In this document: piece by piece, positions 1 through 64,000 of the stretch
Numbering within the stretch: the stretch's first letter is position 1
Layout of the letters: each line of letters starts with the position of its first letter
From: an uncultured Bacteriovoracaceae bacterium
GTDB taxonomy: Bacteria; Bdellovibrionota; Bacteriovoracia; Bacteriovoracales; Bacteriovoracaceae
Direction of reading: 5' to 3'
Length of the DNA stretch: 64,000 nucleotides
Assembly (NCBI GenBank): GCA_938034385.1
Contig: CALHLC010000009.1
Coordinates: 1-64,000 of the forward strand
Notes under the pieces: generated by a model
Databases searched by the model: none
The model's input: the letters and a program-made list of their open reading frames with translations, nothing else
Told to the model about the DNA's origin: nothing
Program-made: the position numbers and the translations under genes

Positions 1-102
1 ATAAAACATCAGCGTTATTTAAGTTTAAGTTTTATCCAAGCAATTAATTCTTCTCTGCTTCTTATGACTGTTATGAAATTGTTTAAAGAATCAATTAAGT
101 AA
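1..102 (+). CDS. 3' end of an unidentified protein, truncated by the window edge
   Basis: Only frame 1 stays open from the first base to the TAA at 100-102; the other two plus frames hit stops within 45 bases. The tail is 33 residues, fairly hydrophobic, ending in LFKESIK. A strong terminator follows 7 bases after the stop, which supports a real gene end here. The fragment is too short to identify. Confidence 0.5.
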   Translation: MKHQRYLSLSFIQAINSSLLLMTVMKLFKESIK

Positions 103-109
103 AATTAAA

Positions 110-139
110 AACCTAGGCCTTCGGTCTAGGTTTTTTTTT
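110..139 (+). terminator. Rho-independent terminator after the upstream partial gene
   Basis: AACCTAG (110-116) pairs exactly with CTAGGTT (126-132). The inner G.T and two C-G pairs close a TTC loop, and a run of T extends to 139. It separates the upstream gene from the SGNH/MBOAT operon. Confidence 0.85.
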
Positions 140-199
140 GCCTTTTTTCTGGCATCTCTTTTTTTTTAGAACTATTATTTAGTGGGAGTAAAAAAGCTG

Positions 200-1258
200 A
201 TGAAGAATAGATTTATGTTTTTTATAATTATCTTAACTTTAGCTCTCTCAACAAAGTTATACTTAAGTTATATAGAAAAACATCTCCCGAGATATACACT
301 AGCTTATAGTGGTGCTGTTTCAAACTGGTCTTTTGTAGAGAAAAGTTTAAAAAACTTAAAGAAAAATCAAAATATAATAATGGGAGATTCAAGTGCAGGG
401 CCATCATTTATACCTAGAGAGCTTGGTAAATCATGGGTCAACTTAGCTATCCAAGGTATTTCTCCTATTAGTATTATGAGTTTTATCTCTAAAATACCTG
501 ATGGAAAAATTAATAAAATTATTCTTTCTTTTGATGAAGTGAATTTAAACCATAATACTAATAATTCTTACTCTGATACTATTAATCCTAATTCACTGCC
601 TTCAGGTACTGATTATTTTTTTTATATTTTACCTGAAGTTTTAAAAATGAAAAACTCATCTAAATTAGTAAAAGAAAGTATGGGTTTTTTTCTTTCAAAA
701 CTTAGTTATATTTTTGCTTCAAAAGATATAATTAAGCATTACCTTCCTGAATTTAGCTTTTTGCATTTGATTTCAATTGAAAACCTGAGACCGTTTTTAG
801 GACATACTGTTCATCTTAGAAGTGAATTTAAAAAGAGATATGAAAAAGATCTTTTAGCAAGAAACTCTTTAGATCAATTAGATCAACAAACATTTGAAGA
901 AATGAAATCTTCAAATGCAGGAGAAAGCCTTTTTATTCCTTCTAGTTATTCAGAAAAGATATATTCAAAACTAATAGACAAATTATCAAATAAAGCCAAG
1001 TGCGTCTTATTAATAGAAAAAGCTCAAAGTACTGGAAACATTTATAATACATATTACCTTCAACATCTAAAAAGTTTTTATGATTTATTAAGTGAGAAGA
1101 GTTCAAAACATGACAATGTTTACTTCCTAGAGAAACCTCAGGTTTTTACAAAAGAGTTTTTTGCAGATGCACATCATACCAATATGAAAGGTGGAATAAA
1201 AGGAACAAAACAAGTTAAACAATACCTAGAAAAAGTTTTTAAGAAATGTCCAAATTAA
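200..1258 (+). CDS. Membrane-anchored SGNH-hydrolase-like protein of an MBOAT acylation module
   Basis: A 352-residue protein with an N-terminal signal anchor (about residues 5-24) and an extracytoplasmic domain. Block I is GDSSAG (G62-D63-S64, probable nucleophile Ser64); the C-terminal block is D323-A-H-H326 followed by NMKGG. This is the SGNH layout seen in AlgJ/AlgX/DltD-type partners of MBOAT acyltransferases. An MBOAT gene lies two genes downstream, so a role in moving acyl (probably acetyl) groups onto an exported glycan is inferred; the substrate is not visible. ATG at 200 is chosen over the GTG at 182 because GGGAG at 184-188 can serve as its ribosome site. It overlaps the next gene by 13 bases, implying one transcript. 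Confidence 0.65.
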   Translation: MKNRFMFFIIILTLALSTKLYLSYIEKHLPRYTLAYSGAVSNWSFVEKSLKNLKKNQNIIMGDSSAGPSFIPRELGKSWVNLAIQGISPISIMSFISKIPDGKINKIILSFDEVNLNHNTNNSYSDTINPNSLPSGTDYFFYILPEVLKMKNSSKLVKESMGFFLSKLSYIFASKDIIKHYLPEFSFLHLISIENLRPFLGHTVHLRSEFKKRYEKDLLARNSLDQLDQQTFEEMKSSNAGESLFIPSSYSEKIYSKLIDKLSNKAKCVLLIEKAQSTGNIYNTYYLQHLKSFYDLLSEKSSKHDNVYFLEKPQVFTKEFFADAHHTNMKGGIKGTKQVKQYLEKVFKKCPN

Positions 1259-1842
1259 TAGTTTTATTACCACTCATTTTTTTAAGTTTTTTAAGCATAC
1301 AAAAATACAACGAAGATATCTTGTGTCAAAAGTACGATAAATGGCCTGAAAGAAACGAATGGGAGTCTTGGAATAGAAAGTTTTGGACATGTAAAGAAAC
1401 ATTGGAGCTTTCAATAGAGGAAAGAGAATGTCTGTTTGAAGGAGAAGAGTGTAAGAGCGAAGTAGAGAATAAAGAAGAATGCGCTTTGCCTTTAAGTGAA
1501 GAAGAGCAAAAAAATTGTTTGATGTACTCAAATTTAATTAAAGATGTGCAACCACTTGAGGCACTCAAGTTAAACTATAGTTTGTGCTCATCGGGTTCAA
1601 AGAAATATAATAGATTATCTTGCTACCTTCTTTATGATGAAAATATAGAGATTGATGATGATTTTTTAATGGATGTATGCAATAATTATAAATTATTATC
1701 ACTATGTAGGTACTATTCATTATATAAACTTAGCGAAGATAACTCTCGTGAAGAGTTTAGAGAACTACTAAAAAGAAGTTGTAATGAGAATGATAAGAAA
1801 AGTTGTGAATACTTGTTTTATTTAGAGCAGGTAGAGTTATGA
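1246..1842 (+). CDS. Cys-rich exported protein, Sel1-like tail, between SGNH and MBOAT genes
   Basis: 198 residues starting with a hydrophobic signal (residues 3-17). The mature part is highly acidic and has many cysteines, spaced in pairs in the C-terminal half (CNNYKLLSLC, then SCNENDKKSC). That helical Cys spacing resembles Hcp/Sel1-like repeats, but the similarity is weak and no family is claimed. It overlaps the SGNH gene by 13 bases and the MBOAT gene by 4 (ATGA), so the three are tightly co-transcribed. An accessory or substrate-binding role in the acylation module is only inference from position. Confidence 0.6.
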   Translation: MSKLIVLLPLIFLSFLSIQKYNEDILCQKYDKWPERNEWESWNRKFWTCKETLELSIEERECLFEGEECKSEVENKEECALPLSEEEQKNCLMYSNLIKDVQPLEALKLNYSLCSSGSKKYNRLSCYLLYDENIEIDDDFLMDVCNNYKLLSLCRYYSLYKLSEDNSREEFRELLKRSCNENDKKSCEYLFYLEQVEL

Positions 1843-3215
1843 TTTTTTCTGATAGTTTCTTCATCTTTATCTTCCTTCCACTTTTTTTATCAGTATTTTA
1901 TCTGCATGAAAAATTACAAAAGTTAAGTCTCTTTCTTTTTTCTCTTATCTTTTATCTTGCATTTGATACTCAGGTGTTAACTCACTTCTTATTACCTTTT
2001 CTCATCTTAAATTTTTTATATTATCGCTTGAATACTCCAAAAGGAGTAAGTGTTTTGTTCAATGTCTTTTTCCTAATATTTTTTAAGTATCAAACTATTG
2101 TTATAGATCTTGTTCCAGTAAAATTATTCTTATTTGAGACAGCTGCTGCTCCAATGGGTCTAAGTTTTATCACTCTTCAAATGATCTCATTTGTCATTGA
2201 TTACAAGAGAGAAGATAAAAAAGTAAATATCTTAGACTATTTAAATTATTTCACTTTTTTTCCTCAGATGATAGCTGGGCCTATTTGTAGGAAAAGTGAT
2301 TTATTGTCACAAATAACTTCGGTTGGAGAAAAATTTAAATTTAATTCTTTTAATTTCTTTAGAGGGATATTGATCTTTACGATAGGAGCAATTAAGAAAG
2401 TGGTAATTGCTGATAATATTGGTAAATACATTGATCCATTCTTTTTATCTCCCGAATCTTCAGAGCTATCAGCAATTGTTTCAACAGTTGGATATAGTTT
2501 ACAGCTCTATTTTGACTTTAGTGCTTACGCAGATATGGCAATAGGTATCGCACTGTTAATAAATATTCAACTTCCTGAAAATTTTACTGATCCTTTAAAA
2601 TCAGAATCTATTGCCGAATTTTGGAGACGTTGGCATATCACCTTACATACTTTCTTTAAAAATTATATGTATAAACCATTTCTGGGTTCAAATTTGACAA
2701 GCCATATATCAATTGGAAAAAGAAAAACAATCGTTCTCTTTATGATATTTTTACTATCTGGAGCGTGGCATGGGAACGGGGCAAATTATATTCTATTTGG
2801 TGCTATTCATGCGATGTATATAATCATAGGAAAGATTATAAACTTAAAAACAGGATTTCGAATTGTTAATAGATTAGTTGTCTTTATACTATGTTATTTT
2901 TCTTTTATAGTATTTAGATGTTTCACGTTCAGTGACACTGTGAAAGTTTTTAAATTAGTTTTTAGTGTCGAATCGATTCCCAAAATTTCTAATGATATTA
3001 ATTTTTTTATTTTTCTAATGGTATTAGTTTTTTATAAAATAATATGTCCTTACTCAAGGGAATACCTTGAATTTTTCACGAAAGTGATAATGAAGAATAA
3101 ACTGGTGTACACCTCTTCATATTTTTTAGTGTTAATTTTTCTTCCAATTCTTTATCTTTTTCTATTCTATGTTGGAGCAGGCTCTGGAAAACCTTTTATC
3201 TATTTTGCATTTTAA
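1839..3215 (+). CDS. MBOAT-family membrane O-acyltransferase (AlgI/DltB type)
   Basis: 458 residues with about ten membrane segments and MBOAT landmarks. FPQMIAGPI appears near residue 145, FWRRWHITLH near 265, and the core GAWHGNGANYILFGAIH holds the likely catalytic His311. AlgI/DltB/PatA relatives move acyl groups across the inner membrane to a periplasmic acceptor, usually with an SGNH partner; such a partner is encoded two genes upstream. The start overlaps the preceding stop (ATGA). No terminator is visible before the convergent gene ending at 3239. A second, diverged copy of this pair lies at 40265-42621. Confidence 0.88.
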   Translation: MIFSDSFFIFIFLPLFLSVFYLHEKLQKLSLFLFSLIFYLAFDTQVLTHFLLPFLILNFLYYRLNTPKGVSVLFNVFFLIFFKYQTIVIDLVPVKLFLFETAAAPMGLSFITLQMISFVIDYKREDKKVNILDYLNYFTFFPQMIAGPICRKSDLLSQITSVGEKFKFNSFNFFRGILIFTIGAIKKVVIADNIGKYIDPFFLSPESSELSAIVSTVGYSLQLYFDFSAYADMAIGIALLINIQLPENFTDPLKSESIAEFWRRWHITLHTFFKNYMYKPFLGSNLTSHISIGKRKTIVLFMIFLLSGAWHGNGANYILFGAIHAMYIIIGKIINLKTGFRIVNRLVVFILCYFSFIVFRCFTFSDTVKVFKLVFSVESIPKISNDINFFIFLMVLVFYKIICPYSREYLEFFTKVIMKNKLVYTSSYFLVLIFLPILYLFLFYVGAGSGKPFIYFAF

Positions 3216-3238
3216 AGAAATCAAAAGAGATGAAGAAT

Positions 3239-3958
3239 TTATTTTTCTGAAGTTTTTAAATTTTTTGGTTGTTGAAGATTCATGTTTTCAAGGTTTGACT
3301 TGTTAGATTCGATGTTTCCAGAAATTCCACATGAAATATTATTGTCTTGTGAGCTTATTTCATCATTGAAAACAGTAAGGATGTGAATGGCCCTAACGTA
3401 TTCTATTAAAAGTTTCTTGCTGATCTCATCTTTAAATATTTTTTCTCTTTTTTTTGTAGAGAATATTTTCCTTCCTTCGCTTTTAAAATAAATCCCGGGG
3501 AATTGGAAGGTTGCATTTAACTCTCTATCAAAGAGCCTCTTCAGAGAAGTATCTTTCTGTGAAGTAATCAATGATTTTTTAGTAATAGGCCCAACAATAT
3601 TAGCTAAGAGAAATGGACTTTTATCCTTTTCAAAAAAGTTAAATCCTTTTTTTAGAATATGTGAATCAATAGAGTCATGAAAGAGATCGTAATAAGAAGA
3701 AGAGTTATTACAAACTAAAGTTGAGTAGTTCTTTTTTAATTTATTTAAAAAACTATCAGTAATTCTATATCTATAATAGGAATAACCTTCAGTAGTGCTT
3801 CTCATTGAATCTTTAACAAGTAGCTTGTTTTTAAGAGCTTTAGCCAGTAGTGAATCATGAGATTTAACTAAATATTCGTGAGAAATATTTTGAGTATTAA
3901 ACTCTTGAGTTAAAACATTGAAGCTTATAAGAAATATAAAAATTTTTAATCTAAGCAT
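3239..3958 (-). CDS. Exported protein of unknown function, last gene of a three-gene operon
   Basis: 239 residues with an N-terminal signal peptide (LKIFIFLISFNVLT, likely cut near residue 17). The rest is Lys/Ser/Asn-rich without a recognised domain and has only two cysteines. The C-terminal 40 residues are low-complexity and polar. It overlaps the preceding gene by 13 bases, so it is translationally linked to the Cys-repeat proteins. No relative is recognised. Confidence 0.6.
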   Translation of the reverse strand: MLRLKIFIFLISFNVLTQEFNTQNISHEYLVKSHDSLLAKALKNKLLVKDSMRSTTEGYSYYRYRITDSFLNKLKKNYSTLVCNNSSSYYDLFHDSIDSHILKKGFNFFEKDKSPFLLANIVGPITKKSLITSQKDTSLKRLFDRELNATFQFPGIYFKSEGRKIFSTKKREKIFKDEISKKLLIEYVRAIHILTVFNDEISSQDNNISCGISGNIESNKSNLENMNLQQPKNLKTSEK

Positions 3959-4485
3959 CGTTGTGTTGCTTGATTTTTAATTTCATTTAGTCTGTATGAA
4001 GACATTCCTGCTTTTGCTCCTAAAGAATAAGAAGTCTGTTTAACACAACTTGAGAAATTTTCATCCACACTTGATATCCCTCGAGAATGACCTCTTACAT
4101 CTTTATTGTTAATTAAGTTCGATCTTTTCGTCCTAGGCTTTTGACTTCCCTTATTAGTGATCCTGTCATTCCATTCTCCATTTAACTGAGGAGTGTCATT
4201 AGAATAATCCATGAAAGTCCCATCGCTTTGTTGAACAGGAGCAGATGGTTGATAAGGTTGTTCTAGTTCAACAGTAGGTTGAACTTGAATATTTTCAGAG
4301 CTAACAGAAGCAGAGCTTCTAATATTAAGGCAGCTCGCAGTTGCTGTGTTTTTTAATTGTGACAATTTTTGAGAGTTTCCTTTATATGAGGTTGCTCCTA
4401 ATTCATACATTTTGGACTTAATACATTGTGAAATATTGGCAAATAAAAAAGTAGGGACTAATAGTACAATAGTTAAAAATTTCAT
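3946..4485 (-). CDS. Exported protein with two Cys-bounded repeats (new repeat family)
   Basis: 179 residues with signal peptide (residues 1-16). Two copies of a short repeat sit at each end: C21-C52 and C147-C177. Both follow C-[IV]-K, then LG about eight residues in, an L/I-K-N segment, AT and a closing C-L. The middle (about 55-140) is polar, rich in Gln, Ser and Asn, and looks disordered. The neighbouring upstream gene carries three more copies of the repeat. A conserved Cys at each end of each repeat suggests a disulfide-closed helical hairpin. The family is not recognised. Confidence 0.65.
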   Translation of the reverse strand: MKFLTIVLLVPTFLFANISQCIKSKMYELGATSYKGNSQKLSQLKNTATASCLNIRSSASVSSENIQVQPTVELEQPYQPSAPVQQSDGTFMDYSNDTPQLNGEWNDRITNKGSQKPRTKRSNLINNKDVRGHSRGISSVDENFSSCVKQTSYSLGAKAGMSSYRLNEIKNQATQRCLD

Positions 4486-4504
4486 TTCTTCTCCAAATTA
4501 TGAT

Positions 4505-5038
4505 TTATAAACATTCTCTTGTGGCTTGATCTTTTATTTGATTGTTAAAATCTCTGTCGCTAGTCATGCCACCTAATTCATAGATTCTTTGCTTTACGCA
4601 AACCTTAAAGTTCATATTTGAAAGATCTCTAGAGTTTGATGACGTTCTATTTGAATTATATATATTCGTAGAGCTGACATTAAAACAATCTGCTGTCGCG
4701 ATATTTTTTAATTCAGTGATTTTATTGAAGTCTCCCTTGTAATGTTGAACACCAAGCTGGAGGAGCCTTCTTTTTATGCACTGAGATTTTAGGCTGCTAG
4801 CAGCACTTTTTAAAACTCTTGAGTTAGGGGTAGATGAATTACTTTTAATTTTAACGATTTTTTCAGTATTTATAGAATTACATACCTTAGTAGCAATTTT
4901 TTTTAAATGAATATGATCAATTTTTTTTTGAGCATTTTCTTCTACTAATTCTTTAAACTTTGAGTTTATACAATGCTCTATAGCTCCATGGCTTAGAATA
5001 GGAATGAATAAGAATAAGACAAATAGTTTAAATTTCAT
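4505..5038 (-). CDS. Exported protein with three Cys-bounded repeats (new repeat family)
   Basis: 177 residues. The start at 5038 is chosen because MKFKLFVLFLFIPILSHG is a clean signal peptide; the longer frame would add 15 non-signal residues. Three repeats: C23-C53, C87-C118 and C147-C176, each beginning CI/V-N/K and ending AT-x-x-C. They match the repeats of the next gene, 19 bases downstream. Serine/Asn-rich linkers separate the repeats. A -10-like TATAAT lies on the minus strand at 5085-5090, inside the IS target site, so the IS inserted into this gene's promoter region. Confidence 0.65.
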   Translation of the reverse strand: MKFKLFVLFLFIPILSHGAIEHCINSKFKELVEENAQKKIDHIHLKKIATKVCNSINTEKIVKIKSNSSTPNSRVLKSAASSLKSQCIKRRLLQLGVQHYKGDFNKITELKNIATADCFNVSSTNIYNSNRTSSNSRDLSNMNFKVCVKQRIYELGGMTSDRDFNNQIKDQATRECL

Positions 5039-5079
5039 ATCTCTAGTAATTATATCGGTTAAGAACATAGCTTTCTTTA

Positions 5080-5095
5080 ACATTATTATACTTTA
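5080..5095. repeat. Left 16-bp target-site duplication of the IS
   Basis: ACATTATTATACTTTA here is repeated exactly at 6418-6433 on the other side of the element. A match of A5079 with A6417 makes the boundary ambiguous by one base (16 or 17 bp). Confidence 0.93.
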
Positions 5096-5120
5096 TGTAA
5101 TTTTCCAGCAAAAATGTCCG
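5096..5120 (+). repeat. IS left terminal inverted repeat
   Basis: 25 bases that are the exact reverse complement of 6393-6417. It includes CAGCAAAAATGTCCG, probably the transposase-binding inner portion. Confidence 0.93.
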
Positions 5121-5197
5121 GTCTTAATTCTTCAGCGATAGTGTCCTAATTGATTTAATCAAGTAATCCTAAAGTTATTACAACTTAAGGAGAATCC

Positions 5198-6352
5198 ATG
5201 GATGGAATAATTATGAGTAAAAAAGAATTAAAAACTTACCGATTAACAATGAATGTATTGGAAGGAAAACTCAGCATCACTGAACTCTCTACTCTTCTTG
5301 ATAAATCCTACAGGCAAACTCAAAGGATAGTTAAAAAAGTTAAAGAAAAAGCAGAACTTGGTGTTATTCATGGCAATACAGGAAGAACACCTTGGAATAA
5401 GACTTCAGAGGATTTAATTGATCAAATTATGTCACTCCTTAGAGGGAAATATCATGACTTCAACCTTGCCCATTTTCAAGAATTCTTAGAAGAACAAGAG
5501 AATATAAAAATCAACTATTCTACTTTGTATCGTAATGCCAATAAAAGAAATCTTATAAAGCAGAAAAAAAGAAGATCAAAAAGAAAGTTTAGTACAAGAG
5601 CAAGATTACCCAAAGAAGGAATGATGGTTCAATTTGATGGTTCAGAACATCTCTGGTTTGGAAACTTTAAATCGGATTTAATTGCTGGAATAGATGATGC
5701 AACCGGAAAAATACTAGGAGCAGAGTTTTTTATTGGAGAGACCTCCTTTCACTCGATGGAGGTAATTAAAGGGATTGTAAGAAAATATGGAATACCTGAA
5801 TCTTTCTATGTTGATGAAGCGGCTATCTATGGGAAGCTTGAAAAAGATTGGGATACTCAAATAAAAAGGGCCCTTAAAGAGCTTAACTCTAAACTACTTA
5901 TAGCAACTTCAGCTCAAGCAAAAGGTAGAGTTGAGAGGTTATTTAGAACTCTACAAGATAGACTAATAGCAGAACTTAGTTTATTAGACATAAAAACAAT
6001 CCCAGAGGCCAATAAGTATTTAAATGAAATATTTATCCCTAAATTTAATAAGAAATTCACAATCAAAGCCAGGGAAAAAGAAAACTCATATCAGAAATTA
6101 TCAGACTGGATGAACCTAGATTTAATCTTGTGTAAAAGAGAGCATAGGAAGATTACATCGGGTAATACTTTTTCCTATCAAGGATCAACATACATCATAA
6201 AAGGAAATAAAGACTGGAGATTTAGAAAAATGAATATCAGTACTAATATTCATCAAGAAATGAAGTTTGATATAATGGGAAAAATAGTCAGTGTTGAGAT
6301 CTTTAAAAAGAAAAAAGATAAAATAAAAGAAGAGGTTCAACAAGCAGCTTAA
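5198..6352 (+). CDS. IS1202-family DDE transposase
   Basis: 384 residues, intact. An N-terminal helix-turn-helix (about 20-50, TELSTLLDKSYRQTQRIVKK) precedes a basic linker and an RNase H-like catalytic core. Putative DDE triad: Asp147 in QFDGSEHLWFG, Asp206 in YVDEA, Glu246 in AKGRVERL. DDATGKILGAEF and TLQDRL are typical of this family. AAGGAG at 5187-5192 sits 5 bases before the ATG. The Lys-rich C-terminal tail is unstructured. No frameshift or internal stop. Confidence 0.92.
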   Translation: MDGIIMSKKELKTYRLTMNVLEGKLSITELSTLLDKSYRQTQRIVKKVKEKAELGVIHGNTGRTPWNKTSEDLIDQIMSLLRGKYHDFNLAHFQEFLEEQENIKINYSTLYRNANKRNLIKQKKRRSKRKFSTRARLPKEGMMVQFDGSEHLWFGNFKSDLIAGIDDATGKILGAEFFIGETSFHSMEVIKGIVRKYGIPESFYVDEAAIYGKLEKDWDTQIKRALKELNSKLLIATSAQAKGRVERLFRTLQDRLIAELSLLDIKTIPEANKYLNEIFIPKFNKKFTIKAREKENSYQKLSDWMNLDLILCKREHRKITSGNTFSYQGSTYIIKGNKDWRFRKMNISTNIHQEMKFDIMGKIVSVEIFKKKKDKIKEEVQQAA

Positions 6353-6392
6353 ATGAGATTTGCAGACAGGACACTTTCCTTGAAAAGTTAAT

Positions 6393-6417
6393 CGGACATT
6401 TTTGCTGGAAAATTACA
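6393..6417 (-). repeat. IS right terminal inverted repeat
   Basis: Exact reverse complement of 5096-5120. It contains an outward-facing TTGCTG (6402-6407) that could act as a -35 element. Confidence 0.93.
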
Positions 6418-6430
6418 ACATTATTATACT
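6402..6430 (+). promoter_or_regulatory. Possible hybrid promoter: -35 in the IS end, -10 in the target duplication
   Basis: TTGCTG (6402-6407) in the right inverted repeat is followed after exactly 17 bases by TATACT (6425-6430) in the duplicated target, 56 bases before the lipoprotein gene at 6486. The geometry fits a sigma70-type promoter made by the insertion. Sequence resemblance only. Confidence 0.35.
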
Positions 6431-6433
6431 TTA
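6418..6433. repeat. Right 16-bp target-site duplication of the IS
   Basis: Identical to 5080-5095; see the left copy. Confidence 0.93.
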
Positions 6434-6485
6434 AAGGTTGAAATAAGTGCTAATTTAATGATTAAATAAGGATATCGGAGATTAT

Positions 6486-6998
6486 ATGAGATATATGGCT
6501 TTAGTTTTTTTAATAGCATGTTCTTCCCAAGAGAGGGATAAGCAAGAAGATTATACTGATATGAGTGGTTACTATGGCTGCTATCACAAAGAACATCTAG
6601 GCTATTATCCAGAGTATTATAGAAATAAGCCATGTGACTCTTATGAAAAGAAAGAACGAGAGATTGTCATCGAAGAACAGCCTAAGCTAGATCAAGATAG
6701 CGAATATGCAAAATACGAGACAGTCCCTATAGGGGAAACAGTTGAGAGTTATGAAACAGAGCTTATTCCTTACGAAGATCCTGATAACAAAACAACTAAA
6801 GAAGCTAAAATTGAGGTGATCGAAGAGGTTGCTGCTCCTATCGAATTTGTAGAGGGAGAGGTTGTTAAAAAAACAAAATATGAAAAGTTTGCTCCAGCTA
6901 AAATTGAAGAAATGAAAGAAGAGTCTGAAGTTATTTATAAAAATACGAATGAAGAATTAGAAGATGCCTTTGAAGAGGTAGTTCCAGAAGATTATTAA
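6486..6998 (+). CDS. Acidic lipoprotein with Val/Glu-rich extended body
   Basis: 170 residues. A very short signal ends in the lipobox LIAC (Cys12), so it is probably a lipoprotein. Residues 13-55 are Tyr/Cys-rich; the remainder is strongly acidic, dominated by Glu, Val, Lys and Ile in alternating stretches (EVIEEV, EFVEGEVV). This composition suggests an extended, non-globular periplasmic chain. GGAG at 6477-6480 supports the start. It precedes another lipoprotein and an OmpA-domain barrel, so an envelope-tethering role is possible but unproven. No family recognised. Confidence 0.65.
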   Translation: MRYMALVFLIACSSQERDKQEDYTDMSGYYGCYHKEHLGYYPEYYRNKPCDSYEKKEREIVIEEQPKLDQDSEYAKYETVPIGETVESYETELIPYEDPDNKTTKEAKIEVIEEVAAPIEFVEGEVVKKTKYEKFAPAKIEEMKEESEVIYKNTNEELEDAFEEVVPEDY

Positions 6999-7081
6999 GG
7001 TATAAAAATAACTTATCTTTTTAGTAAAGTTTTAAAATCAATATCCGATTAGTTTCATAAGACATGTTTAAGGAGTGTTTT

Positions 7082-7585
7082 ATGAAAAAAATTTATAGTA
7101 TAGGTGTAATCTTTATGATGCTCGGTTGTGCATCCAGAGGATATAAGGTGGGAGATCAAATCCCAGAGAAACATCCCTATTTTCAAAAAGAAAAGACAGT
7201 CATTTTTGCAGAAGGTGGAAACTCAGAAAAAATTGTCTACGAGAGTTTTTCTACAAAGAAAATGCGCTCATTAAATAAAGAAAATAAATTTTTGAGTGCA
7301 AAAGAGTTATCAAGATATCAGGGCAGTAGAGGAATAGCCTCATCTGATCATGATTATGTGGTTATTGATGATAGTAATGTGGAAAAAATACAACCAGTCT
7401 CAGATAATTCAGAATTCTTAGACGAAGACGGTAAAAGGTCTAGAAAAGTAGCCAGCAGAAAGAAAGAGAACTCTGAAAAGAAATTAGAGGTCTTTTATTC
7501 GGGTCCTAAAAAGTTACATAAATCTAGAGGGGCAACTAGTCGATATCACCATATTTTATATGGACAAGGGAAAAGGGTAGAATAA
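7082..7585 (+). CDS. Small lipoprotein of unknown function
   Basis: 167 residues from the ATG at 7082, preceded by AAGGAG; the longer frame from 7064 would bury the signal. Signal peptide MKKIYSIGVIFMMLGC with lipobox MLGC (Cys16). The mature chain is basic and polar, with many Ser, Lys and Arg, and no recognised domain. It lies between the acidic lipoprotein and the OmpA-domain barrel. Its positive charge contrasts with the acidic neighbour, so a pairing is conceivable. Confidence 0.62.
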   Translation: MKKIYSIGVIFMMLGCASRGYKVGDQIPEKHPYFQKEKTVIFAEGGNSEKIVYESFSTKKMRSLNKENKFLSAKELSRYQGSRGIASSDHDYVVIDDSNVEKIQPVSDNSEFLDEDGKRSRKVASRKKENSEKKLEVFYSGPKKLHKSRGATSRYHHILYGQGKRVE

Positions 7586-7660
7586 AATAGATATAATTTA
7601 GTACTTCTAAATTGTATTGTTTCATCTTTTTTCAATATACTTAAGCGTAAAGGATTCATC

Positions 7661-9049
7661 ATGAAGTTTTTTACGCTTTTTCTCATTAGTGCTCATGCAC
7701 TTGCTATAAACATCCAACAGTTCCAAAGAAGTAATACTCTTACTTATGAAATGCTTGAAGATGCTAGAGTTAAAAACAGTCATGTTTTTAATGATTATGA
7801 CTTAGCTTTCGTTTTAGGTGCTAGTTATATTGCAGAGCCTTTAACTCTAGACGATGCGGATCTTGTGGACGAGTTTAGACCTGTTATTAAAGATATGAAG
7901 ACTGTGCACTTTGGAATTTCTGCCTACTTGTTAAGAAATTTAATGTTGGGAGCAACTTCGTATTATTCAATATTTAAAGATGATCTTGATGAGTCAAAGT
8001 CCGGAATTGGTGATACAGATTTAAAATTAACTTGGCGATTTTTATCTAAAGAAAGATTTGCTGCTGCAGTGATGCCAATTGTAACTCTACCAACAGCAGG
8101 TTCTGGTTCTGAAGCATCTATTGATGTTTCGGCAACGAACTCACCTGCTAATATAGTCATGATGAACCCTCTTGGAGACGGAAAACTTGGATTTGGAGTT
8201 ATGGGTATTTATGAACACTTTTTTGATTTCATGAACTTAGTTGTAAACGTTGGATATAAAAATTCTCCCGATGCAGTATTTAGAGAACTAGATGGAAGCA
8301 AAAAGTTTTTAACAGGAATAGGTGCTTATGTTCCAATCACTCAAAGATGGGGAGTTAATGCTGAAGTAATGCGTGATTGGTCGAGTAACTTTAATAAGAA
8401 TGACCTTTATGTAGGGACAAGCTTTGGGATTGCTAGAAGAATTGCTGGGTTTGCTGGAGTAGGAATTGGAGTTGGAGGAGATGGAAACTCAATGCGAGCA
8501 AGTGCTGGGATAAAGTTTACACCACGAGTTTGGAGTGAAAAAAGAGAAGCTATAAAACCAATTAGGATGAAAACTAAAAGAGTTACAAAAACAAGAACAA
8601 TCAGGCCAAGAAACGTTGTTGATTTAGAAGAAGACACAGGCGTTCAAATGAACTTAGATCAAGAGTGTCAAGATGGTTATGTTTTTGATTCAATGAATAC
8701 TTTTGTTGTAAGGTTCCCTCACGATGTTGGTTTAATAATTTCTCCTGAACAACTAGAGTTTATTACAAGCAGAATAAAAGACAATCTAGATGATATTGAA
8801 AAAATATATGTAACTGGGCATACAAGTTCACCAGGCGAAGAAAGTTATAATATGGGATTATCTAAAAAGCGTGCAATATCTGTTTCTCAACTATTAGTAA
8901 GTAGAGGAATACCTAAAGAGAAAGTATTCTTTAGAGGAAGGGGAGAATCAATGCTAATAGATAACTCCGGAACTTCTGAAGCAGAAGAAATAAATAGAAG
9001 AGTTGAGATAGAAGCAATTTTAAAAACAAAGTCTAGTACTTGTAAGTAA
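7661..9049 (+). CDS. Outer-membrane beta-barrel with C-terminal OmpA peptidoglycan-binding domain
   Basis: 462 residues. Signal peptide (1-15), then a beta-rich region of alternating aromatic and glycine strands (about 30-290). A Lys/Arg/Thr-rich linker follows (about 295-330), then an OmpA-like domain (about 345-455). OmpA hallmarks: YVTGHTSSPGEESYN, LSKKRAISVSQLLVSRGI and the final NRRVEIE. The domain normally holds the barrel to peptidoglycan through diaminopimelate. The N-terminal half resembles MetA/transporter-like barrels more than the eight-stranded OmpA barrel. The upstream lipoproteins may be partners. Confidence 0.85.
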   Translation: MKFFTLFLISAHALAINIQQFQRSNTLTYEMLEDARVKNSHVFNDYDLAFVLGASYIAEPLTLDDADLVDEFRPVIKDMKTVHFGISAYLLRNLMLGATSYYSIFKDDLDESKSGIGDTDLKLTWRFLSKERFAAAVMPIVTLPTAGSGSEASIDVSATNSPANIVMMNPLGDGKLGFGVMGIYEHFFDFMNLVVNVGYKNSPDAVFRELDGSKKFLTGIGAYVPITQRWGVNAEVMRDWSSNFNKNDLYVGTSFGIARRIAGFAGVGIGVGGDGNSMRASAGIKFTPRVWSEKREAIKPIRMKTKRVTKTRTIRPRNVVDLEEDTGVQMNLDQECQDGYVFDSMNTFVVRFPHDVGLIISPEQLEFITSRIKDNLDDIEKIYVTGHTSSPGEESYNMGLSKKRAISVSQLLVSRGIPKEKVFFRGRGESMLIDNSGTSEAEEINRRVEIEAILKTKSSTCK

Positions 9050-9052
9050 AGC

Positions 9053-9292
9053 TTAGTTGGATTTTTTTCCGTCTTGGAAAATCCATAAGAAAAAGCAACC
9101 TAGAAAAACTAAGAGGAAGCTAGATTGGATGATACTTCCTGCTTTTCCAAGGTAAGACATCAAAGATAGAAGTAAGGAAGAAGCTCCTAAATAGAAACAA
9201 AATTTGTAAGGGATCAAGACTTCTAAAATAAAGAAGAAAATTGATAATATCATCCAAAATAAAAAAAAGTTAGTTGGCTCCAATATTGTCAT
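9053..9292 (-). CDS. Minimal NfeD/YbbK-like membrane protein
   Basis: 79 residues with three hydrophobic segments. WMILSIFFFILEVLIP followed by FYLGASSLLLSL resembles the membrane part of NfeD-family proteins (W...L...E..P....W.G..A). The usual C-terminal OB-fold domain is absent. No SPFH/stomatin partner is adjacent. It ends 3 bases from the convergent barrel gene. The assignment rests on pattern only. Confidence 0.5.
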   Translation of the reverse strand: MTILEPTNFFLFWMILSIFFFILEVLIPYKFCFYLGASSLLLSLMSYLGKAGSIIQSSFLLVFLGCFFLWIFQDGKKSN

Positions 9293-9380
9293 AATAACTT
9301 AAGAATTCTTGCTCTTAAAGATAAATCACTTAAATTTAATGATGAATTATGTTAAATTATAAAAAATTCAAGGAGAAAAA

Positions 9381-9962
9381 GTGAAATATATTCTAATAAT
9401 TACATTAATGGCAACAAGTGTACTTTCTAGTACTTATAAATTTGATGGTGCACAAATAAGCCTTAAGAAATCATATAAAGTAGTTGATATAAGAAGAGCT
9501 GTTGATAGAGAAAAGAAAGAAGAATTAATAGAAAACGGTTATATTTGTAAACTAAAAGTTCAAACTAGATATCTTTGTTCTAAGAAAATTGAAACAACAG
9601 AGATTCCAAAGAAAATAAAAATGAAAATTTTAAAAAAGTATAAAGGATCAACAATAAGCTTTGGAGAAAAATACCAAGATGATGAGTTAGTTTCCGATGC
9701 ACCTGCTTTAAAAGAATTTAACATTTTTAGAAGAATAGAATTTACAAAAGGTGAGGAGAAAATAGTTGATGCTGAAATGTTTAAACTATTTAGATTGAAG
9801 GACTGTTTAGAGAAGATTAATGCAAAAGATAATGCTACAGCTAAAGAATTTTGGGCAAATATAAGAAAAAAGAAAATTTCTAGATCTGAACTATATAGCA
9901 TCGCCACAGAAGACGGATACGATAAATATGCTATAGATATCAAATTCAAGAAAATGAAGTAA
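9381..9962 (+). CDS. Exported basic protein of unknown function
   Basis: 193 residues from a GTG start preceded by AAGGAG at 9371-9376. Signal peptide MKYILIITLMATSVLSS. The mature protein is Lys-rich with three cysteines and no recognised domain. It is alone on its strand, with about 65 bases before the E1 dehydrogenase gene. Confidence 0.6.
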   Translation: MKYILIITLMATSVLSSTYKFDGAQISLKKSYKVVDIRRAVDREKKEELIENGYICKLKVQTRYLCSKKIETTEIPKKIKMKILKKYKGSTISFGEKYQDDELVSDAPALKEFNIFRRIEFTKGEEKIVDAEMFKLFRLKDCLEKINAKDNATAKEFWANIRKKKISRSELYSIATEDGYDKYAIDIKFKKMK

Positions 9963-10028
9963 GAAAGCTATTAGTGACTAAATGAATTGTTTTTGGTAAT
10001 GTGTTTTTACTAAAACAAAGGTCATAAA

Positions 10029-12206
10029 ATGTCAGCTCAGAAATCTCTTGTTATATCAGGTAAGAACTTATCAAAGTCTTATAAGAAAAAAATTGAAATT
10101 ATTAAAAAGCATAATCTTACAAAAGTAGATCTTTTAAGCATGCTTGAAAATATAGTTATTTCTAGAAAGTTAGATGATGCTGAAATAAATATGAAGAAGC
10201 AATCTAAAGCATTTTTTCAAATCTCTGGTGCTGGTCATGAAGGAATTTTGACAGCGGTTTCATCTGTTTTAAAACCTGCTTACGATTATTTTCTTTGTTA
10301 CTATAGAGATCGTGCTCTTTGTCTCGGACTAGGTGTAACTCCCTATGAAATGTTATGTCAGGCCAATGGAAATATTGGAGACACTGCTTCTTATGGAAGA
10401 CAGATGCCTGCTCACTGGGGAAATAAAAAACTAAACATTGTTAACAAATCATCATGTACTGGGACTCAGTTTTTACAAGCATGTGGATTAGCTGAAGCTG
10501 GTATTTACGCACAAAACAACAAGCTCAAAGATATAGACTTTAACAAAAATGAAGTAGTTTACGTATCATGTGGAGATGGGACGACATCTCAAGGTGAGTT
10601 TTGGGAAAGCTTAACTACGGCTTCAGTGAATAAATTACCTGTGATGTTTGTTGTTGAAGATAATGGATTTGCTATTTCTGTTCCTGTGAGTGTACAGACT
10701 CCTGAAGGATCTATTTCAAAAACACTTAAAAACTTTCCAGGTTTAAAAGTATTCACTTGTGATGGGAATTGTCCTATCGAAAGTTATGAGACAGTACAAG
10801 AAGCTGCAAAACATATTAGAAGTGGAAAAGGACCAGCACTTGTTCATGCAAGTTGTACTAGACCATATTCTCATTCTTTGTCTGATGATCATAGGTATTA
10901 TAGAACGGCTAAAGAACTTGCTGATGAAAAAGAGTTAGATGTATTTAGTTCTTATCCTAAGTTTTTGGTTGAATCCAAAGTTTTTAGCAAAAAAGAAATT
11001 GATGCTATTGTTGATGACATAGAAAAAGAAGTTAGGGAGGCCATGAAAGAGGCCATCAAAACACCTTGGCCTGAAGTTGAGACTTATGCAGATCATCTTT
11101 ATTCAGAGGAGGTTGATCCTGGCTCTGATGAGTTTTCTACAGAGCCAAACTTTTCAGGGAAAAGTGACGTTCCAATGGCCGGGACTATTAATAGAGTTTT
11201 AAAATCTGAAGTGAAGAAAAACCCAAATATTAGAATGTTTGGAGAGGACGTTGCTGACTTTTCTGAACTTCATAAACTAGAAGATGAGAACCTTTCAGGA
11301 AAAGGTGGAGTTTTTAAAATTACAAGTGGCTGCCAAAGACAAGCTGTTGAGTTAGGTAGAGAGAATCAAGTTTTTAATTCTCCTTTAGCTGAAGCCAATA
11401 TTATTGGACGAGCTATTGGAATGGCAATGCGTGGTTTAAAGCCAGTCGTTGAAATACAATTTTTTGATTATATTTGGACTGCATATATGCAGTTAAAAAA
11501 TGAAATGGCTACGACTCGTTACAGAAGTGGTGGAGATTATACTTGTCCTATGGTTGTCAGAGTTCCTATTGGTGGATACTTAAAAGGTGGATCAATCTAT
11601 CATTCTCAATCAGGAGAATCTCTTTTTACACATATTCCAGGAATTAGAGTTGTATTTCCATCGACAGCACAAGATGCAGCAGGTCTTTTAAGAACAGCGA
11701 TACGTTGTGATGATCCTGTTCTATTCTTAGAGCACAAACATTTATATTATCAAGGATATAATAGATGTGCTGATCCAGGAGATGATTATATGATCCCTTT
11801 TGGTAAGGCAAGAATTGCTAAAGAAGGAGCTGATGCGACTATTGTTTGTTGGGGAGCTTTAGTTCAAAAATCAATAGATGCAGCTAAGAAAGTTGAAGAA
11901 GAAACAGGGAAAAGCATTGAAGTTATTGATGCTAGAACCTTAGTTCCATTTGATATTGAATCAGTTATTAACTCAGTACAAAAAACGAATAGATTACTAG
12001 TGTGTCATGAGGAACATAAAACTTCAGGGTTTGCAGGAGAAGTTATGGCATTGATTAATGAAAATGCTTTCGAATACTTAGATGCTCCACCTATGAGAAT
12101 AGCCTCTAAGGATACGCATGTTGCATATTGTCCAGCACTAGAAGAAGTCATTCTACCACAGACAGATGATGTTTATCAGAAGCTAAAAGATTTAATAAAT
12201 TACTAA
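10029..12206 (+). CDS. Fused alpha-beta 2-oxoacid dehydrogenase E1 component (branched-chain type)
   Basis: 725 residues joining both E1 subunits in one chain. The alpha half carries the thiamine-diphosphate motif: GDG at 182-184 followed by DNGF about 28 residues later. The beta half starts near residue 375 and has FNSPLAEANIIG, the pyrimidine-binding transketolase domain, and a C-terminal transketolase domain (about 590-715). Such fusions decarboxylate branched-chain or related 2-oxo acids and pass the acyl group to a lipoyl E2. No E2 or E3 gene is adjacent, so partners must lie elsewhere. The exact substrate is not determined. The start has only a weak AAAGG upstream. Confidence 0.88.
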   Translation: MSAQKSLVISGKNLSKSYKKKIEIIKKHNLTKVDLLSMLENIVISRKLDDAEINMKKQSKAFFQISGAGHEGILTAVSSVLKPAYDYFLCYYRDRALCLGLGVTPYEMLCQANGNIGDTASYGRQMPAHWGNKKLNIVNKSSCTGTQFLQACGLAEAGIYAQNNKLKDIDFNKNEVVYVSCGDGTTSQGEFWESLTTASVNKLPVMFVVEDNGFAISVPVSVQTPEGSISKTLKNFPGLKVFTCDGNCPIESYETVQEAAKHIRSGKGPALVHASCTRPYSHSLSDDHRYYRTAKELADEKELDVFSSYPKFLVESKVFSKKEIDAIVDDIEKEVREAMKEAIKTPWPEVETYADHLYSEEVDPGSDEFSTEPNFSGKSDVPMAGTINRVLKSEVKKNPNIRMFGEDVADFSELHKLEDENLSGKGGVFKITSGCQRQAVELGRENQVFNSPLAEANIIGRAIGMAMRGLKPVVEIQFFDYIWTAYMQLKNEMATTRYRSGGDYTCPMVVRVPIGGYLKGGSIYHSQSGESLFTHIPGIRVVFPSTAQDAAGLLRTAIRCDDPVLFLEHKHLYYQGYNRCADPGDDYMIPFGKARIAKEGADATIVCWGALVQKSIDAAKKVEEETGKSIEVIDARTLVPFDIESVINSVQKTNRLLVCHEEHKTSGFAGEVMALINENAFEYLDAPPMRIASKDTHVAYCPALEEVILPQTDDVYQKLKDLINY

Positions 12207-12991
12207 AGGTGCCTAGAACAATTTGTTAAGTATTGCTCTAACAAAGACTTATTAGATTTTGAGATTCTATTTAAACTATTTCTATAAGCATTTACGTTCG
12301 CATCTTCTTTTCCATATCTATAACTATAAACTTTGGACTTTTTAGAGAAGACTTCTTCTACTCTAAGAGTATGCTTTTTATGATCATCGACAAAAAAGAT
12401 GACATCATAGCTTTTGTTAAGTCTTTTTAAAATAAACTCCAAGGCATTTCCTTTATGAGCTCCCTCAGTCATTGCTATACCATTTTTGAAGTCGACAGTT
12501 CTTTCAGTATTATCTAGAGTTGCTCTAAAGGTTTGAGTAAAAGGCTTTTTATCAAAATCAAAGTTATGCTCTCCTAATTCTCTCATCGTTGCATCTCTTA
12601 TAACGTGACCTCTAGAAGTCAGAATCATTGTTTCTACACCACGATTTTGTAAGGACTTTATTTTTTCTGGGATGTAATCTTCAGTCTTTCGCATTTTTTG
12701 AAGGCCCATTACACTATGCCAAGCCTCTAAGAGTGTAGGAAAATCATTAAAGAGTTTTAGAGAGGATGTAGATTTATTTTTTATTAGTTCTGCTTGATAA
12801 GAAACCCATTGATCAGAAGCAACATCAGAACTTGTTGCTAAAATTGTATTATCAAGATCTGTGACAAATAACACTTTATCGGGAGATGTTTTTTTTAAAA
12901 CTTCGTCAAGTTGATCAAAGATAGGAGCATAAGAGTTGGTCTCTATAATCGCTAAAGAATTTAATGAGAGAAAAAATAAAAGAAACTTCAT
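12203..12991 (-). CDS. Exported HAD-superfamily phosphatase-like protein (DUF2608)
   Basis: 262 residues with a signal peptide (1-14). HAD motifs are complete: FVTDLDNTIL (Asp45 nucleophile, Asp47 acid/base), ILTSRG (motif II) and FVDDHKKH (motif IV). The pattern and exported location match DUF2608 proteins, known from Legionella, Chlamydia and Bdellovibrio relatives; substrates are unknown. The gene is convergent with E1, and their last four bases overlap. Confidence 0.75.
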   Translation of the reverse strand: MKFLLFFLSLNSLAIIETNSYAPIFDQLDEVLKKTSPDKVLFVTDLDNTILATSSDVASDQWVSYQAELIKNKSTSSLKLFNDFPTLLEAWHSVMGLQKMRKTEDYIPEKIKSLQNRGVETMILTSRGHVIRDATMRELGEHNFDFDKKPFTQTFRATLDNTERTVDFKNGIAMTEGAHKGNALEFILKRLNKSYDVIFFVDDHKKHTLRVEEVFSKKSKVYSYRYGKEDANVNAYRNSLNRISKSNKSLLEQYLTNCSRHL

Positions 12992-13013
12992 TTAAATATT
13001 ATAATCGATAAAG

Positions 13014-13054
13014 AAAAAAATGAAATGACCCTCACTTTTTAGAGTGTGAGGGTC
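13014..13054 (-). terminator. Terminator of the S8 protease gene
   Basis: On the minus strand, a perfect 9-bp stem (GACCCTCAC / GTGAGGGTC, 13027-13035 with 13046-13054) is followed by ATTTCA and then TTTTTTT. It lies 11 bases after the protease stop. Confidence 0.8.
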
Positions 13055-13064
13055 AGGTAAGAAT

Positions 13065-14732
13065 TTATTGATTAAGTAACGACTCTACAGCTGCTTCTAA
13101 GTCTACTACTCCACCAGATTGAGAAAGTTGACTGAAAAGCTCTTCAACTGGATTGATAATTTGAAGTCCGTTATATTGTCTTGAAGTTTTCATTAAAACA
13201 TCTTTTACACTTTTAGCATCTAGATCAGGAAAGTGTGACATTAAAAAAGCCGCAGCACCTGCTGCAACTGGAGCTGCCATTGAAGTTCCACTATAGGCGT
13301 CATATTGATTGCCTGGAACAGTAGATCCTATTTTAAAACCAGGAGCAAAGATATCTACATATTCGTGGCTATAATTAGAAAAGTTTGCGACTAAACCAGA
13401 AATTACTTCTCCATCAGATAAAGTTCTTTGAACGTAATCAACAGCTTTAGTACTTGCTCCAACACTTAAGTAATTATTAGCTTTTTTAATTAAAAGTTTT
13501 TTATTAGGAAAGTTATTATCTTGATTAATCTCTTTTCCATCATTTCCGGCAGCATGAACAAGTAAGACACCCTTTTTCTGAGCATATCTAATAGCTTTAT
13601 GAACTAAGGACTCGTTTGCCGAGAATGCTTTACCAAAACTCATATTGATGACACTTGCACCGTTGTCAACAGCATATTTAATAGAGTTCGCAACATCTTC
13701 ATCGTACTCATCTCCATCCGGAACAGCTCTTAAACTCATGATTTTTACATTACTCGCAACACCGTTAATACCTTTATCATTATCTCTTAAAGCGGCGATA
13801 ATTCCTGCAACATGAGTCCCATGACTAGCATCTGGACCTTGTACATCGTTGTTCCCATAACCTTTTCCATATTGAGTTTTTTCTTTATTAACTTGTTCTC
13901 TTAGTGGGTTTTTAAAAGTTTCATTTAGATATTGTTCTTTTTGAACTTTAATATAAGCATAAACTGCAGGGCAAGAAGGTGAAGGATTATCTGTTTCACA
14001 TTTATAATTGACTATATATTCATTTAAGGAAGCGAGTTCAGACTTTTTATATAATCCTAATTTTTTATAATATTTTTGATCAGATTCAGAAAGTGGCTTT
14101 CCTTGAATTTCAACTTGATCTCTAAGTCTTGCCATTTCTCTAGCAACTTCAAGGTTTTCAGCATTAATCTGAAATTTATCAGCACCTCGAGTCATTAAAA
14201 TTGCATCTTGAATATTGGTTACATTAAAAGTTGCGTTCCCTTCTTTTACTCCTAAAAAATTCCAACCAGCGATATCATCAATATAACCGTTGTTATCGTT
14301 ATCAATTCCATCTCCAGGGATTTCATTTTTATTAATCCAGATCTTTCCTTTAAGGTCTTCATGATTAACATCTACTCCTGAATCAATGACAGCAACAATG
14401 ACTTCTTTTGATGGAGTTCCTAAAAGTTCAATTGCTCTGTTTACTCCAATGCCACCTGTTCCATCAAGATGAGAAGCATTGAACCAATCATCTGTCTCTT
14501 GATCACTTTCATCTTTGGTCGGTTCATCATTTCCTGAATCTCCATTATTACTTCCCGACGTAGAAGTTCCGTTCCCGCTATTTGAAGTTGAACCTTGTTC
14601 ATTAACTATTTGAGTTTTTTTAGCGTTAAGTAATGGCTTACCTGTATAACTTACGTCAAGTCGAGCATTCATAGGCTTTGAACAACTAAGCATAAGGGCC
14701 AGTAGACTTAAAATTTTAACTAAATATTTCAT
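13065..14732 (-). CDS. Lipoprotein subtilisin-like serine protease (S8) with large insertion
   Basis: 555 residues. Signal with lipobox LMLSC (Cys17), then a Gly/Ser/Asn-rich linker (45-80). Triad: Asp117 (VIDSGVD), His304 (SHGTHVAG), Ser484 (GTSMAAP); oxyanion Asn397 (AAGN). DGIDNDNNGYIDD (about 141-153) is a calcium-site-like motif common in large S8A enzymes. Asp and His are 187 residues apart, far more than in classical subtilisins (about 30-40). The extra helical segment (about 162-295) holds one C...C pair. A surface protease is expected; a predatory role is inference. AGGGGG precedes the start. Confidence 0.9.
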   Translation of the reverse strand: MKYLVKILSLLALMLSCSKPMNARLDVSYTGKPLLNAKKTQIVNEQGSTSNSGNGTSTSGSNNGDSGNDEPTKDESDQETDDWFNASHLDGTGGIGVNRAIELLGTPSKEVIVAVIDSGVDVNHEDLKGKIWINKNEIPGDGIDNDNNGYIDDIAGWNFLGVKEGNATFNVTNIQDAILMTRGADKFQINAENLEVAREMARLRDQVEIQGKPLSESDQKYYKKLGLYKKSELASLNEYIVNYKCETDNPSPSCPAVYAYIKVQKEQYLNETFKNPLREQVNKEKTQYGKGYGNNDVQGPDASHGTHVAGIIAALRDNDKGINGVASNVKIMSLRAVPDGDEYDEDVANSIKYAVDNGASVINMSFGKAFSANESLVHKAIRYAQKKGVLLVHAAGNDGKEINQDNNFPNKKLLIKKANNYLSVGASTKAVDYVQRTLSDGEVISGLVANFSNYSHEYVDIFAPGFKIGSTVPGNQYDAYSGTSMAAPVAAGAAAFLMSHFPDLDAKSVKDVLMKTSRQYNGLQIINPVEELFSQLSQSGGVVDLEAAVESLLNQ

Positions 14733-14848
14733 TTTTCCCCCTAAGAAAATTTAATGATTAGTGTACCTGTATCATTAAAATAATATAAAGAAATATATAA
14801 TGAAATTTCTTCATTGCTAAAAAATGATTGTGCGTAGAGTTATGGAGT

Positions 14849-15565
14849 TTAGGCTTTCCTATGGAAATTAAAATATAAGCTGTAATGGCCGGTAGCTATG
14901 GCTGGAACAAACAAATTAATGATGGGAATACTAATTAATAAAAAATATAACGCACCAGACAAACTATAATGAACTAGATTCTTTTTTATATCTTCTATGC
15001 ACTTTGAGAAGGTAAGACTCTTCCTGTACCAGGTGTAATCTACAAACTGGATTGCAACTAGAATAAACGAGATGAGAAATGAAAGCGGAGCGAAAATATA
15101 ACCAAGAATAAAGGCTAGAACTGTGAATAAGAGAATGAATAAAAGCTTTTTTGCTTCATTCAATAAGATAAACATGACTTGAGTCTTCATTTTAGTGAAT
15201 ACATTTTTTAAAGGAGCTACAGGTTGATTATTTGCAAGTTTTTCAATTCTTTCACTAATATATTCATTAAAAATACATCCAATAAGAGAGACAAAGAGTA
15301 CAAAAGTCCAATTAACTAGAAAATATGAAAGAACTCCAAATACGAGTTTAATTATCCATGTAAAAATTGAAATAAACCATGAGTTTAGACCAAAGAAGTT
15401 TCCAAGCCATCCAAACTTAAAAGCAGATATGAAACCCATAATATAATAGAACCCACTTCCATAGAGGGCTAAGCCAAAAAGGACTGGAATGATTGTTAAA
15501 ATAAATAAGACCTTATCTGAAAAGAGATATTTAAGAGATTGAAAAAATAGTTTGAGAGTTAACAT
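14849..15565 (-). CDS. EI24/CysZ-like integral membrane protein
   Basis: 238 residues with several membrane segments and the EI24 pattern. The N-terminal FFQSLKYLFSDKVL is followed by paired long hydrophobic helices, and the C-terminus has a conserved-looking IPIINLFVPAIATGHYSLYF. CysZ imports sulfate in E. coli, but most EI24 proteins have no assigned substrate, and no sulfur gene is adjacent. Its 3' neighbour across 100 bases is the S8 protease on the same strand. Confidence 0.75.
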   Translation of the reverse strand: MLTLKLFFQSLKYLFSDKVLFILTIIPVLFGLALYGSGFYYIMGFISAFKFGWLGNFFGLNSWFISIFTWIIKLVFGVLSYFLVNWTFVLFVSLIGCIFNEYISERIEKLANNQPVAPLKNVFTKMKTQVMFILLNEAKKLLFILLFTVLAFILGYIFAPLSFLISFILVAIQFVDYTWYRKSLTFSKCIEDIKKNLVHYSLSGALYFLLISIPIINLFVPAIATGHYSLYFNFHRKA

Positions 15566-15818
15566 TGATAACTATTATACAAAAATGTAAGATTTTTGGA
15601 AATTTTGGCACTGTTTTTAGAGAAAAATCTAGAAAGTAGTATTGTTTTGATCCTTTCGACTCTGAAAAGATTTTAGTTCGTTTTAGGCCGGTGGAAGTAT
15701 GGAGAAAAAAAAGTGTAGAATGTGAGGATTTTCACCTTGCTTAGTCCTGATCGCACCATTACATTTCGTGTGAGTTATTAGAATTAAATTTCTAAATGAA
15801 TTAAACAAAGGGGAAATT

Positions 15819-18755
15819 ATGAAGTGGATTTTATTATTATCGGCAATTTTAAGTTATGGGCAAAGTGTAAGCTCATATCTTCCAAAAAAAGAGCAATTAA
15901 CAAAAGAGTTTTTAGAAAAAATAACGAAGACTTACCGGGGACAAACCCAATTTGCAAAGAAAGCCTATTCTTACAGAGGAGGTCGTTATAACAGTAGAGC
16001 AAGATCTGGTAAAACAACAGAAGTTGGAAGTAGCAGGGAAATACAAGAATCAGATGTATTTAAAGTAGGAGCGAAAGGGCATAAGGAATTATTTTTACTA
16101 AATACCTATAGAGGCTTTCAAGTCATTTCATTTGAGGATGGGCCAGAGCTACCAAAAGTAAAATCAAGATTACCAATCTATAATAACTATAATAGTGAAA
16201 TGTATTATTTGAAAGATCAAGAAATGGTTTTAGTGGTAAACTCAGAATGGAGTAGTGATCGATCTTATATGGGATCAAACTATATTACTAATATTTACCA
16301 GATAGATGTTTCTAATACAGCTGATCTTAAACTAGTAAGTGAGAACACAGTTGGAGGGTATTTAGAATCTTCAAGATTAGTGGGAGATGTTCTTTATACA
16401 GTTACAGAAAATTATTCTTCATCAGAAAGAAAAGCTCAAATTACTTCTTTAAAAATTCAAAAATCAAAAATGAAAAGAATTGATCAAAAGCAATTACATT
16501 CTAAAGATATGTACATTGGAAAGATGAATGTTTTCAAGAGTGGAGACAACTACTATGTTTTAAGCTCAAGAGGTAATTGGTCAATGAATAAAGGGTTTGT
16601 TGATCTTTTTGATATCTCTAGTGAGAGTGGAAAAATTTCTAAAGTTCAAACAATGCAAATAAAGGGACGAATCTCAGAGAGATCTCAAATGTTCATGCAT
16701 AATGATCATATTGTTACAGTTTCAAATTATAGAAAGAGTAGAAACGATTTAGCTAAAATTGCTATTGAAGCCTTCAAAGTTAGTAAATCAGAAATAATTT
16801 TGGAATCAAGTGAGAAAAAGAGATTAATTTTAAAAGATACTCAAGGGCTAAATGCTAGTTTGCAAGACGTAAGAGTTTCAGGAAATTTGCTCTATACTTT
16901 TTGGGTACCTGCAAATAATATCGATCCATTTGATTTAGTTGATTTATCAAATCTTGAAAATGGTTTCAATTATCTTGGAAGACTTCATTTTGATGGATGG
17001 ATATCAAAGTCTTTCCCTGTTAAATACAAAAATAAAGATTTTATTATTGGTTTAGGTTGGATTGTTCCAGGAACAGGAGAGGATAATACTAGATATCCTC
17101 AGGCTAAAATCTTTGAGATAGTTAAGACCAAAAAAGGAATCAAGCATAAAGAAGTTGATACTTTAGTTTTAGATGATGAGAAAGTTTGGGCAAGATTAAA
17201 CGGTGAAGATAAAAACTTTGAAATAATACCTAAAACAGACTCTAGTTTTGAAATACTTTTCCCTGTCTCTTTTAGAGAGAAGAATTCTTATAGAAGTAAG
17301 TCAGGAGCTCAATTAGTAAAAGTTGATTTAGCGAAAAAAGAATTATCTGCTGGAGCAAAAATGCAAGGAGAGAGTTCATGGTTAAAAAGAGTTTTCTCTA
17401 ATGTTGAAATCAATAAAATCAATGCCTTTTCAGATAAAGAACTTGTAACTTTTTCTAATAATAAAAATAGATCTGGATTTTTAAATACTTTAAGTGTCCT
17501 TGAATTAGCGCGAAACATTATTGATTTTAAAGTTCTTTCAAATTCAACAGGTCTTCAAGTTATACAAACTGAAAAAGGGGTAGAGTTTAGAAAGGTTAGA
17601 CTTAATAACTCTGATGCCGAAAAACATGAAATCTTAAGAACTGAGAAAATTGAAGGAAAAGTTAAATGGACTAAGAGTACATCTGGAAAATTAAAAATGA
17701 TTTTAGCTAAAACTATTAAAAAAGCTACTAAACATGGTTATGAAAGAGAAATGGTTAAGTCTATTAACTATGTTGAATTTGATTACAAAAAGATGAAAGT
17801 AAGTAAAGGTAATGAAATTAGTTTCACTGAAAATCAAATGGAGCAAGGATGGTTTTCTATAAATGCTTACGAATTGAAAAATAAAGTGGTCTTCAGAGTT
17901 TACAATAAGAACAACTTTTATGTTGAAGAAAATGGAGAGTTGAGCAAGTTATCTCTTGATAAGGGTTGTGTTGAGTTTACTAAAGAAGGTAATGGAGCGA
18001 GTTATTATACTGTTGTAGGAAAACTATTTGTTCATAATAGTGCAAGAGTAGATATTGCAACTTCTAAAGAAGAGAAAACTCATAGATCTTTATATGATTT
18101 TGGATTTATTAAAGAAATGAAGCTTTCTGGAACTTCTTTAGTTTGTAGCAATGAAGCAATAAATATTCCTGGTCAACCTGTAGATATGGGCAATAACTTC
18201 ATGCTTACTAGTGGACAAAGTCACTATTTCTTTCCATATAGTTACGAATCTAGACCAATGGGGCGCCGTATAGGGAGACCATATTATGGAAGAGATTCTA
18301 AAACATATTCGTTAAAAATGGGAAAAAAGAAAGCAACACTTATTGACTTCGTTGAGAAAACGATTGTTGCTAATAAGTATGATGAAGGAAAGTACTTAAC
18401 ACATTCTTCTGCTGAAGGAAGATTAGATCTATGGGAAATTACAAAAAGAGGTGAAATTATCTCTAGACCTCGATACAAAAGAGAAACAGCGGGTTCTTAT
18501 TTAGTTAAAACTTTTGTAAAGGACAAAGAATTATACTTTTTAACTAAAAATAAAAAATTAGTTTCTATGTATAAAATACCAGCTAAATCTGATGAAATTG
18601 AAAAGTTAAAAATTGAAAGTAGTTATGATAAAAATAAAAAAGATGGCAATATTGAGTATGTATTTGGTTTTCAAAATGTCACTTTAAATAAAAATAAGAA
18701 AAAAGCGTATATTTCTCAAGGGATGTATGGGCTATTAGAAATTGATATCTTGTAA
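15819..18755 (+). CDS. Large exported beta-propeller-like protein (Beta_propel/COG4880 type)
   Basis: 978 residues with signal peptide (1-18). Residues from about 70 match the opening of the secreted propeller family: ESDVFKVGAKGHKELFLLNT, then repeated blocks of beta-strands around values and labels (VGDVLYTVTENY, SGDNYYVLSSRG, VSGNLLYTFWV). Family members are secreted and poorly characterised. A basic, Arg/Tyr/Gly-rich stretch occurs around 808-830. AAAGGGGA precedes the ATG. Monocistronic: a terminator follows. Confidence 0.6.
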   Translation: MKWILLLSAILSYGQSVSSYLPKKEQLTKEFLEKITKTYRGQTQFAKKAYSYRGGRYNSRARSGKTTEVGSSREIQESDVFKVGAKGHKELFLLNTYRGFQVISFEDGPELPKVKSRLPIYNNYNSEMYYLKDQEMVLVVNSEWSSDRSYMGSNYITNIYQIDVSNTADLKLVSENTVGGYLESSRLVGDVLYTVTENYSSSERKAQITSLKIQKSKMKRIDQKQLHSKDMYIGKMNVFKSGDNYYVLSSRGNWSMNKGFVDLFDISSESGKISKVQTMQIKGRISERSQMFMHNDHIVTVSNYRKSRNDLAKIAIEAFKVSKSEIILESSEKKRLILKDTQGLNASLQDVRVSGNLLYTFWVPANNIDPFDLVDLSNLENGFNYLGRLHFDGWISKSFPVKYKNKDFIIGLGWIVPGTGEDNTRYPQAKIFEIVKTKKGIKHKEVDTLVLDDEKVWARLNGEDKNFEIIPKTDSSFEILFPVSFREKNSYRSKSGAQLVKVDLAKKELSAGAKMQGESSWLKRVFSNVEINKINAFSDKELVTFSNNKNRSGFLNTLSVLELARNIIDFKVLSNSTGLQVIQTEKGVEFRKVRLNNSDAEKHEILRTEKIEGKVKWTKSTSGKLKMILAKTIKKATKHGYEREMVKSINYVEFDYKKMKVSKGNEISFTENQMEQGWFSINAYELKNKVVFRVYNKNNFYVEENGELSKLSLDKGCVEFTKEGNGASYYTVVGKLFVHNSARVDIATSKEEKTHRSLYDFGFIKEMKLSGTSLVCSNEAINIPGQPVDMGNNFMLTSGQSHYFFPYSYESRPMGRRIGRPYYGRDSKTYSLKMGKKKATLIDFVEKTIVANKYDEGKYLTHSSAEGRLDLWEITKRGEIISRPRYKRETAGSYLVKTFVKDKELYFLTKNKKLVSMYKIPAKSDEIEKLKIESSYDKNKKDGNIEYVFGFQNVTLNKNKKKAYISQGMYGLLEIDIL

Positions 18756-18774
18756 AAAAGAGAACCTTTAAATC

Positions 18775-18802
18775 AAGGCCAAGATTATTCTTGGCCTTTT
18801 TT
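18775..18802 (+). terminator. Terminator of the propeller-like gene
   Basis: AAGGCCAAG (18775-18783) pairs with CTTGGCCTT (18790-18798) around an ATTATT loop and is followed by a T run to 18802. The last codons of the convergent DUF309 gene lie within it. Confidence 0.85.
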
Positions 18803-19213
18803 ATATGGGAAGTTTTTAAATCTAAAATCAAAAATTACTTTATAATCTTCTAGCTTTGTTTCTTTATTTGGAATACTTGTGACTAAATCTTCTAACTCAA
18901 TCCAATCCAAGTAATCAAAAACCTGATCAGTGAGAATAAATTGTTGTTCTCTACATCGTTTAAATTTATTTTTAGCTTTATTAAGCATACCTTCGGTTCC
19001 AATAATTTTATTTTCTCTGAAATGCACCATTGAAGCTGCTACTTGAATAATCGCCCAATAAACATTCCTTGCTGGGTCATTTCTGTCTTCTAGCCAAACA
19101 TCCTCGAGCTCTTCGTGACATTCCCAGTATTTCTGTGAGTTAAATGCATGTATACCAGGGGCAATTTTCTTTAGATGTTCAGGTCCAAATGAACCAAATG
19201 GATAATCAGTCAT
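18785..19213 (-). CDS. DUF309-family protein
   Basis: 142 residues, cytoplasmic, mostly helical. The DUF309 signature is visible: F-N-S-Q-K-Y-W-E-C-H-E-E-L-E-D-V-W (about residues 24-40), then YWAIIQVAASMVHFREN. The His-Glu-Glu motif is typical of the family, whose biochemical function is unknown. Its 3' end runs into the terminator hairpin of the convergent gene. Confidence 0.85.
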   Translation of the reverse strand: MTDYPFGSFGPEHLKKIAPGIHAFNSQKYWECHEELEDVWLEDRNDPARNVYWAIIQVAASMVHFRENKIIGTEGMLNKAKNKFKRCREQQFILTDQVFDYLDWIELEDLVTSIPNKETKLEDYKVIFDFRFKNFPYKKGQE

Positions 19214-19255
19214 ACTATTATTATACTATGAAGCAGTATTAAAAAAAGGAAAGAA

Positions 19256-20026
19256 ATGAATTACTTGAATTTTATTTTTATAATGTTTTTATTTTCATGT
19301 ACAACTACGCCTGATGCTAATAAACAAGCATTAATAAATAAAATTATCAGTGAAAACACATCATATGCAGATTCATCTCAAAAGAGCTTTTTGAGTAAAA
19401 TTGGAGATATAGGTATTTTTCCAGAGAGTTTAAAATCAATTACCAACCAATTTATCTCTGATACTCAAAATAATAAAAAAAACGTTTTTCAAAATAATCT
19501 AGAAAAACTTGAAGTACGAGAGCTACAAGAAATTATCGAGACTCAAGCTGAAGTTAAGAAGTACAACAAACCATTAAAAATGGATGAATCTTTAATGGGA
19601 GTTCTTGGGAGTATCTTTACTTCAAATCCTTTCCCAAAAGAAAAACAAGTCGCAGTTAGTAATTACTTAAAAAACTCAAAAAAATCTGAAATGCTTGAGA
19701 AAATAATGAGTACATCAAGCCTGGGTGCTTTTAGTGCTATTTTGCCAAAAGAGATTACATCAGGAGTTTTAGGAAAATTTGCTCCATTTATAAAGAAAGC
19801 AAATGAGAAAAGAAGGATGGCCTTAATTTATAATCAATTTAAAGATGTTCCAATAGAAGAAATAAATAAGTTAAATAAACTTGTTTCTAGAAAATCTTAT
19901 TCACACCTTGTTAACTCAGAAGTAGAGGTTATTGATAATTATCCAAAGTTATTTAATGGTTTTTTTAAAGAGTTTAAAAAGTTAGCTCCAAGTTACTTGA
20001 AGAACCTAAAAGGGCTTGGCTTATAA
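19256..20026 (+). CDS. Lipoprotein of unknown function
   Basis: 256 residues. Signal with lipobox LFSC (Cys15) followed by TTT. The mature part is Lys/Ser/Asn-rich and mainly helical, with no cysteine and no recognised domain. AAAGGAAA precedes the ATG. Monocistronic and convergent with fabI (4-base gap). Confidence 0.62.
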   Translation: MNYLNFIFIMFLFSCTTTPDANKQALINKIISENTSYADSSQKSFLSKIGDIGIFPESLKSITNQFISDTQNNKKNVFQNNLEKLEVRELQEIIETQAEVKKYNKPLKMDESLMGVLGSIFTSNPFPKEKQVAVSNYLKNSKKSEMLEKIMSTSSLGAFSAILPKEITSGVLGKFAPFIKKANEKRRMALIYNQFKDVPIEEINKLNKLVSRKSYSHLVNSEVEVIDNYPKLFNGFFKEFKKLAPSYLKNLKGLGL

Positions 20027-20030
20027 ATTT

Positions 20031-20798
20031 CTAGCCACCAATAATTGATAAACCGGCATCTACATAGATCACTTCCCCAGTGACTCCTGAAGATAAGTCG
20101 GTAGCTAAATATAGTGCAGTTTTTGCAACATCTTCAGTGGTTACATTTTCTTTGAGAGAGGCTTTTTCTTTTGCAATATTTAACTTTTCTTTGAATCCTT
20201 TAATTCCACTCGCGGCAAGAGTTCTAATCGGGCCTGCAGAAATGGCATTTACTTTTATTTTTGATTTTCCTAAATCAAAAGCCAAATACTTCATAGAAGC
20301 TTCAAGTGTTGCTTTTGCAACTCCCATGACATTATAACCAGGAATAACCTGAGTTGATCCATGATAGGTCATTGTTATGATTGAACTATTTTCATTGAGT
20401 AGGCTTTGTAGTCTATGAGAAACATCAACAAGAGAAAATGCTGAAATCTCTATGGCTTTCATGAAACCAGACTTACTTGTTTGGACAAATGGTTTGGCAA
20501 GATCTTCTCTATTGGCAAAAGCCAAGGAGTGGATAATAACATCGATAGATTGCCAATTATCTAAGATCGTACTTTTTAGCCCTTCCATTTGAGTTTCATT
20601 TGTAACATCTAATTCGAAAGTAAAGTCTGCTCCAAGCTCTTGAGCTAGAGGCTCTACTCTTTTTTTGAGAGCGTCTCCTTGATAACTTAAAGCGATATTA
20701 GCACCATTTTCTTTGAGTTTTTTAGCAATTGCCCAAGCAATAGATCTCTCATTTGCTACACCTAAAATTAAGGCATTTTTACCTTTTAATAATTCCAT
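20031..20798 (-). CDS. fabI: Enoyl-[acyl-carrier-protein] reductase FabI
   Basis: 255 residues, normal FabI length. It reduces the enoyl-ACP double bond in the last step of each fatty acid elongation cycle. NAD-binding GVANERSIAWAIA (13-25); active-site Tyr145, Tyr155 and Lys162 within YHGSTQVIPGYNVMGVAK, the Y-x6-K type spacing of FabI; AGPIRTLAASGI is also typical. No other fatty-acid gene is adjacent. The start gives the standard MxLLKGKxALI opening. Confidence 0.95.
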   Translation of the reverse strand: MELLKGKNALILGVANERSIAWAIAKKLKENGANIALSYQGDALKKRVEPLAQELGADFTFELDVTNETQMEGLKSTILDNWQSIDVIIHSLAFANREDLAKPFVQTSKSGFMKAIEISAFSLVDVSHRLQSLLNENSSIITMTYHGSTQVIPGYNVMGVAKATLEASMKYLAFDLGKSKIKVNAISAGPIRTLAASGIKGFKEKLNIAKEKASLKENVTTEDVAKTALYLATDLSSGVTGEVIYVDAGLSIIGG

Positions 20799-20901
20799 AA
20801 AAGTCCTTGTATAACGCTCTAGAGCTAGCCTAAATGACTGCTCATGAATTACAATATTATCTCATTATAGAGATAAATGATCCACTGAAAAGAAGGTTAT
20901 T

Positions 20902-22029
20902 GTGAGGAAACTAGTTCCAGAATATATAGAAAATTTAAAAATCTATCAGGCTGGAAAACCTATTGAAGAATTAGCAAGAGAGAAAGGTTTAGAGAAAATC
21001 TCAAAACTTGCAAGTAATGAAAATCCATTAGGTCCATCACCTTATGCAATTCGAGCAATGACTCAAAAGTTATGGGACTTACATAGATATCCAGATATGC
21101 ATGCATACGCCCTTAAGGCGAAACTCTGTGAAATGTTTCATTTAAAAAATGAAAATATAATTCTAGGAAATGGTAGTGAAGGTATTATGGCCTATATTGC
21201 AAGGGCCTTTATTCAGCCAGGCGATGAAATAGTGACAAGTGAAAATACCTTTATTGGTTTTTACATCCTAGCTCGAGGTGTTGGGGCAAATATAAAAACA
21301 GTTCCTTTAAATGACAGTTATCAATACGATGTTGAAAAAATGGCTAAGCAGATTACTGAAAAAACTAAAGCTGTCTATATCGCAAATCCTAATAATCCAA
21401 CGGGAACATATTTAACAAAAAAAGACTTTGATTATTTAATGGAGTTTGTGCCTGATCATTGCATTGTTATTTTAGATGAAGCGTATTTTGAATATGCTGC
21501 TGATGCTTGCGATGATTATCCAAATTCAATGGATTATCGATATGACAATGTCATAACTCTTAGAACTTTTTCTAAAGCATATGGGTTATCAGGAATTAGA
21601 TGTGGATATGGATTTGCTCATGAAAACTTTATTAAAAACTTAACAAAAGTAAAGTTACCTTTCGAGCCAAATGCCCTGGCTCAAGTTGGTGCCCTTGGTG
21701 CCCTTGAAGATCAACCTCATTTAAGAAGAACATTAAGAAAAAATAAAATTCTTTATAAGGATTTATTAAAATATCTTTATATAAATGACTTTAAACCAAT
21801 TGAATCTGTTACAAATTTTGTAACATTTAAAACAGGTTCTAGTGAAGCGAGTATGTATTTGTTCGAATCGTTATTAAATGAAGGTGTAATTATTAGACAT
21901 CTAAAATCAAACGAGATGCCTGAATATGTACGAATCTCTATTGGAACCAATGATGAAATGATGCATTTTTATGAAGCGATGGATAAAGTATTACCAAAAT
22001 ATAATAATAAATTTGGAAGGGTTTTATGA
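20902..22029 (+). CDS. HisC-like PLP aminotransferase, probably acting on aromatic amino acids
   Basis: 375 residues, class I/II fold. PLP lysine is Lys225 in RTFSKAYGLSGIRCGYG; NPNNPTG and LDEAYFEYA are conserved. The sequence is closest in pattern to histidinol-phosphate aminotransferase. No his genes are near, however; it starts an operon with homogentisate dioxygenase and a fumarylacetoacetase-family enzyme. It is therefore more likely the tyrosine/phenylalanine transaminase opening aromatic catabolism. GTG start with AGAAGG 5 bases upstream. It overlaps the next gene by 4 bases. Confidence 0.85.
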   Translation: MRKLVPEYIENLKIYQAGKPIEELAREKGLEKISKLASNENPLGPSPYAIRAMTQKLWDLHRYPDMHAYALKAKLCEMFHLKNENIILGNGSEGIMAYIARAFIQPGDEIVTSENTFIGFYILARGVGANIKTVPLNDSYQYDVEKMAKQITEKTKAVYIANPNNPTGTYLTKKDFDYLMEFVPDHCIVILDEAYFEYAADACDDYPNSMDYRYDNVITLRTFSKAYGLSGIRCGYGFAHENFIKNLTKVKLPFEPNALAQVGALGALEDQPHLRRTLRKNKILYKDLLKYLYINDFKPIESVTNFVTFKTGSSEASMYLFESLLNEGVIIRHLKSNEMPEYVRISIGTNDEMMHFYEAMDKVLPKYNNKFGRVL

Positions 22030-23033
22030 AAGTTTGCATGTATAAAAGACAAACACAATTAGGTGCTTTTAATAGGTTAGGTTTATTCTTTAATGATTCA
22101 ACTATTATTGATGTGAACTTGTTATGGAAGGCTCATTACGAACTTAAAGATTATTTTAACCCAGCAGATAAGGCCTATCAGGTTGCTCCTTATACACTTT
22201 CTAAATTAATTAAAAATAATGACCAAGCAATTAGATTTTTAAAAGAGTCATTAGACTTATTTAAAGATCTTAGCCAAAAAGGAATTTTGCATACAAAAGA
22301 TAAAGGGTATTTCTCTTTTGACCTTCAAGACGATAAATCAGTTTCTCTTGGGAAAGCAATTGATTCAATTAATTGTTATAGAGATTTTTATATTCATGAA
22401 AAACATGTAAAGAAAGGGTTTGAGAAAAGAAAAGAACCAGTTCCACAAGCATGGTATGAAATGCCTGTATATTATAAAGGACCTACAACCGGCTTTATTG
22501 GTCATGATGAAATAATTCCTTGGCCAAGTTATACACAAAAACTTGATTATGAACTAGAGCTTGGTTGTATTATAGGGAAAAAGGGTAAAAATATTTCCAA
22601 AGAAAAGGCAGCAGAACATATTTTTGGATTTACAATTTTTAATGATATTTCAGCTAGAGATATTCAGAAAAAAGAAATGTCTGTTAGATTGGGACCATCT
22701 AAAGGAAAAGATTTTTGTTCAGTAGTAGGACCGGTGATTGTAACAGCTGATGAGATAGGAGCAGAGCCTAACTTAACAATGAAAGCCTTTATCAATGATG
22801 AGTTATGGAGTGAAGGCCAATCAGGAGATGGAAATTATACCTGGGCAGAGATGATAGAGTTTGCTTCTAAGGAAGAATATCTTCTACCAACAGATTTTCT
22901 AGGAAGCGGGACAGTAGGTACTGGCTGTGGATTAGAAATAGATAAATGGATTCAACCAGGTGATTTGATTAAATTCGAAATTGAAAAACTTGGAACCTTA
23001 AAAAATATAATAGGTACGCCTAATAAAGGATAG
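22026..23033 (+). CDS. Fumarylacetoacetate hydrolase-family protein
   Basis: 335 residues. Probable last step of homogentisate breakdown (fumarylacetoacetate to fumarate and acetoacetate), though the family also includes other beta-diketone hydrolases. The metal site shows DYELELGCIIGK (E-x-E) and FNDISARDIQKKE; RLGPSKGKDF and GSGTVGTGCG are typical of the FAH C-terminal domain. The ATG overlaps the aminotransferase stop (ATGA). Its place between the transaminase and homogentisate dioxygenase supports the pathway. Confidence 0.85.
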   Translation: MKVCMYKRQTQLGAFNRLGLFFNDSTIIDVNLLWKAHYELKDYFNPADKAYQVAPYTLSKLIKNNDQAIRFLKESLDLFKDLSQKGILHTKDKGYFSFDLQDDKSVSLGKAIDSINCYRDFYIHEKHVKKGFEKRKEPVPQAWYEMPVYYKGPTTGFIGHDEIIPWPSYTQKLDYELELGCIIGKKGKNISKEKAAEHIFGFTIFNDISARDIQKKEMSVRLGPSKGKDFCSVVGPVIVTADEIGAEPNLTMKAFINDELWSEGQSGDGNYTWAEMIEFASKEEYLLPTDFLGSGTVGTGCGLEIDKWIQPGDLIKFEIEKLGTLKNIIGTPNKG

Positions 23034-23038
23034 ATGTG

Positions 23039-23224
23039 ATGGAAAAATGGAATATACTTGTGAAACCGTTTTGGAAAGTATTTTGGGTGCTTACTGCAAT
23101 TATTGGTTTTATTATGATTTATAAAGCGTTTGTTAATCCTATTGGCGAATTTTCAATGGGTGCATTAGTGATGGGCTGTATCTTTATAATCGCCGCAATT
23201 ATTAATTTCATAAAATTAAAATAA
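23039..23224 (+). CDS. Small two-helix membrane protein in the aromatic operon
   Basis: 61 residues, with two predicted membrane helices (about 13-29 and 40-58) separated by a short loop, ending FIKLK. ATG 23039 is preferred over the GTG three bases earlier. It lies 5 bases after the FAH stop and 21 before hmgA. No family is recognised. Confidence 0.6.
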   Translation: MEKWNILVKPFWKVFWVLTAIIGFIMIYKAFVNPIGEFSMGALVMGCIFIIAAIINFIKLK

Positions 23225-23245
23225 ATTACCTACAGAGGAAGTTAA

Positions 23246-24334
23246 ATGGAAAACTTTAAAGCCAGCGGTGTTTATACTAAGCAAGCTCATGTAAAGATAC
23301 CTGAAGGTCATTATGAAGAAGAACATGGAAGGAAAGGTTTTTTTGGTCGTGTTAGTCATTTATATCATCAAAATCCTTTAACGAGTTGGTCTGAAATAGA
23401 TGGTGACTTAAGACCAAGAAATTTACCATCTTTATTCGAAACAAATGAAGTGAAAGAAAAAAGTGAAGTTGTTCTTTTAAATAAAGATGTGCAAGTGAGT
23501 ATAGGAACATATGAAAAAAGCCCTGTAAGTTTTCTAAGGAATGCTGACTTTGATGAAATGTATTTTGTTCATGATGGTCAAGGGAGATTTGAAACAAGTT
23601 ATGGGCATATAGATTATAAAAAGGGTGACTATATTATCCTTCCAAGAGGGATTACTTATAAGTTTTATGTAGAAAACATAACGAAATTTTTAATTATTGA
23701 ATCTGCTTCTGAGTTTGAACAACCAGATAGAGGAATGTTAGGGCCAAACGCTCTTTATGATCAAACAGCAATATTTGTTCCTGAAGCTGCTTATGGATCT
23801 GAAAAAGCAGATAAATATCCGATTCAGATAAAAAGAAATGGTAAGTATTCCAACGTGACGTATCCATATAATCCATTAGATGTATCAGGTTGGAAAGGCT
23901 CATTATATCCATGGAGACTATCAATCTATGATTTTTGTCCTATCAATTCTCACCGTTATCACATACCTCCTTCAGGGCATACGACTTTTGTGTGCAAAAA
24001 CTTTGTGATTTGTTCTTTTGTTGCAAGGCCATTAGAGAGTAGTGAACATGGAGTATTAAAAGTCCCTTTTTATCACTCAAATATAGATTTTGATGAAGTC
24101 CTTTTTTATCATGAAGGTGATTTTTTTAGTCGTGATAATGTTGATGCTGGAGCTTTTACTTTTCATCCTCAAGGAATAAATCATGGGCCTCATCCTAATG
24201 CTTTTGAAAAAGCTGATGCTAAAGAGTTTACAGATGAATATGCAGTGATGGTTGATACTAGATACCCATTAGAGCGCTCAGAATTTTTTAAAAAATATGA
24301 AAACCAAGATTATTGGAAAAGTTGGATGTCTTGA
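23246..24334 (+). CDS. hmgA: Homogentisate 1,2-dioxygenase
   Basis: 362 residues. It opens the aromatic ring of homogentisate to maleylacetoacetate using Fe(II). The C-terminal cupin shows the expected metal-site region: HSNIDFDEVLFYHEG with candidate His and Glu ligands, then TFHPQGINHGPHP. The chain is shorter than the roughly 430-residue Pseudomonas/human enzyme, fitting the shorter bacterial group. AGAGGAAG precedes the ATG. 4-Hydroxyphenylpyruvate dioxygenase and maleylacetoacetate isomerase are not in the window. Confidence 0.88.
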   Translation: MENFKASGVYTKQAHVKIPEGHYEEEHGRKGFFGRVSHLYHQNPLTSWSEIDGDLRPRNLPSLFETNEVKEKSEVVLLNKDVQVSIGTYEKSPVSFLRNADFDEMYFVHDGQGRFETSYGHIDYKKGDYIILPRGITYKFYVENITKFLIIESASEFEQPDRGMLGPNALYDQTAIFVPEAAYGSEKADKYPIQIKRNGKYSNVTYPYNPLDVSGWKGSLYPWRLSIYDFCPINSHRYHIPPSGHTTFVCKNFVICSFVARPLESSEHGVLKVPFYHSNIDFDEVLFYHEGDFFSRDNVDAGAFTFHPQGINHGPHPNAFEKADAKEFTDEYAVMVDTRYPLERSEFFKKYENQDYWKSWMS

Positions 24335-24960
24335 AATCTTTTGAAATCACAGATGAGCTAAAACAAAATTATAAATTTTTGATAGGTTCTATTCTTCCAA
24401 GACCTATAGCTGTAATCTCTACCCTTAATCTAGATGGTTCGAATAATCTTGCTCCTTTTTCATTCTTTACTGCAGTGAGTGCAACTCCTATGATTATTGG
24501 CTTTTCACCTTTAATTAGAACGAGTACGGGAAAGAAAAAAGATACAGTTGTAAATATAGAAAGAGAAAAAGAATTTGTCGTAAATTTTGTGACTGAATCA
24601 AATATGCACAAGGTAAATGAAGCCTCAGCTGAGCTTGAATATGGGGAAGATGAATTTCAATTTGCAGGGTTAAGTGCAATAGATTCAGATTTAATTAAGG
24701 CCAGAAGGTTAGTAGAGTCTCCAATACAATTTGAGTGTAAATTAAGAGATATTTTATCGTATGGTGAACATATTGGTTCAGGAAGATTTATTACAGGAGA
24801 AGTTATAAAGGTTCATATTGATGAAAGTTTATTAGAGGGAGAAAACAGAATTAGTACTTCTGCCTTTGAGCCTGTTGGTAGAGGAGCAGGGAATGATTGG
24901 ATCAAAACTACAGACATTATTCAGTTTGAAAGAAAAATGAAGGTTCAGCTTCAAAAATAA
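24331..24960 (+). CDS. Flavin reductase-like FMN-binding protein (DIM6/NTAB type)
   Basis: About 209 residues, using a TTG at 24331 that overlaps the hmgA stop (TTGA); another in-frame TTG lies at 24313, so the start is uncertain. GSILPRPIAVIST, NLAPFSFFTAVSATPMIIGF and KDTVVNI match the flavin reductase-like split-barrel fold of the family that binds FMN. Genes of this family often sit beside hmgA. Its exact reaction in the pathway is not known. It ends at the stop of convergent tonB. Confidence 0.8.
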   Translation: MKSFEITDELKQNYKFLIGSILPRPIAVISTLNLDGSNNLAPFSFFTAVSATPMIIGFSPLIRTSTGKKKDTVVNIEREKEFVVNFVTESNMHKVNEASAELEYGEDEFQFAGLSAIDSDLIKARRLVESPIQFECKLRDILSYGEHIGSGRFITGEVIKVHIDESLLEGENRISTSAFEPVGRGAGNDWIKTTDIIQFERKMKVQLQK

Positions 24961-25467
24961 TTAATCAACTAAGTTAAAATTAATAGTAATTTCAATCTTA
25001 TCATCAATAGGGATATTATTGTTTTTTGCTGCTATAAAAGTTGCTTCTTTTATTGATCTAATTGCTTCGTCATCAAGTCTTTTATATCCACTGCTTTTTA
25101 TCATTTTTAAAGATTTTAAAGATCCCGATTTATCTATATAAGCTTGAACTATAGTTTTTCCTTCTTCTTGATTTACTCTAGAAAGATAAGAATACTTAGG
25201 TGAGATTTTATATTGAGAATACGCTTTAGAGCTTATGTTTTTTAATGGTTGAATTTTCTCATTGGAAGAAGACTTCTCTTTAAAAACTCTTTTTTTCTGA
25301 GAAATTGGGCTTAAAGGCTTTTCTTCAAGAGCAGCTTTAGAATTCACAACAATAGAGATTTTGGTTGTTCTATCTGAGTAAGAGTATCTAGGCATGATCT
25401 TCAAGTACACAATAGAATGGATCATTATGGCCAGAAGAAAGCTAAGGGGTAAAACTAATCGATGCAT
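24961..25467 (-). CDS. TonB-like energy transducer paired with the adjacent receptor
   Basis: About 168 residues from ATG 25467; the frame opens further upstream, but this start puts the membrane anchor (LVLPLSFLLAIMIHSIVYL) at the N-terminus. A Lys/Ser/Pro-containing spacer leads to a TonB C-terminal domain: EEGKTIVQAYIDKSGSLKS, SSGYKRLDDEAIRSIKEATF. TonB links the inner-membrane proton motive force to outer-membrane receptors. It overlaps the receptor gene by 26 bases, so it is probably dedicated to it. No exbB/exbD nearby. Confidence 0.8.
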   Translation of the reverse strand: MHRLVLPLSFLLAIMIHSIVYLKIMPRYSYSDRTTKISIVVNSKAALEEKPLSPISQKKRVFKEKSSSNEKIQPLKNISSKAYSQYKISPKYSYLSRVNQEEGKTIVQAYIDKSGSLKSLKMIKSSGYKRLDDEAIRSIKEATFIAAKNNNIPIDDKIEITINFNLVD

Positions 25468-27151
25468 AAGATGAGAAGCCTCTTGTTTGATAATATTCAA
25501 TATCTTCATATACATGATCAAATAGATTATGAAAATTGATGCTTGCTAAGAAATTTGGATTTATTTTATATGAAAACTCAAGATCAATTAAAGCGTAGGC
25601 ATCTACAATATTTTTAGAAAAAGACGTTGTTTTAGATTTATACTGAGCTTTAAAAGTTGTATTAATATTAAACAATTTTTTGCTTATAGAGATAAGGCCT
25701 TTGTGTTTCGGGATCGTAGCTAACTGGTTCTTATTACTATCTGTGGCACTCAAATATCGATATCCCAGATTAAAAACGATGTTTTTAATATCTAGCTTAG
25801 AAGTGAGTTCCACTCCATAGTTAGTGCTTTTAGCAATATTTAGGTAGCTATTGTTTTGATAAGATATTTTATTATTCATTTTATAAAAGAATAAGTCTTT
25901 AGAGATGAGTAAATTGGGAGATTTATAAGTATTTTTAAGGCTAACTTTTTTTAATTTTTCGTTTTTCAAGTCAGAATTTCCAGAAAATGAATCATATCTC
26001 TGAAAAAGAGAAGGAAGTTTTTCTGATTGAGTAAGCTTCAAGTTAGAACTGATTAAATCATTCCAATTATAGAGAGCATTGATACCAAAAGGGAAGGAAT
26101 GTTCTTTTTCATAAGAAACTCTAAGAAAGGGAGTTAATTTGAAATTTGGAAAGACGAGCTTGTTAGATACTCCTATGAACCATCTATTTCTTAAGTATAG
26201 ATCTGACAAAATTGATGCTTTTTCTTGTTCATATGTTGAAAGGACACGTAAATTAAAAAAACGAGAAAAGATATGCCTTTGTTTAAAAGTAATTCTTTTT
26301 GAAAAAGAGTCATAGTCATATCGATTTGAATCATTTTCTACTCTGTTGAGAGTATTCATGTTATAGAAAAGATTATAAGTGTGTAGTTTACTTTTTTGAT
26401 ATTTAGTTCCAAGAAGGAAAATGTAATGCTTGTATATAGAAGTATCATTGTTGATTAAGTCTTTAGGAAGAAAAGTAGTACTGTCAAAACCGTCAATATC
26501 TTGTTTCCCATCAATGATATAAAAACCAACGAATGGAGTAAAATGAGAGACCTTCTTTTCTACCCTTGTGAAAAAATTATTACTTACAAAGAAATCCTTT
26601 TCAGGCTCTAAATTGCTTGCTTGATTTTTTACTTTTGAGATCCCTTTGCTAAACAATCTTGAAATATGTAGCGTGGCATTTATAAAGCTATCCATTTGTA
26701 AGTTTAAAGCAATAAGTGAAGTGTCATCACTTCCATACATTAAGTTTAATTCATTTTTCCTTTTTGTTTTTAGTTTGAGACTATTATTAAAGGAATTAGA
26801 TCCAAGGTCATTATCCTGTAGAGAATAACTTCTAAGAAGATTGAAATTTATATATTGTAATTGAGAAGAGCTATTTATATCACTTGAGTCTGTGAGCTCA
26901 ACTTCATCAAGAAATGTTGAGATACTGCCTTTACCAAGCCCTCGAATTCCAACCTGGGTGATACCTGAAAAACCTACTGAATCTGTATCAATCGAGATAT
27001 TTTCTTTGAGCTCAAATGCATAGAGAGTTGAGTTTATAAGTTCATCAGACTCTTTATCTTCATGTTCAATTTTTTTAGCAGTAACATGTATTTCTTGAGA
27101 ATGAATATTTACACCAAAGCATAGCATGAGAGTAAAAAAGATAATTTTCAT
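25442..27151 (-). CDS. TonB-dependent outer-membrane receptor
   Basis: About 569 residues from ATG 27151, where MKIIFFTLMLCFGVNIHSQ gives a signal peptide. It has a short plug (about 20-125, with GITQVGIRGLGKGSISTFLDEVEL), then a barrel of alternating strands. The last part, INFHNLFDHVYEDIEYYQTRG, ends in ASISFTP, typical of the receptor C-terminus. Size is near the small end (BtuB-like). The ligand is unknown; no cobalamin riboswitch is seen upstream. Confidence 0.8.
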   Translation of the reverse strand: MKIIFFTLMLCFGVNIHSQEIHVTAKKIEHEDKESDELINSTLYAFELKENISIDTDSVGFSGITQVGIRGLGKGSISTFLDEVELTDSSDINSSSQLQYINFNLLRSYSLQDNDLGSNSFNNSLKLKTKRKNELNLMYGSDDTSLIALNLQMDSFINATLHISRLFSKGISKVKNQASNLEPEKDFFVSNNFFTRVEKKVSHFTPFVGFYIIDGKQDIDGFDSTTFLPKDLINNDTSIYKHYIFLLGTKYQKSKLHTYNLFYNMNTLNRVENDSNRYDYDSFSKRITFKQRHIFSRFFNLRVLSTYEQEKASILSDLYLRNRWFIGVSNKLVFPNFKLTPFLRVSYEKEHSFPFGINALYNWNDLISSNLKLTQSEKLPSLFQRYDSFSGNSDLKNEKLKKVSLKNTYKSPNLLISKDLFFYKMNNKISYQNNSYLNIAKSTNYGVELTSKLDIKNIVFNLGYRYLSATDSNKNQLATIPKHKGLISISKKLFNINTTFKAQYKSKTTSFSKNIVDAYALIDLEFSYKINPNFLASINFHNLFDHVYEDIEYYQTRGFSSYASISFTP

Positions 27152-27373
27152 CATGAGCAATAAATTAGCATAGTCTAAGGACAAATGCCTAAATTGCTTG
27201 CCAGTTATTAGGAAAAGCAGAAATTGTACGAAAATGAATTGTAGGCAATAACTATTGATAAGCTCCTGAAATTAAAGAGGTTTCTGGCTCTTTGTCAATC
27301 CTGTGTAATTTAGTCAGAAACTCTTGATAAAATATTCAGAGGAACTTAGGAGTCTATAGTAAGGAGATTAGTG

Positions 27374-27874
27374 ATGACTATAAAAAGACAAAAGGAACTA
27401 AGTCTTAAGAAATCAAGGTTGATTGAGCAATTCCGAAAGGAAGTAGTAAATGCACAAACAAGCAGGGACTTTTTAGACAAGAGGATGAATATGAATATTC
27501 TTCTATTGGATGGGGACAAAAATTATTCTAAAAAATTGGCCCATCATCTACAAAGTGCTAAAAAAGATTGCAAGATCTATGTTTGTCAAAGTGAATTTAC
27601 TGCAATGAAAATTCTCAAAGACAGTACCATTGATTTATTAATGATTAGTTTAGAACTTCAAACATTTGATGGATTTGATTTTGGTAAATCAGTTAGATCA
27701 TTGATGAGAAAAGACTATCCAATAGTATATTTTTCTAAAGATGAATCTAAGCATATGGAGTATTATTTTCAAGATATTCTAAATGCTCATTTTGTTCACA
27801 ATCCATTTGAACTAGAAGAAGTAGATGAAGCCTTTAGGAATTTAATTACTATTGATTATTCAAAAGTTTCTTGA
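27374..27874 (+). CDS. Degenerate (non-phosphorylatable) receiver-domain protein
   Basis: 166 residues. A basic N-terminal helix (1-38) precedes a CheY-like fold: ILLLDGDKN (acidic Asp46/Asp48), then IDLLMISLEL, where the phospho-acceptor Asp is replaced by Ser92. The conserved Lys of KPF is replaced by Asn (NPF, 143-145). It probably works by protein contact without phosphorylation. AAGGAG at 27361-27366 favours the ATG at 27374. No output domain and no kinase adjacent. A strong terminator follows. Confidence 0.72.
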   Translation: MTIKRQKELSLKKSRLIEQFRKEVVNAQTSRDFLDKRMNMNILLLDGDKNYSKKLAHHLQSAKKDCKIYVCQSEFTAMKILKDSTIDLLMISLELQTFDGFDFGKSVRSLMRKDYPIVYFSKDESKHMEYYFQDILNAHFVHNPFELEEVDEAFRNLITIDYSKVS

Positions 27875-28635
27875 TTACATTTAAGATTCGATAAATTCGA
27901 AGATTCAAAAAACAAAACTCCTTTTCGAAGGAGTTTTGTTTTTTTATATTCTTCGATCTCTCCAATACCTTGTTGGTAGAACTTTGTTTCTTTAACATCT
28001 GCAAAAGCTTTTACTCTACTTTGGTTTGAATGATTAAAAGAGAAGTCTATCCTTCTTGGAGAAAACTTAACCTGAGTTGTAATGTTAGAGTTTTCTTCAT
28101 CCCATGAAGGGATAAATATTGTTTTCTTGGTACTGTTTATTAATGTTATTTCATTTCTTTGGAAATCTGAATGTGTTTTTATCCAATATCCTTTATGAGT
28201 AAACTTTTCTAGGTTGTCTTGAATATTAAAAATAGAGATAGAAAAATCAATGAGTTGATCATCATTAAGTTGGAGCTGCTCATCAATTTCCTGACATTGG
28301 TTATATCTTTGAGGAGTTGGCTCTTCATTGCAAGTTCTATTAATGACACAAAAGCAATCTAGTGCATCAAATTGACAAGTATATTTAAATTTATTTGAAT
28401 AATATGATTCCTTGATTTTAATTAAGTTCTGACTTTCAGTTATGATTTCATCTACTAAATCACTTTCACCTGATTCAAAAGTATTAGGCCAATAAAAAGC
28501 AACAAACATATCAAGCTCACCATTTAAAGGTTTGCTATTGTTTAAAATGTTGAGAGTTTTGCTTTGTTCTAAGTTTGAATACTTAATAGATTTTGAACAA
28601 GAAAAAAAGAAGAATAAAAATAAGATGTATTTCAT
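27856..28635 (-). CDS. Lipoprotein of unknown function, last gene of an envelope operon
   Basis: 259 residues. Signal with lipobox FFSC (Cys13). Six further cysteines cluster around 90-120 (CQFDALDCFC, CNEE, QCQE). The rest is beta-rich without a recognised domain. The ATG overlaps the barrel gene stop by 4 bases. The last ~30 codons run through the terminator of the convergent receiver gene, so the true 3' end of this message is in doubt. Confidence 0.6.
   Translation of the reverse strand: MKYILFLFFFFSCSKSIKYSNLEQSKTLNILNNSKPLNGELDMFVAFYWPNTFESGESDLVDEIITESQNLIKIKESYYSNKFKYTCQFDALDCFCVINRTCNEEPTPQRYNQCQEIDEQLQLNDDQLIDFSISIFNIQDNLEKFTHKGYWIKTHSDFQRNEITLINSTKKTIFIPSWDEENSNITTQVKFSPRRIDFSFNHSNQSRVKAFADVKETKFYQQGIGEIEEYKKTKLLRKGVLFFESSNLSNLKCNQETFE
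27911..27946 (+). terminator. Strong terminator of the receiver gene, inside the convergent coding region
   Basis: Perfect 13-bp stem AACAAAACTCCTT (27911-27923) / AAGGAGTTTTGTT (27928-27940) with a TTCG loop and T run to 27946. A-rich flank on the other side gives a T run on the minus strand too, so it could act in both directions. Confidence 0.88.
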
Positions 28636-29870
28636 TTGTAAAAACTCAGTAATGATACTTGTAGCTCATGAGCGATTGGAACGTTTTTTCCTCCAAATTG
28701 ATGAGTATAAGTTGTTGTTAGATTAACAGGAAGTAGGAACTTCTTTTTGATAAAGGCATCAATCGTATTGATAGTCATTCCTAGAAAATAGCTATGCATA
28801 TTTTGAGAAGTATTTTTTTCTAAATGGTCATATCTTTTATAATCAAATTCACTGCCATTATAGCTATCAGAACCCTTCACCTGAAATTGATAGCCTCCAG
28901 CAAAAGAGAGAAGTTTACTGAGAGTGAAGCTTGATTGATAAGCAGCTTTAAACTGGTCTCCAAAGTTAATTCGTGTCGCTTCATCTATATCTGGCGAGAG
29001 AGGATTTTTATCATTTTGTGGTATTCTATATTCAGTTGTAAAAGGTAGTTGGTTAATATATTGAAATGAGAAAAGAGACTTTAACTTATTACTATGCTTG
29101 AACTCTTGTAGGAGCTCTAGACCAAGATCATATTGGCTATCACCAATATAAAGTTTCATGAAGTCATTCTTATGATCAGCTGAACCAGTAGGAAAAGCTA
29201 CAAGCAAGCCAAGAGTTGTTTTGAGTGATTGTGAATCATAAGCATTATACCTTGAAAAGATTCTAAGATCACCCCAATTGGTTTTTTGGCTCGTGTACTG
29301 TGGGTTGTAATTATATTCTTCTAATTTATAGAGGATTGGATTATTAGTAATTTTTTCTATTTCTTTTGCTTGAGTATAATTCCCATCTTTTCTTAATTGA
29401 GTTAGTAAGCTTCTCAATTTGGAGCTAGAGCTAAATTTATTCTTAAAGTTTGTAGAGATATTTACTCTTGGTAATAATCCAAAAATTGAGAGTTTTTTTG
29501 AAATTCCATATCCAAGAAAAAAATTATCAACTTTTGTTTTTATATCAAAAGTTGCTCGGTGAGATCCAGCAAGATCAGAGAAGTCATTTATTCCATAAGC
29601 TTTAAGAGCTCCTTCAGTAATACTCCTAAATTGTGGATCTTCATCTTCAAGGATATCTTGAAAACTTAAATCATCTTTAAATAATGATCCAAGAGTTACT
29701 CTATTGGAGTTCTCGTTATAATAATCCTTAAAGGAAAACCTTGAATGGATGTCTCCCCATATGAAAACAGATTTTGGTAAGACATCACTCGAATCAATAA
29801 CACTAGTGTTAATTAAGTCTTTGGTAGATCCAAGGAGTGAGAAAATACTAATTACAAGAAAAAGTTTCAA
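28632..29870 (-). CDS. Outer-membrane beta-barrel-like protein of unknown function
   Basis: 412 residues with signal peptide (1-16). Alternating hydrophobic/polar strands with aromatic girdles run through the C-terminal two-thirds (KTTLGLLVAFPTGSADHKND, LFSFQYINQLPF, FAGGYQFQVKGSD), ending in LLSFYK. The pattern resembles transporter/MetA-pathway barrels. It lies in the middle of a three-gene overlapping operon. Confidence 0.6.
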   Translation of the reverse strand: MKLFLVISIFSLLGSTKDLINTSVIDSSDVLPKSVFIWGDIHSRFSFKDYYNENSNRVTLGSLFKDDLSFQDILEDEDPQFRSITEGALKAYGINDFSDLAGSHRATFDIKTKVDNFFLGYGISKKLSIFGLLPRVNISTNFKNKFSSSSKLRSLLTQLRKDGNYTQAKEIEKITNNPILYKLEEYNYNPQYTSQKTNWGDLRIFSRYNAYDSQSLKTTLGLLVAFPTGSADHKNDFMKLYIGDSQYDLGLELLQEFKHSNKLKSLFSFQYINQLPFTTEYRIPQNDKNPLSPDIDEATRINFGDQFKAAYQSSFTLSKLLSFAGGYQFQVKGSDSYNGSEFDYKRYDHLEKNTSQNMHSYFLGMTINTIDAFIKKKFLLPVNLTTTYTHQFGGKNVPIAHELQVSLLSFYK

Positions 29871-30705
29871 AGTTTTTTACTGCCCTTTTTTGATCAATAA
29901 GTGTCTCAGCGATTAGCTGAGAGTTTTCATTCTCAATTTCAGTTTTTGTGAGTTTAATGATTTGGGATAAGATGTCACAAGCTTTAGATGGTTCATCCAC
30001 TTTTTTAAAATAGTCAGCTAATGCAATACTATTATAAATGTACTTACTGATATCTTTATTGGTCCACTTTGATTGGTCTACAGCTTCAGAAAGGTATTTA
30101 TAAGCTTGGTCCTTATTTCCAAATGGACTAGGCATTTTAGTATTTGCAATACCTAAGGTTCTGAATGGACCATAATAGAAAGTAGATTCTTTTTTGAAGT
30201 TGATGATAAATTTCATTGATTTTTTTATTTTGGGCCAGTTTTTGAGAACAACTCTGAAGCCTTCGATTTCTGATGCTCGAGCCAATGAAGTGCTATGTGA
30301 ATAATGTGCTTGAGTAAAAAGAGTGATTTCTCTTTCAGAAAGTTGGTCATAATCACCTACATTTAGACTTGTTCCAAAAAGATTTTTACATTCTTGTGAT
30401 CGGGCAATAGATTCTTTTAAAAGAGCGAGTTCTTCTTTTTCAGCTTTCTCTATTTCAGCTTTAGAAGCATTCGTCGGAAGTTCAATAGTTTTTCTGGTCC
30501 CCGATAAGAAATCTAAGTAGGAGATACGATTTAAACAGAAACATTTATTTATAGTATCACTGCTTTGAAGATAGATTTCCTTATATAAGTTCTTTGCGAT
30601 TAGAGCTTGATTTTTATCATGCTTTTTATCGAAGGCTATCTGTGCTTGTTCATAAGTTGCTTGAGAGTATCCAGCCATAGAAATTAGTAAGAGAAGTAAT
30701 TTCAC
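29848..30705 (-). CDS. Periplasmic TPR-like protein, TAtT (TRAP T-component) pattern
   Basis: 285 residues with signal peptide (1-16). It is mostly helical, with paired helices of TPR type. YYGPFRTLGIANTKMPSPFG followed by QAYKYLSEAV resembles the TAtT family of periplasmic TRAP-associated proteins, but no TRAP permease is present. It is first gene of the operon with the barrel (23-base overlap) and the lipoprotein. A role in delivering something to or from the barrel is conjecture. Confidence 0.55.
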   Translation of the reverse strand: MKLLLLLISMAGYSQATYEQAQIAFDKKHDKNQALIAKNLYKEIYLQSSDTINKCFCLNRISYLDFLSGTRKTIELPTNASKAEIEKAEKEELALLKESIARSQECKNLFGTSLNVGDYDQLSEREITLFTQAHYSHSTSLARASEIEGFRVVLKNWPKIKKSMKFIINFKKESTFYYGPFRTLGIANTKMPSPFGNKDQAYKYLSEAVDQSKWTNKDISKYIYNSIALADYFKKVDEPSKACDILSQIIKLTKTEIENENSQLIAETLIDQKRAVKNFETFSCN

Positions 30706-30868
30706 GAGGGTCCTTTTATTCGAGTTTATTAATATGTAAAAATTACCATTTTATTAATGAAAAAAATACATGTCTAAGAGAAAAGATAGAGGTTTTCTCT
30801 ATGTAAATATGACTGATTTTTACAGTTTGATTTGTTTGGAATGTGACTATTTGCTATGAGTAAGTTAT

Positions 30869-31609
30869 ATGAAAAAAGCTTACCAAATTGCATTTGTTTG
30901 TACTTTACTGTTTCTCTCACATGCTCATGCAGGACCAAGAAAAACAGTATTAAACTTAAGTGAAAAAATGGATCAAGCTTTATCCATTATAGGTCTAATA
31001 ATTGTCCAAGATAGATCAATCGCTCAAGATCAAAAAATTATTGAAGATACATTAGAAGAGCTCTTTGAGAGAGCTGTAGAGGTTAAAAAAGAAAGCAAAA
31101 TACAAAATTCTCATGAGAACTTATTAGTGGAAATGGTTCTGAAAAAGCTTAATTCCAAAGAAGAATTAGATCTTTATAAAGTAAGTAAGCTAAAACTGAA
31201 AGAATTAGGCCAAGAAGCTCAATTAGAAAATTTTAATGATCAGTTCGATAGATATATTAATAAAGAATACTTTGAAATGATCTTGAAAGAAGTAAGCGAA
31301 GTGTGCGGAGAGGAAACTGAAGATTTTCAAAATTCATTTTGTAATGGATACTTTGAAGGAATTTTTGATAAGAAAACTCTCGTTGCGACAGAGACATTGT
31401 CTTATATTATTAATCAACTCTCTAAAAACGTAGATGAAAACTTTGAAGATATTTCGATAGGAGTGAAGAACTTTTTAGGATTAGAAAGAACTCTTACTTT
31501 ATATATTTTTAAAGGTAATAAGCTTGAGAAGTTTTTTAACAAAAGAAGAATTAAAGCGTCTAAATTTAAATATTTTTTAATAGATCAATTATTTTATCAA
31601 TCTAAGTAA
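30869..31609 (+). CDS. Exported helical protein of unknown function
   Basis: 246 residues with signal peptide MKKAYQIAFVCTLLFLSHAHA. The mature part is charged and helical (Lys/Glu/Leu-rich), with one C...C pair (VCGEETEDFQNSFC). No recognised family. It stands alone, with its 3' end overlapping the convergent gene by 13 bases. Confidence 0.6.
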   Translation: MKKAYQIAFVCTLLFLSHAHAGPRKTVLNLSEKMDQALSIIGLIIVQDRSIAQDQKIIEDTLEELFERAVEVKKESKIQNSHENLLVEMVLKKLNSKEELDLYKVSKLKLKELGQEAQLENFNDQFDRYINKEYFEMILKEVSEVCGEETEDFQNSFCNGYFEGIFDKKTLVATETLSYIINQLSKNVDENFEDISIGVKNFLGLERTLTLYIFKGNKLEKFFNKRRIKASKFKYFLIDQLFYQSK

Positions 31610-32973
31610 ACTTTGCAATTTTTTATTAGTTTAGGCTTTTTTACTAATAACCTAATATAATTCATCCCCCCTGCAGCCATTAAACCTATGAAAACTTTAT
31701 TTCCTAAGCTTATTCCTACTAGGTCTAAGATAGATGCAAATGCCCATGCAGCTGAACCTGCCATCGTCCAGCCAACTCTAAAGAGTTGAATGGCGCCTCG
31801 ATGAATCTTTAATCTTTCAAGTAAAACTTCTGCTGTTAAGTTAGAGATTTTAGAAATATCATCTTTATATCTTATAAAAGAACTTTCTAGAATATCTGAT
31901 TCTTTCAATAAGTTTAGAGCTTCTTTCTGAGTATAAATGACGTCTTTTCCTTGTGATTGAATTTTAGCCTCAACTTCAGAAACAGCTTTATCATAACTTA
32001 TGACTCTTTTTGAAAAATCTTGAGCGACACTCAAGTCAAATAAACCTTGGGAGCCAAGGCCTTTAAGGGCCGTCATTCCAGCTACGTTTAATTGATCATA
32101 AAAATTACTATATCCATGAATTACTCCTGTTGCATCTAGTACATAGCCAGAGAGCATAATAATTTTAATAAAGACAAAGTCACTTAATAACCATTTGAAG
32201 TTTAAGTAAGTGAATCCTCCAGCCTTGCTGAAGAATTTAGGGAGCTTTTTTCCGGATTTTCTCTCTTTTAAGTTTTTAAAAAATGAGTATCTCTTGGCAA
32301 GAGTGTCGATTAATTTTTCTTCATACTTAGTTGAACCGATTAAGTCACTAAATTGATCGTTGAACCAATTAAGTGTTCCTGACATGCTTCCTAGTACAGA
32401 ACTAGTAACCAAAGCTGCATGCCATACCATCCCAGAAACCTGTAGTCCTGCAAAGGATACAGCTCCATTAATAAATCCTCGAGTAAAAGCAAGATTCATT
32501 CTTCCATGCTTGTTAAACCATTCACCAAGGTATAATGGATCTTTCCAGTTTTTAGATTTTTTTAAATCTTTAGAGCTTGGATTTCTTGATGGGTCAGTAG
32601 GTAGGCCTACTTCATCCAGAGTGAGATCAATAAACTTTGCTCCCATAATAGATGAGCCTAAGCCAAGTGCGACTGGTCTGAGTGCATTTTTTTTAAAAGG
32701 AATATTTTGAATATCACTATCTTTAGAAAAACCAGAATCTTTATAAAGAGACCTTACTGCATAATCAAGTTCCCTATTTTTTGATAATTTCTTTATTCTC
32801 TGGATTGCTTCAGCAAATTGTTCTTTCGTTTCAACTATAAAGTTCGTGTGTTTCAGCGAAAGGTTCTTTGTGAATTTGTCTTTTACTTCGTAGTCAATTT
32901 GTATGAGTTCGTTAGTACTTGCATGAGTAGAAAGTGCAAATAGAAATGAGAGTAAATAGATTGTTTTGAGCAT
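31597..32973 (-). CDS. Exported/membrane protein of unknown function
   Basis: 458 residues with signal peptide (1-18). Several moderately hydrophobic Gly/Ala-rich segments (RGFINGAVSFAGLQVSGMVW, FRVGWTMAGSAAWAFASIL, NKVFIGLMAAGGMNYI) suggest membrane insertion, separated by charged helical regions. No family recognised and no catalytic motif seen. Confidence 0.6.
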   Translation of the reverse strand: MLKTIYLLSFLFALSTHASTNELIQIDYEVKDKFTKNLSLKHTNFIVETKEQFAEAIQRIKKLSKNRELDYAVRSLYKDSGFSKDSDIQNIPFKKNALRPVALGLGSSIMGAKFIDLTLDEVGLPTDPSRNPSSKDLKKSKNWKDPLYLGEWFNKHGRMNLAFTRGFINGAVSFAGLQVSGMVWHAALVTSSVLGSMSGTLNWFNDQFSDLIGSTKYEEKLIDTLAKRYSFFKNLKERKSGKKLPKFFSKAGGFTYLNFKWLLSDFVFIKIIMLSGYVLDATGVIHGYSNFYDQLNVAGMTALKGLGSQGLFDLSVAQDFSKRVISYDKAVSEVEAKIQSQGKDVIYTQKEALNLLKESDILESSFIRYKDDISKISNLTAEVLLERLKIHRGAIQLFRVGWTMAGSAAWAFASILDLVGISLGNKVFIGLMAAGGMNYIRLLVKKPKLIKNCKVYLD

Positions 32974-33126
32974 AGTTAATTATAGAGTTTTAGGCCTTGA
33001 AAAATTTAAAATGGCAAAAAGTTCCTATATTAGAGTAGGGGTAAAAAATAGTTATTGAAAAAGGGTTTTCAAAGGTACATTTTTTACACACAATTAACAA
33101 AAGTATTTTTTTACAAAGGAGAAAAA

Positions 33127-33894
33127 ATGAAAAAAGCGACTTTATTGCTTGGGTTTATATTTGCACTCTCTTCATACGCAAATATTGGGAATTTAAGTTA
33201 TTTTACTGGTGAAAACACTATGAGCTTTAATGCTAGTGCTGATTATCAAATAACTGAAGCTTATACTTCAAGTTTAGAAAACTCAGGGTTTAATTTTAAC
33301 CTTGGAGTGAATTACGGAATTATGCCTAATCATGCTATTGGAGCAAGCTTAGGATATGGAATGACTGATACAGATTTTACTGTAGCTGGATCAACATCTA
33401 CTTCAGAAAGAAGTGGTATTTCTGATGTGAATGTTACTTGGGCACATAGATTTGTTAATAGTTCAAATCATAATTGGGATGCTATTGTAAATTTTAGTCC
33501 TAAAACTGGCGAAGCTAAGATTGATAATAACTTTAAAGGATATCATGATGCAGGTTTAACTTTAAGTTATACAACTAGAATGATGGATAACCTTGAAGGA
33601 ATGTTAAGTTTTAATGGTGGATATGCATTTGAAGATTCTATTTCAAATGATTGGAGCTTTGAAACTAGGGCTGGAACTAGATTTCATGCAACTCCAACAT
33701 TTTTTGTAGGAGCAAATGGAGCAATGATTAGTGGCTTCAATGGAAATGCAAGTCCTACATTTAACGCTGGTGGAAACGCTGGATACAAGATCTCTCCTAA
33801 ATCAAACATTGTAGCTAATGCAGTTTGGGTTGATCAAAGAAGTAGTAATATTGATGGTTGGAACTTCGGTTTAAACTATAATATGGAATTATAA
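33127..33894 (+). CDS. Outer-membrane beta-barrel, first of a paralogous pair
   Basis: 255 residues; ATG 33127 is preceded by AAAGGAG and begins a clean signal peptide. The mature protein is Gly/Asn/Ser-rich with alternating strands (FNLGVNYGIMPNHAIGASLG, TRFHATPTFFVGANGAM) and ends GLNYNMEL. The next gene is a paralog, sharing the start, the GARFHAT/FFVG block and the end. Probably a small porin-like barrel. An inverted repeat (TTGAAAA/TTTTCAA, 33055-33072) lies in the leader. Confidence 0.72.
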   Translation: MKKATLLLGFIFALSSYANIGNLSYFTGENTMSFNASADYQITEAYTSSLENSGFNFNLGVNYGIMPNHAIGASLGYGMTDTDFTVAGSTSTSERSGISDVNVTWAHRFVNSSNHNWDAIVNFSPKTGEAKIDNNFKGYHDAGLTLSYTTRMMDNLEGMLSFNGGYAFEDSISNDWSFETRAGTRFHATPTFFVGANGAMISGFNGNASPTFNAGGNAGYKISPKSNIVANAVWVDQRSSNIDGWNFGLNYNMEL

Positions 33895-33919
33895 TTATAA
33901 AAAATAAATTATAAACTTT

Positions 33920-33947
33920 AAGGAGAAGCATCGCTTCTCCTTTTTTT
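33920..33947 (+). terminator. Terminator after the first barrel gene
   Basis: AAGGAGAAGC (33920-33929) pairs with GCTTCTCCTT (33933-33942) around ATC; T run to 33947. The stem is identical to that after the second barrel gene. Confidence 0.87.
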
Positions 33948-33969
33948 ATACAAATTAATGGAGAAAAAA

Positions 33970-34815
33970 ATGAAAAATGTATTTTTAATGATGAGTTTAA
34001 TTTCTGGATTAGCCTTAGCTAATATTTCAAGTGTTTCTTATCTACCTACAGAGCAAAAGGTTTCTATGGAGACTTCTCTAGGATTTGGAGACTTAAGTCC
34101 AAAGTCTAATAGTTCGTATTCTAGTTCTAGCTATACATTAGGTTTAGACCTTGCTTATGGTGTAATGAAGAATCATACAGTTGGGGGAACTATTGCTTAT
34201 AGATCTACTGATACTACTTTATCTATAGACAATTCTAGTACTCAATCAAGTTTAAGATTAAATCCTTCTTCAAGTGATGATGGGTTTTCTCATATTGATT
34301 TATCTTGGAACTATAGATTCTTATCAAGCTTTTCAAGAAATCTTGATTTTAAAACTAATTTCAGTATAGTATCCGATTCTCCTGCAATGAGTTCGGTTAA
34401 TAGTGATATGAAAAACATAGGATTCAATTCAACTTACACGGCTAGGTTTTCAGAAAATCTTGAAGGTTTTGTTACTGCAGGTCTAGGATATTATTTTGGA
34501 GGTGACAGAGTTGTTAATAATTCTGATATAGACTTTTATTCTTTTGGTATCTCTACAGAATCTAATAGTTTCATTTCTGAAAGAATTAAAGGTGGAGCAA
34601 GATTTCATGCAACTTCACAATTCTTTGTTGGTGGAAACTTACACTTAGATTCTTATCAAGGATTTTTCTCTGATCCAGTTTTTACTCTTGGTCTGAATTC
34701 TGGATATAAAATTAATCCAAGCTCAAGAGTTATGGCAATGGCCTCAAGGTCTAGTTATTCTGGAACAGATACAGTTGGTTGGAACCTAGACTTAAATTAC
34801 AATATGGAAATTTAA
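33970..34815 (+). CDS. Outer-membrane beta-barrel, second of the paralogous pair
   Basis: 281 residues from ATG 33970 (GGAG upstream), with signal peptide MKNVFLMMSLISGLALA. Shares with the preceding protein the ANISSVSYL/ANIGNLSYF opening, GARFHATSQFFVGG, the GYKINPSS block and the C-terminal LNYNMEI. Tandem duplication is the simplest explanation. Followed by the same type of terminator. Confidence 0.72.
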   Translation: MKNVFLMMSLISGLALANISSVSYLPTEQKVSMETSLGFGDLSPKSNSSYSSSSYTLGLDLAYGVMKNHTVGGTIAYRSTDTTLSIDNSSTQSSLRLNPSSSDDGFSHIDLSWNYRFLSSFSRNLDFKTNFSIVSDSPAMSSVNSDMKNIGFNSTYTARFSENLEGFVTAGLGYYFGGDRVVNNSDIDFYSFGISTESNSFISERIKGGARFHATSQFFVGGNLHLDSYQGFFSDPVFTLGLNSGYKINPSSRVMAMASRSSYSGTDTVGWNLDLNYNMEI

Positions 34816-34838
34816 TATAATTTTTACAATTTTGTTAG

Positions 34839-34867
34839 AAGGAGAAGCATAAGCTTCTCCTTTTTTT
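34839..34867 (+). terminator. Terminator whose T run ends at the dinB start codon
   Basis: AAGGAGAAGC (34839-34848) pairs with GCTTCTCCTT (34853-34862); loop ATAA; T run to 34867, with dinB ATG at 34868. The only Shine-Dalgarno-like GGAG before dinB is in the 5' arm of this hairpin. Confidence 0.87.
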
Positions 34868-35938
34868 ATGAGAAAAATTATACATATTGATATGGATAGT
34901 TTCTATGCGTCTGTAGAAATTAGAGATAATCCAGCTTTGAAGGGGCGTCCTGTTGGAATTGGGTCACCAATTCATAAACGTGGTGTTTTATGTACAGCAA
35001 ACTATGAGGCAAGAAAGTATGGAGTCAAAGCAGCCCTTCCTACTATGTATGCACTAAAACTTTGTCCCGATTTAATTCTAGTAAAGCCAAACTTTGAAAA
35101 ATATAGAAAAGTTTCACTCCAAATAAGAGAAATTTTCAAAGAGTATACCGACTTAATAGAACCTCTTTCTTTAGATGAGGCCTTTCTTGATGTTTCAAAC
35201 TGTAAGCAATGTGATGGCAGTGCGACCCTGATAGCAAAAGAAATTAGAGATAAAATATTTGAAACAACAAAGCTTACAGCTTCTGCAGGCATTGCTCCCA
35301 ATAAGTTTTTAGCAAAAATCGCGAGTGATTGGAAAAAACCAAATGGACAATTTGTTATTACACCTGAAGAAGTTTCTTCGTTTATATTTGATTTGCCAGT
35401 TAAAAAAATATTTGGAGTTGGGAAAGTAACTGCAGAAAAATTGCATGGACTTGGTTTTGAAACATGTGGAGATATTCAAAAGGCAAGTCTCTTAGAGTTA
35501 AGGAGTAGTTTAGGTTCGACGGGAGAGAGTCTTTATAAATATTCAAGAGGAATTGATAATCGGGAAGTTCGCTCTTCCAGAGAAAGAAAATCTCTTAGTG
35601 TTGAGCATACTTTTAGTAAAGATATTAAAAAAATTGAAGAGATGGTAAAAAAAGCGACATTAGTCTTTGAAGAATTAAAAAGCCGACTTGATAAGAAAGA
35701 CATACAAGAAAGTAAAATAAAGTCAGTGTTTGTTAAAATAAAGTTTAAAGACTTTAAGCAAACAACAGTAAGTGATTTAAATAGTAACGTGAACTTAAAT
35801 GATTATCTTGTCTTAATGAAGAAAGGGCTTCAAAGAAAGGATGAGCCTATTCGGCTTTTAGGCTTAGGAGTTCAGCTGAAAACAAGAAAAAAAGAGTCTG
35901 AATTTCAAACAAGTTTCCTGAAAGAGGGAATTGATTGA
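34868..35938 (+). CDS. dinB: DNA polymerase IV (Y family)
   Basis: 356 residues, usual Pol IV length. Translesion polymerase used after DNA damage. Catalytic acids Asp8 (HIDMDSFYASVE), Asp103 and Glu104 (LSLDEAFLD) are present, as are the helix-hairpin-helix region (FGVGKVTAEKLHGLG) and little-finger domain. The C-terminus has no obvious clamp-binding motif. The N-terminus is canonical, so the ATG is secure, yet no ribosome site lies at normal distance; a terminator directly precedes it. Expression may depend on read-through of that hairpin or on leaderless-like initiation. Confidence 0.94.
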   Translation: MRKIIHIDMDSFYASVEIRDNPALKGRPVGIGSPIHKRGVLCTANYEARKYGVKAALPTMYALKLCPDLILVKPNFEKYRKVSLQIREIFKEYTDLIEPLSLDEAFLDVSNCKQCDGSATLIAKEIRDKIFETTKLTASAGIAPNKFLAKIASDWKKPNGQFVITPEEVSSFIFDLPVKKIFGVGKVTAEKLHGLGFETCGDIQKASLLELRSSLGSTGESLYKYSRGIDNREVRSSRERKSLSVEHTFSKDIKKIEEMVKKATLVFEELKSRLDKKDIQESKIKSVFVKIKFKDFKQTTVSDLNSNVNLNDYLVLMKKGLQRKDEPIRLLGLGVQLKTRKKESEFQTSFLKEGID

Positions 35939-36041
35939 CTCTCTTTTTATAATCATAAAAAAAGTAGCGAGAAGGAAATTTTAAGTAAAAAGAATACATT
36001 TTACATCAAATGAAAATTAGAACAAAATAAAAACATAAGAA

Positions 36042-37862
36042 ATGTTCCAACTAATATATGAGAAATTAAAAACAACTGCGAAAAATGAATATCTCTTTTT
36101 TACTGCCTTGTTATTTTCATTTCTTATAAACATCTGGCAAACAAAAATATGGTTTTTATCTGGTGAGATGTTTTTTAATGAGGCAGGATATCGATTTTTT
36201 TTCAACTCTTATTTAGGCATAAAGCAAGTATTAATGGTAGATTTGAATTATATTGCTTTACCCCAGCGGTTATTTTCATTTTTTTGCGTCGTATTTAAAA
36301 TACCTCATTTATACATTCCATACATTTATTCATTATGTGCAATCATAATGACATCCTTTTTTACATCTGTTTTTACACTTAGCAGGTTTAGAAGTTTAAT
36401 TAAAAATGATTATATACGATGTATCTTTTCCATTGTTTTTATTTTTGTAGGGGCTACTGATACGAAATCTTATATTAATTTCAGTTATTATTATATTATT
36501 CCTCTTTCTCTTTTCTCTCTACAGTTTTTGTTAAATGACAAAATAAAATTAAGTACATGGGTTTTTCTTCTCTCTGTATTTACTCTTTCAAAACCTTTTT
36601 ACATAATTTTTATTCCATGTTTTGTTATTTGTTTTTTTAAAAAGAATGAATTTAGAGAAAAGATTTGGCTTGTATTGAACTTAGGATTCCTTGTTTTTCA
36701 AGTTTATATAACGAAGCCATTTCTCTTTATTTTAGGTATGGCTGATAAAAATGGCGAATCATCGATAATTGAGATGAGCAATTCCTTTTACTCTTCAGTT
36801 CTTCCAGCCCTAGGTATAGAAATATCTTCAATTTTTTTTAGTACAAGTTATTTTGACCTTGAGGGAAGTAGTAACTTAAGTGTTCTTTTTTATACCGTTT
36901 TCACTCTCTTGCTCCTGCATATACCTTTAGCTTTTAACTTGAAAAAAATTGAAAGATATCGCTACATTGTTTCAATCAATTTTTATCTATTACTGTTATT
37001 AGGTTCAGAGATAGCAATTAAGTATGGAACAGTAAATGAAAGAATTGAACTGTTTGATATTGCCAATAAGTACGATCTCTGGTCAATTTTTTCTAAGTTG
37101 TTAGTAGTCGCAGTATTTACAAACATGTTATTTAAAAGTTGTAAGAGTTCATTTTTTAAGAAAACATTAGTCTTATTCTTCTCGGGACTTTTCTTTACTT
37201 CTGCATTTTATGATAAAATAAAAGAAAAGTTTTTAGAAGTGAAGTTGACAAATATTCTAAGTTGGCAAAATTATCCTCCACAAGGAACTGCTCATTTGTC
37301 GAAGTATTGTAATTATATATATTTAAGAACTGCCTTTTGTAACAAGTTAAGATTGTTAACTCAATTTAGAAGTGATTCGGATTCAGATAAATTTCTAGTA
37401 GCAACGCCAGGGACTAAACACCTTGTTTATAACTCAGAAGGTTATTACGATTCTAAATATATAATTACAGAGCATTTAACAGAAGAAACAATTCCAAATA
37501 AATACGAAGTTTTAGAACTTGGAATGTCACGCTCTCAAGTTCTAGAAAACCTTAAGTATGAGATCTATTCAAATGATTTAATGAAAGGTAATACAATTGT
37601 TGGTTTCTTTCTTCATCTAGAGATGGGGGGAAATTATAAGTCAAAATTTAGTGTGTCTCTTCATAACAAAGGAAGATTGGAGAAAAAGCATATCGTAAGG
37701 AAAATGGATGATAATGAAAATGATGTTGTGTTGCAATTCAAGTTTTCTGAAAATCTTAGATATGAAAATTTAAAGGATTTAAGAATTTCTTTTAGTGATG
37801 AGTTTGATGGTGGAAGTATTATGCTGAATAACGCAATAGTTGTTGAATGGTATGGAGAATGA
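36042..37862 (+). CDS. Polytopic membrane protein with C-terminal soluble domain
   Basis: 606 residues. About ten to twelve membrane helices occupy residues 15-390. A soluble, beta-rich domain of about 200 residues follows, with Cys pair near 425-435 (KYCNYIYLRTAFC). The layout recalls GT-C glycosyltransferases or polysaccharide polymerases, but no catalytic motif can be named. The start lacks a strong ribosome site. Composition is very hydrophobic and A/T-rich. Confidence 0.6.
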   Translation: MFQLIYEKLKTTAKNEYLFFTALLFSFLINIWQTKIWFLSGEMFFNEAGYRFFFNSYLGIKQVLMVDLNYIALPQRLFSFFCVVFKIPHLYIPYIYSLCAIIMTSFFTSVFTLSRFRSLIKNDYIRCIFSIVFIFVGATDTKSYINFSYYYIIPLSLFSLQFLLNDKIKLSTWVFLLSVFTLSKPFYIIFIPCFVICFFKKNEFREKIWLVLNLGFLVFQVYITKPFLFILGMADKNGESSIIEMSNSFYSSVLPALGIEISSIFFSTSYFDLEGSSNLSVLFYTVFTLLLLHIPLAFNLKKIERYRYIVSINFYLLLLLGSEIAIKYGTVNERIELFDIANKYDLWSIFSKLLVVAVFTNMLFKSCKSSFFKKTLVLFFSGLFFTSAFYDKIKEKFLEVKLTNILSWQNYPPQGTAHLSKYCNYIYLRTAFCNKLRLLTQFRSDSDSDKFLVATPGTKHLVYNSEGYYDSKYIITEHLTEETIPNKYEVLELGMSRSQVLENLKYEIYSNDLMKGNTIVGFFLHLEMGGNYKSKFSVSLHNKGRLEKKHIVRKMDDNENDVVLQFKFSENLRYENLKDLRISFSDEFDGGSIMLNNAIVVEWYGE

Positions 37863-37903
37863 ATAAAAGATCACTTGCTTGCTAGTCAGAAGTCTTGATC
37901 AAT

Positions 37904-37928
37904 AAAAAAGGGGACCTCTATGGTCCCC
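37904..37928 (-). terminator. Terminator of the 8-Cys repeat gene
   Basis: On the minus strand GGGGACC/GGTCCCC (37910-37916 with 37922-37928) is followed by TTTTTT (complement of 37904-37909). It lies about 40 bases after the gene's stop. Confidence 0.82.
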
Positions 37929-37969
37929 TCGAATAGTATTTATTCAATAGAGATGCGCTCTAGTGAAAA

Positions 37970-39331
37970 TTATTGTTGCGATCCAGCACGCTTTCCACCA
38001 CTTCTTCTACCATTTCCACGTCTTCCATTAGAACCCGTATTTTGATTTCCAGAGCTGGCTCCAAGCTTGATTATCTCAACTTTCATCCCAGTTATTACGA
38101 TTGAGTTGATTGCTTGCACTTGATGGCTTCTAGTCATAAAAGACATATCAGCTAGTAAGTCTATGCTTTTTGAGAAGTATCTTACGCTTCTTGCTCCTGA
38201 GGAGTATGTTAATTTAGAGTTTTGTAACAAATTAATACTTCCTGAAGTTCCTCCTAACATATGAGCTTGAACTGTAACCTTAGAGATTTTTTCATTATTC
38301 TTAAGGGCATTTCCTCTTATTAGCTTAAGCGTTTTTTCTACTGATAAGGCTTGTCCGTCTTTTAGGATTATGTCTAGATTCATATCCTGAACAATTTCTA
38401 CTGTATTGCCTTGTGGCTGGTCAGCAACACAAGTCATGAATGGGTGAGTTGCAGTACTAGAGAATCTTAATTCGTAAGCATTGTTTTTTTCTATGTACTT
38501 ACATGCAGCAGTTACTTGTTTAGCGTGCTTACTACAATTTTTTGCTTTCTTCTTAGCGTACTTCGTAATCTGAGTTCTAGTATTTGGAGCAGTAATTCCT
38601 TTGCATTTGTTAGCAGCAGGCTTTGCACAAATATTTGGATTGTTTACTTGTCTTCCATCCGTACATACAACGTTTCTCCATGATGGTAGCATTCCTTCAC
38701 AGTATAAACCTGATCCTCTATGAAAATTTGTTTGAACACATGCTGCCTTACACTTTAAGAAAGGATAAGCTTTAGAGTCAGAAAATCTTAATTCATAAGC
38801 ATTATTTTTTTCAATATACTTACATGCAGCAGTAACTGTTTTAGAATCCTTACTACAGTTCATAGATTTCTTTTTAGAGTACTTAGTAATTTGTGTTCTG
38901 GTATTTGGAGCTGTGATTCCTTTACATTTATTCACAGGTTGAGAAGCACATATTCTTGGATCTTGTGGCTTTCTTCCGTCATTACAAACAACTTTTTTCC
39001 AAGAAGGGTTCTGATTTGGACAGTATAAACCTTGTCCTCCAGCAAATCTTTGAAGCTGACATTTTTTAGCTCTAGTAGTCGTTGTCACTATTACTACAGG
39101 CTTAGTTGTAGTGGTTGTAGTAGTTGTAACTCCACCACCTCTATTTCCACCTCTTCTAGTTCCACCAGATCTTTTTCCTCCACCATCATTATTACCACTT
39201 CTGGCTTGTCCATTTCCATTGCCTTGTCCATTTCCCCGTTGTGAAAATGCATCAGCAGAAACTAGAAACATACTTAGAAGTAGAGTAATGAAGACTTTTT
39301 TGTTCATTGATTGAAATAATTTCGAGTTCAT
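37970..39331 (-). CDS. Secreted protein with two 8-cysteine repeats and Gly/Arg-rich ends
   Basis: 453 residues; ATG 39331 chosen for AAAGGGGAG just upstream and a signal peptide (about 10-30). Order: signal; Gly/Asn/Arg-rich low-complexity segment (32-66); threonine tracts (T8 and T4) around KPVVIV (69-87); repeat 1 (C91-C194); repeat 2 (C198-C301); a beta-rich domain (about 310-430); a Gly/Arg/Ser-rich tail. The repeats are exactly 107 residues apart and all eight cysteines align. No family recognised. The unpaired basic ends suggest surface or matrix association, which is inference. Confidence 0.7.
   Translation of the reverse strand: MNSKLFQSMNKKVFITLLLSMFLVSADAFSQRGNGQGNGNGQARSGNNDGGGKRSGGTRRGGNRGGGVTTTTTTTTKPVVIVTTTTRAKKCQLQRFAGGQGLYCPNQNPSWKKVVCNDGRKPQDPRICASQPVNKCKGITAPNTRTQITKYSKKKSMNCSKDSKTVTAACKYIEKNNAYELRFSDSKAYPFLKCKAACVQTNFHRGSGLYCEGMLPSWRNVVCTDGRQVNNPNICAKPAANKCKGITAPNTRTQITKYAKKKAKNCSKHAKQVTAACKYIEKNNAYELRFSSTATHPFMTCVADQPQGNTVEIVQDMNLDIILKDGQALSVEKTLKLIRGNALKNNEKISKVTVQAHMLGGTSGSINLLQNSKLTYSSGARSVRYFSKSIDLLADMSFMTRSHQVQAINSIVITGMKVEIIKLGASSGNQNTGSNGRRGNGRRSGGKRAGSQQ
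38429..38740 (-). repeat. Coding repeat 2 of the 8-Cys protein
   Basis: Encodes C198-C301. Aligned with repeat 1, cysteines 198, 211, 223, 235, 243, 266, 277, 301 match with constant offset 107. Confidence 0.85.
38750..39061 (-). repeat. Coding repeat 1 of the 8-Cys protein
   Basis: Encodes C91-C194, cysteines at 91, 104, 116, 128, 136, 159, 170, 194. The second half (CKGITAPNTRTQITKY and VTAACKYIEKNNAYELRFS) is identical in both copies; the first half has diverged. Confidence 0.85.
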
Positions 39332-39550
39332 ATTCTCCCCTTTAACAATAATATCTATTGTTGTTGTGTGCGAAACCTTCATTGGTCTTTCTTTTTGCAT
39401 TAATAAAAGCAAGAAATATGCCAATTTTATAATTCTAAAAAGTGAATAGGAAAGGCAATTTCAAAATAATTGTGCGTTGCGGGGTGCAAAATCTTCTAAA
39501 TGATAGACTGTGCAAGTGTCGTTTAGTCCATGGACGTCTGACTAGGCTGA

Positions 39551-40063
39551 TTAGTAATTTACATAAAATGTTAATACTTTCTTGATGATAACAGGCTCAA
39601 TGGGAACAGCTTCAAGAAAAGTACCAGAGATATCGATATCTTTAACTGAAACTTTGGCGATGGAATCAACGACCTCAATACCTTTTGTGACCTTACCAAA
39701 AACACAATAGCCAGGGTTAGAAGCATCTTTAAAATCAGAGTGAGGATTGTCCTTTTGATTAATATAAAATTGAGAGTTAGCGCTATGAGGATCTATATTT
39801 CTGGCCATGCCAATGGTTCCTCGTAGGTTGCAAAGACCATTGTCTGACTCATTAATTATATCGGCTCCTGGATTTTTAAACTGCATATCAGGACTCCAAG
39901 AGCCTGACTGAATCATAAAATCATCAATAACTCTATGGAAAATCAAACCTTCAAAGAATTTAGACTCAATATATGCAGAGAAGTTTTGTACTGTAATAGG
40001 AGCCTTATCTGGGTAGAGTTCAAGGTATATTGAGCCATGTGTTGTTATGATTGAAATATTCAT
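39551..40063 (-). CDS. Cyclophilin-type peptidyl-prolyl cis-trans isomerase
   Basis: 170 residues, no signal peptide, so cytoplasmic. Catalyses proline isomerisation. Active-site residues Arg44 (IFHRVI), Phe49, Gln52 (IQSG) and the QF pair at 98-99 (ANSQFYI) are in place. GTIGMAR and FGKVTKGIEVVD complete the fold. No partner nearby; the tRNA gene lies 18 bases upstream on the same strand. Confidence 0.92.
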   Translation of the reverse strand: MNISIITTHGSIYLELYPDKAPITVQNFSAYIESKFFEGLIFHRVIDDFMIQSGSWSPDMQFKNPGADIINESDNGLCNLRGTIGMARNIDPHSANSQFYINQKDNPHSDFKDASNPGYCVFGKVTKGIEVVDSIAKVSVKDIDISGTFLEAVPIEPVIIKKVLTFYVNY

Positions 40064-40081
40064 AAGTTTTTAGCTTTGTAA

Positions 40082-40158
40082 TGGTGGGACCACCTGGACT
40101 CGAACCAGGGACCACCCGGTTATGAGCCGGGGGCTCTAACCAACTGAGCTATGATCCC
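40082..40158 (-). tRNA. tRNA with CAT anticodon (Met or lysidine-modified Ile)
   Basis: 77 bases including encoded CCA. Acceptor GGGATCA pairs with TGGTCCC (one G.U); D arm TAGCTCAGTTGGTTAGAGC; anticodon stem CCCGG/CCGGG with loop CTCATAA, anticodon CAT; T arm CTGG-TTCGAGT-CCAG; discriminator A. It lacks initiator features, so it is elongator Met or Ile2; sequence alone does not settle which. Confidence 0.93.
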
Positions 40159-40264
40159 ACATATTAGCGATTGGTTTAGAATAGATGAATTTTATCGAAA
40201 AGCTTTCATTTTGGAAATCAAATCCTCCATCTTTTTAGCCTAAATAAAATATTCCATTATTGTT

Positions 40265-41254
40265 ATGCATCTTGAAGTATCTTTTTTACTATGGATTTTA
40301 GTGAAAGGTCTTATTAAATACACTTTATCCATCGTTTTAGTGCTGATTTGTACTGAGGTTTTTGTGAGCCAGAATCATACATATTTTAAGGCCTTAAGCG
40401 ATAAATTGCTCTTGAAGTTAGAAATGCTCAAAAAACGTGGAGATGATGAGCTCGTCTTTATAGGTAGTTCTAAAACTTTAGATGCAGTTGATAGTGAGTT
40501 ATTTAATACAACTTTTAATGAAAAATCCTCTAGAAAAATCAAGACTTTTAATATGGCTACAACTGGTCAAAACAAAAAACGATTCTTTCATACGATTAAG
40601 AAGGTCTTAAATTCTCAGGTAAAAGTTCTTGTTATTGAAGTATCTTACGTGAACTTTATTAAAGGGAAGCTTGGTTTTAATGAATTGAAAGAAAAGTTGA
40701 TAAAAGATTCTGAGAGTCAATCATTTGAAGAAAAGTTCCAAAGTTTTCTTGGAAGCAATTTGAAAATGGTCGAATTAAGAAAGGCTTTCAAGCCTAAAGC
40801 TTTATTAAGGCTTTTCATGATATTTACTAGTAACATTTTTAATCATGATATGTGGTTTAGATCTAATACTATAAAACAAATAGCATCTAAGTTCAGCTCT
40901 ATTCCTGAATTTAAAACTGATGTCTTGATTGAACCCGAAATAATTGAGTCAAATCTCTCTACAGATAATAAATTTGTAGACCTTGTAAATATTTTAAAAA
41001 TGACAGATAAAAAAATTATTTTTATAAATCCTCCTATAGGAGAAAAAGGAATAAAAAAAGAATGCAATGTACTTAATCATAGGTCTTATGAAGCCTTGTC
41101 ACATAAATTAAGTTCTAAGATCTATGATTACACTTGTGTAGCTTTTGATAAGAAATTTTTAAGAGATCTAACCCATTTAAACTCTTTAGGCCGGAGTGCA
41201 TTTACTCAAATGCTTGTTAGAGATTTAAAGTCTGAAATTATAGAAGTTTTGTAA
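40265..41254 (+). CDS. SGNH-hydrolase-like partner of the second MBOAT module
   Basis: 329 residues with an N-terminal anchor (about 8-35). Block I is FIGSSKTLDAVDSE (Ser68 or Ser69 candidate nucleophile); the C-terminal block is D301-L-T-H304 followed by LNSLGR, matching the D-x-x-H of SGNH enzymes. It stands in for the AlgJ/AlgX/DltD role with the next gene. It shares the layout, but little sequence, with the protein at 200-1258. No good ribosome site precedes ATG 40265; GTG at 40301 is an alternative start. Overlaps MBOAT start by one base (TAATG). Confidence 0.6.
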   Translation: MHLEVSFLLWILVKGLIKYTLSIVLVLICTEVFVSQNHTYFKALSDKLLLKLEMLKKRGDDELVFIGSSKTLDAVDSELFNTTFNEKSSRKIKTFNMATTGQNKKRFFHTIKKVLNSQVKVLVIEVSYVNFIKGKLGFNELKEKLIKDSESQSFEEKFQSFLGSNLKMVELRKAFKPKALLRLFMIFTSNIFNHDMWFRSNTIKQIASKFSSIPEFKTDVLIEPEIIESNLSTDNKFVDLVNILKMTDKKIIFINPPIGEKGIKKECNVLNHRSYEALSHKLSSKIYDYTCVAFDKKFLRDLTHLNSLGRSAFTQMLVRDLKSEIIEVL

Positions 41255-42621
41255 TGTTATTTAATACCATCACATTTATTATTTTCCATCTGGTTTGCTT
41301 AATAGTCTTCTGGAGCACTAAGAGCTTACTTATTCGTAATCTGCTTTTATTCTCAGGCTCACTTTTTTTTTATGGATGGTATTATTGGCCAGGACTTTTT
41401 GTTTTAGGGATATCAATTTTAATAAATTATTATTTTTCTTTAAAGATTGCTGAATCTAAATCAAAAAAAATATTGAGTATTGCCGTCATTACTAACCTTG
41501 CAAGTTTAAGCTTTTTCAAATATTCAAAATTTATACTTGATAATGTGATAGGACTTTTTAACTCATTTGGATTAGAACTGGGAGTTCCAGAGTATAATTA
41601 TTGGCTTCCTTTAGGGATTTCTTTCTATACATTTCAGGTTATTGGATACCTGGTCGATATTTATAGATCCGAAGTGGAAGTCGAAAAAGACTTTATCGTA
41701 TTTGGAGTATTTAAGTGTTTCTATGCTCAATTAATTGCAGGGCCAATAGTGAGGGCTAAAGAGTTTTTACCACAACTAAAGAAAGTAAATACTTTTGATC
41801 CAGATAAGTTTAAAATAGGGATTTATTATATTCTTGCAGGACTTTGTATAAAAATTGTCATAGCAGATACTGTTGCTCAATTTGTAGACTTCGGATTTAC
41901 TTCGCCAGAAAAGTTAAACCTCGTAAATTCCTGGGTCATTCTCTATGGTTTCGCTGTGCAAATTCTTTCTGACTTCTGGGGGTATTCCACTATTGCAATT
42001 GGCATAGGGTATATGTATGGAATTGAGCTTCCCCTAAATTTTAACAATCCGTATATTTCAAGCTCTATTAGAGAGTTTTGGAGAAGATGGCATATAACTT
42101 TAAGCTTTTGGCTTAGAGACTATTTATACATCTCACTTGGAGGTAATAGGGCCCACCGACTAAGAAACTTAATGGCAACTATGACTTTAGGTGGACTATG
42201 GCATGGAGCTAGTTGGAACTTTATCTTTTGGGGAATAGGGCATGGGCTTTGGTTGGTCTTGGAAAGAGTAATTCCTTTTAAATTACCTCGTAATAAATTT
42301 AGTAAGTTATTTAATCAATTAGTTGTCTTTCATGGAGTCTGTCTTTTGTGGGTCTTTTTTCGAGCCGATGACTTTAAAAACGCCTTTGAATATTTTAAGT
42401 CCTTAATAGGGATGAACGTCTCTTCAATAAAAGTTTCAGATACTTTGCTATTTCAATTAGCTCTTTTTATTTTATTTATTATCTGTTTTGAAAAGTCGCT
42501 TAAAGATCAAAGATTTTTAAAATGGAGTCTTCTTAAGCAAGTCTCTGTAAGCCTTCTATTTATCTTCTTAATTAACTCGTATGCAAATGCGAAGCTTGAT
42601 TTCATTTATTTTGTCTTTTAA
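41254..42621 (+). CDS. MBOAT-family membrane O-acyltransferase, second copy
   Basis: 455 residues, about ten membrane helices. Closer to canonical AlgI than the copy at 1839: PLGISFYTFQVIGYLVDIYR, QLIAGPIVRAKEFLPQL, FWRRWHITLSFWLRDYLYI, GGLWHGASWNFIFWG with likely catalytic His317. Expected to pass acyl groups across the inner membrane for modification of an exported glycan; the acceptor is unknown. The start overlaps the SGNH stop. Confidence 0.92.
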   Translation: MLFNTITFIIFHLVCLIVFWSTKSLLIRNLLLFSGSLFFYGWYYWPGLFVLGISILINYYFSLKIAESKSKKILSIAVITNLASLSFFKYSKFILDNVIGLFNSFGLELGVPEYNYWLPLGISFYTFQVIGYLVDIYRSEVEVEKDFIVFGVFKCFYAQLIAGPIVRAKEFLPQLKKVNTFDPDKFKIGIYYILAGLCIKIVIADTVAQFVDFGFTSPEKLNLVNSWVILYGFAVQILSDFWGYSTIAIGIGYMYGIELPLNFNNPYISSSIREFWRRWHITLSFWLRDYLYISLGGNRAHRLRNLMATMTLGGLWHGASWNFIFWGIGHGLWLVLERVIPFKLPRNKFSKLFNQLVVFHGVCLLWVFFRADDFKNAFEYFKSLIGMNVSSIKVSDTLLFQLALFILFIICFEKSLKDQRFLKWSLLKQVSVSLLFIFLINSYANAKLDFIYFVF

Positions 42622-42645
42622 TAAAATCAAATGTTATAAACAAGT

Positions 42646-43425
42646 ATGAACTTTGATTTTCATAAATATAGTGCCAATGGGAATGATTTTATTATTGTAG
42701 ATTCTTTGAATAAAGATCTTTTCTTGGCTCCCAAGTTTTGTAAAAAATTATGTGATCGTCATCATGGAATAGGAGCTGATGGAGTGATGCTAATTAAGCC
42801 ATCTGAAAAAGCTGACTTTTTTATGGAAATTTTTAACAGTGATGGATCAAGGGCCAATATGTGCTCGAATGGTTTAAGGTCATGCCTTCATTTTTATCAT
42901 CATAAAATGAATTTAAAGAAAGTTTATAATGTTGAGCTGGCAGGGAAGATTTACAAAGGTCAGGTAGATAATGATATCTCTTCATTGTTTTTAAACACTT
43001 CAAATACTAACTTTTCAATAATTCAAAATTTAGAGTTTTGCAAAGAATATAAATCTCACGCTTTTATAGATACCGGTGTTCCTCATTTATGTTTAGAGTC
43101 AAGTTCTGTGAAATCACTAGATGTGAATAGCTTGGGGAAAAGTCTAAGAAATAATCCCTACTTTGACAGTGGAGCAAATATAAATTTTTTTGAGATCCTG
43201 GATGGCGATATTTATATCAGGACTTTTGAGAGAGGAATAGAGGCCGAAACTCTAAGCTGTGGCTCAGGTGTTCTTGCAGTAGCAGTCTTCTTAAGATCAA
43301 AGTTTGATAAAGATGAGTTTAAATTTAGCTCTCCTGGAGGAGAGTCTACTGTAATGTTTTCGGATCAAGGTTATGAGTACGCAGGAATTGTGAATCATGT
43401 TTTTTCCGGTCAATATTTTCATTAG
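42646..43425 (+). CDS. dapF: Diaminopimelate epimerase
   Basis: 259 residues. Converts LL- to meso-diaminopimelate for lysine and peptidoglycan. Both catalytic cysteines are present: Cys73 in NSDGSRANMCSNGLRS and Cys205 in ETLSCGSG. The usual CGNG is CSNG here, a mild variation. The YSANGNDFIIVD opening is canonical. The last 80 bases overlap the convergent gene 43346-43795. Confidence 0.92.
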   Translation: MNFDFHKYSANGNDFIIVDSLNKDLFLAPKFCKKLCDRHHGIGADGVMLIKPSEKADFFMEIFNSDGSRANMCSNGLRSCLHFYHHKMNLKKVYNVELAGKIYKGQVDNDISSLFLNTSNTNFSIIQNLEFCKEYKSHAFIDTGVPHLCLESSSVKSLDVNSLGKSLRNNPYFDSGANINFFEILDGDIYIRTFERGIEAETLSCGSGVLAVAVFLRSKFDKDEFKFSSPGGESTVMFSDQGYEYAGIVNHVFSGQYFH

Positions 43426-43795
43426 TAAACTCAACCGCAATTTTTCTATAGTGAAGAAGAGGTTTTTCAAAATATTCCCATGCAATATCTTGCACAGGTA
43501 TTGCTTTTAATCTTAAAGAATTTCTAAGAGATAAGAGTTCAGGGTTAACAACTCGATAAAGTTTCCATGCTGATTTCTGATAATTTACTCTCACATTTAT
43601 AGCTCTTGCAGCAAACTTTCCATCTTTGAAAATTTTAATATGCTCTCTGTCTACAATATGATCGATCCTTCCAAGATTTATCCAAACCACATTTTCTGGG
43701 CCAATGCTCAAAATTTTAAAATTTTGTTCTTCATTAATTTCTAGGGCAAACACAGCTTGAGACGTGATTAGAAGTGATAGAAAAAGAATTTTCAT
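43346..43795 (-). CDS. Exported protein of unknown function overlapping dapF antisense
   Basis: 149 residues with signal peptide MKILFLSLLITSQAVFA. The mature part begins beta-rich (FKILSIGPENVVWINLGRID) and ends basic, with no cysteine and no recognised domain. It is the last gene of a five-gene minus-strand run, 5 bases after the cytochrome gene. Its final 26 codons lie antisense to dapF. Confidence 0.6.
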   Translation of the reverse strand: MKILFLSLLITSQAVFALEINEEQNFKILSIGPENVVWINLGRIDHIVDREHIKIFKDGKFAARAINVRVNYQKSAWKLYRVVNPELLSLRNSLRLKAIPVQDIAWEYFEKPLLHYRKIAVEFTNENIDRKKHDSQFLRTHNLDPKTLQ

Positions 43796-43800
43796 GTATT

Positions 43801-44268
43801 TTATTCTACGCGAAGTAGAGAGATATATTTTGCTAGGTCCTTAATTTCCTTGTCCTCAAGCCCTTTGTGAGCATCAGCGACAGTAGAAGGACGAGAACCA
43901 CTTGCTAATTGATTAATATGATCAACTATATACCAGCTATGTTGACCAGCAATGAGCGGAGATTTTTCACTTTCATTCCCTTCACCCTGAGGACCATGGC
44001 AGCCCATACAGTTTTTGCCTTCAGTATAAAGAGCATGTGAAGCAGCAATTACAGGATCATTCATATCAAGACCCTCTTCTTTTTTTTCTTCAGTTTTCGT
44101 ATTACCAGCTAGTTTTGCTGCAGCTTCTTTTTTGTGATCATCAATAGTTTTTAATAAGTGTGAACGATTTAATACTACTTTATCATCATGAACTTTTTTA
44201 TAATCTGATAGATTTAGAAAAAAAGTGCATAGACATAAAAATAATGTAAAAAGAATAATTCGTGTCAT
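43801..44268 (-). CDS. Monoheme c-type cytochrome without a C-terminal Met ligand
   Basis: 155 residues with an N-terminal hydrophobic signal or anchor, a Lys/Glu-rich linker (about 40-68), and one c-type domain. Heme attaches at C87-M-G-C90-H91. The fold follows c4/c553 proteins (SPLIAGQHSWYIVDHINQLA, DKEIKDLAKYISLL), but no Met occurs after residue 88. His110, His117 or His134 might ligate instead. No oxidase nearby. It lies 24 bases after apt. Confidence 0.85.
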   Translation of the reverse strand: MTRIILFTLFLCLCTFFLNLSDYKKVHDDKVVLNRSHLLKTIDDHKKEAAAKLAGNTKTEEKKEEGLDMNDPVIAASHALYTEGKNCMGCHGPQGEGNESEKSPLIAGQHSWYIVDHINQLASGSRPSTVADAHKGLEDKEIKDLAKYISLLRVE

Positions 44269-44292
44269 GTAGCGTAGTATAAGTGAATTTAC

Positions 44293-44799
44293 TTAATATT
44301 CAAACACAGATTTTATTGGAATCTCGGAATTTCTAAGATCATTAAGGAAAGTTAAATCAATTAAGGCCAAACATCCCTGAATATCTAAATTGGCTTTATT
44401 GCAAAGCTTAATTGAAGCTTTTAATGTCCCACCTGTAGCGATGACATCATCAACTATAATTATTTTTTGTTTGTTATAAAGAGTGGAAACCTCAAGTGTA
44501 TCTTCTCCGTATTCTAAAGAATAAGACTCGCTGATGACCGGAGGAGGTAGTTTTCCTTTTTTTCTAATTGGAATAAATCCTATGTCTAATTTTTGAGCAA
44601 TGGCTGCTGCAAAAATAAATCCTCGTGACTCTATACCAGCAATAGCCTCAATCCCATCCCAATTGATAAGTGATATGACCTCATCAATTGTTTCTGAAAA
44701 ATGATGGCTAAGAAGTGGAGTGATATCTTTAAAAATAATTCCTTTTTTTGGAAAATCAGGAACGTCTCTAATAAGTCTTTCTAATTCAGATTTATTCAT
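44293..44799 (-). CDS. apt: Adenine phosphoribosyltransferase
   Basis: 168 residues. Salvages adenine to AMP using PRPP. PRPP motif IIIVDDVIATGGT; the adenine-binding side shows GIESRGFIFAAAIA and PIRKKGKLP. Normal length. It sits in a minus-strand run: homoserine kinase-like, THUMP methyltransferase, apt, cytochrome, orphan, with gaps of 5-24 bases or overlaps. Confidence 0.93.
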   Translation of the reverse strand: MNKSELERLIRDVPDFPKKGIIFKDITPLLSHHFSETIDEVISLINWDGIEAIAGIESRGFIFAAAIAQKLDIGFIPIRKKGKLPPPVISESYSLEYGEDTLEVSTLYNKQKIIIVDDVIATGGTLKASIKLCNKANLDIQGCLALIDLTFLNDLRNSEIPIKSVFEY

Positions 44800-44814
44800 G
44801 TAGTAGAGAATAAA

Positions 44815-46065
44815 TTACATCTGGTGATAAGTATATAAAAGACAATCTAGAGGGCCATGAGAAAAAGGGTTTTTATGCTCTGCTCGAAGGCGTATCTTCC
44901 CAAGCAATTGTTTATCAGAGCTCATAATAGAAAATCGTGAGTTTTTATAATTTTGTTTAAAGTTCTCACCCATCTCATGATATAGAGTTGCAACTTTTTC
45001 ATCTATGGCATCAAGTCGTTGACCAAAGGGTGGATTAGAAAATAGAAGATTTTTATCATCTGTGAATTGATCAAATTTATAGGCATTCTTACTAGAAAAA
45101 CTCACAAGATGATGCCAACCAATTCTTTGAAAACCTGTTTGAGTTTGATCTAGTGTTTTTCGACTAAAGTCATTACCGTGAATAATTGGATCGATCTTTG
45201 CTTCAATTTTTTCTTTATAGTGGCGCTTAGCTGCTCTTAATTTGTTATTAAACTGATTGCTTTTAGAAATGGAATCTAGAAATTTATATTTTTGAAAATT
45301 CCATTTTTGATCACCGTTTAAGATATCATCTAATTGATTAAATCTTGGAGAGATAGCAAGCTTTTTTATAATTGCTTCAAATAAAAAAGTTCCAGAACCA
45401 CAGGTTAAATCAATGAAGTTTTCTGTTTCATGATTCCATTTAGATAAATCTATCAGTCCGGCTGCCAGATTTTCTCTAACAGGAGCTTCTTGGTTTCTTA
45501 ACCTATATCCTCTATGACCCAGGGTTGATCCGAGAAGATCTACCATCAATGTTAATCGCTCTTTTTTCCCTTCTTTAATATCTTTAGGACTTAAGTGACA
45601 GGTAATTGAGACATCTGGATTTTTAGTATCAATATAGGGCCTTTTTCCGAGTTCAGAGTTAAAGCGATCACAGAGAGCATCTTTTCCTAACATTGCTAGA
45701 TAAAGAGTATTTTTAAACTGAGATTTTTTCTTCAAAGTTTCTGAAACACCTTGAGTAAAGTTAAATTTGAAAGTTTGGTTTAAATTAAAAAATCTGGGCC
45801 AATTAATACTTTTCAAACCAACATAAATATCTTTTTCTTTTTTAACGTCAAAATCAAATAAGATGATTTGCAATCGACTTGCTATTCTACAATAGAGAAT
45901 AATGTCTATTATACTTTCTTTAGAGATTTTAAAATGAACTCCTCGCGAACTCATTTTAGTAGATGTTGCTCCTAACTTTTTAAGCTCTTGATCTAAAACA
46001 CCTTCGAGACCTTTAGGGCAAGTTGCATAATAAGCGTTTATATATTTTTTAAGAACTATGCTCAT
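44815..46065 (-). CDS. THUMP-domain rRNA guanine-N2 methyltransferase (RlmL N-half/YpsC type)
   Basis: 416 residues. An N-terminal THUMP region (about 15-165) is followed by a class I SAM methyltransferase. Motifs: FIDLTCGSGTFLFEAI (SAM binding) and LLFSNPPFGQRL (N-P-P-F, catalytic for exocyclic N2 methylation). The EAPVRENLAAGLI segment is typical. By family it should methylate G2445 of 23S rRNA. It lacks the second RlmK half found in gamma-proteobacteria. Starts inside the end of the preceding gene (17-base overlap). Confidence 0.88.
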   Translation of the reverse strand: MSIVLKKYINAYYATCPKGLEGVLDQELKKLGATSTKMSSRGVHFKISKESIIDIILYCRIASRLQIILFDFDVKKEKDIYVGLKSINWPRFFNLNQTFKFNFTQGVSETLKKKSQFKNTLYLAMLGKDALCDRFNSELGKRPYIDTKNPDVSITCHLSPKDIKEGKKERLTLMVDLLGSTLGHRGYRLRNQEAPVRENLAAGLIDLSKWNHETENFIDLTCGSGTFLFEAIIKKLAISPRFNQLDDILNGDQKWNFQKYKFLDSISKSNQFNNKLRAAKRHYKEKIEAKIDPIIHGNDFSRKTLDQTQTGFQRIGWHHLVSFSSKNAYKFDQFTDDKNLLFSNPPFGQRLDAIDEKVATLYHEMGENFKQNYKNSRFSIMSSDKQLLGKIRLRAEHKNPFSHGPLDCLLYTYHQM

Positions 46066-46990
46066 ATTTAATACTTCTGTTAATTAATTGTTGATAAGAT
46101 AATTTTCTTTGAGGGTCTAAGTCCCCAATTAAAAATCGCTGAATCCTCCAAAGGGCCACTGAGAAAAGACCGACATGAATAAAGTCATCTATGGATTGAT
46201 ATTCCTGTTTAGTAAGAGTCAATTGATTTTGATAACTATTAATATATAATTTCACGAGTTCATGATCGATTTGATCATCACGCAAGCAAGTCCCTGAAAT
46301 ACTTATTCCTATATCAAGAACTCTGCGACCAACTCCAGCTTGTTCAAAGTCAATCATCTTCTTTAAGATAAAATCTTTAGAAAACAAGCAATTATCATAA
46401 TAAAGATCACCGTGGATTATAGTTCTAGGGAAGCTTCGGTTGATTCTTTTAATCCTCTCTGGAGAAAAGATTTCTTTGTAAGCAGCTTTAAAATCCTGAG
46501 GGCATTTTGGGTGAGCAAGTGAAAGAGAGATTTGATCAAAGTTTTGTCCGATATCTTTATAGTCTCGAATTGAAGATAGTTCTTGAGTTGAAAATTTTAG
46601 GCAATGTAGCTTAGCAAGAGCTAAGGCTATTTCTGAAACGGTTCCTGCTGAGATCTTCTTTACTGTCGCATTAATGAATGGAAATAAAGCTCCACATGAG
46701 TTACCAAACTGAAAAATATTTTTCCCAGCTAAGGTTTTCAATGGAGTTAAAGAGAGTGGAAAATTTTTATTGCTCAGGGCGTCAAGGATAGATAGCTCTC
46801 TATTTAGTTGATCGTGAGATTTGTCATTAGATATTTTAAGCAAAAACTTACTATTTGCTCCTGTTTGAACGGAGTAATTTGAGTTTGAGATCCCATGGCT
46901 TTGTGGAGTAATGCTTAAGACGTCCTTTATCCCATAATTACTTAAGATTTCCTTAATTTGAAGATCTGTGAATTTTGAATAATCTGCCAT
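46049..46990 (-). CDS. Homoserine kinase-like phosphotransferase (APH fold)
   Basis: 313 residues. Aminoglycoside-phosphotransferase/choline-kinase fold: nucleotide-binding FLLKIS, Brenner-type catalytic loop IIHGDLYYDNCLF, metal-binding MIDFEQAG. The N-terminal region and C-terminal WRIQRFL resemble ThrB2-type homoserine kinase, which phosphorylates homoserine for threonine synthesis. Other small-molecule kinases share the fold. First gene of the run. Confidence 0.65.
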   Translation of the reverse strand: MADYSKFTDLQIKEILSNYGIKDVLSITPQSHGISNSNYSVQTGANSKFLLKISNDKSHDQLNRELSILDALSNKNFPLSLTPLKTLAGKNIFQFGNSCGALFPFINATVKKISAGTVSEIALALAKLHCLKFSTQELSSIRDYKDIGQNFDQISLSLAHPKCPQDFKAAYKEIFSPERIKRINRSFPRTIIHGDLYYDNCLFSKDFILKKMIDFEQAGVGRRVLDIGISISGTCLRDDQIDHELVKLYINSYQNQLTLTKQEYQSIDDFIHVGLFSVALWRIQRFLIGDLDPQRKLSYQQLINRSIKYEHSS

Positions 46991-47085
46991 AGATAATCTT
47001 TTAACCGCTCTATTAATTGTGTGTGTAGCTATGCTAGATTATTAGCGTAAATATCATATTAATTAAAGCAAAAGGAAATTAATAC

Positions 47086-48444
47086 ATGGAAATGCAAACA
47101 GAAGGAACACCTATGAAGACAACTTATCCAAATATGAGTGGATTTGATAATTTAACTTATAAAGTTAAAGACATCTCACTTGCTGATTGGGGAAGAAAAG
47201 AGATCACTCTAGCTGAAGCAGAAATGCCAGGACTAATGAGCTTGAGAGAAGAGTTTAAAGGTAAATTTCCTCTTAAGGGTTCAAGAATAGCAGGTTGCCT
47301 TCACATGACTATTCAAACTGCAGTTTTAATTGAAACTCTAGTTGATCTAGGAGCTGAGGTAACTTGGTCAAGCTGTAATATTTTCTCTACTCAAGATCAC
47401 GCAGCTGCAGCCATTGCTAAAGCTGGAGTACCAGTTTTTGCTTGGAAAGGGATGAATGAAGAAGAATTTGAATGGTGTATCGAAAAAACTCTTTGCGGAT
47501 TTGAAGGTGGAAAAGCGCTTAACATGATCCTTGATGATGGTGGAGATTTAACTAATATGGTTCTTGATAAGTACCCTGAATTAACTTCAGCTATTAAAGG
47601 TTTATCAGAAGAAACGACAACTGGTGTTCATAGACTTTATGAAAGAGTAAAAAACGGAACACTTTCTATTCCAGCTATAAATATTAATGATTCTGTAACT
47701 AAGTCTAAGTTTGATAATAAATATGGATGTAAAGAGTCTTGTGTTGATGCAATTAGAAGAGCAACAGATGTGATGATTGCTGGTAAGGTTGCAGTTGTTG
47801 CTGGATATGGAGATGTCGGTAAAGGTTCAGCAGCTTCGCTTAAGGGAGCTGGAGCAAGAGTTATCATTACTGAAATCGATCCAATTTGTGCTCTACAAGC
47901 AGCAATGGATGGTTTCAAAGTTGCTAAAATGGACAATGCAATTAAAGAAGCAAATATAGTTGTAACTGCTACAGGAAATAAGGATATTTTAACTGGTAAG
48001 CATTTTGAAATGATGAATGATAAAACAATTGTTTGTAATATTGGTCACTTTGATAATGAAATAGATGTTGCATGGTTAAATACTAAACATGGTAATACAA
48101 AGCAAGAGATTAAGCCTCAAGTTGATCTTTATAATATAGATGGAAAAGATATTATTCTTCTAGCAGAAGGAAGGTTAGTAAATCTTGGTTGTGCTACAGG
48201 GCATCCATCATTTGTTATGTCTAATTCTTTTACAAACCAAGTTTTAGCTCAGCTAGAGCTTTGGAACAATTCAGATAAATATGAAAATAATGTTTATATG
48301 CTACCGAAGCATCTTGATGAAAAAGTTGCTAGACTTCACCTTAAAAAAATTGGTGTTGAGTTAGAAGAATTATCAAAAGAGCAAGCTGAGTATATTGGCG
48401 TAACAGTTGCTGGTCCTTATAAGCCAGATTATTACAGATACTAA
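47086..48444 (+). CDS. ahcY: Adenosylhomocysteinase
   Basis: 452 residues. Hydrolyses S-adenosylhomocysteine to homocysteine and adenosine, keeping methylation going. NAD site [10 protein letters not shown] (about 244-253); substrate residues in [16 protein letters not shown]; the KPDYYRY C-terminus is diagnostic. AAGGAA lies 9-10 bases before the ATG. It is followed directly by rpiB (no gap), a plausible two-gene unit for recycling adenosine-derived ribose. Confidence 0.96.
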
Positions 48445-48876
48445 ATGAATATTTATATTGGTTCTGATCATGCTGCCTTTGATGAAAAGGCAGCACTGAT
48501 TAAACATTTATCAAAACTTACTACTAAAGATTTAGGAACAGATTCTAAAGAGTCTTGTAACTATCCTGATTTTGCAAAAGCTGTTTCAAAAGCTGTTCAA
48601 GCAGATAAGGAGGGTTTAGGGATCCTACTTTGTGGAAGTGGCATAGGTGTTTCTATGGTGGCCAATAGATATAAAAATGTTAGAGCAGCTCGTTGCTTAA
48701 GTGTTGAAGATGCTAAGTTAAGCCGGCAGCATAATAATTCAAATGTCCTATGCCTGGCTGCTAGAATGAATTCTTTTGAAGAAATTAAGTTAATTGTAGA
48801 GACATGGTTAGATACTAAGTTTGAAGGAGGCCGACACCTTACTCGTGTCGACCTCTTTAATGAATTAGGCTGTTAG
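48445..48876 (+). CDS. rpiB: Ribose-5-phosphate isomerase B
   Basis: 143 residues. Interconverts ribose-5-phosphate and ribulose-5-phosphate. GSDHAAF near the N-terminus, catalytic Cys63 in LLCGSGIGVS, and the RAARC and HNNSNVLCLAAR blocks are typical. The ATG follows the ahcY stop directly. The last 4 bases overlap the stop of the convergent gene. Confidence 0.93.
   Translation: MNIYIGSDHAAFDEKAALIKHLSKLTTKDLGTDSKESCNYPDFAKAVSKAVQADKEGLGILLCGSGIGVSMVANRYKNVRAARCLSVEDAKLSRQHNNSNVLCLAARMNSFEEIKLIVETWLDTKFEGGRHLTRVDLFNELGC
48827..48858 (+). terminator. Possible terminator hairpin inside the 3' end of rpiB
   Basis: GAGG-c-CGACAC (48827-48837) pairs with GTGTCG-a-CCTC (48845-48855) with one mismatch, followed by only TTT. 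Unusually GC-rich for the region. The short T run makes termination uncertain. Confidence 0.35.
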
Positions 48877-49364
48877 AAACGCAATCCAAAGCCTAGTGCT
48901 GGTGAAATAGCTAATTCTCCTTTGCTAAGATTTGATGTCGCACCAAGATTAAACGTATAATTTTTCTTTTTTCCAAACAACCATTGATAACCAAAACCAA
49001 GATCTAGACTGACTCTTGATTTTTGATTTTTTTGAAGTTCTAAAACTGGAGATGCAAGGGCATAAAAGGAGTTTTGTTGTATTCCTTTTAAGTAGTATTT
49101 ATTTTGTATTTTTAGATCAGTAGATATGTTTTTATCTTTATTGGCATAATGAAAGATTGAATTTAGCCCAAGTGAATATTTATCTGAGAGGTGCCTTTCA
49201 TAATTTATTCCGAGTGAATAGCGATCACCAGATACAGAAGAAGTTCCATAGCCTGGATCAATTAAAGAAAACGAATTTAGAGTTTGAGTTGAATATTGTT
49301 TTTCTATGATTGGATAAGTCAAAGCAAGGAATGGAAAAATAAGAACAAATAAAAAGTAATGCAT
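48873..49364 (-). CDS. Small outer-membrane beta-barrel-like protein
   Basis: 163 residues with signal peptide (1-16). Glycine/aromatic alternation (YSLGINYERHLSDKYSLGLN, SRVSLDLGFGYQWLFG) and C-terminal LGFGLRF, ending in Phe as outer-membrane barrels do. About eight strands fit the length. The ribosome site AAAGGAG and the ATG both lie in a 9-bp hairpin. Confidence 0.68.
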   Translation of the reverse strand: MHYFLFVLIFPFLALTYPIIEKQYSTQTLNSFSLIDPGYGTSSVSGDRYSLGINYERHLSDKYSLGLNSIFHYANKDKNISTDLKIQNKYYLKGIQQNSFYALASPVLELQKNQKSRVSLDLGFGYQWLFGKKKNYTFNLGATSNLSKGELAISPALGFGLRF

Positions 49365-49395
49365 AAAACTCCTTTAATGTTTTTAAGAGTTTTAT
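49363..49395 (-). promoter_or_regulatory. Hairpin covering the ribosome site and start codon of the small barrel gene
   Basis: ATAAAACTC (49387-49395 on the minus strand) pairs exactly with GAGTTTTAT (49363-49371). The second arm contains the end of the AAAGGAG site and the first two bases of the ATG at 49362-49364. The mostly A-U stem with a 15-base loop could melt with temperature. Confidence 0.4.
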
Positions 49396-49468
49396 TCAAT
49401 TTAGAATTAAAAGATAGGCAGTTAACTTTTTCTTAACCTACTTAACGAAATATTTACAGTGCATTAAC

Positions 49469-51139
49469 TTACTCTAGACGATAAGAACTTTTTTGATATC
49501 GAGCAGAGATAGTTGAAAAAATTTGACTACTACTAGAGCGTATTGCAGCTTTGGATGTAATGTTTTGTGCAATCTCTCTTGTAAGATTTACCCCACCTTT
49601 TGAAGGAGCTTGTTTCTTCATGCTGTTTAAGTAGCTTGAAAAAGGGTTACTATTATTTGATTTCTTAGAAGAAGATAGACTTCTTGACCTTGAGCCGATC
49701 CTATAATTATTGCTTTTACGGAAAGATGAATTTGTAAGATTCTCTTTCTTGGCATTGTCTGGGTTGATTTGTGATAGAAGGCTTGCAATATTATTGGGAA
49801 TACCTGCAGCTTTTGCCTGGTTAAAAGAACTGGCACTTTTAACATCAGTAGATTTTTTAAGTAAGGAGTTAAACTTTTTTGTTTGCTTGTTCGCAAATTT
49901 TTGATCTCTAACATAGCTTGCATCAGTTTTAGAATATGTTCCTTCTGAAATATCAGAGATGTCTTTATAAAGTTTCTTCTTTATGTGAGCAGGTACTACA
50001 CCGTCATCTAGAGAAGAAATAAAAGTTTGAATCCGAGAATTAAAACATGTATTGGTTTTTCTACATTGGCACTGCTTATCTATTTTTCCACTTGCATCAA
50101 TGCAAGTACTTTCGTTTCCTTCAGAGTTAGAAGCGAAATTAATATCAAGACAGAAATTTGCATAATCAGGATGGTCTTTCATGGAAGGTGAACATGTACA
50201 ATTTGAGTTTTGTTGGCAGACAGTCTTTATTCCAAGCTGACTTGCAGCACTTAAAGAAGCATCTCTTAACTTTGCTCTCCCTTTTTCTTGTTTGTTATAA
50301 GCAATAGAGAGTGCACTTGATAATGCAACTCTTATCCCAGCTTGAGCAGCTTCTTGAAAATTAAATTGAGGCCAAATAGCTAAAGCCATTGCAACTCCAT
50401 AACAAACAGCACCAGATACAAAAATTGTTTTTTGAGTTTTGTGATCCTTTCTTTTCCCTTCATTTAATCTAGCATGGCTATAAAATCCTTCAGCGTGTAT
50501 TGATTTTCTTGGAGCTCTTTTAAATTTTTGTTCAATATCGTTTTCTCTACCTGATTGAATTAAACCAACTCCCATATTAGCGACGGTCATGGCAATGTCA
50601 CAAATTTTTGTTAGGGTTTGAGATTGCTTGGCTCCCTTAGCTTTTTGTGCCGCAGCTTCACTTGCTGCCGCATCTGTAGCTGCTTGTGTTGCAGCTTTTG
50701 TTGACTCTTCAGCTGCATCAGTAGCTGCTTGTGTTACAGAGTCTGATACTAGCTCTCTACTCTGATTTATTGACTCTCTAGCCGCAGTAGATGCTGCTTT
50801 CTTTGCAGCTGCATCTGCAGCTTTTTTACTTGCTTCAGCGGTTGCTTTTTTGGCAGTTGCATCAGCAGCGACATCTACTGCACCTTTTGAAAATAACTTA
50901 GCAAAATTAGCAAAGTTTAATAGGCCCATTGTTATCATGTTGAAGGCCATACTTAGATAAGGAAGAGACTTTTCTCCGCCTGTTTGTTCATCTTGGTTGC
51001 AATCTCCATTGAAGACATCACCTCCACATAGCTGTTCAGCCATGTTTTTATTTTTTTCATCAAAGTTTAATTGTTCCTCTGAAAATCCTAAAGGGATAGC
51101 TAAGTTAAAAATTAGAACAAAATTAATGATGTGTTTCAT
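49469..51139 (-). CDS. Exported Ala-rich coiled-coil protein of unknown function
   Basis: 556 residues with signal peptide (1-20). A long Ala/Lys/Asp/Glu segment (about 90-170, repeats of AAxxAA type) is strongly helical or coiled-coil, next to hydrophobic stretches near 62-80, 182-196 and 240-262. A Cys cluster (about 310-366: CQQNSNCTC, CIDAS, CQCRKTNTC) follows, then a Ser/Asn/Lys-rich tail. No family recognised. Membrane association is likely. Confidence 0.62.
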   Translation of the reverse strand: MKHIINFVLIFNLAIPLGFSEEQLNFDEKNKNMAEQLCGGDVFNGDCNQDEQTGGEKSLPYLSMAFNMITMGLLNFANFAKLFSKGAVDVAADATAKKATAEASKKAADAAAKKAASTAARESINQSRELVSDSVTQAATDAAEESTKAATQAATDAAASEAAAQKAKGAKQSQTLTKICDIAMTVANMGVGLIQSGRENDIEQKFKRAPRKSIHAEGFYSHARLNEGKRKDHKTQKTIFVSGAVCYGVAMALAIWPQFNFQEAAQAGIRVALSSALSIAYNKQEKGRAKLRDASLSAASQLGIKTVCQQNSNCTCSPSMKDHPDYANFCLDINFASNSEGNESTCIDASGKIDKQCQCRKTNTCFNSRIQTFISSLDDGVVPAHIKKKLYKDISDISEGTYSKTDASYVRDQKFANKQTKKFNSLLKKSTDVKSASSFNQAKAAGIPNNIASLLSQINPDNAKKENLTNSSFRKSNNYRIGSRSRSLSSSKKSNNSNPFSSYLNSMKKQAPSKGGVNLTREIAQNITSKAAIRSSSSQIFSTISARYQKSSYRLE

Positions 51140-51290
51140 AATATGATTATATAAGAGTAATAAACAAAATCTGAGCTTTTGCTTCTTCCTCTAATCTCAA
51201 TGGTTTGAGTAAATAAGAGTGCCTAGGATTGTTGGCAGTATAGGTTTTAAGGGCTGTTTACAAAAGTCATGAATTTTGCGAAAACTAGCT

Positions 51291-51791
51291 ATGGATAAAA
51301 AGATTCACCACACTCATGAAAATGAATTAACTCACTCAATGGTTCATTATCTCTTAACTATTCATAAACTAAAAGAAGTGAATGGTTATGCAAGAGTTAC
51401 AGATATAGCTAAAGACCTGAATTTAACTAAAGGTAGCGTTTCTACTGCTGTAAATAATTTAAAAAAAAGAAGCTTAATCCAGGAAAATGAGAGTAAGTTT
51501 TTACTTCTTTCAGAAAAAGGTCATGAGGAAGTTCACAAGATTCTAAGTTCTAGAACTTTATTGTTTTATTTCCTAAAAGACTTTATAGGGGTTAGTGAAG
51601 AATATGCTCACAAGGACTCATGTTTAATGGAGCACTTGTTGAGCAATGAAACAAGGGCTGGGCTCTTTAACTTCATGAAAAAGATTCTTGAAGGCAAAGC
51701 TGCTGATTTCTCATCTAGTATCAATTTAGCAAAATACTCATCTATAAATGAATTTCTTGAAGATCAAAAAGGTGATACATATTTAAAGTAA
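51291..51791 (+). CDS. DtxR/MntR-family metal-responsive regulator
   Basis: 166 residues from ATG 51291 (the frame also has TTG at 51276). N-terminal winged helix (about 15-70, ARVTDIAKDLNLTKGSVSTAV), then the dimerisation/metal domain. DtxR-like ligands are partly kept: HKDSCLMEH gives the H-x3-C-x2-E-H set, while the usual first-site His appears as Arg in SSRTLL. No SH3-like third domain. It lies 20 bases before the M3 peptidase gene and may control it or be merely co-transcribed. Confidence 0.78.
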   Translation: MDKKIHHTHENELTHSMVHYLLTIHKLKEVNGYARVTDIAKDLNLTKGSVSTAVNNLKKRSLIQENESKFLLLSEKGHEEVHKILSSRTLLFYFLKDFIGVSEEYAHKDSCLMEHLLSNETRAGLFNFMKKILEGKAADFSSSINLAKYSSINEFLEDQKGDTYLK

Positions 51792-51811
51792 CATTTTAAG
51801 GAGAAGTAACC

Positions 51812-53833
51812 ATGGAAGCGTTATTAAAACTATCAAATCAAGATCATAATGCGATCGAATTTCAACATATCAAAGAACTAGATTATTTGCCTGCTTTAAA
51901 AGAATCGATTGAAAAAACTAATCAATCAATCAAAAATTATAAATCTAATAATGAAATAAACTTTAAGTCGGTGATAGAAGATCTTGATTCTATTAGTGAA
52001 GATGTCGATTATATATCAAGTATTTTTTATTCAATGTATTCAGCTCATGCTACCGATGCTTTAAGAGCAAAATCACAAGAATTCAGTGCATGTCTTACCG
52101 AATTTAGCAATAGCATCAGTCTTGACGAAGAAATATTTGAAAAGATTAAGGCCTTGTATTTAGATAAAGAAAATCAAGAGTTAAGCCTAGAGCAAAACAA
52201 AGTATTAGAGAAATATTACTCTGACCTTGTTCGAAATGGAGCAATGTTAAAAGGTGAAAAAAAAGATAGGTTAAAGGAAATAAATAAGAAGCTTTCTGAA
52301 TTATCTTTGAAGTTTTCTGATAATGTATTGCAGTCATCAAATGCTCTTACCTGTGAAGTTCAAAATGAATCTGAGCTGGATGGAGTTCCAAAGCAAGTCA
52401 TTGACCAAGCAAGAAAGAAAGCTGAAGAACTCGGTAAGGAAGGATTTGTCTTAACGATGGATTATCCAGTTATTTTACCGGTACTAAAGTATTGTAAAAA
52501 GAGAGAGACAAGGAAAAAACTAAATACGATATTTAAGCAACGCGGCAGAACAAAAGACTTTAATAATAAAGAAATAATCAAAGAAGAGATTTCATTGAGA
52601 AATGAAAGAGCGAAGCTTTTAGGTTTTGAATCTCATGTTGATTACACTCTAAAAAAGAGAATGGCTCAAGATGAGCAAACAGTTTTGAACTTCATAGAAG
52701 AAGTTATCTCTAAAGCGATGGAGCCAGCAAAGAAAGAATTTCAAGAATTAGAAGCGTTGGCATTAGAAGATGGAGTTTCTGATTATAGTCCTTGGGATCA
52801 CAATTATTATTCTGAGATTCTTAAAAAGAAAAAATTAAATTTCAATGATGAGGTCTTAAGACCATATTTTTCTGTTGAAAAATCACTGGCAGGAATGTTT
52901 GAAGTTGCTAATAAACTTTATGACCTAGAATTTAAACTACGAGATGATTTACCTAAGTATCATGAAGAAGTTTTGATTTATGAAGTTTTTGAAAAGTCGG
53001 AATACTTAGGGCTTTTCTATGTTGATTTATATCCAAGAGCAACGAAGAAACAAGGTGCTTGGATGACAAATTTATTTGATCAAGGCCTATTTAAAGGAAA
53101 AGTTCATCGACCACATGTTGCAATAGTATGTAATTTTACTAAGCCAACAGAGTCTAAGCCGTCGCTCTTAACCTTTAACGAAGTTTTGACTCTATATCAT
53201 GAGTTTGGTCATGCTTTACATGGCTTACTTAGTAAATGTAAATATAGAGCAGTAAGTGGAACTAGTGTTTATTGGGACTTTGTAGAACTGCCTTCTCAGA
53301 TTATGGAAAACTGGGTTAAAGAAAAAGAATGTCTTGATCTATTTGCAAAGCATCATGAAACTGGAGAAAACATTCCTGAGGATATAGTAGAGAAAATTAA
53401 ACAATCAAATCAATTTCTTGAAGGGCTAGCTACTTTAAGACAAATGAGTTTTTCTTACTTAGATATTAAGCTTCATTCAATGGATGAAGCAGAAATAGAA
53501 AAATTAGACATCGAGCAATTTGAAAAAAATCTTATGGATAGATTTAATTTCTATAAGAATAAAGATTTAAATTCACCTATGTCATTTTCCTTTTCTCATC
53601 TATTCGCTGGTGGGTATTCTTCAGGGTATTATAGCTATAAGTGGGCAGAGGTATTAGATGCTGATGCCTTTGAAGAGTTCTTAAAAGTAGGGATCTTTAA
53701 TAAAGAAAAAGCCTCAAGTTTTAAAGAAAACATTCTAGAAAAAGGTGGCTCTGAGGATCCACTTATCCTTTATAAAAGGTTTAAAGGAGCAATGCCTGAT
53801 TCAAGTGCTCTGTTTAAAAGAGCAGGACTGTAA
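51812..53833 (+). CDS. M3-family zinc oligopeptidase (PrlC/Dcp type)
   Basis: 673 residues, no signal peptide. Zinc motif His463-Glu464-F-G-His467 (LYHEFGHALHGLLS), third ligand Glu492 in FVELPSQIMENWV. SFSHLFAGGYSSGYYSYKWAEV is typical of the M3A C-terminal region. It degrades oligopeptides to small fragments, useful for using host-derived peptides if the organism is a predator (inference). AAGGAGAAG precedes the ATG. Co-directional with the DtxR-like gene. Confidence 0.92.
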   Translation: MEALLKLSNQDHNAIEFQHIKELDYLPALKESIEKTNQSIKNYKSNNEINFKSVIEDLDSISEDVDYISSIFYSMYSAHATDALRAKSQEFSACLTEFSNSISLDEEIFEKIKALYLDKENQELSLEQNKVLEKYYSDLVRNGAMLKGEKKDRLKEINKKLSELSLKFSDNVLQSSNALTCEVQNESELDGVPKQVIDQARKKAEELGKEGFVLTMDYPVILPVLKYCKKRETRKKLNTIFKQRGRTKDFNNKEIIKEEISLRNERAKLLGFESHVDYTLKKRMAQDEQTVLNFIEEVISKAMEPAKKEFQELEALALEDGVSDYSPWDHNYYSEILKKKKLNFNDEVLRPYFSVEKSLAGMFEVANKLYDLEFKLRDDLPKYHEEVLIYEVFEKSEYLGLFYVDLYPRATKKQGAWMTNLFDQGLFKGKVHRPHVAIVCNFTKPTESKPSLLTFNEVLTLYHEFGHALHGLLSKCKYRAVSGTSVYWDFVELPSQIMENWVKEKECLDLFAKHHETGENIPEDIVEKIKQSNQFLEGLATLRQMSFSYLDIKLHSMDEAEIEKLDIEQFEKNLMDRFNFYKNKDLNSPMSFSFSHLFAGGYSSGYYSYKWAEVLDADAFEEFLKVGIFNKEKASSFKENILEKGGSEDPLILYKRFKGAMPDSSALFKRAGL

Positions 53834-53907
53834 GATTCTATTAGTGTCCAAAGAATTAAATTAATTGAGATAATTTTTTTACGAAAAATAATTAGAAAGG
53901 AGTTCTA

Positions 53908-54873
53908 ATGAATGTAATCAAAGGATTGATATTATCTTTATTAATGACAACAGCACTTGCTGGTGTTGATTCAAACAAAATTATCTATGGTGAAGATCAT
54001 AGGCAAGATCTTAACGGGGATGTTCCTGCTGAATGGGTAGAGTGGTCTAAAGCTACTGCAGCGATGGTTCAATCAAAGGACTTAGTTAAAGTTCCAGGTG
54101 AAGACTATTATTCTTTTGGAGATGATAAGTTAAGTGATAATGTTTGTGCTGATGAGAGATTTGCTGATCAACCATCACTTGCATTTTGTTCAGGTTTTTT
54201 AGTTGGTAAAAATCTGCTTTTAACTGCTGGGCATTGTATAACCAAAGAAACGGACTGTACAGAAAAGTATAAATGGGTTTTTGATTATAGCGTAAATGAA
54301 ACAACTGGTGAGTTGAATAAAATAGTTGATGAGAATATCTATTCTTGTAAGAAAATTGTTTCTAGAGAATTAGGAACAGTAGATAACATTTTATTAAGAA
54401 AAGGTTTGAAAGTTTCACTAAAGGCTTTAACTAATAAAATGGCTAGCAAGAAACTAGACTACGCTTTAGTAGAATTAACTAGAAATGCTGAAGGAAGGAC
54501 CCCTTTAAAATTTAGAAAGAAAGCAAGAAGTGGAATCTTCGGTCTGAATAGATTAAGAGAAGGCGATAAACTTGTTATGATAGGCCATCCTTCAGGCTTA
54601 CCTACTAAAATTGCTGATGGTGCAGAAGTTATAGCTAAAACTGGTGGTTATTTTCATGCTAACCTTGATGCCTTTGGTGGAAACTCTGGGTCAGCTGTTA
54701 TCAATGAAGAAAGTGGAGAAGTCGAAGGAATATTAGTTCGAGGAAAGAGAGATTATAAATACGATTCATCGGCGAAATGCTATAGACCAAACCAAATCAG
54801 TGATAATCAAACTTTAGCAGAAGAATCAACTTTTGTTACTGATGTAGAAGGTCTTGCAAATATTGATCAATAG
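53908..54873 (+). CDS. Secreted chymotrypsin-fold serine protease
   Basis: 321 residues with signal peptide (1-18). Triad His109 (LLTAGHC), Asp184 (LDYALVEL), Ser260 (GGNSGSAV); IGHPSGLPTKIADG resembles V8/glutamyl-endopeptidase and trypsin-like exported enzymes. A propeptide-like segment (about 20-85) precedes the core. Five or more cysteines can form disulfides. AAAGGAG precedes the ATG. Followed by a strong terminator. Confidence 0.9.
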   Translation: MNVIKGLILSLLMTTALAGVDSNKIIYGEDHRQDLNGDVPAEWVEWSKATAAMVQSKDLVKVPGEDYYSFGDDKLSDNVCADERFADQPSLAFCSGFLVGKNLLLTAGHCITKETDCTEKYKWVFDYSVNETTGELNKIVDENIYSCKKIVSRELGTVDNILLRKGLKVSLKALTNKMASKKLDYALVELTRNAEGRTPLKFRKKARSGIFGLNRLREGDKLVMIGHPSGLPTKIADGAEVIAKTGGYFHANLDAFGGNSGSAVINEESGEVEGILVRGKRDYKYDSSAKCYRPNQISDNQTLAEESTFVTDVEGLANIDQ

Positions 54874-54921
54874 ATTTGTTTTCTTAGAAAATGTATCTAG
54901 TCTAAGTTAACAGTAAAGAAT

Positions 54922-54950
54922 AAAGGCGCTTAGAAGTAAGCGCCTTTTTT
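54922..54950 (+). terminator. Terminator of the secreted protease gene
   Basis: AAAGGCGCTTA (54922-54932) pairs with TAAGCGCCTTT (54937-54947); loop GAAG; T run to 54950. Confidence 0.9.
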
Positions 54951-54977
54951 ATAAGAGGAAGAAAATTAGAGTTTATT

Positions 54978-56063
54978 TTATAAAGGCTCTAATCTAACCT
55001 TAATATCTTTAATTTTACCATCATATTTTTTTACTTTTACTTTTACTCTATCTCCTATCTTTTTTCTTTTTAAGACATGATAAATATCATTCATATTTTT
55101 CACTGCAGTACCATCTATACTCATGATTAAATCTCCCATGAAGACTTCACCACTTTTAGTCTGTCTAATACCTACAAGACCAGCCTCATCTGCACCGCTT
55201 CCTTTTCTGACTCCTTTAATCATGACTCCATTATCAAGGTCTTTGTAATATCTTTTAAAGTAGCCAATGAGGTGATCTTCTAACAAAAAGACACCAAGAG
55301 CTGGAGTGATCATTTTTCCATATTTAATAATATCGGGAACAGCTCTAGTTATGGAATCCACAGGAACTGAAAAGCCTAGCCCTGAGCTTGAGCCAGATCT
55401 AGAGTAGATAAGAGTGTTCATGCCAATTAACTTCCCTTGTGAGTTTAAAAGTGGTCCCCCTGAGTTTCCAGGGTTAATAGAGGCATCTGTTTGAATCATT
55501 CCGTGAATATCAACCCCTCCAACTCCTTTGATCTTTCTTCCTAGTGCTGAAATAACTCCAACAGACATTGAGTAATCAAGCTCAAATGGGTTACCAATAG
55601 CAATGGCCATCTGGCCAACTTTTAGGTTATTTGAAGTTCCAGGATTTATAGGAGTAATACCTGGAGGAAGAAACTTCACTTTCAAAACTGCAATATCTAA
55701 CTTTTCAGCATGTCCGATAAGTTTGGCTTCGATTTTGTCTTTATGATTATAAAATGAAACATAATATTTTGATCTTTTATCAGCGACAACATGATAATTC
55801 GTAACAATATGGCCTTGTCCATCCCAAACAAATCCAGTTCCCATCCCAGTTTGCATTTCTTCAACGTTTCTCGAGAAAATTCCACCGACAGGAATTTTTG
55901 CAAGATTTGTTATGTTCACAACTGAAGGAACGACATTTTCATAGACCTGAATTTTTCTTTTTTCAGATTCTAATAAAAATTTATTTTCATTTGAGTTAAA
56001 TAAAGCATAACTAGGTGTTGCTACTAAAAAACTTGAAATTAAAAAAAAGTATAGAGTTTTCAC
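54978..56063 (-). CDS. HtrA/DegS-type periplasmic serine protease with one PDZ domain
   Basis: 361 residues with signal peptide (1-20). Triad His91 (NYHVV), Asp123 (LDIAVL), Ser201 (GNSGGPL); AIGNPFELDYSMSVGVIS is typical. A single PDZ domain occupies about 255-361 (GVMIKGVRKGSGADEAGL, GDLIMSIDG). DegP-type chaperone-protease function or DegS-type signalling are both possible. No rseA-like gene nearby. Confidence 0.9.
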   Translation of the reverse strand: MKTLYFFLISSFLVATPSYALFNSNENKFLLESEKRKIQVYENVVPSVVNITNLAKIPVGGIFSRNVEEMQTGMGTGFVWDGQGHIVTNYHVVADKRSKYYVSFYNHKDKIEAKLIGHAEKLDIAVLKVKFLPPGITPINPGTSNNLKVGQMAIAIGNPFELDYSMSVGVISALGRKIKGVGGVDIHGMIQTDASINPGNSGGPLLNSQGKLIGMNTLIYSRSGSSSGLGFSVPVDSITRAVPDIIKYGKMITPALGVFLLEDHLIGYFKRYYKDLDNGVMIKGVRKGSGADEAGLVGIRQTKSGEVFMGDLIMSIDGTAVKNMNDIYHVLKRKKIGDRVKVKVKKYDGKIKDIKVRLEPL

Positions 56064-56169
56064 TTTTTGTTCTCCTTTATTCGTGATTAGATTAACACTG
56101 TAAAATAATACTTCTACATGCTTTCAGTAAAGTATTTGTCAAAACAATGTTAATTTAGAGAGTTTTATT

Positions 56170-57087
56170 ATGTCAGCAGAAATAAAGTATTTTGATAGAT
56201 TTGATCAGAAAGAGAAAATAGAAAAAATATATGGTGATGGAGCAGTGCGTTTCTTCTATGAAAATCCAATAGGAAAAATTTTATCTTTTATAATTAGTTT
56301 AAAGTTTGTTTCATATTTTTATGGATTGACTCAAGATTCAAGTGCGTCAGCTAAGAAGGTTCCAAGTTTTATAAAAAAATTTAAAATTAATTTAAATGAA
56401 TATTTAGGTGGGTCGCTTTCTAGCAATGAAAAAGAAAATTCTTATAAAAGCTTCAATGAGTTTTTTATTCGAAAGTTTACTGAGGGAGCAAGGAAATTTA
56501 ATCAAGAAGAAAATGAGATGCCGGCTTTTTGTGAAGCTAGGTATTTCGGCTATAACCAATTAGGTGAAGATACTCTATTCCCAGTAAAAGGAAATCTTTG
56601 GGATGCAAGATCAGTATTAAAAAATAGTAAATATAGTAAAGTGTTTGAAGGAGGCCCTGCTTTAATTGCAAGGCTTTGTCCTGTTGATTATCACAGATAT
56701 CATTATCCCGATGATGGAAAGAACCTTGATTCATACTTTATTCATGGCCCATTACATTCTGTAAATCCTCTAGCTCTAAATGTGAAACCTAAGATTTTAA
56801 AAGAAAACGAGAGAAGGATTAGCATTCTAGAAACGAAGAATTTTGGAAAACTAGCTTTTGTTGAAGTTGGAGCTACTTGTGTTGGAAAGATAGTCCAAAG
56901 CCATGACGAAAACAATCCTTTTAAAAGAGGACAAGAAAAAGGATATTTTTTATTTGGAGGATCTACAGTGATTGTTTTTGGACAAGCAGGTAGATGGGAT
57001 ATCTCTGATGACATTAGAACCAATACTTTAAATGGAAGAGAAGTATTGGTCCGATTGGGTGATACTTTAGCTATTGCTAAGAATTAA
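56170..57087 (+). CDS. psd: Phosphatidylserine decarboxylase
   Basis: 305 residues, PSD-B/type II size. Makes phosphatidylethanolamine at the membrane. The self-cleavage site is in FGGSTVIVF (Gly-Ser), giving the pyruvoyl group on the alpha chain. PVDYHRYHYPDDG and FIHGPLHSVNP hold the conserved His residues. No phosphatidylserine synthase adjacent. Its last 11 bases overlap the convergent regulator. Confidence 0.93.
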   Translation: MSAEIKYFDRFDQKEKIEKIYGDGAVRFFYENPIGKILSFIISLKFVSYFYGLTQDSSASAKKVPSFIKKFKINLNEYLGGSLSSNEKENSYKSFNEFFIRKFTEGARKFNQEENEMPAFCEARYFGYNQLGEDTLFPVKGNLWDARSVLKNSKYSKVFEGGPALIARLCPVDYHRYHYPDDGKNLDSYFIHGPLHSVNPLALNVKPKILKENERRISILETKNFGKLAFVEVGATCVGKIVQSHDENNPFKRGQEKGYFLFGGSTVIVFGQAGRWDISDDIRTNTLNGREVLVRLGDTLAIAKN

Positions 57088-57550
57088 GAAAATTTAGAAC
57101 ATCAGAATAAGTTTGATTTCCCCAGTAAAAAATATATTTAGATTGAATACTTTTAGATTTTGAATTAGATGATTTTTTTGAGAGAAAAGACTTTAATTGT
57201 CTAAATAATGATTGGGTCATTTCAAGATCATCTTGGCTTAAATAAACTTTTGAAATGTTTAATCCATCTTCTGTATTGATAAAACGATTTCTTGCACTAT
57301 CAAGGATTGATTTAAGCTCGTAGTTTTTAGATGTTTTTTGAGTTAATAGTTTTTTTATCTCATGAACATTTGAGGAGTTGATAAAATATTCATTCTCTTG
57401 AAAAAATAAGAGATTACTTTTAATGAGTTTAGAAAGAGTATTTTTTAAATAACTTGATTCAAGCTTCAGATCTTCTGATAAATCATGGAAGTTTTTACTT
57501 GAACTATTTAAACTCTCAATAATATATCTCTCGATAGGTGTAAGGCTCAT
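57077..57550 (-). CDS. Downstream half of a split TIGR02147-like regulator
   Basis: 157 residues. It begins with a winged-helix-like segment (PIERYIIESLNSSSKNFHDL). The C-terminal pattern ISKVYLSQDDLEMTQSLFRQ, then LKSFLSKK and a final strand, resembles the end of TIGR02147/DUF4423 proteins known from Bdellovibrio and Fibrobacter. The ATG overlaps the stop of the upstream half (ATGA). Together the two halves total about 265 residues, close to one full TIGR02147 protein. Confidence 0.6.
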   Translation of the reverse strand: MSLTPIERYIIESLNSSSKNFHDLSEDLKLESSYLKNTLSKLIKSNLLFFQENEYFINSSNVHEIKKLLTQKTSKNYELKSILDSARNRFINTEDGLNISKVYLSQDDLEMTQSLFRQLKSFLSKKSSNSKSKSIQSKYIFYWGNQTYSDVLNFLNS

Positions 57551-57873
57551 AAGGCAACCTCTGTTTTTGTTGTCTTACATTTGAGCTGAAAGTTCATTTC
57601 ATCAATAAGTGTGTTTATTTTTGTCTCATTAAGACTCTTGAAGCATAGATTAGTAAGATTAAAGAATTCTTTATAATAATTTTGTGCATTGTTTTCTCGT
57701 AAAATTTTATCAATCTTTTCATATTCTGAAATTTTCATTTCATAACCATTTAAAAGTCTAAAAACTCTCGATGGATGAATCTTTGTTGTGATTGCAACTT
57801 CTTTTATCGTTTGATTGGGAAAAATAGTTTTATATTCATCTAAAACCTTTCTTTGTAATAATGATTGATACAT
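57547..57873 (-). CDS. Upstream HTH half of a split TIGR02147-like regulator
   Basis: 108 residues with a helix-turn-helix (about 22-45, TIKEVAITTKIHPSRVFRLL) and a following helical segment. It resembles the DNA-binding N-terminus of TIGR02147 proteins. It ends GTT GCC TTA TGA, where the ATG of the next frame overlaps the stop. Whether this is a natural split, programmed frameshift or recent mutation cannot be told. Confidence 0.6.
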   Translation of the reverse strand: MYQSLLQRKVLDEYKTIFPNQTIKEVAITTKIHPSRVFRLLNGYEMKISEYEKIDKILRENNAQNYYKEFFNLTNLCFKSLNETKINTLIDEMNFQLKCKTTKTEVAL

Positions 57874-57927
57874 TACCTTGCTCCTTGTTTAAATTCTTAA
57901 ACATAGCTAAGCAAAAGTGGTGCCAAT

Positions 57928-59274
57928 TTATTGTTGCGTGTTGTTATTGATGATTCTGTAATAAGAAGAATTTGAAATTTTTAGAGTTTTTATTACTTCT
58001 GTTGCTTTACCTTTGCACAACTTGTGAGCATTAGTAATTGCCTCTTTTTCAACTTCACTAATAAATGATTTAAGCCCAAATTGGTTAATATAATTCAATT
58101 GCTTATTCGACAGCACTGTATTGGTATTATTTGTTTTAATCTTAAGGTTTTGAATAATTGGGTGAGTATTTGTAATAATCCCTTCTTTAGACAGAGATAA
58201 GTTTGAGATTAATTTTTTTAACTCTCTTGTATTACCAGGCCATGAATAATGAAGTAAGGACTGAATAACATCTTGCTCTATAAAGAACTTTCTAGATGTC
58301 TTTGATAAAAAATGATAAATCTGTAATTCGACATCTTCAGGTCTTGTTTGTAGAGAAGGAATAGTTATTTCAAAGCCATTGATTCGATAATATAAGTCCT
58401 GCCTAAACTGCTTGAGATCTATTTTTTCTTGAATATCTTCACAGGTGGCACTTATTAAAGTGAAGTTTACTTTGATAGGTTTTGTTGCTCCTATAGGAGT
58501 GAACTCTTTCTCTTCTAAGACCTTTAAGAGCTTTTGTTGAGTATAAAGAGGCATAGTAGCGATTTCATCTAAGAATAGAGTGCCATTATCAGCAAGCTCT
58601 AAAAGCCCTTTCTTAGAACTCTGAGCACCTGTGAATGCACCTTTTTTATATCCAAAAAGTTCTGATTCAATCAGATTTTCTGGAACTTCGCTGCAATTAA
58701 AGTGAAAAAAGTTTTTATTGTCATAGTTTAATTCGTGAATGAGTTTTGCAAGATGAGTTTTTCCAGAGCCAGTTGGACCAAATAGTAAGATAGCACTGTT
58801 TTGCAGATTCATTTCTGCTAAGTTTTGGATATTTTGAATCAAAGCTGAATTTTGAGTAATAAATTTTTGAGAAAAATATTCATTCCAATTTATTTTTTTC
58901 TGAACTCTTAGATAGCTCTCTAGATATTTATTTAGAGAGTCCCTGAATGTTGATTTCCTGAGAAAATGATCACAGCCAAGTTTATAAGCTTCTCTTGTGG
59001 TTTCATCGTCTTCATTATTACTTAGGATAATTGAATAAATATTTTTAGACTTAGTCTTCTTAAGTACGGCTAACCCTGCAGGAGAAGAAGAACTATCCAG
59101 GTTGAGGTCTATAATGGCCAAATCATAGCTATTCTTGTCTAACAAAGCTTGGGCTTGATTCAAGTTTGAGCAAAGATCAAAATGACCGAACAGAGATAAG
59201 GTTTTGCCGAGTTCAAATGAAAAATATTTATCATCTTCAACAAGTAAAATTGAAAGAGATTCCTTCTTGTGCAT
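57928..59274 (-). CDS. NtrC-family sigma54-dependent response regulator
   Basis: 448 residues from ATG 59274; the frame opens 50 codons earlier but those residues are unlike a receiver. Receiver (1-115): acidic Asp14/Asp15, phospho-acceptor Asp56, Lys107. AAA+ domain: Walker A GPTGSGKT (166-173), sigma54-contacting GAFTGA (212-217), LFLDEIATM Walker B. Fis-type helix-turn-helix at the C-terminus (KATEVIKTLKISNSSYYRII). No cognate kinase adjacent. Confidence 0.92.
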   Translation of the reverse strand: MHKKESLSILLVEDDKYFSFELGKTLSLFGHFDLCSNLNQAQALLDKNSYDLAIIDLNLDSSSSPAGLAVLKKTKSKNIYSIILSNNEDDETTREAYKLGCDHFLRKSTFRDSLNKYLESYLRVQKKINWNEYFSQKFITQNSALIQNIQNLAEMNLQNSAILLFGPTGSGKTHLAKLIHELNYDNKNFFHFNCSEVPENLIESELFGYKKGAFTGAQSSKKGLLELADNGTLFLDEIATMPLYTQQKLLKVLEEKEFTPIGATKPIKVNFTLISATCEDIQEKIDLKQFRQDLYYRINGFEITIPSLQTRPEDVELQIYHFLSKTSRKFFIEQDVIQSLLHYSWPGNTRELKKLISNLSLSKEGIITNTHPIIQNLKIKTNNTNTVLSNKQLNYINQFGLKSFISEVEKEAITNAHKLCKGKATEVIKTLKISNSSYYRIINNNTQQ

Positions 59275-59433
59275 ACTGCTATTTAGTATAAATATTCTAG
59301 AAGTAGAATATATAAATTCTATTTTCAGAATATTGTAAGAAAATATTTTAGCCCCCTGCAATAAAGTGCTTATTAGAAATTTCATAATAATTGCAAGAAT
59401 ATTGTTAGAAAGACAGATTCTCATTTAATAAAT

Positions 59434-59470
59434 AAATTTATCAATATATGATTTATGGATAGATAAATTT
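59434..59470. promoter_or_regulatory. Inverted repeat upstream of mltD
   Basis: AAATTTATC (59434-59442) and GATAAATTT (59462-59470) are exact reverse complements, 19 bases apart and 19 bases before the mltD ATG. It could be a regulator site or a leader hairpin. A/T-rich sequence raises the chance of coincidence. Confidence 0.3.
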
Positions 59471-59489
59471 TAACTCTAAAGGCGTTATC

Positions 59490-61064
59490 ATGATGATTCG
59501 AGCTCTGCTTTCCATATTACTTCTCTCTTGTGCACTTGGAGAAAAACAAACTAGCGGCGAATATGTTAACCAATTAAATTTTAAAGATAAACTTTATCAA
59601 GAAGAAGAAAAATTCTTGAAGAATAGAAAACCAGCTACAGCTGGAAGTATTGTTCATAGTTCTGATCATACAGTTAATGAGCAGTCTCAAAAAGAAAGAC
59701 TAGAGACCGGAAATCAAAATTTTCATCTACCAGCATGTTCTGGATGTATAATTGGAAGTTCTGCTTCTAATCCAAATTTTTCTAATGGCCAGACCTATGT
59801 TCTTGAAAATGCTGATGAACTAGGGCTTGAAAATATCGCATTTGATATACCCGTTGTTTATAATAAACATGTAAAAAAATGGATTAATTACTTTCAAGGC
59901 AATGGAAAAGGTTGGTTTAAAAGAGCAGCCGAAAGAGCTGGAAGATATGCTCCAATTTTGAGTGACATTTTACATGAAAATAATATGCCAAGAGATCTCA
60001 TCTACTTAGCATTTGCTGAATCAGGTTATCAAAACGCAGTACGGTCTTGGGCTGCTGCTGTTGGTCCATGGCAATTTATTAAAGCAACTGGGAAAAGATA
60101 TGGTTTACATGTTGGATGGTATGTTGACGAGAGAATGGATCCTATAAAATCCAGCTTAGCCGCTTCAAAATATTTAAGAGATCTTCACAATTTGTTTGGA
60201 GATTGGTCTTTAGCCATGGCTGGATATAATGCAGGAGAAGGGAAAGTAAAAAGAGCAATCAAAAAGTATGGTGGTGATTTTTGGAATATAAGAAATGGTC
60301 GATATTTAAGACAAGAAACGAAAGACTATGTGCCTAAAATTATGGCCCTTGCTATTATTGGAAAAAACTTAAGAACTTTTGGTTTTGAAAGAGAGATTTC
60401 ATTTCAAAAAGAACTAGAATACGAAGTAGTCGATGTTCCTTCAAACTCTGATATGTATAAACTTTCAGAAGCATTAGACATGGATTTTACTGAACTTAAG
60501 ACTTGGAACCCTGAACTATTGAGATGGCAGACTCCCTCGTGGAGAGAGAATTATCCTTTAAGATTACCAGTAGGCTTAAAAAGTGATTTTGAACAATGTT
60601 GTTCTCAAGCAAATTTCAAAGCAGATGACTTTAAAACTTTACCGATAAAAAAATCTGCTTCAATTAAGTGGTTATCTTCTAAATATAAGGTGCCTTCAAA
60701 AGTTCTAGCAAATTTAAATGGAGTAAGAGAATCAAAAACTTTTTATAAGGGAGAGGTTGTAAAACTTCCTTTTAAAAGCTCTCATGATAGATTTGGAGGT
60801 CTGTATAAAGATTTGTACTTTAAGAAAAGAAGGCGAGGCAGAAAAAGAAAAAATCAGATGTCTATGAAAAGACAAATTCAAATGGCCATAAGGAAAGGTA
60901 AAACTATATCTAACCCATCGTCATTTTATACAGTAAAGAAGGGTGATAACCTTTGGGTTATTGCAAGAAAAACAGGGACATCTATACATACAATCATTAA
61001 AAGTAACTTATCTACAATTCGAAAGGGTCGAGTTTATCCTGGGCAAAAGATTATTGTTAAATAG
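59490..61064 (+). CDS. mltD: Membrane-bound lytic transglycosylase D with LysM domain
   Basis: 524 residues. Lipobox LLSC (Cys14). SLT (GH23) domain about 145-280 with catalytic Glu177 in AFAESGYQ, GPWQFI and AGYNAGEG. C-terminal LysM about 480-524 (YTVKKGDNLWVIARKTGTS); a second, degenerate LysM-like segment about 386-430. A very basic linker (RRRGRKRK) lies between. It cleaves peptidoglycan glycan strands from the envelope. First gene of a four-gene run. ATG 59490 or 59493. Confidence 0.9.
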   Translation: MMIRALLSILLLSCALGEKQTSGEYVNQLNFKDKLYQEEEKFLKNRKPATAGSIVHSSDHTVNEQSQKERLETGNQNFHLPACSGCIIGSSASNPNFSNGQTYVLENADELGLENIAFDIPVVYNKHVKKWINYFQGNGKGWFKRAAERAGRYAPILSDILHENNMPRDLIYLAFAESGYQNAVRSWAAAVGPWQFIKATGKRYGLHVGWYVDERMDPIKSSLAASKYLRDLHNLFGDWSLAMAGYNAGEGKVKRAIKKYGGDFWNIRNGRYLRQETKDYVPKIMALAIIGKNLRTFGFEREISFQKELEYEVVDVPSNSDMYKLSEALDMDFTELKTWNPELLRWQTPSWRENYPLRLPVGLKSDFEQCCSQANFKADDFKTLPIKKSASIKWLSSKYKVPSKVLANLNGVRESKTFYKGEVVKLPFKSSHDRFGGLYKDLYFKKRRRGRKRKNQMSMKRQIQMAIRKGKTISNPSSFYTVKKGDNLWVIARKTGTSIHTIIKSNLSTIRKGRVYPGQKIIVK

Positions 61065-61066
61065 GT

Positions 61067-62143
61067 ATGAAAATGAGTTCAAATAGACTTTTACACTTAA
61101 AGAAAAAAGCTGGCATTCAAGAGTTTAATAAAATCATTGAAAAAGAATGTGTTTTAATTCCTTCTGATATTTCAACTCATTTAATTGCAGGAGAACTTAA
61201 GAAAAAATATAATGAAAATTTCATTACTATTGCACGATCATCTTCAACTCCACTAAAAGCAATAAGAAACTTTGAAAAACATTTTTTACTTGTACGATCT
61301 GACGAAACCTTCAATGATTTGAAAAATTCTTTCCCAGATGTTTCAGGAAAAATGTTTGAAGATGAGCCACTTTTTTATAAAGACCAAGACTATAGGTCTT
61401 TTACAGGAAGAGCAAAACCTCACAAATTACTTGATTTTGAATCTTTTTTTATCGAAAGACCTTTTATAGTTCAATTTAATACTGGTTTAGATATTGAAGA
61501 ACAAACTAGTCTCGACTTGGCAATAGTCTCTATTCAAAAAGAAAGTGATCGTTGGGAGCTCCACTTATCTGATGAGTCAAAAGTTATTACTAAAAACTTG
61601 TTCTGGGGGCGAGGTAGAAAAGAATATTATGATCTTTTAAGTATTCCATCTCGAGAACAACTTAACGAAGATGAATTAAAATTTCTTCTAAATGTTCAAG
61701 AAAACTCTTTGCTTAGTGTATACTTCGAATTTGATAAATGTCTTCATAGTACTTCTAGAACATTATTTATCCCTCAAAGTCAGACTTACGATAGAGGTCA
61801 TTATATCTTAGACTTTAACAGACCTAATAATGATCTTAATAAGCAAGAAATGACAGCAAGTATTGTTATTCACAATAGAGATGCAGATGAACATGAACTA
61901 GGTGAAAAAATAAAAAAGATGAAAAGGAAATTAAATAAATTATTTCCTGGGTTTATAAAATCGATGAAAATGGAAGAAATCAATTATTTCCCACAATTAT
62001 TATCAAAGATTAATAGTATCGAATCTAGTGAAAACTTAAATGGACTTCCAGAGTTTATTGGAACTCAGGCATTAAACTTAAAAGAAAATTCTTCAATTAT
62101 TAGCAATGCGTTTAAGTCTTATGAGTATTCTAAAAATATTTAA
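61067..62143 (+). CDS. Cytoplasmic protein of unknown function in the envelope operon
   Basis: 358 residues, no signal. The C-terminal part (LFPGFIKSMKMEEINYF, LPEFIGTQALNLKENSSI) faintly recalls the end of FAD amine-oxidase folds, but the N-terminal GxGxxG dinucleotide motif is missing, so an enzyme is not claimed. It starts 2 bases after mltD and overlaps mtgA by 38 (or 23) bases, implying linked expression. Confidence 0.6.
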   Translation: MKMSSNRLLHLKKKAGIQEFNKIIEKECVLIPSDISTHLIAGELKKKYNENFITIARSSSTPLKAIRNFEKHFLLVRSDETFNDLKNSFPDVSGKMFEDEPLFYKDQDYRSFTGRAKPHKLLDFESFFIERPFIVQFNTGLDIEEQTSLDLAIVSIQKESDRWELHLSDESKVITKNLFWGRGRKEYYDLLSIPSREQLNEDELKFLLNVQENSLLSVYFEFDKCLHSTSRTLFIPQSQTYDRGHYILDFNRPNNDLNKQEMTASIVIHNRDADEHELGEKIKKMKRKLNKLFPGFIKSMKMEEINYFPQLLSKINSIESSENLNGLPEFIGTQALNLKENSSIISNAFKSYEYSKNI

Positions 62144-62843
62144 GATTATTTCTTCAATTCTCTTTATTCATTATATCTTATTAATTTTAATTTCTGGCTT
62201 TTATAAAAACTTCAACTCATATTTTAAGAAAACAAAAGAAGGGGTTTCATTTTACTCTGAAGTTCCAAAGGACTGGGTAGAAATTGATAAGATTAGTTTG
62301 AAGTTGAAAGATACAATTAGGATAAGCGAAGATTGGGCTTTCTTTGATCACAATGGAGTAGACCTGAGGCAAATCAAGCAAGCAATTCAAGACAGATTAA
62401 TCAATAAGAAAAAGTTAAGAGGAGCAAGTACAATTACTCAACAGGTGATTAAAAATTTATTTTTAAATAATCAAAGGTCCATGTTTAGAAAGTATAATGA
62501 ATTATTATTAACATTAACTTTAGAACTCTTTTCATCCAAAGAAAAAATATTTGAGAAATATTTAAACTTAGTTCAATTAGGAGAGAAATTATATGGCCTA
62601 AAGCCTGGATCTAAGTACTATTTTTCAAAACTACCGAGTAATATCAATTACAGAGAAGCTGCCTTTTTAGCGATGTTACTGCCCAGTCCTATTAGGTACT
62701 CTCAATCATTTAGAGATAAATCATTAACTGAGTATGGCTATACTCAAACTAATAAAATATTAAATAAGCTCATTCTTGCAAAATTGATTACGGAGCAAGA
62801 GTATGAAATGATTAAGCAAGAGAAATTTTCTTGGGAGAATTAA
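62106..62843 (+). CDS. mtgA: Monofunctional biosynthetic peptidoglycan transglycosylase (GT51)
   Basis: 245 residues; ATG 62121 is an alternative start. One N-terminal membrane anchor (about 12-31), then a GT51 domain: catalytic Glu75 in SEDWAFFDHNG and RGASTITQQVIKNLFL (about 104-119). It polymerises lipid II. No transpeptidase domain. Placed beside a lytic enzyme (mltD) and lptF/G. Confidence 0.87.
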   Translation: MRLSLMSILKIFKIISSILFIHYILLILISGFYKNFNSYFKKTKEGVSFYSEVPKDWVEIDKISLKLKDTIRISEDWAFFDHNGVDLRQIKQAIQDRLINKKKLRGASTITQQVIKNLFLNNQRSMFRKYNELLLTLTLELFSSKEKIFEKYLNLVQLGEKLYGLKPGSKYYFSKLPSNINYREAAFLAMLLPSPIRYSQSFRDKSLTEYGYTQTNKILNKLILAKLITEQEYEMIKQEKFSWEN

Positions 62844-62848
62844 ATTAA

Positions 62849-63961
62849 ATGATTAGAAAGCTTGATAGATACATATTTGCTGATGTGGTTATAGTGAGCT
62901 TTGTAACGATGTTTTTTTTGATTTCTTTTTTAATGACTTTTGATTTAATTAAAATCATAGATGTTTTATTTGTTCAAGATAAAGACATGATCTTTGTTTT
63001 GAAGTTTATTTTTAGATTAACATGGGTTGTTGTTCCACTTGCTGTTCCGATTGCTTTAGTCGTCGGAGTCATCTATGCCATTAATAAGTTATGTAAGTCA
63101 TCTGAATTTACAATATTAAAATCATCTGGGATTTCAAATTTCAGAATCTATCTTCCCATTTTTCTTTTTACTTCGATCATGTCTGTTTGGATGTATTATT
63201 TGCAAAAGGAAACTATTCCATCTTCAAAGAGAGCATTTCGTGAAGAGAAGTATTACTTAATTAAGACTGCTTTTAAAAGTAGGTTAAAAGAGAAAGAGTT
63301 TTTTACTGAAATTCCTAATCTTGTTTTATTTGTTGATAAGTATGATAAAGAAAACTCAGTACTAGAGAATATTTTCTTTAAAATGACTGAGAATAAGAAT
63401 CAAAAAATAGTGTCTGCTAAAAAAGCTATCGTGAAATTTAAAGATGGTCTGGCTGCAAGCAAGGACAGTATGTCTATGGATTTTTTTGATGGAGTAATAT
63501 TAGATTTCATACAAGAAGAAAATATTATAAAGAAAATCAAATTTAGTAGATATAATTACGAACCAGAACCAACTAATATGAAAAAGAGAAATACAGGTAA
63601 TGCTGGAACTCTATCATCTAAAGACTTATTAGAGCTTCGTGAGGTTTATCGAGGACAGAACAAGATAAAGAAAGCAAGAGGGCTCTCTTTGGAATATTAT
63701 CAGAGAATACTAACTCCTTTGATGTGTTTGTTTTTGCCTTTAATTGGATTCTTTTTAGGCATGTCTGAAATGAGGAGCCATAAAACGAACATTGTTTTAC
63801 GATCATTTGGCTTTTTGGCCGTCTATTACATTTCCTTTTTTGGACTTTCTGGAGTTGCTAAAAGTGGTCAAATTCCAGAACTAGCAGCATTTTATGTTCC
63901 GCTATTAGTCATGATTTTGATGAGTCTTTATTTAAATTTAAAATCAAAGTGGCTAAATTGA
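62849..63961 (+). CDS. LptF/LptG-family LPS export permease
   Basis: 370 residues with six membrane helices: three before residue 120, a periplasmic jellyroll-like domain (about 130-280), three after. Typical features: LDRYIFADVV start, LVVGVIYAINKLCKSSEFTILKSSGIS, and PLIGFFLGMS. It forms part of the LptB2FG complex that extracts LPS from the inner membrane. F versus G cannot be decided; a partner may follow beyond the window. It starts 5 bases after mtgA. Confidence 0.87.
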   Translation: MIRKLDRYIFADVVIVSFVTMFFLISFLMTFDLIKIIDVLFVQDKDMIFVLKFIFRLTWVVVPLAVPIALVVGVIYAINKLCKSSEFTILKSSGISNFRIYLPIFLFTSIMSVWMYYLQKETIPSSKRAFREEKYYLIKTAFKSRLKEKEFFTEIPNLVLFVDKYDKENSVLENIFFKMTENKNQKIVSAKKAIVKFKDGLAASKDSMSMDFFDGVILDFIQEENIIKKIKFSRYNYEPEPTNMKKRNTGNAGTLSSKDLLELREVYRGQNKIKKARGLSLEYYQRILTPLMCLFLPLIGFFLGMSEMRSHKTNIVLRSFGFLAVYYISFFGLSGVAKSGQIPELAAFYVPLLVMILMSLYLNLKSKWLN

Positions 63962-64000
63962 TTAAGAATGGCTAATATAGGCTTCTATTAGGGAGTATAT

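Follow-up and report, generated by a model that had tools for sequence, protein, structure and literature searches.

The Bacteriovoracaceae are a family known for predators. In the open-licence papers searched we found no description of a sigma-54 regulon in Bdellovibrio-like bacteria, for secreted proteins or otherwise; two-thirds of the Bdellovibrio attack-phase promoters are of the FliA type and the remaining third are unassigned (PMC3627812), and for Bdellovibrio RpoN (bd0843) PMC3464611 goes no further than listing a predicted sigma factor, a designation also given in PMC11209729. A regulon of this kind could be approached directly from an orphan secreted protein whose sigma-54 promoter is conserved and recurs before secreted families with similar leaders.

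The gene analysed here lies in a window of 64,000 nucleotides, the whole stretch of DNA under study, from a Bacteriovoracaceae metagenome-assembled genome of 2.67 Mb (G000). It encodes P0001, an exported cationic protein of 453 amino acids and 16 cysteines, and its ortholog is carried by a second Bacteriovoracaceae genome of the same genus (G003). Judged from sequence comparison, P0001 is a real, selected, lineage-restricted exported protein, encoded as a single gene with a putative sigma-54 promoter, and its function is predicted only. The features of the locus are as follows, (−) denoting the minus strand.

36042–42621, variable block between dinB and dapF beside tRNA-Met, with membrane protein, P0001, ppiB, SGNH-like and MBOAT genes
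37908–37930 (−), intrinsic terminator, 9-bp stem and T-run, predicted fold −17.1 kcal/mol
37970–39331 (−), P0001 gene, 453 aa, stop included, ATG at 39331
37973–38047 (−), Gly/Arg/Lys-rich tail, residues 429–453, read from the sequence and much shorter in the G003 ortholog
38048–38419 (−), Cys-free C-terminal domain, residues 305–428, unrecognised
38426–38611 (−), module B2, residues 241–302, four Cys
38627–38740 (−), module A2, residues 198–235, four Cys
38747–38932 (−), module B1, residues 134–195, four Cys, C-x22-C-x10-C-x23-C
38948–39061 (−), module A1, residues 91–128, four Cys, C-x12-C-x11-C-x11-C
39074–39127 (−), Thr8 plus Thr4 linker, residues 69–86, read from the sequence
39085–39074 (−), Thr4, residues 83–86, read from the sequence
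39127–39104 (−), Thr8, residues 69–76, codons ACA ACT ACT ACA ACC ACT ACA ACT
39128–39241 (−), Gly/Arg/Asn-rich arm, residues 31–68, pI 12.0, 16 of 38 residues Gly
39242–39331 (−), signal peptide, residues 1–30, likely cleavage AFS/QRG
39335–39341 (−), ribosome-binding site AGGGGAG, read from the sequence; AAAGGGGAGAAT before the ATG is kept in G003
39403–39424 (−), sigma-54 promoter TTGGCATATTTCTTGCTTTTAT, −24 GG, N10, −12 GC
39478–39526 (−), candidate UAS for an activator, about 54 nt 5' of the −24 box, putative role
57928–59424 (−), sigma-54 activator with receiver and AAA+ domain carrying GAFTGA, PF00158 E 6.3e-59

GG and GC ten bases apart are the signature of sigma-54, and the P0001 promoter was judged by a −24 GG and a −12 GC at 10-nt spacing within YTGGCAYRN4TTGCW; promoter counts cover the 64-kb window and individually retrieved loci. 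We found that TTGGCATATTTCTTGCT at 39424–39408 is the sole perfect match to TGGCAYRN4TTGCW in the 64 kb, where 0.00 were expected, and that all 22 nucleotides of TTGGCATATTTCTTGCTTTTAT are identical in the G003 ortholog, within a spacer that has otherwise diverged. The candidate activator-binding block is a 49-nt stretch that is largely conserved between the two genomes. RpoN is encoded in G000 (contig C13, 482 aa; PF00309, PF04963 and PF04552 all above cut-off), and the sigma-54 activator in the window shows that sigma-54 control operates in this genome. The P0001 gene is apparently switched on by sigma-54. A scan for a sigma-70 promoter upstream gave no more sites than shuffled sequence, and the longer TTG frame of P0001 in the open reading frame listing runs over the sigma-54 promoter. 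A promoter of this type between ppiB and the P0001 gene makes a single-gene transcript likely, and inspection of the G003 sequence revealed an equivalent hairpin and T-run at the same place. The initial annotation had described the gene as monocistronic with its own terminator, which is well supported by a promoter of its own upstream and a terminator downstream in both genomes.

The two orthologs are 80% identical, with all 16 Cys kept, and substitution rates (dN 0.13 and dS 1.5 for the whole protein; dN 0.09–0.12 and dS >1.1 for each of modules A and B) indicate that P0001, including both modules, is under purifying selection between them. The gene occurs in two of the four genomes of the genus (G000 and G003), and module profiles found it in none of the other genomes among 129 of the order and 369 of the phylum. 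Searches of genome contigs with P0001, of viral contigs, and of phages and plasmids (tblastn), together with phylum-wide profiles, returned only the G003 ortholog and a module on contig C50 of G000, while weak matches to P0001 or its modules (E 0.001–0.1) were inspected or discarded as short, stop-containing or located in unrelated proteins. Searches of Pfam, NCBIfam, PHROGs and PDB sequences for a described family, Cys-rich families included, yielded no match above cut-off, in keeping with the earlier statement that the architecture is not recognised. The nearest relatives of a housekeeping protein from the window are Bacteriovoracaceae metagenome-assembled genomes (88% and 67% identity).

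P0001 is neighboured by ppiB, tRNA-Met, SGNH-like and MBOAT acyltransferase genes, a membrane protein gene and dinB. The gene lies between dapF/tRNA-Met/ppiB and dinB in both G000 and G003, accompanied by the SGNH-like and MBOAT acyltransferase genes, and the whole block is missing from two other genomes (G001 and G002), where dapF, tRNA-Met and dinB lie close together. An acyltransferase-SGNH fusion in G003 takes the place of the 606-aa membrane protein of G000, showing that the locus is variable.

The signal peptide claimed in the initial annotation was recognised by inspection as a Sec-type leader with all its parts: n-region, hydrophobic core and A-x-A type site (MNSKLFQSMNKK-VFITLLLSMFLVS-ADAFS/QRG). 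Its hydrophobic core and A-x-[A/S]/Q site are common to the leaders of related genes. No lipobox Cys follows the signal peptide and the first Cys is residue 91, so P0001 is not a lipoprotein. The mature protein (46 kDa, pI 10.15) carries 69 Lys/Arg against 21 Asp/Glu, and the basic Gly-rich ends noted earlier correspond to the arm (residues 31–68) and the tail stretch (425–453), each with a pI of 12.0. The arm is partly duplicated in the G003 ortholog; differences in arm and tail length between the two orthologs indicate that their exact sequence is not critical.

The runs of eight and four Thr noted earlier are present, and the mixed codons of Thr8 argue against a simple DNA microsatellite. 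The G000 genome has five stretches of seven consecutive ACN codons, all read as Thr tracts and all in exported or Cys-rich proteins: P0001, three lipoproteins (contigs C13, C19 and C31) in which the lipobox segment precedes the tract, and the Cys-rich protein of contig C40, whose Cys modules are set apart by Thr19 and Thr30. This distribution indicates that Thr tracts are linkers in this organism, and glycosylation of the tracts is possible. P0001 shares the use of a Thr tract as linker with these four proteins, which differ from it in being lipoproteins or Cys-rich and in having other domains; the C13, C19 and C31 genes further differ in having no sigma-54 site upstream. Thr tracts and the Gly/Arg N-terminal arm are not peculiar to P0001; exported proteins unrelated to it, in this genome or in the family, have them too. 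The longer Thr tract of the C40 protein (L038, C40:6500–10500) is a nearly pure ACT run, so its length is likely variable.

All 16 Cys of P0001 sit in two repeats, at residues 91, 104, 116, 128, 136, 159, 170 and 194 (repeat 1, 91–194) and 198, 211, 223, 235, 243, 266, 277 and 301 (repeat 2, 198–301). The constant offset of 107 reported for the eight Cys of each repeat was confirmed, with 66 of 105 residues (63%) identical at this offset compared to 2–12 at other offsets, and a local alignment score of 380 between the repeats (shuffles: mean 33, sd 6.2, max 58). Each 8-Cys repeat combines two 4-Cys modules, arranged A1-B1-A2-B2, and one of them occurs on its own elsewhere. The identity between B1 and B2 is higher in G000 (77% of amino acids; 38426–38932, minus strand) than in G003 (65%; L004), which suggests some homogenisation between the repeats.

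Module A, with the core PSWxxVVCxDGR, is also found in the tail of a 2265-aa Cys-rich lipoprotein of G000 (L010, C50:1591–8388, minus strand), as a 38-residue segment with 63% amino acid identity to A1, all four Cys and the same core, flanked by the repeated linker PPTSTSSC. L010 has a diverged second copy at its end, with Pro/Thr/Ser linkers joining its modules; unlike P0001, it has a lipobox, about 20 other Cys repeats and neither module B nor the C-terminal domain, and the 350 nt before its gene contain no sigma-54 site. G003 encodes its own form of this lipoprotein (L122), in which the first copy of module A is missing at the same site and the neighbouring modules are kept, indicating gain or loss as a unit and thus probably an independent fold; module A is probably autonomous, as judged from this difference. 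A recent copying event was rejected for the C50 module, which is equally distant (73% nucleotide identity) from A1 of G000 and of G003, making loss in G003 likelier than recent gain. The two 4-Cys modules would represent undescribed small disulfide-rich domains, with disulfides predicted, one of them apparently gained or lost as a unit. Other Cys repeats of L010 follow the pattern GC...N...ENGSC...CC...NYDPxC, and the protein also contains a CxxCH motif (CAGCH) and a dockerin-like calcium repeat (Dockerin_1, E 0.009, below cut-off).

We also assessed whether the leader and promoter of P0001 occur on other secreted proteins. A leader profile search picked up further exported proteins, and a single-sequence search gave E 5.5e-10 for G078 and 7.5e-6 for G076, scores of a kind that low complexity inflates. 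Two kinds of protein are relevant here. A secreted family of about 1250 aa (~1220–1290 aa) with DG-rich repeats, present in G076, G078, G077, G061 and G034 (L012 4242–7889; L013 928–4728; L134, L136, L137), likewise has a signal peptide leading into a Gly/Arg/Asn arm (AQRRGGNGDG in G076; AQRRRGDGNG in G078, with Thr8) and a sigma-54-like site upstream. It differs from P0001 in an entirely different core with no Cys modules and, in G076, no Thr tract, and in G077, G061 and G034 the leader is less similar and has no exact QRRG start. The other is P0002 (G001, contig C7; L139:1468–2100), a secreted basic protein of 210 aa from the same genus as P0001, with the STDAFSQRRGGGG leader (SQRRGGGG), a basic core, an RRGGRRGG tail, and promoter and 5' leader DNA similar to that of P0001 (local score 35, shuffled max 33). 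P0002 has neither Cys modules nor a Thr tract and lies at another genomic place, and its core has no significant similarity to the C-terminal domain of P0001; a likeness seen by eye was rejected (permutation p 0.03–0.24, hhalign probability 0.1). In the DG-rich family we further observed a coiled-coil-like stretch, sites about 130–190 nt upstream in four of the five genomes and, for the one member scanned, no Pfam match.

Using a relaxed upstream pattern, we found a sigma-54-like site before all eight genes of the (A/S)QRRG-type Gly/Arg leader-arm group, a grouping made in this analysis: at −92 in P0001, −95 in its G003 ortholog and −87 in P0002, and, among the DG-rich genes, at −186 (G077), −131 (G061), −169 (G076), −167 (G078) and −31 (G034), the last doubtful and just 31 nt before the ATG. 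By chance, one such site would occur in 350 nt with a probability of 1.2–3.7% for each gene, and no site was found upstream of 15 other secreted-protein genes, including the Thr-tract lipoproteins and the giant lipoprotein. The sites were already known when these genes, picked by similarity of low-complexity leaders, were grouped, and the eight include orthologs that are not independent, such that the independent, unrelated protein families number three. Five related genomes, perhaps six, carry sigma-54-like sites before genes for secreted proteins that are unrelated to P0001 but have a leader arm like its own. We tentatively propose an undescribed Bacteriovoracaceae sigma-54 regulon, in which one promoter-plus-leader type (signal peptide, Q-R-R-G Gly/Arg arm and optional Thr spacer) placed on unrelated cores would yield condition-specific exported cationic proteins, possibly deployed on meeting other cells. 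Equally tentative, and joined to that proposal, is the place of P0001 as the member with a core formed by a pair of new 4-Cys modules. Genome G027 (L127, L141) encodes secreted proteins with a Gly/Ser/Arg leader, repeated RGPxYNPxRG/TTTRPSTP linkers and a Cys-containing C-terminal part; no sigma-54 site was found upstream of these two genes.

The best reading of the P0001 sequence is a regulated, exported, disulfide-stabilised cationic protein that would bind at the cell surface or in its surroundings, and we give about an even chance to an exported, positively charged protein that is produced on demand and serves in binding or as a structural component. The −24/−12 promoter would drive P0001 as a single gene ending at its own terminator, and transcription would need an ATP-dependent activator, such that P0001 production would be confined to a particular condition. 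Signal peptidase would cut in front of Gln31 and thereby release a flexible Gly/Arg arm, with the Thr spacer after it, and in the oxidising periplasm or outside the 16 conserved Cys would pair as disulfides, giving four small rigid modules in the order A1-B1-A2-B2. The basic arms and modules could hold P0001 on anionic polymers (its own or foreign LPS, peptidoglycan, DNA or capsule), and the repeated modules together with the C-terminal domain may provide multivalent contact with a ligand. This reading is supported by the signal peptide without lipobox, the high pI, the conserved Cys, the reuse of module A, the Thr-tract linkers, the conserved promoter unique in the window, RpoN, the activator and the sites before related leader genes; the variable length of arm and tail between orthologs and the number of known orthologs, two, count against it. 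AlphaFold models reached pLDDT 45 for one repeat (5-row alignment) and 39 for the C-terminal domain (2-row alignment), so no fold supports a binding role; the weak C-terminal model suggests a beta-alpha-beta arrangement.

The strong basic charge, paired Cys, secretion and regulated promoter would also suit a secreted antibacterial protein directed at competitors or prey, with active A/B repeats and membrane- or LPS-seeking arms, as would a host family with predatory members. We consider this unlikely, as no obvious immunity gene adjoins P0001, a mature protein of 46 kDa with a large Cys-free C-terminal domain is unlike defensin-type peptides, and the presence of module A in a surface lipoprotein suggests binding rather than killing. 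A subunit for assembly of the bacterium's own extracellular matrix or appendage, within a sigma-54 regulon of surface proteins sharing the leader type, would account for the sigma-54-like sites before structurally unrelated exported proteins with AQRRG/SQRRG-type arms, and the nearby O-acyltransferase genes could act on a surface polysaccharide; the leader-bearing families nevertheless have no common core domain, including between the C-terminal domain and P0002, and no known assembly machinery lies beside the P0001 gene, which leaves this role with a low probability. Sixteen Cys and a single weak Pfam match, of one repeat copy to the zinc-finger-like RIM2a_ZnF (E 0.042), could be taken to indicate that P0001 binds metal in the periplasm or buffers redox there, through Cys that act as metal ligands or in thiol cycling. 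Such a function is highly unlikely given module A and B spacings with no CxxC pair, no His conserved across the modules, and Thr and Gly/Arg linkers typical of extended extracellular architecture.

Apart from the P0001 locus, a near-perfect sigma-54 site (TGGCACCACTTTTGCT; 57910–57925, minus strand) was observed in the window, 37 nt upstream of a 108-aa gene (57547–57873, minus strand; no Pfam match) that directly follows the activator gene.
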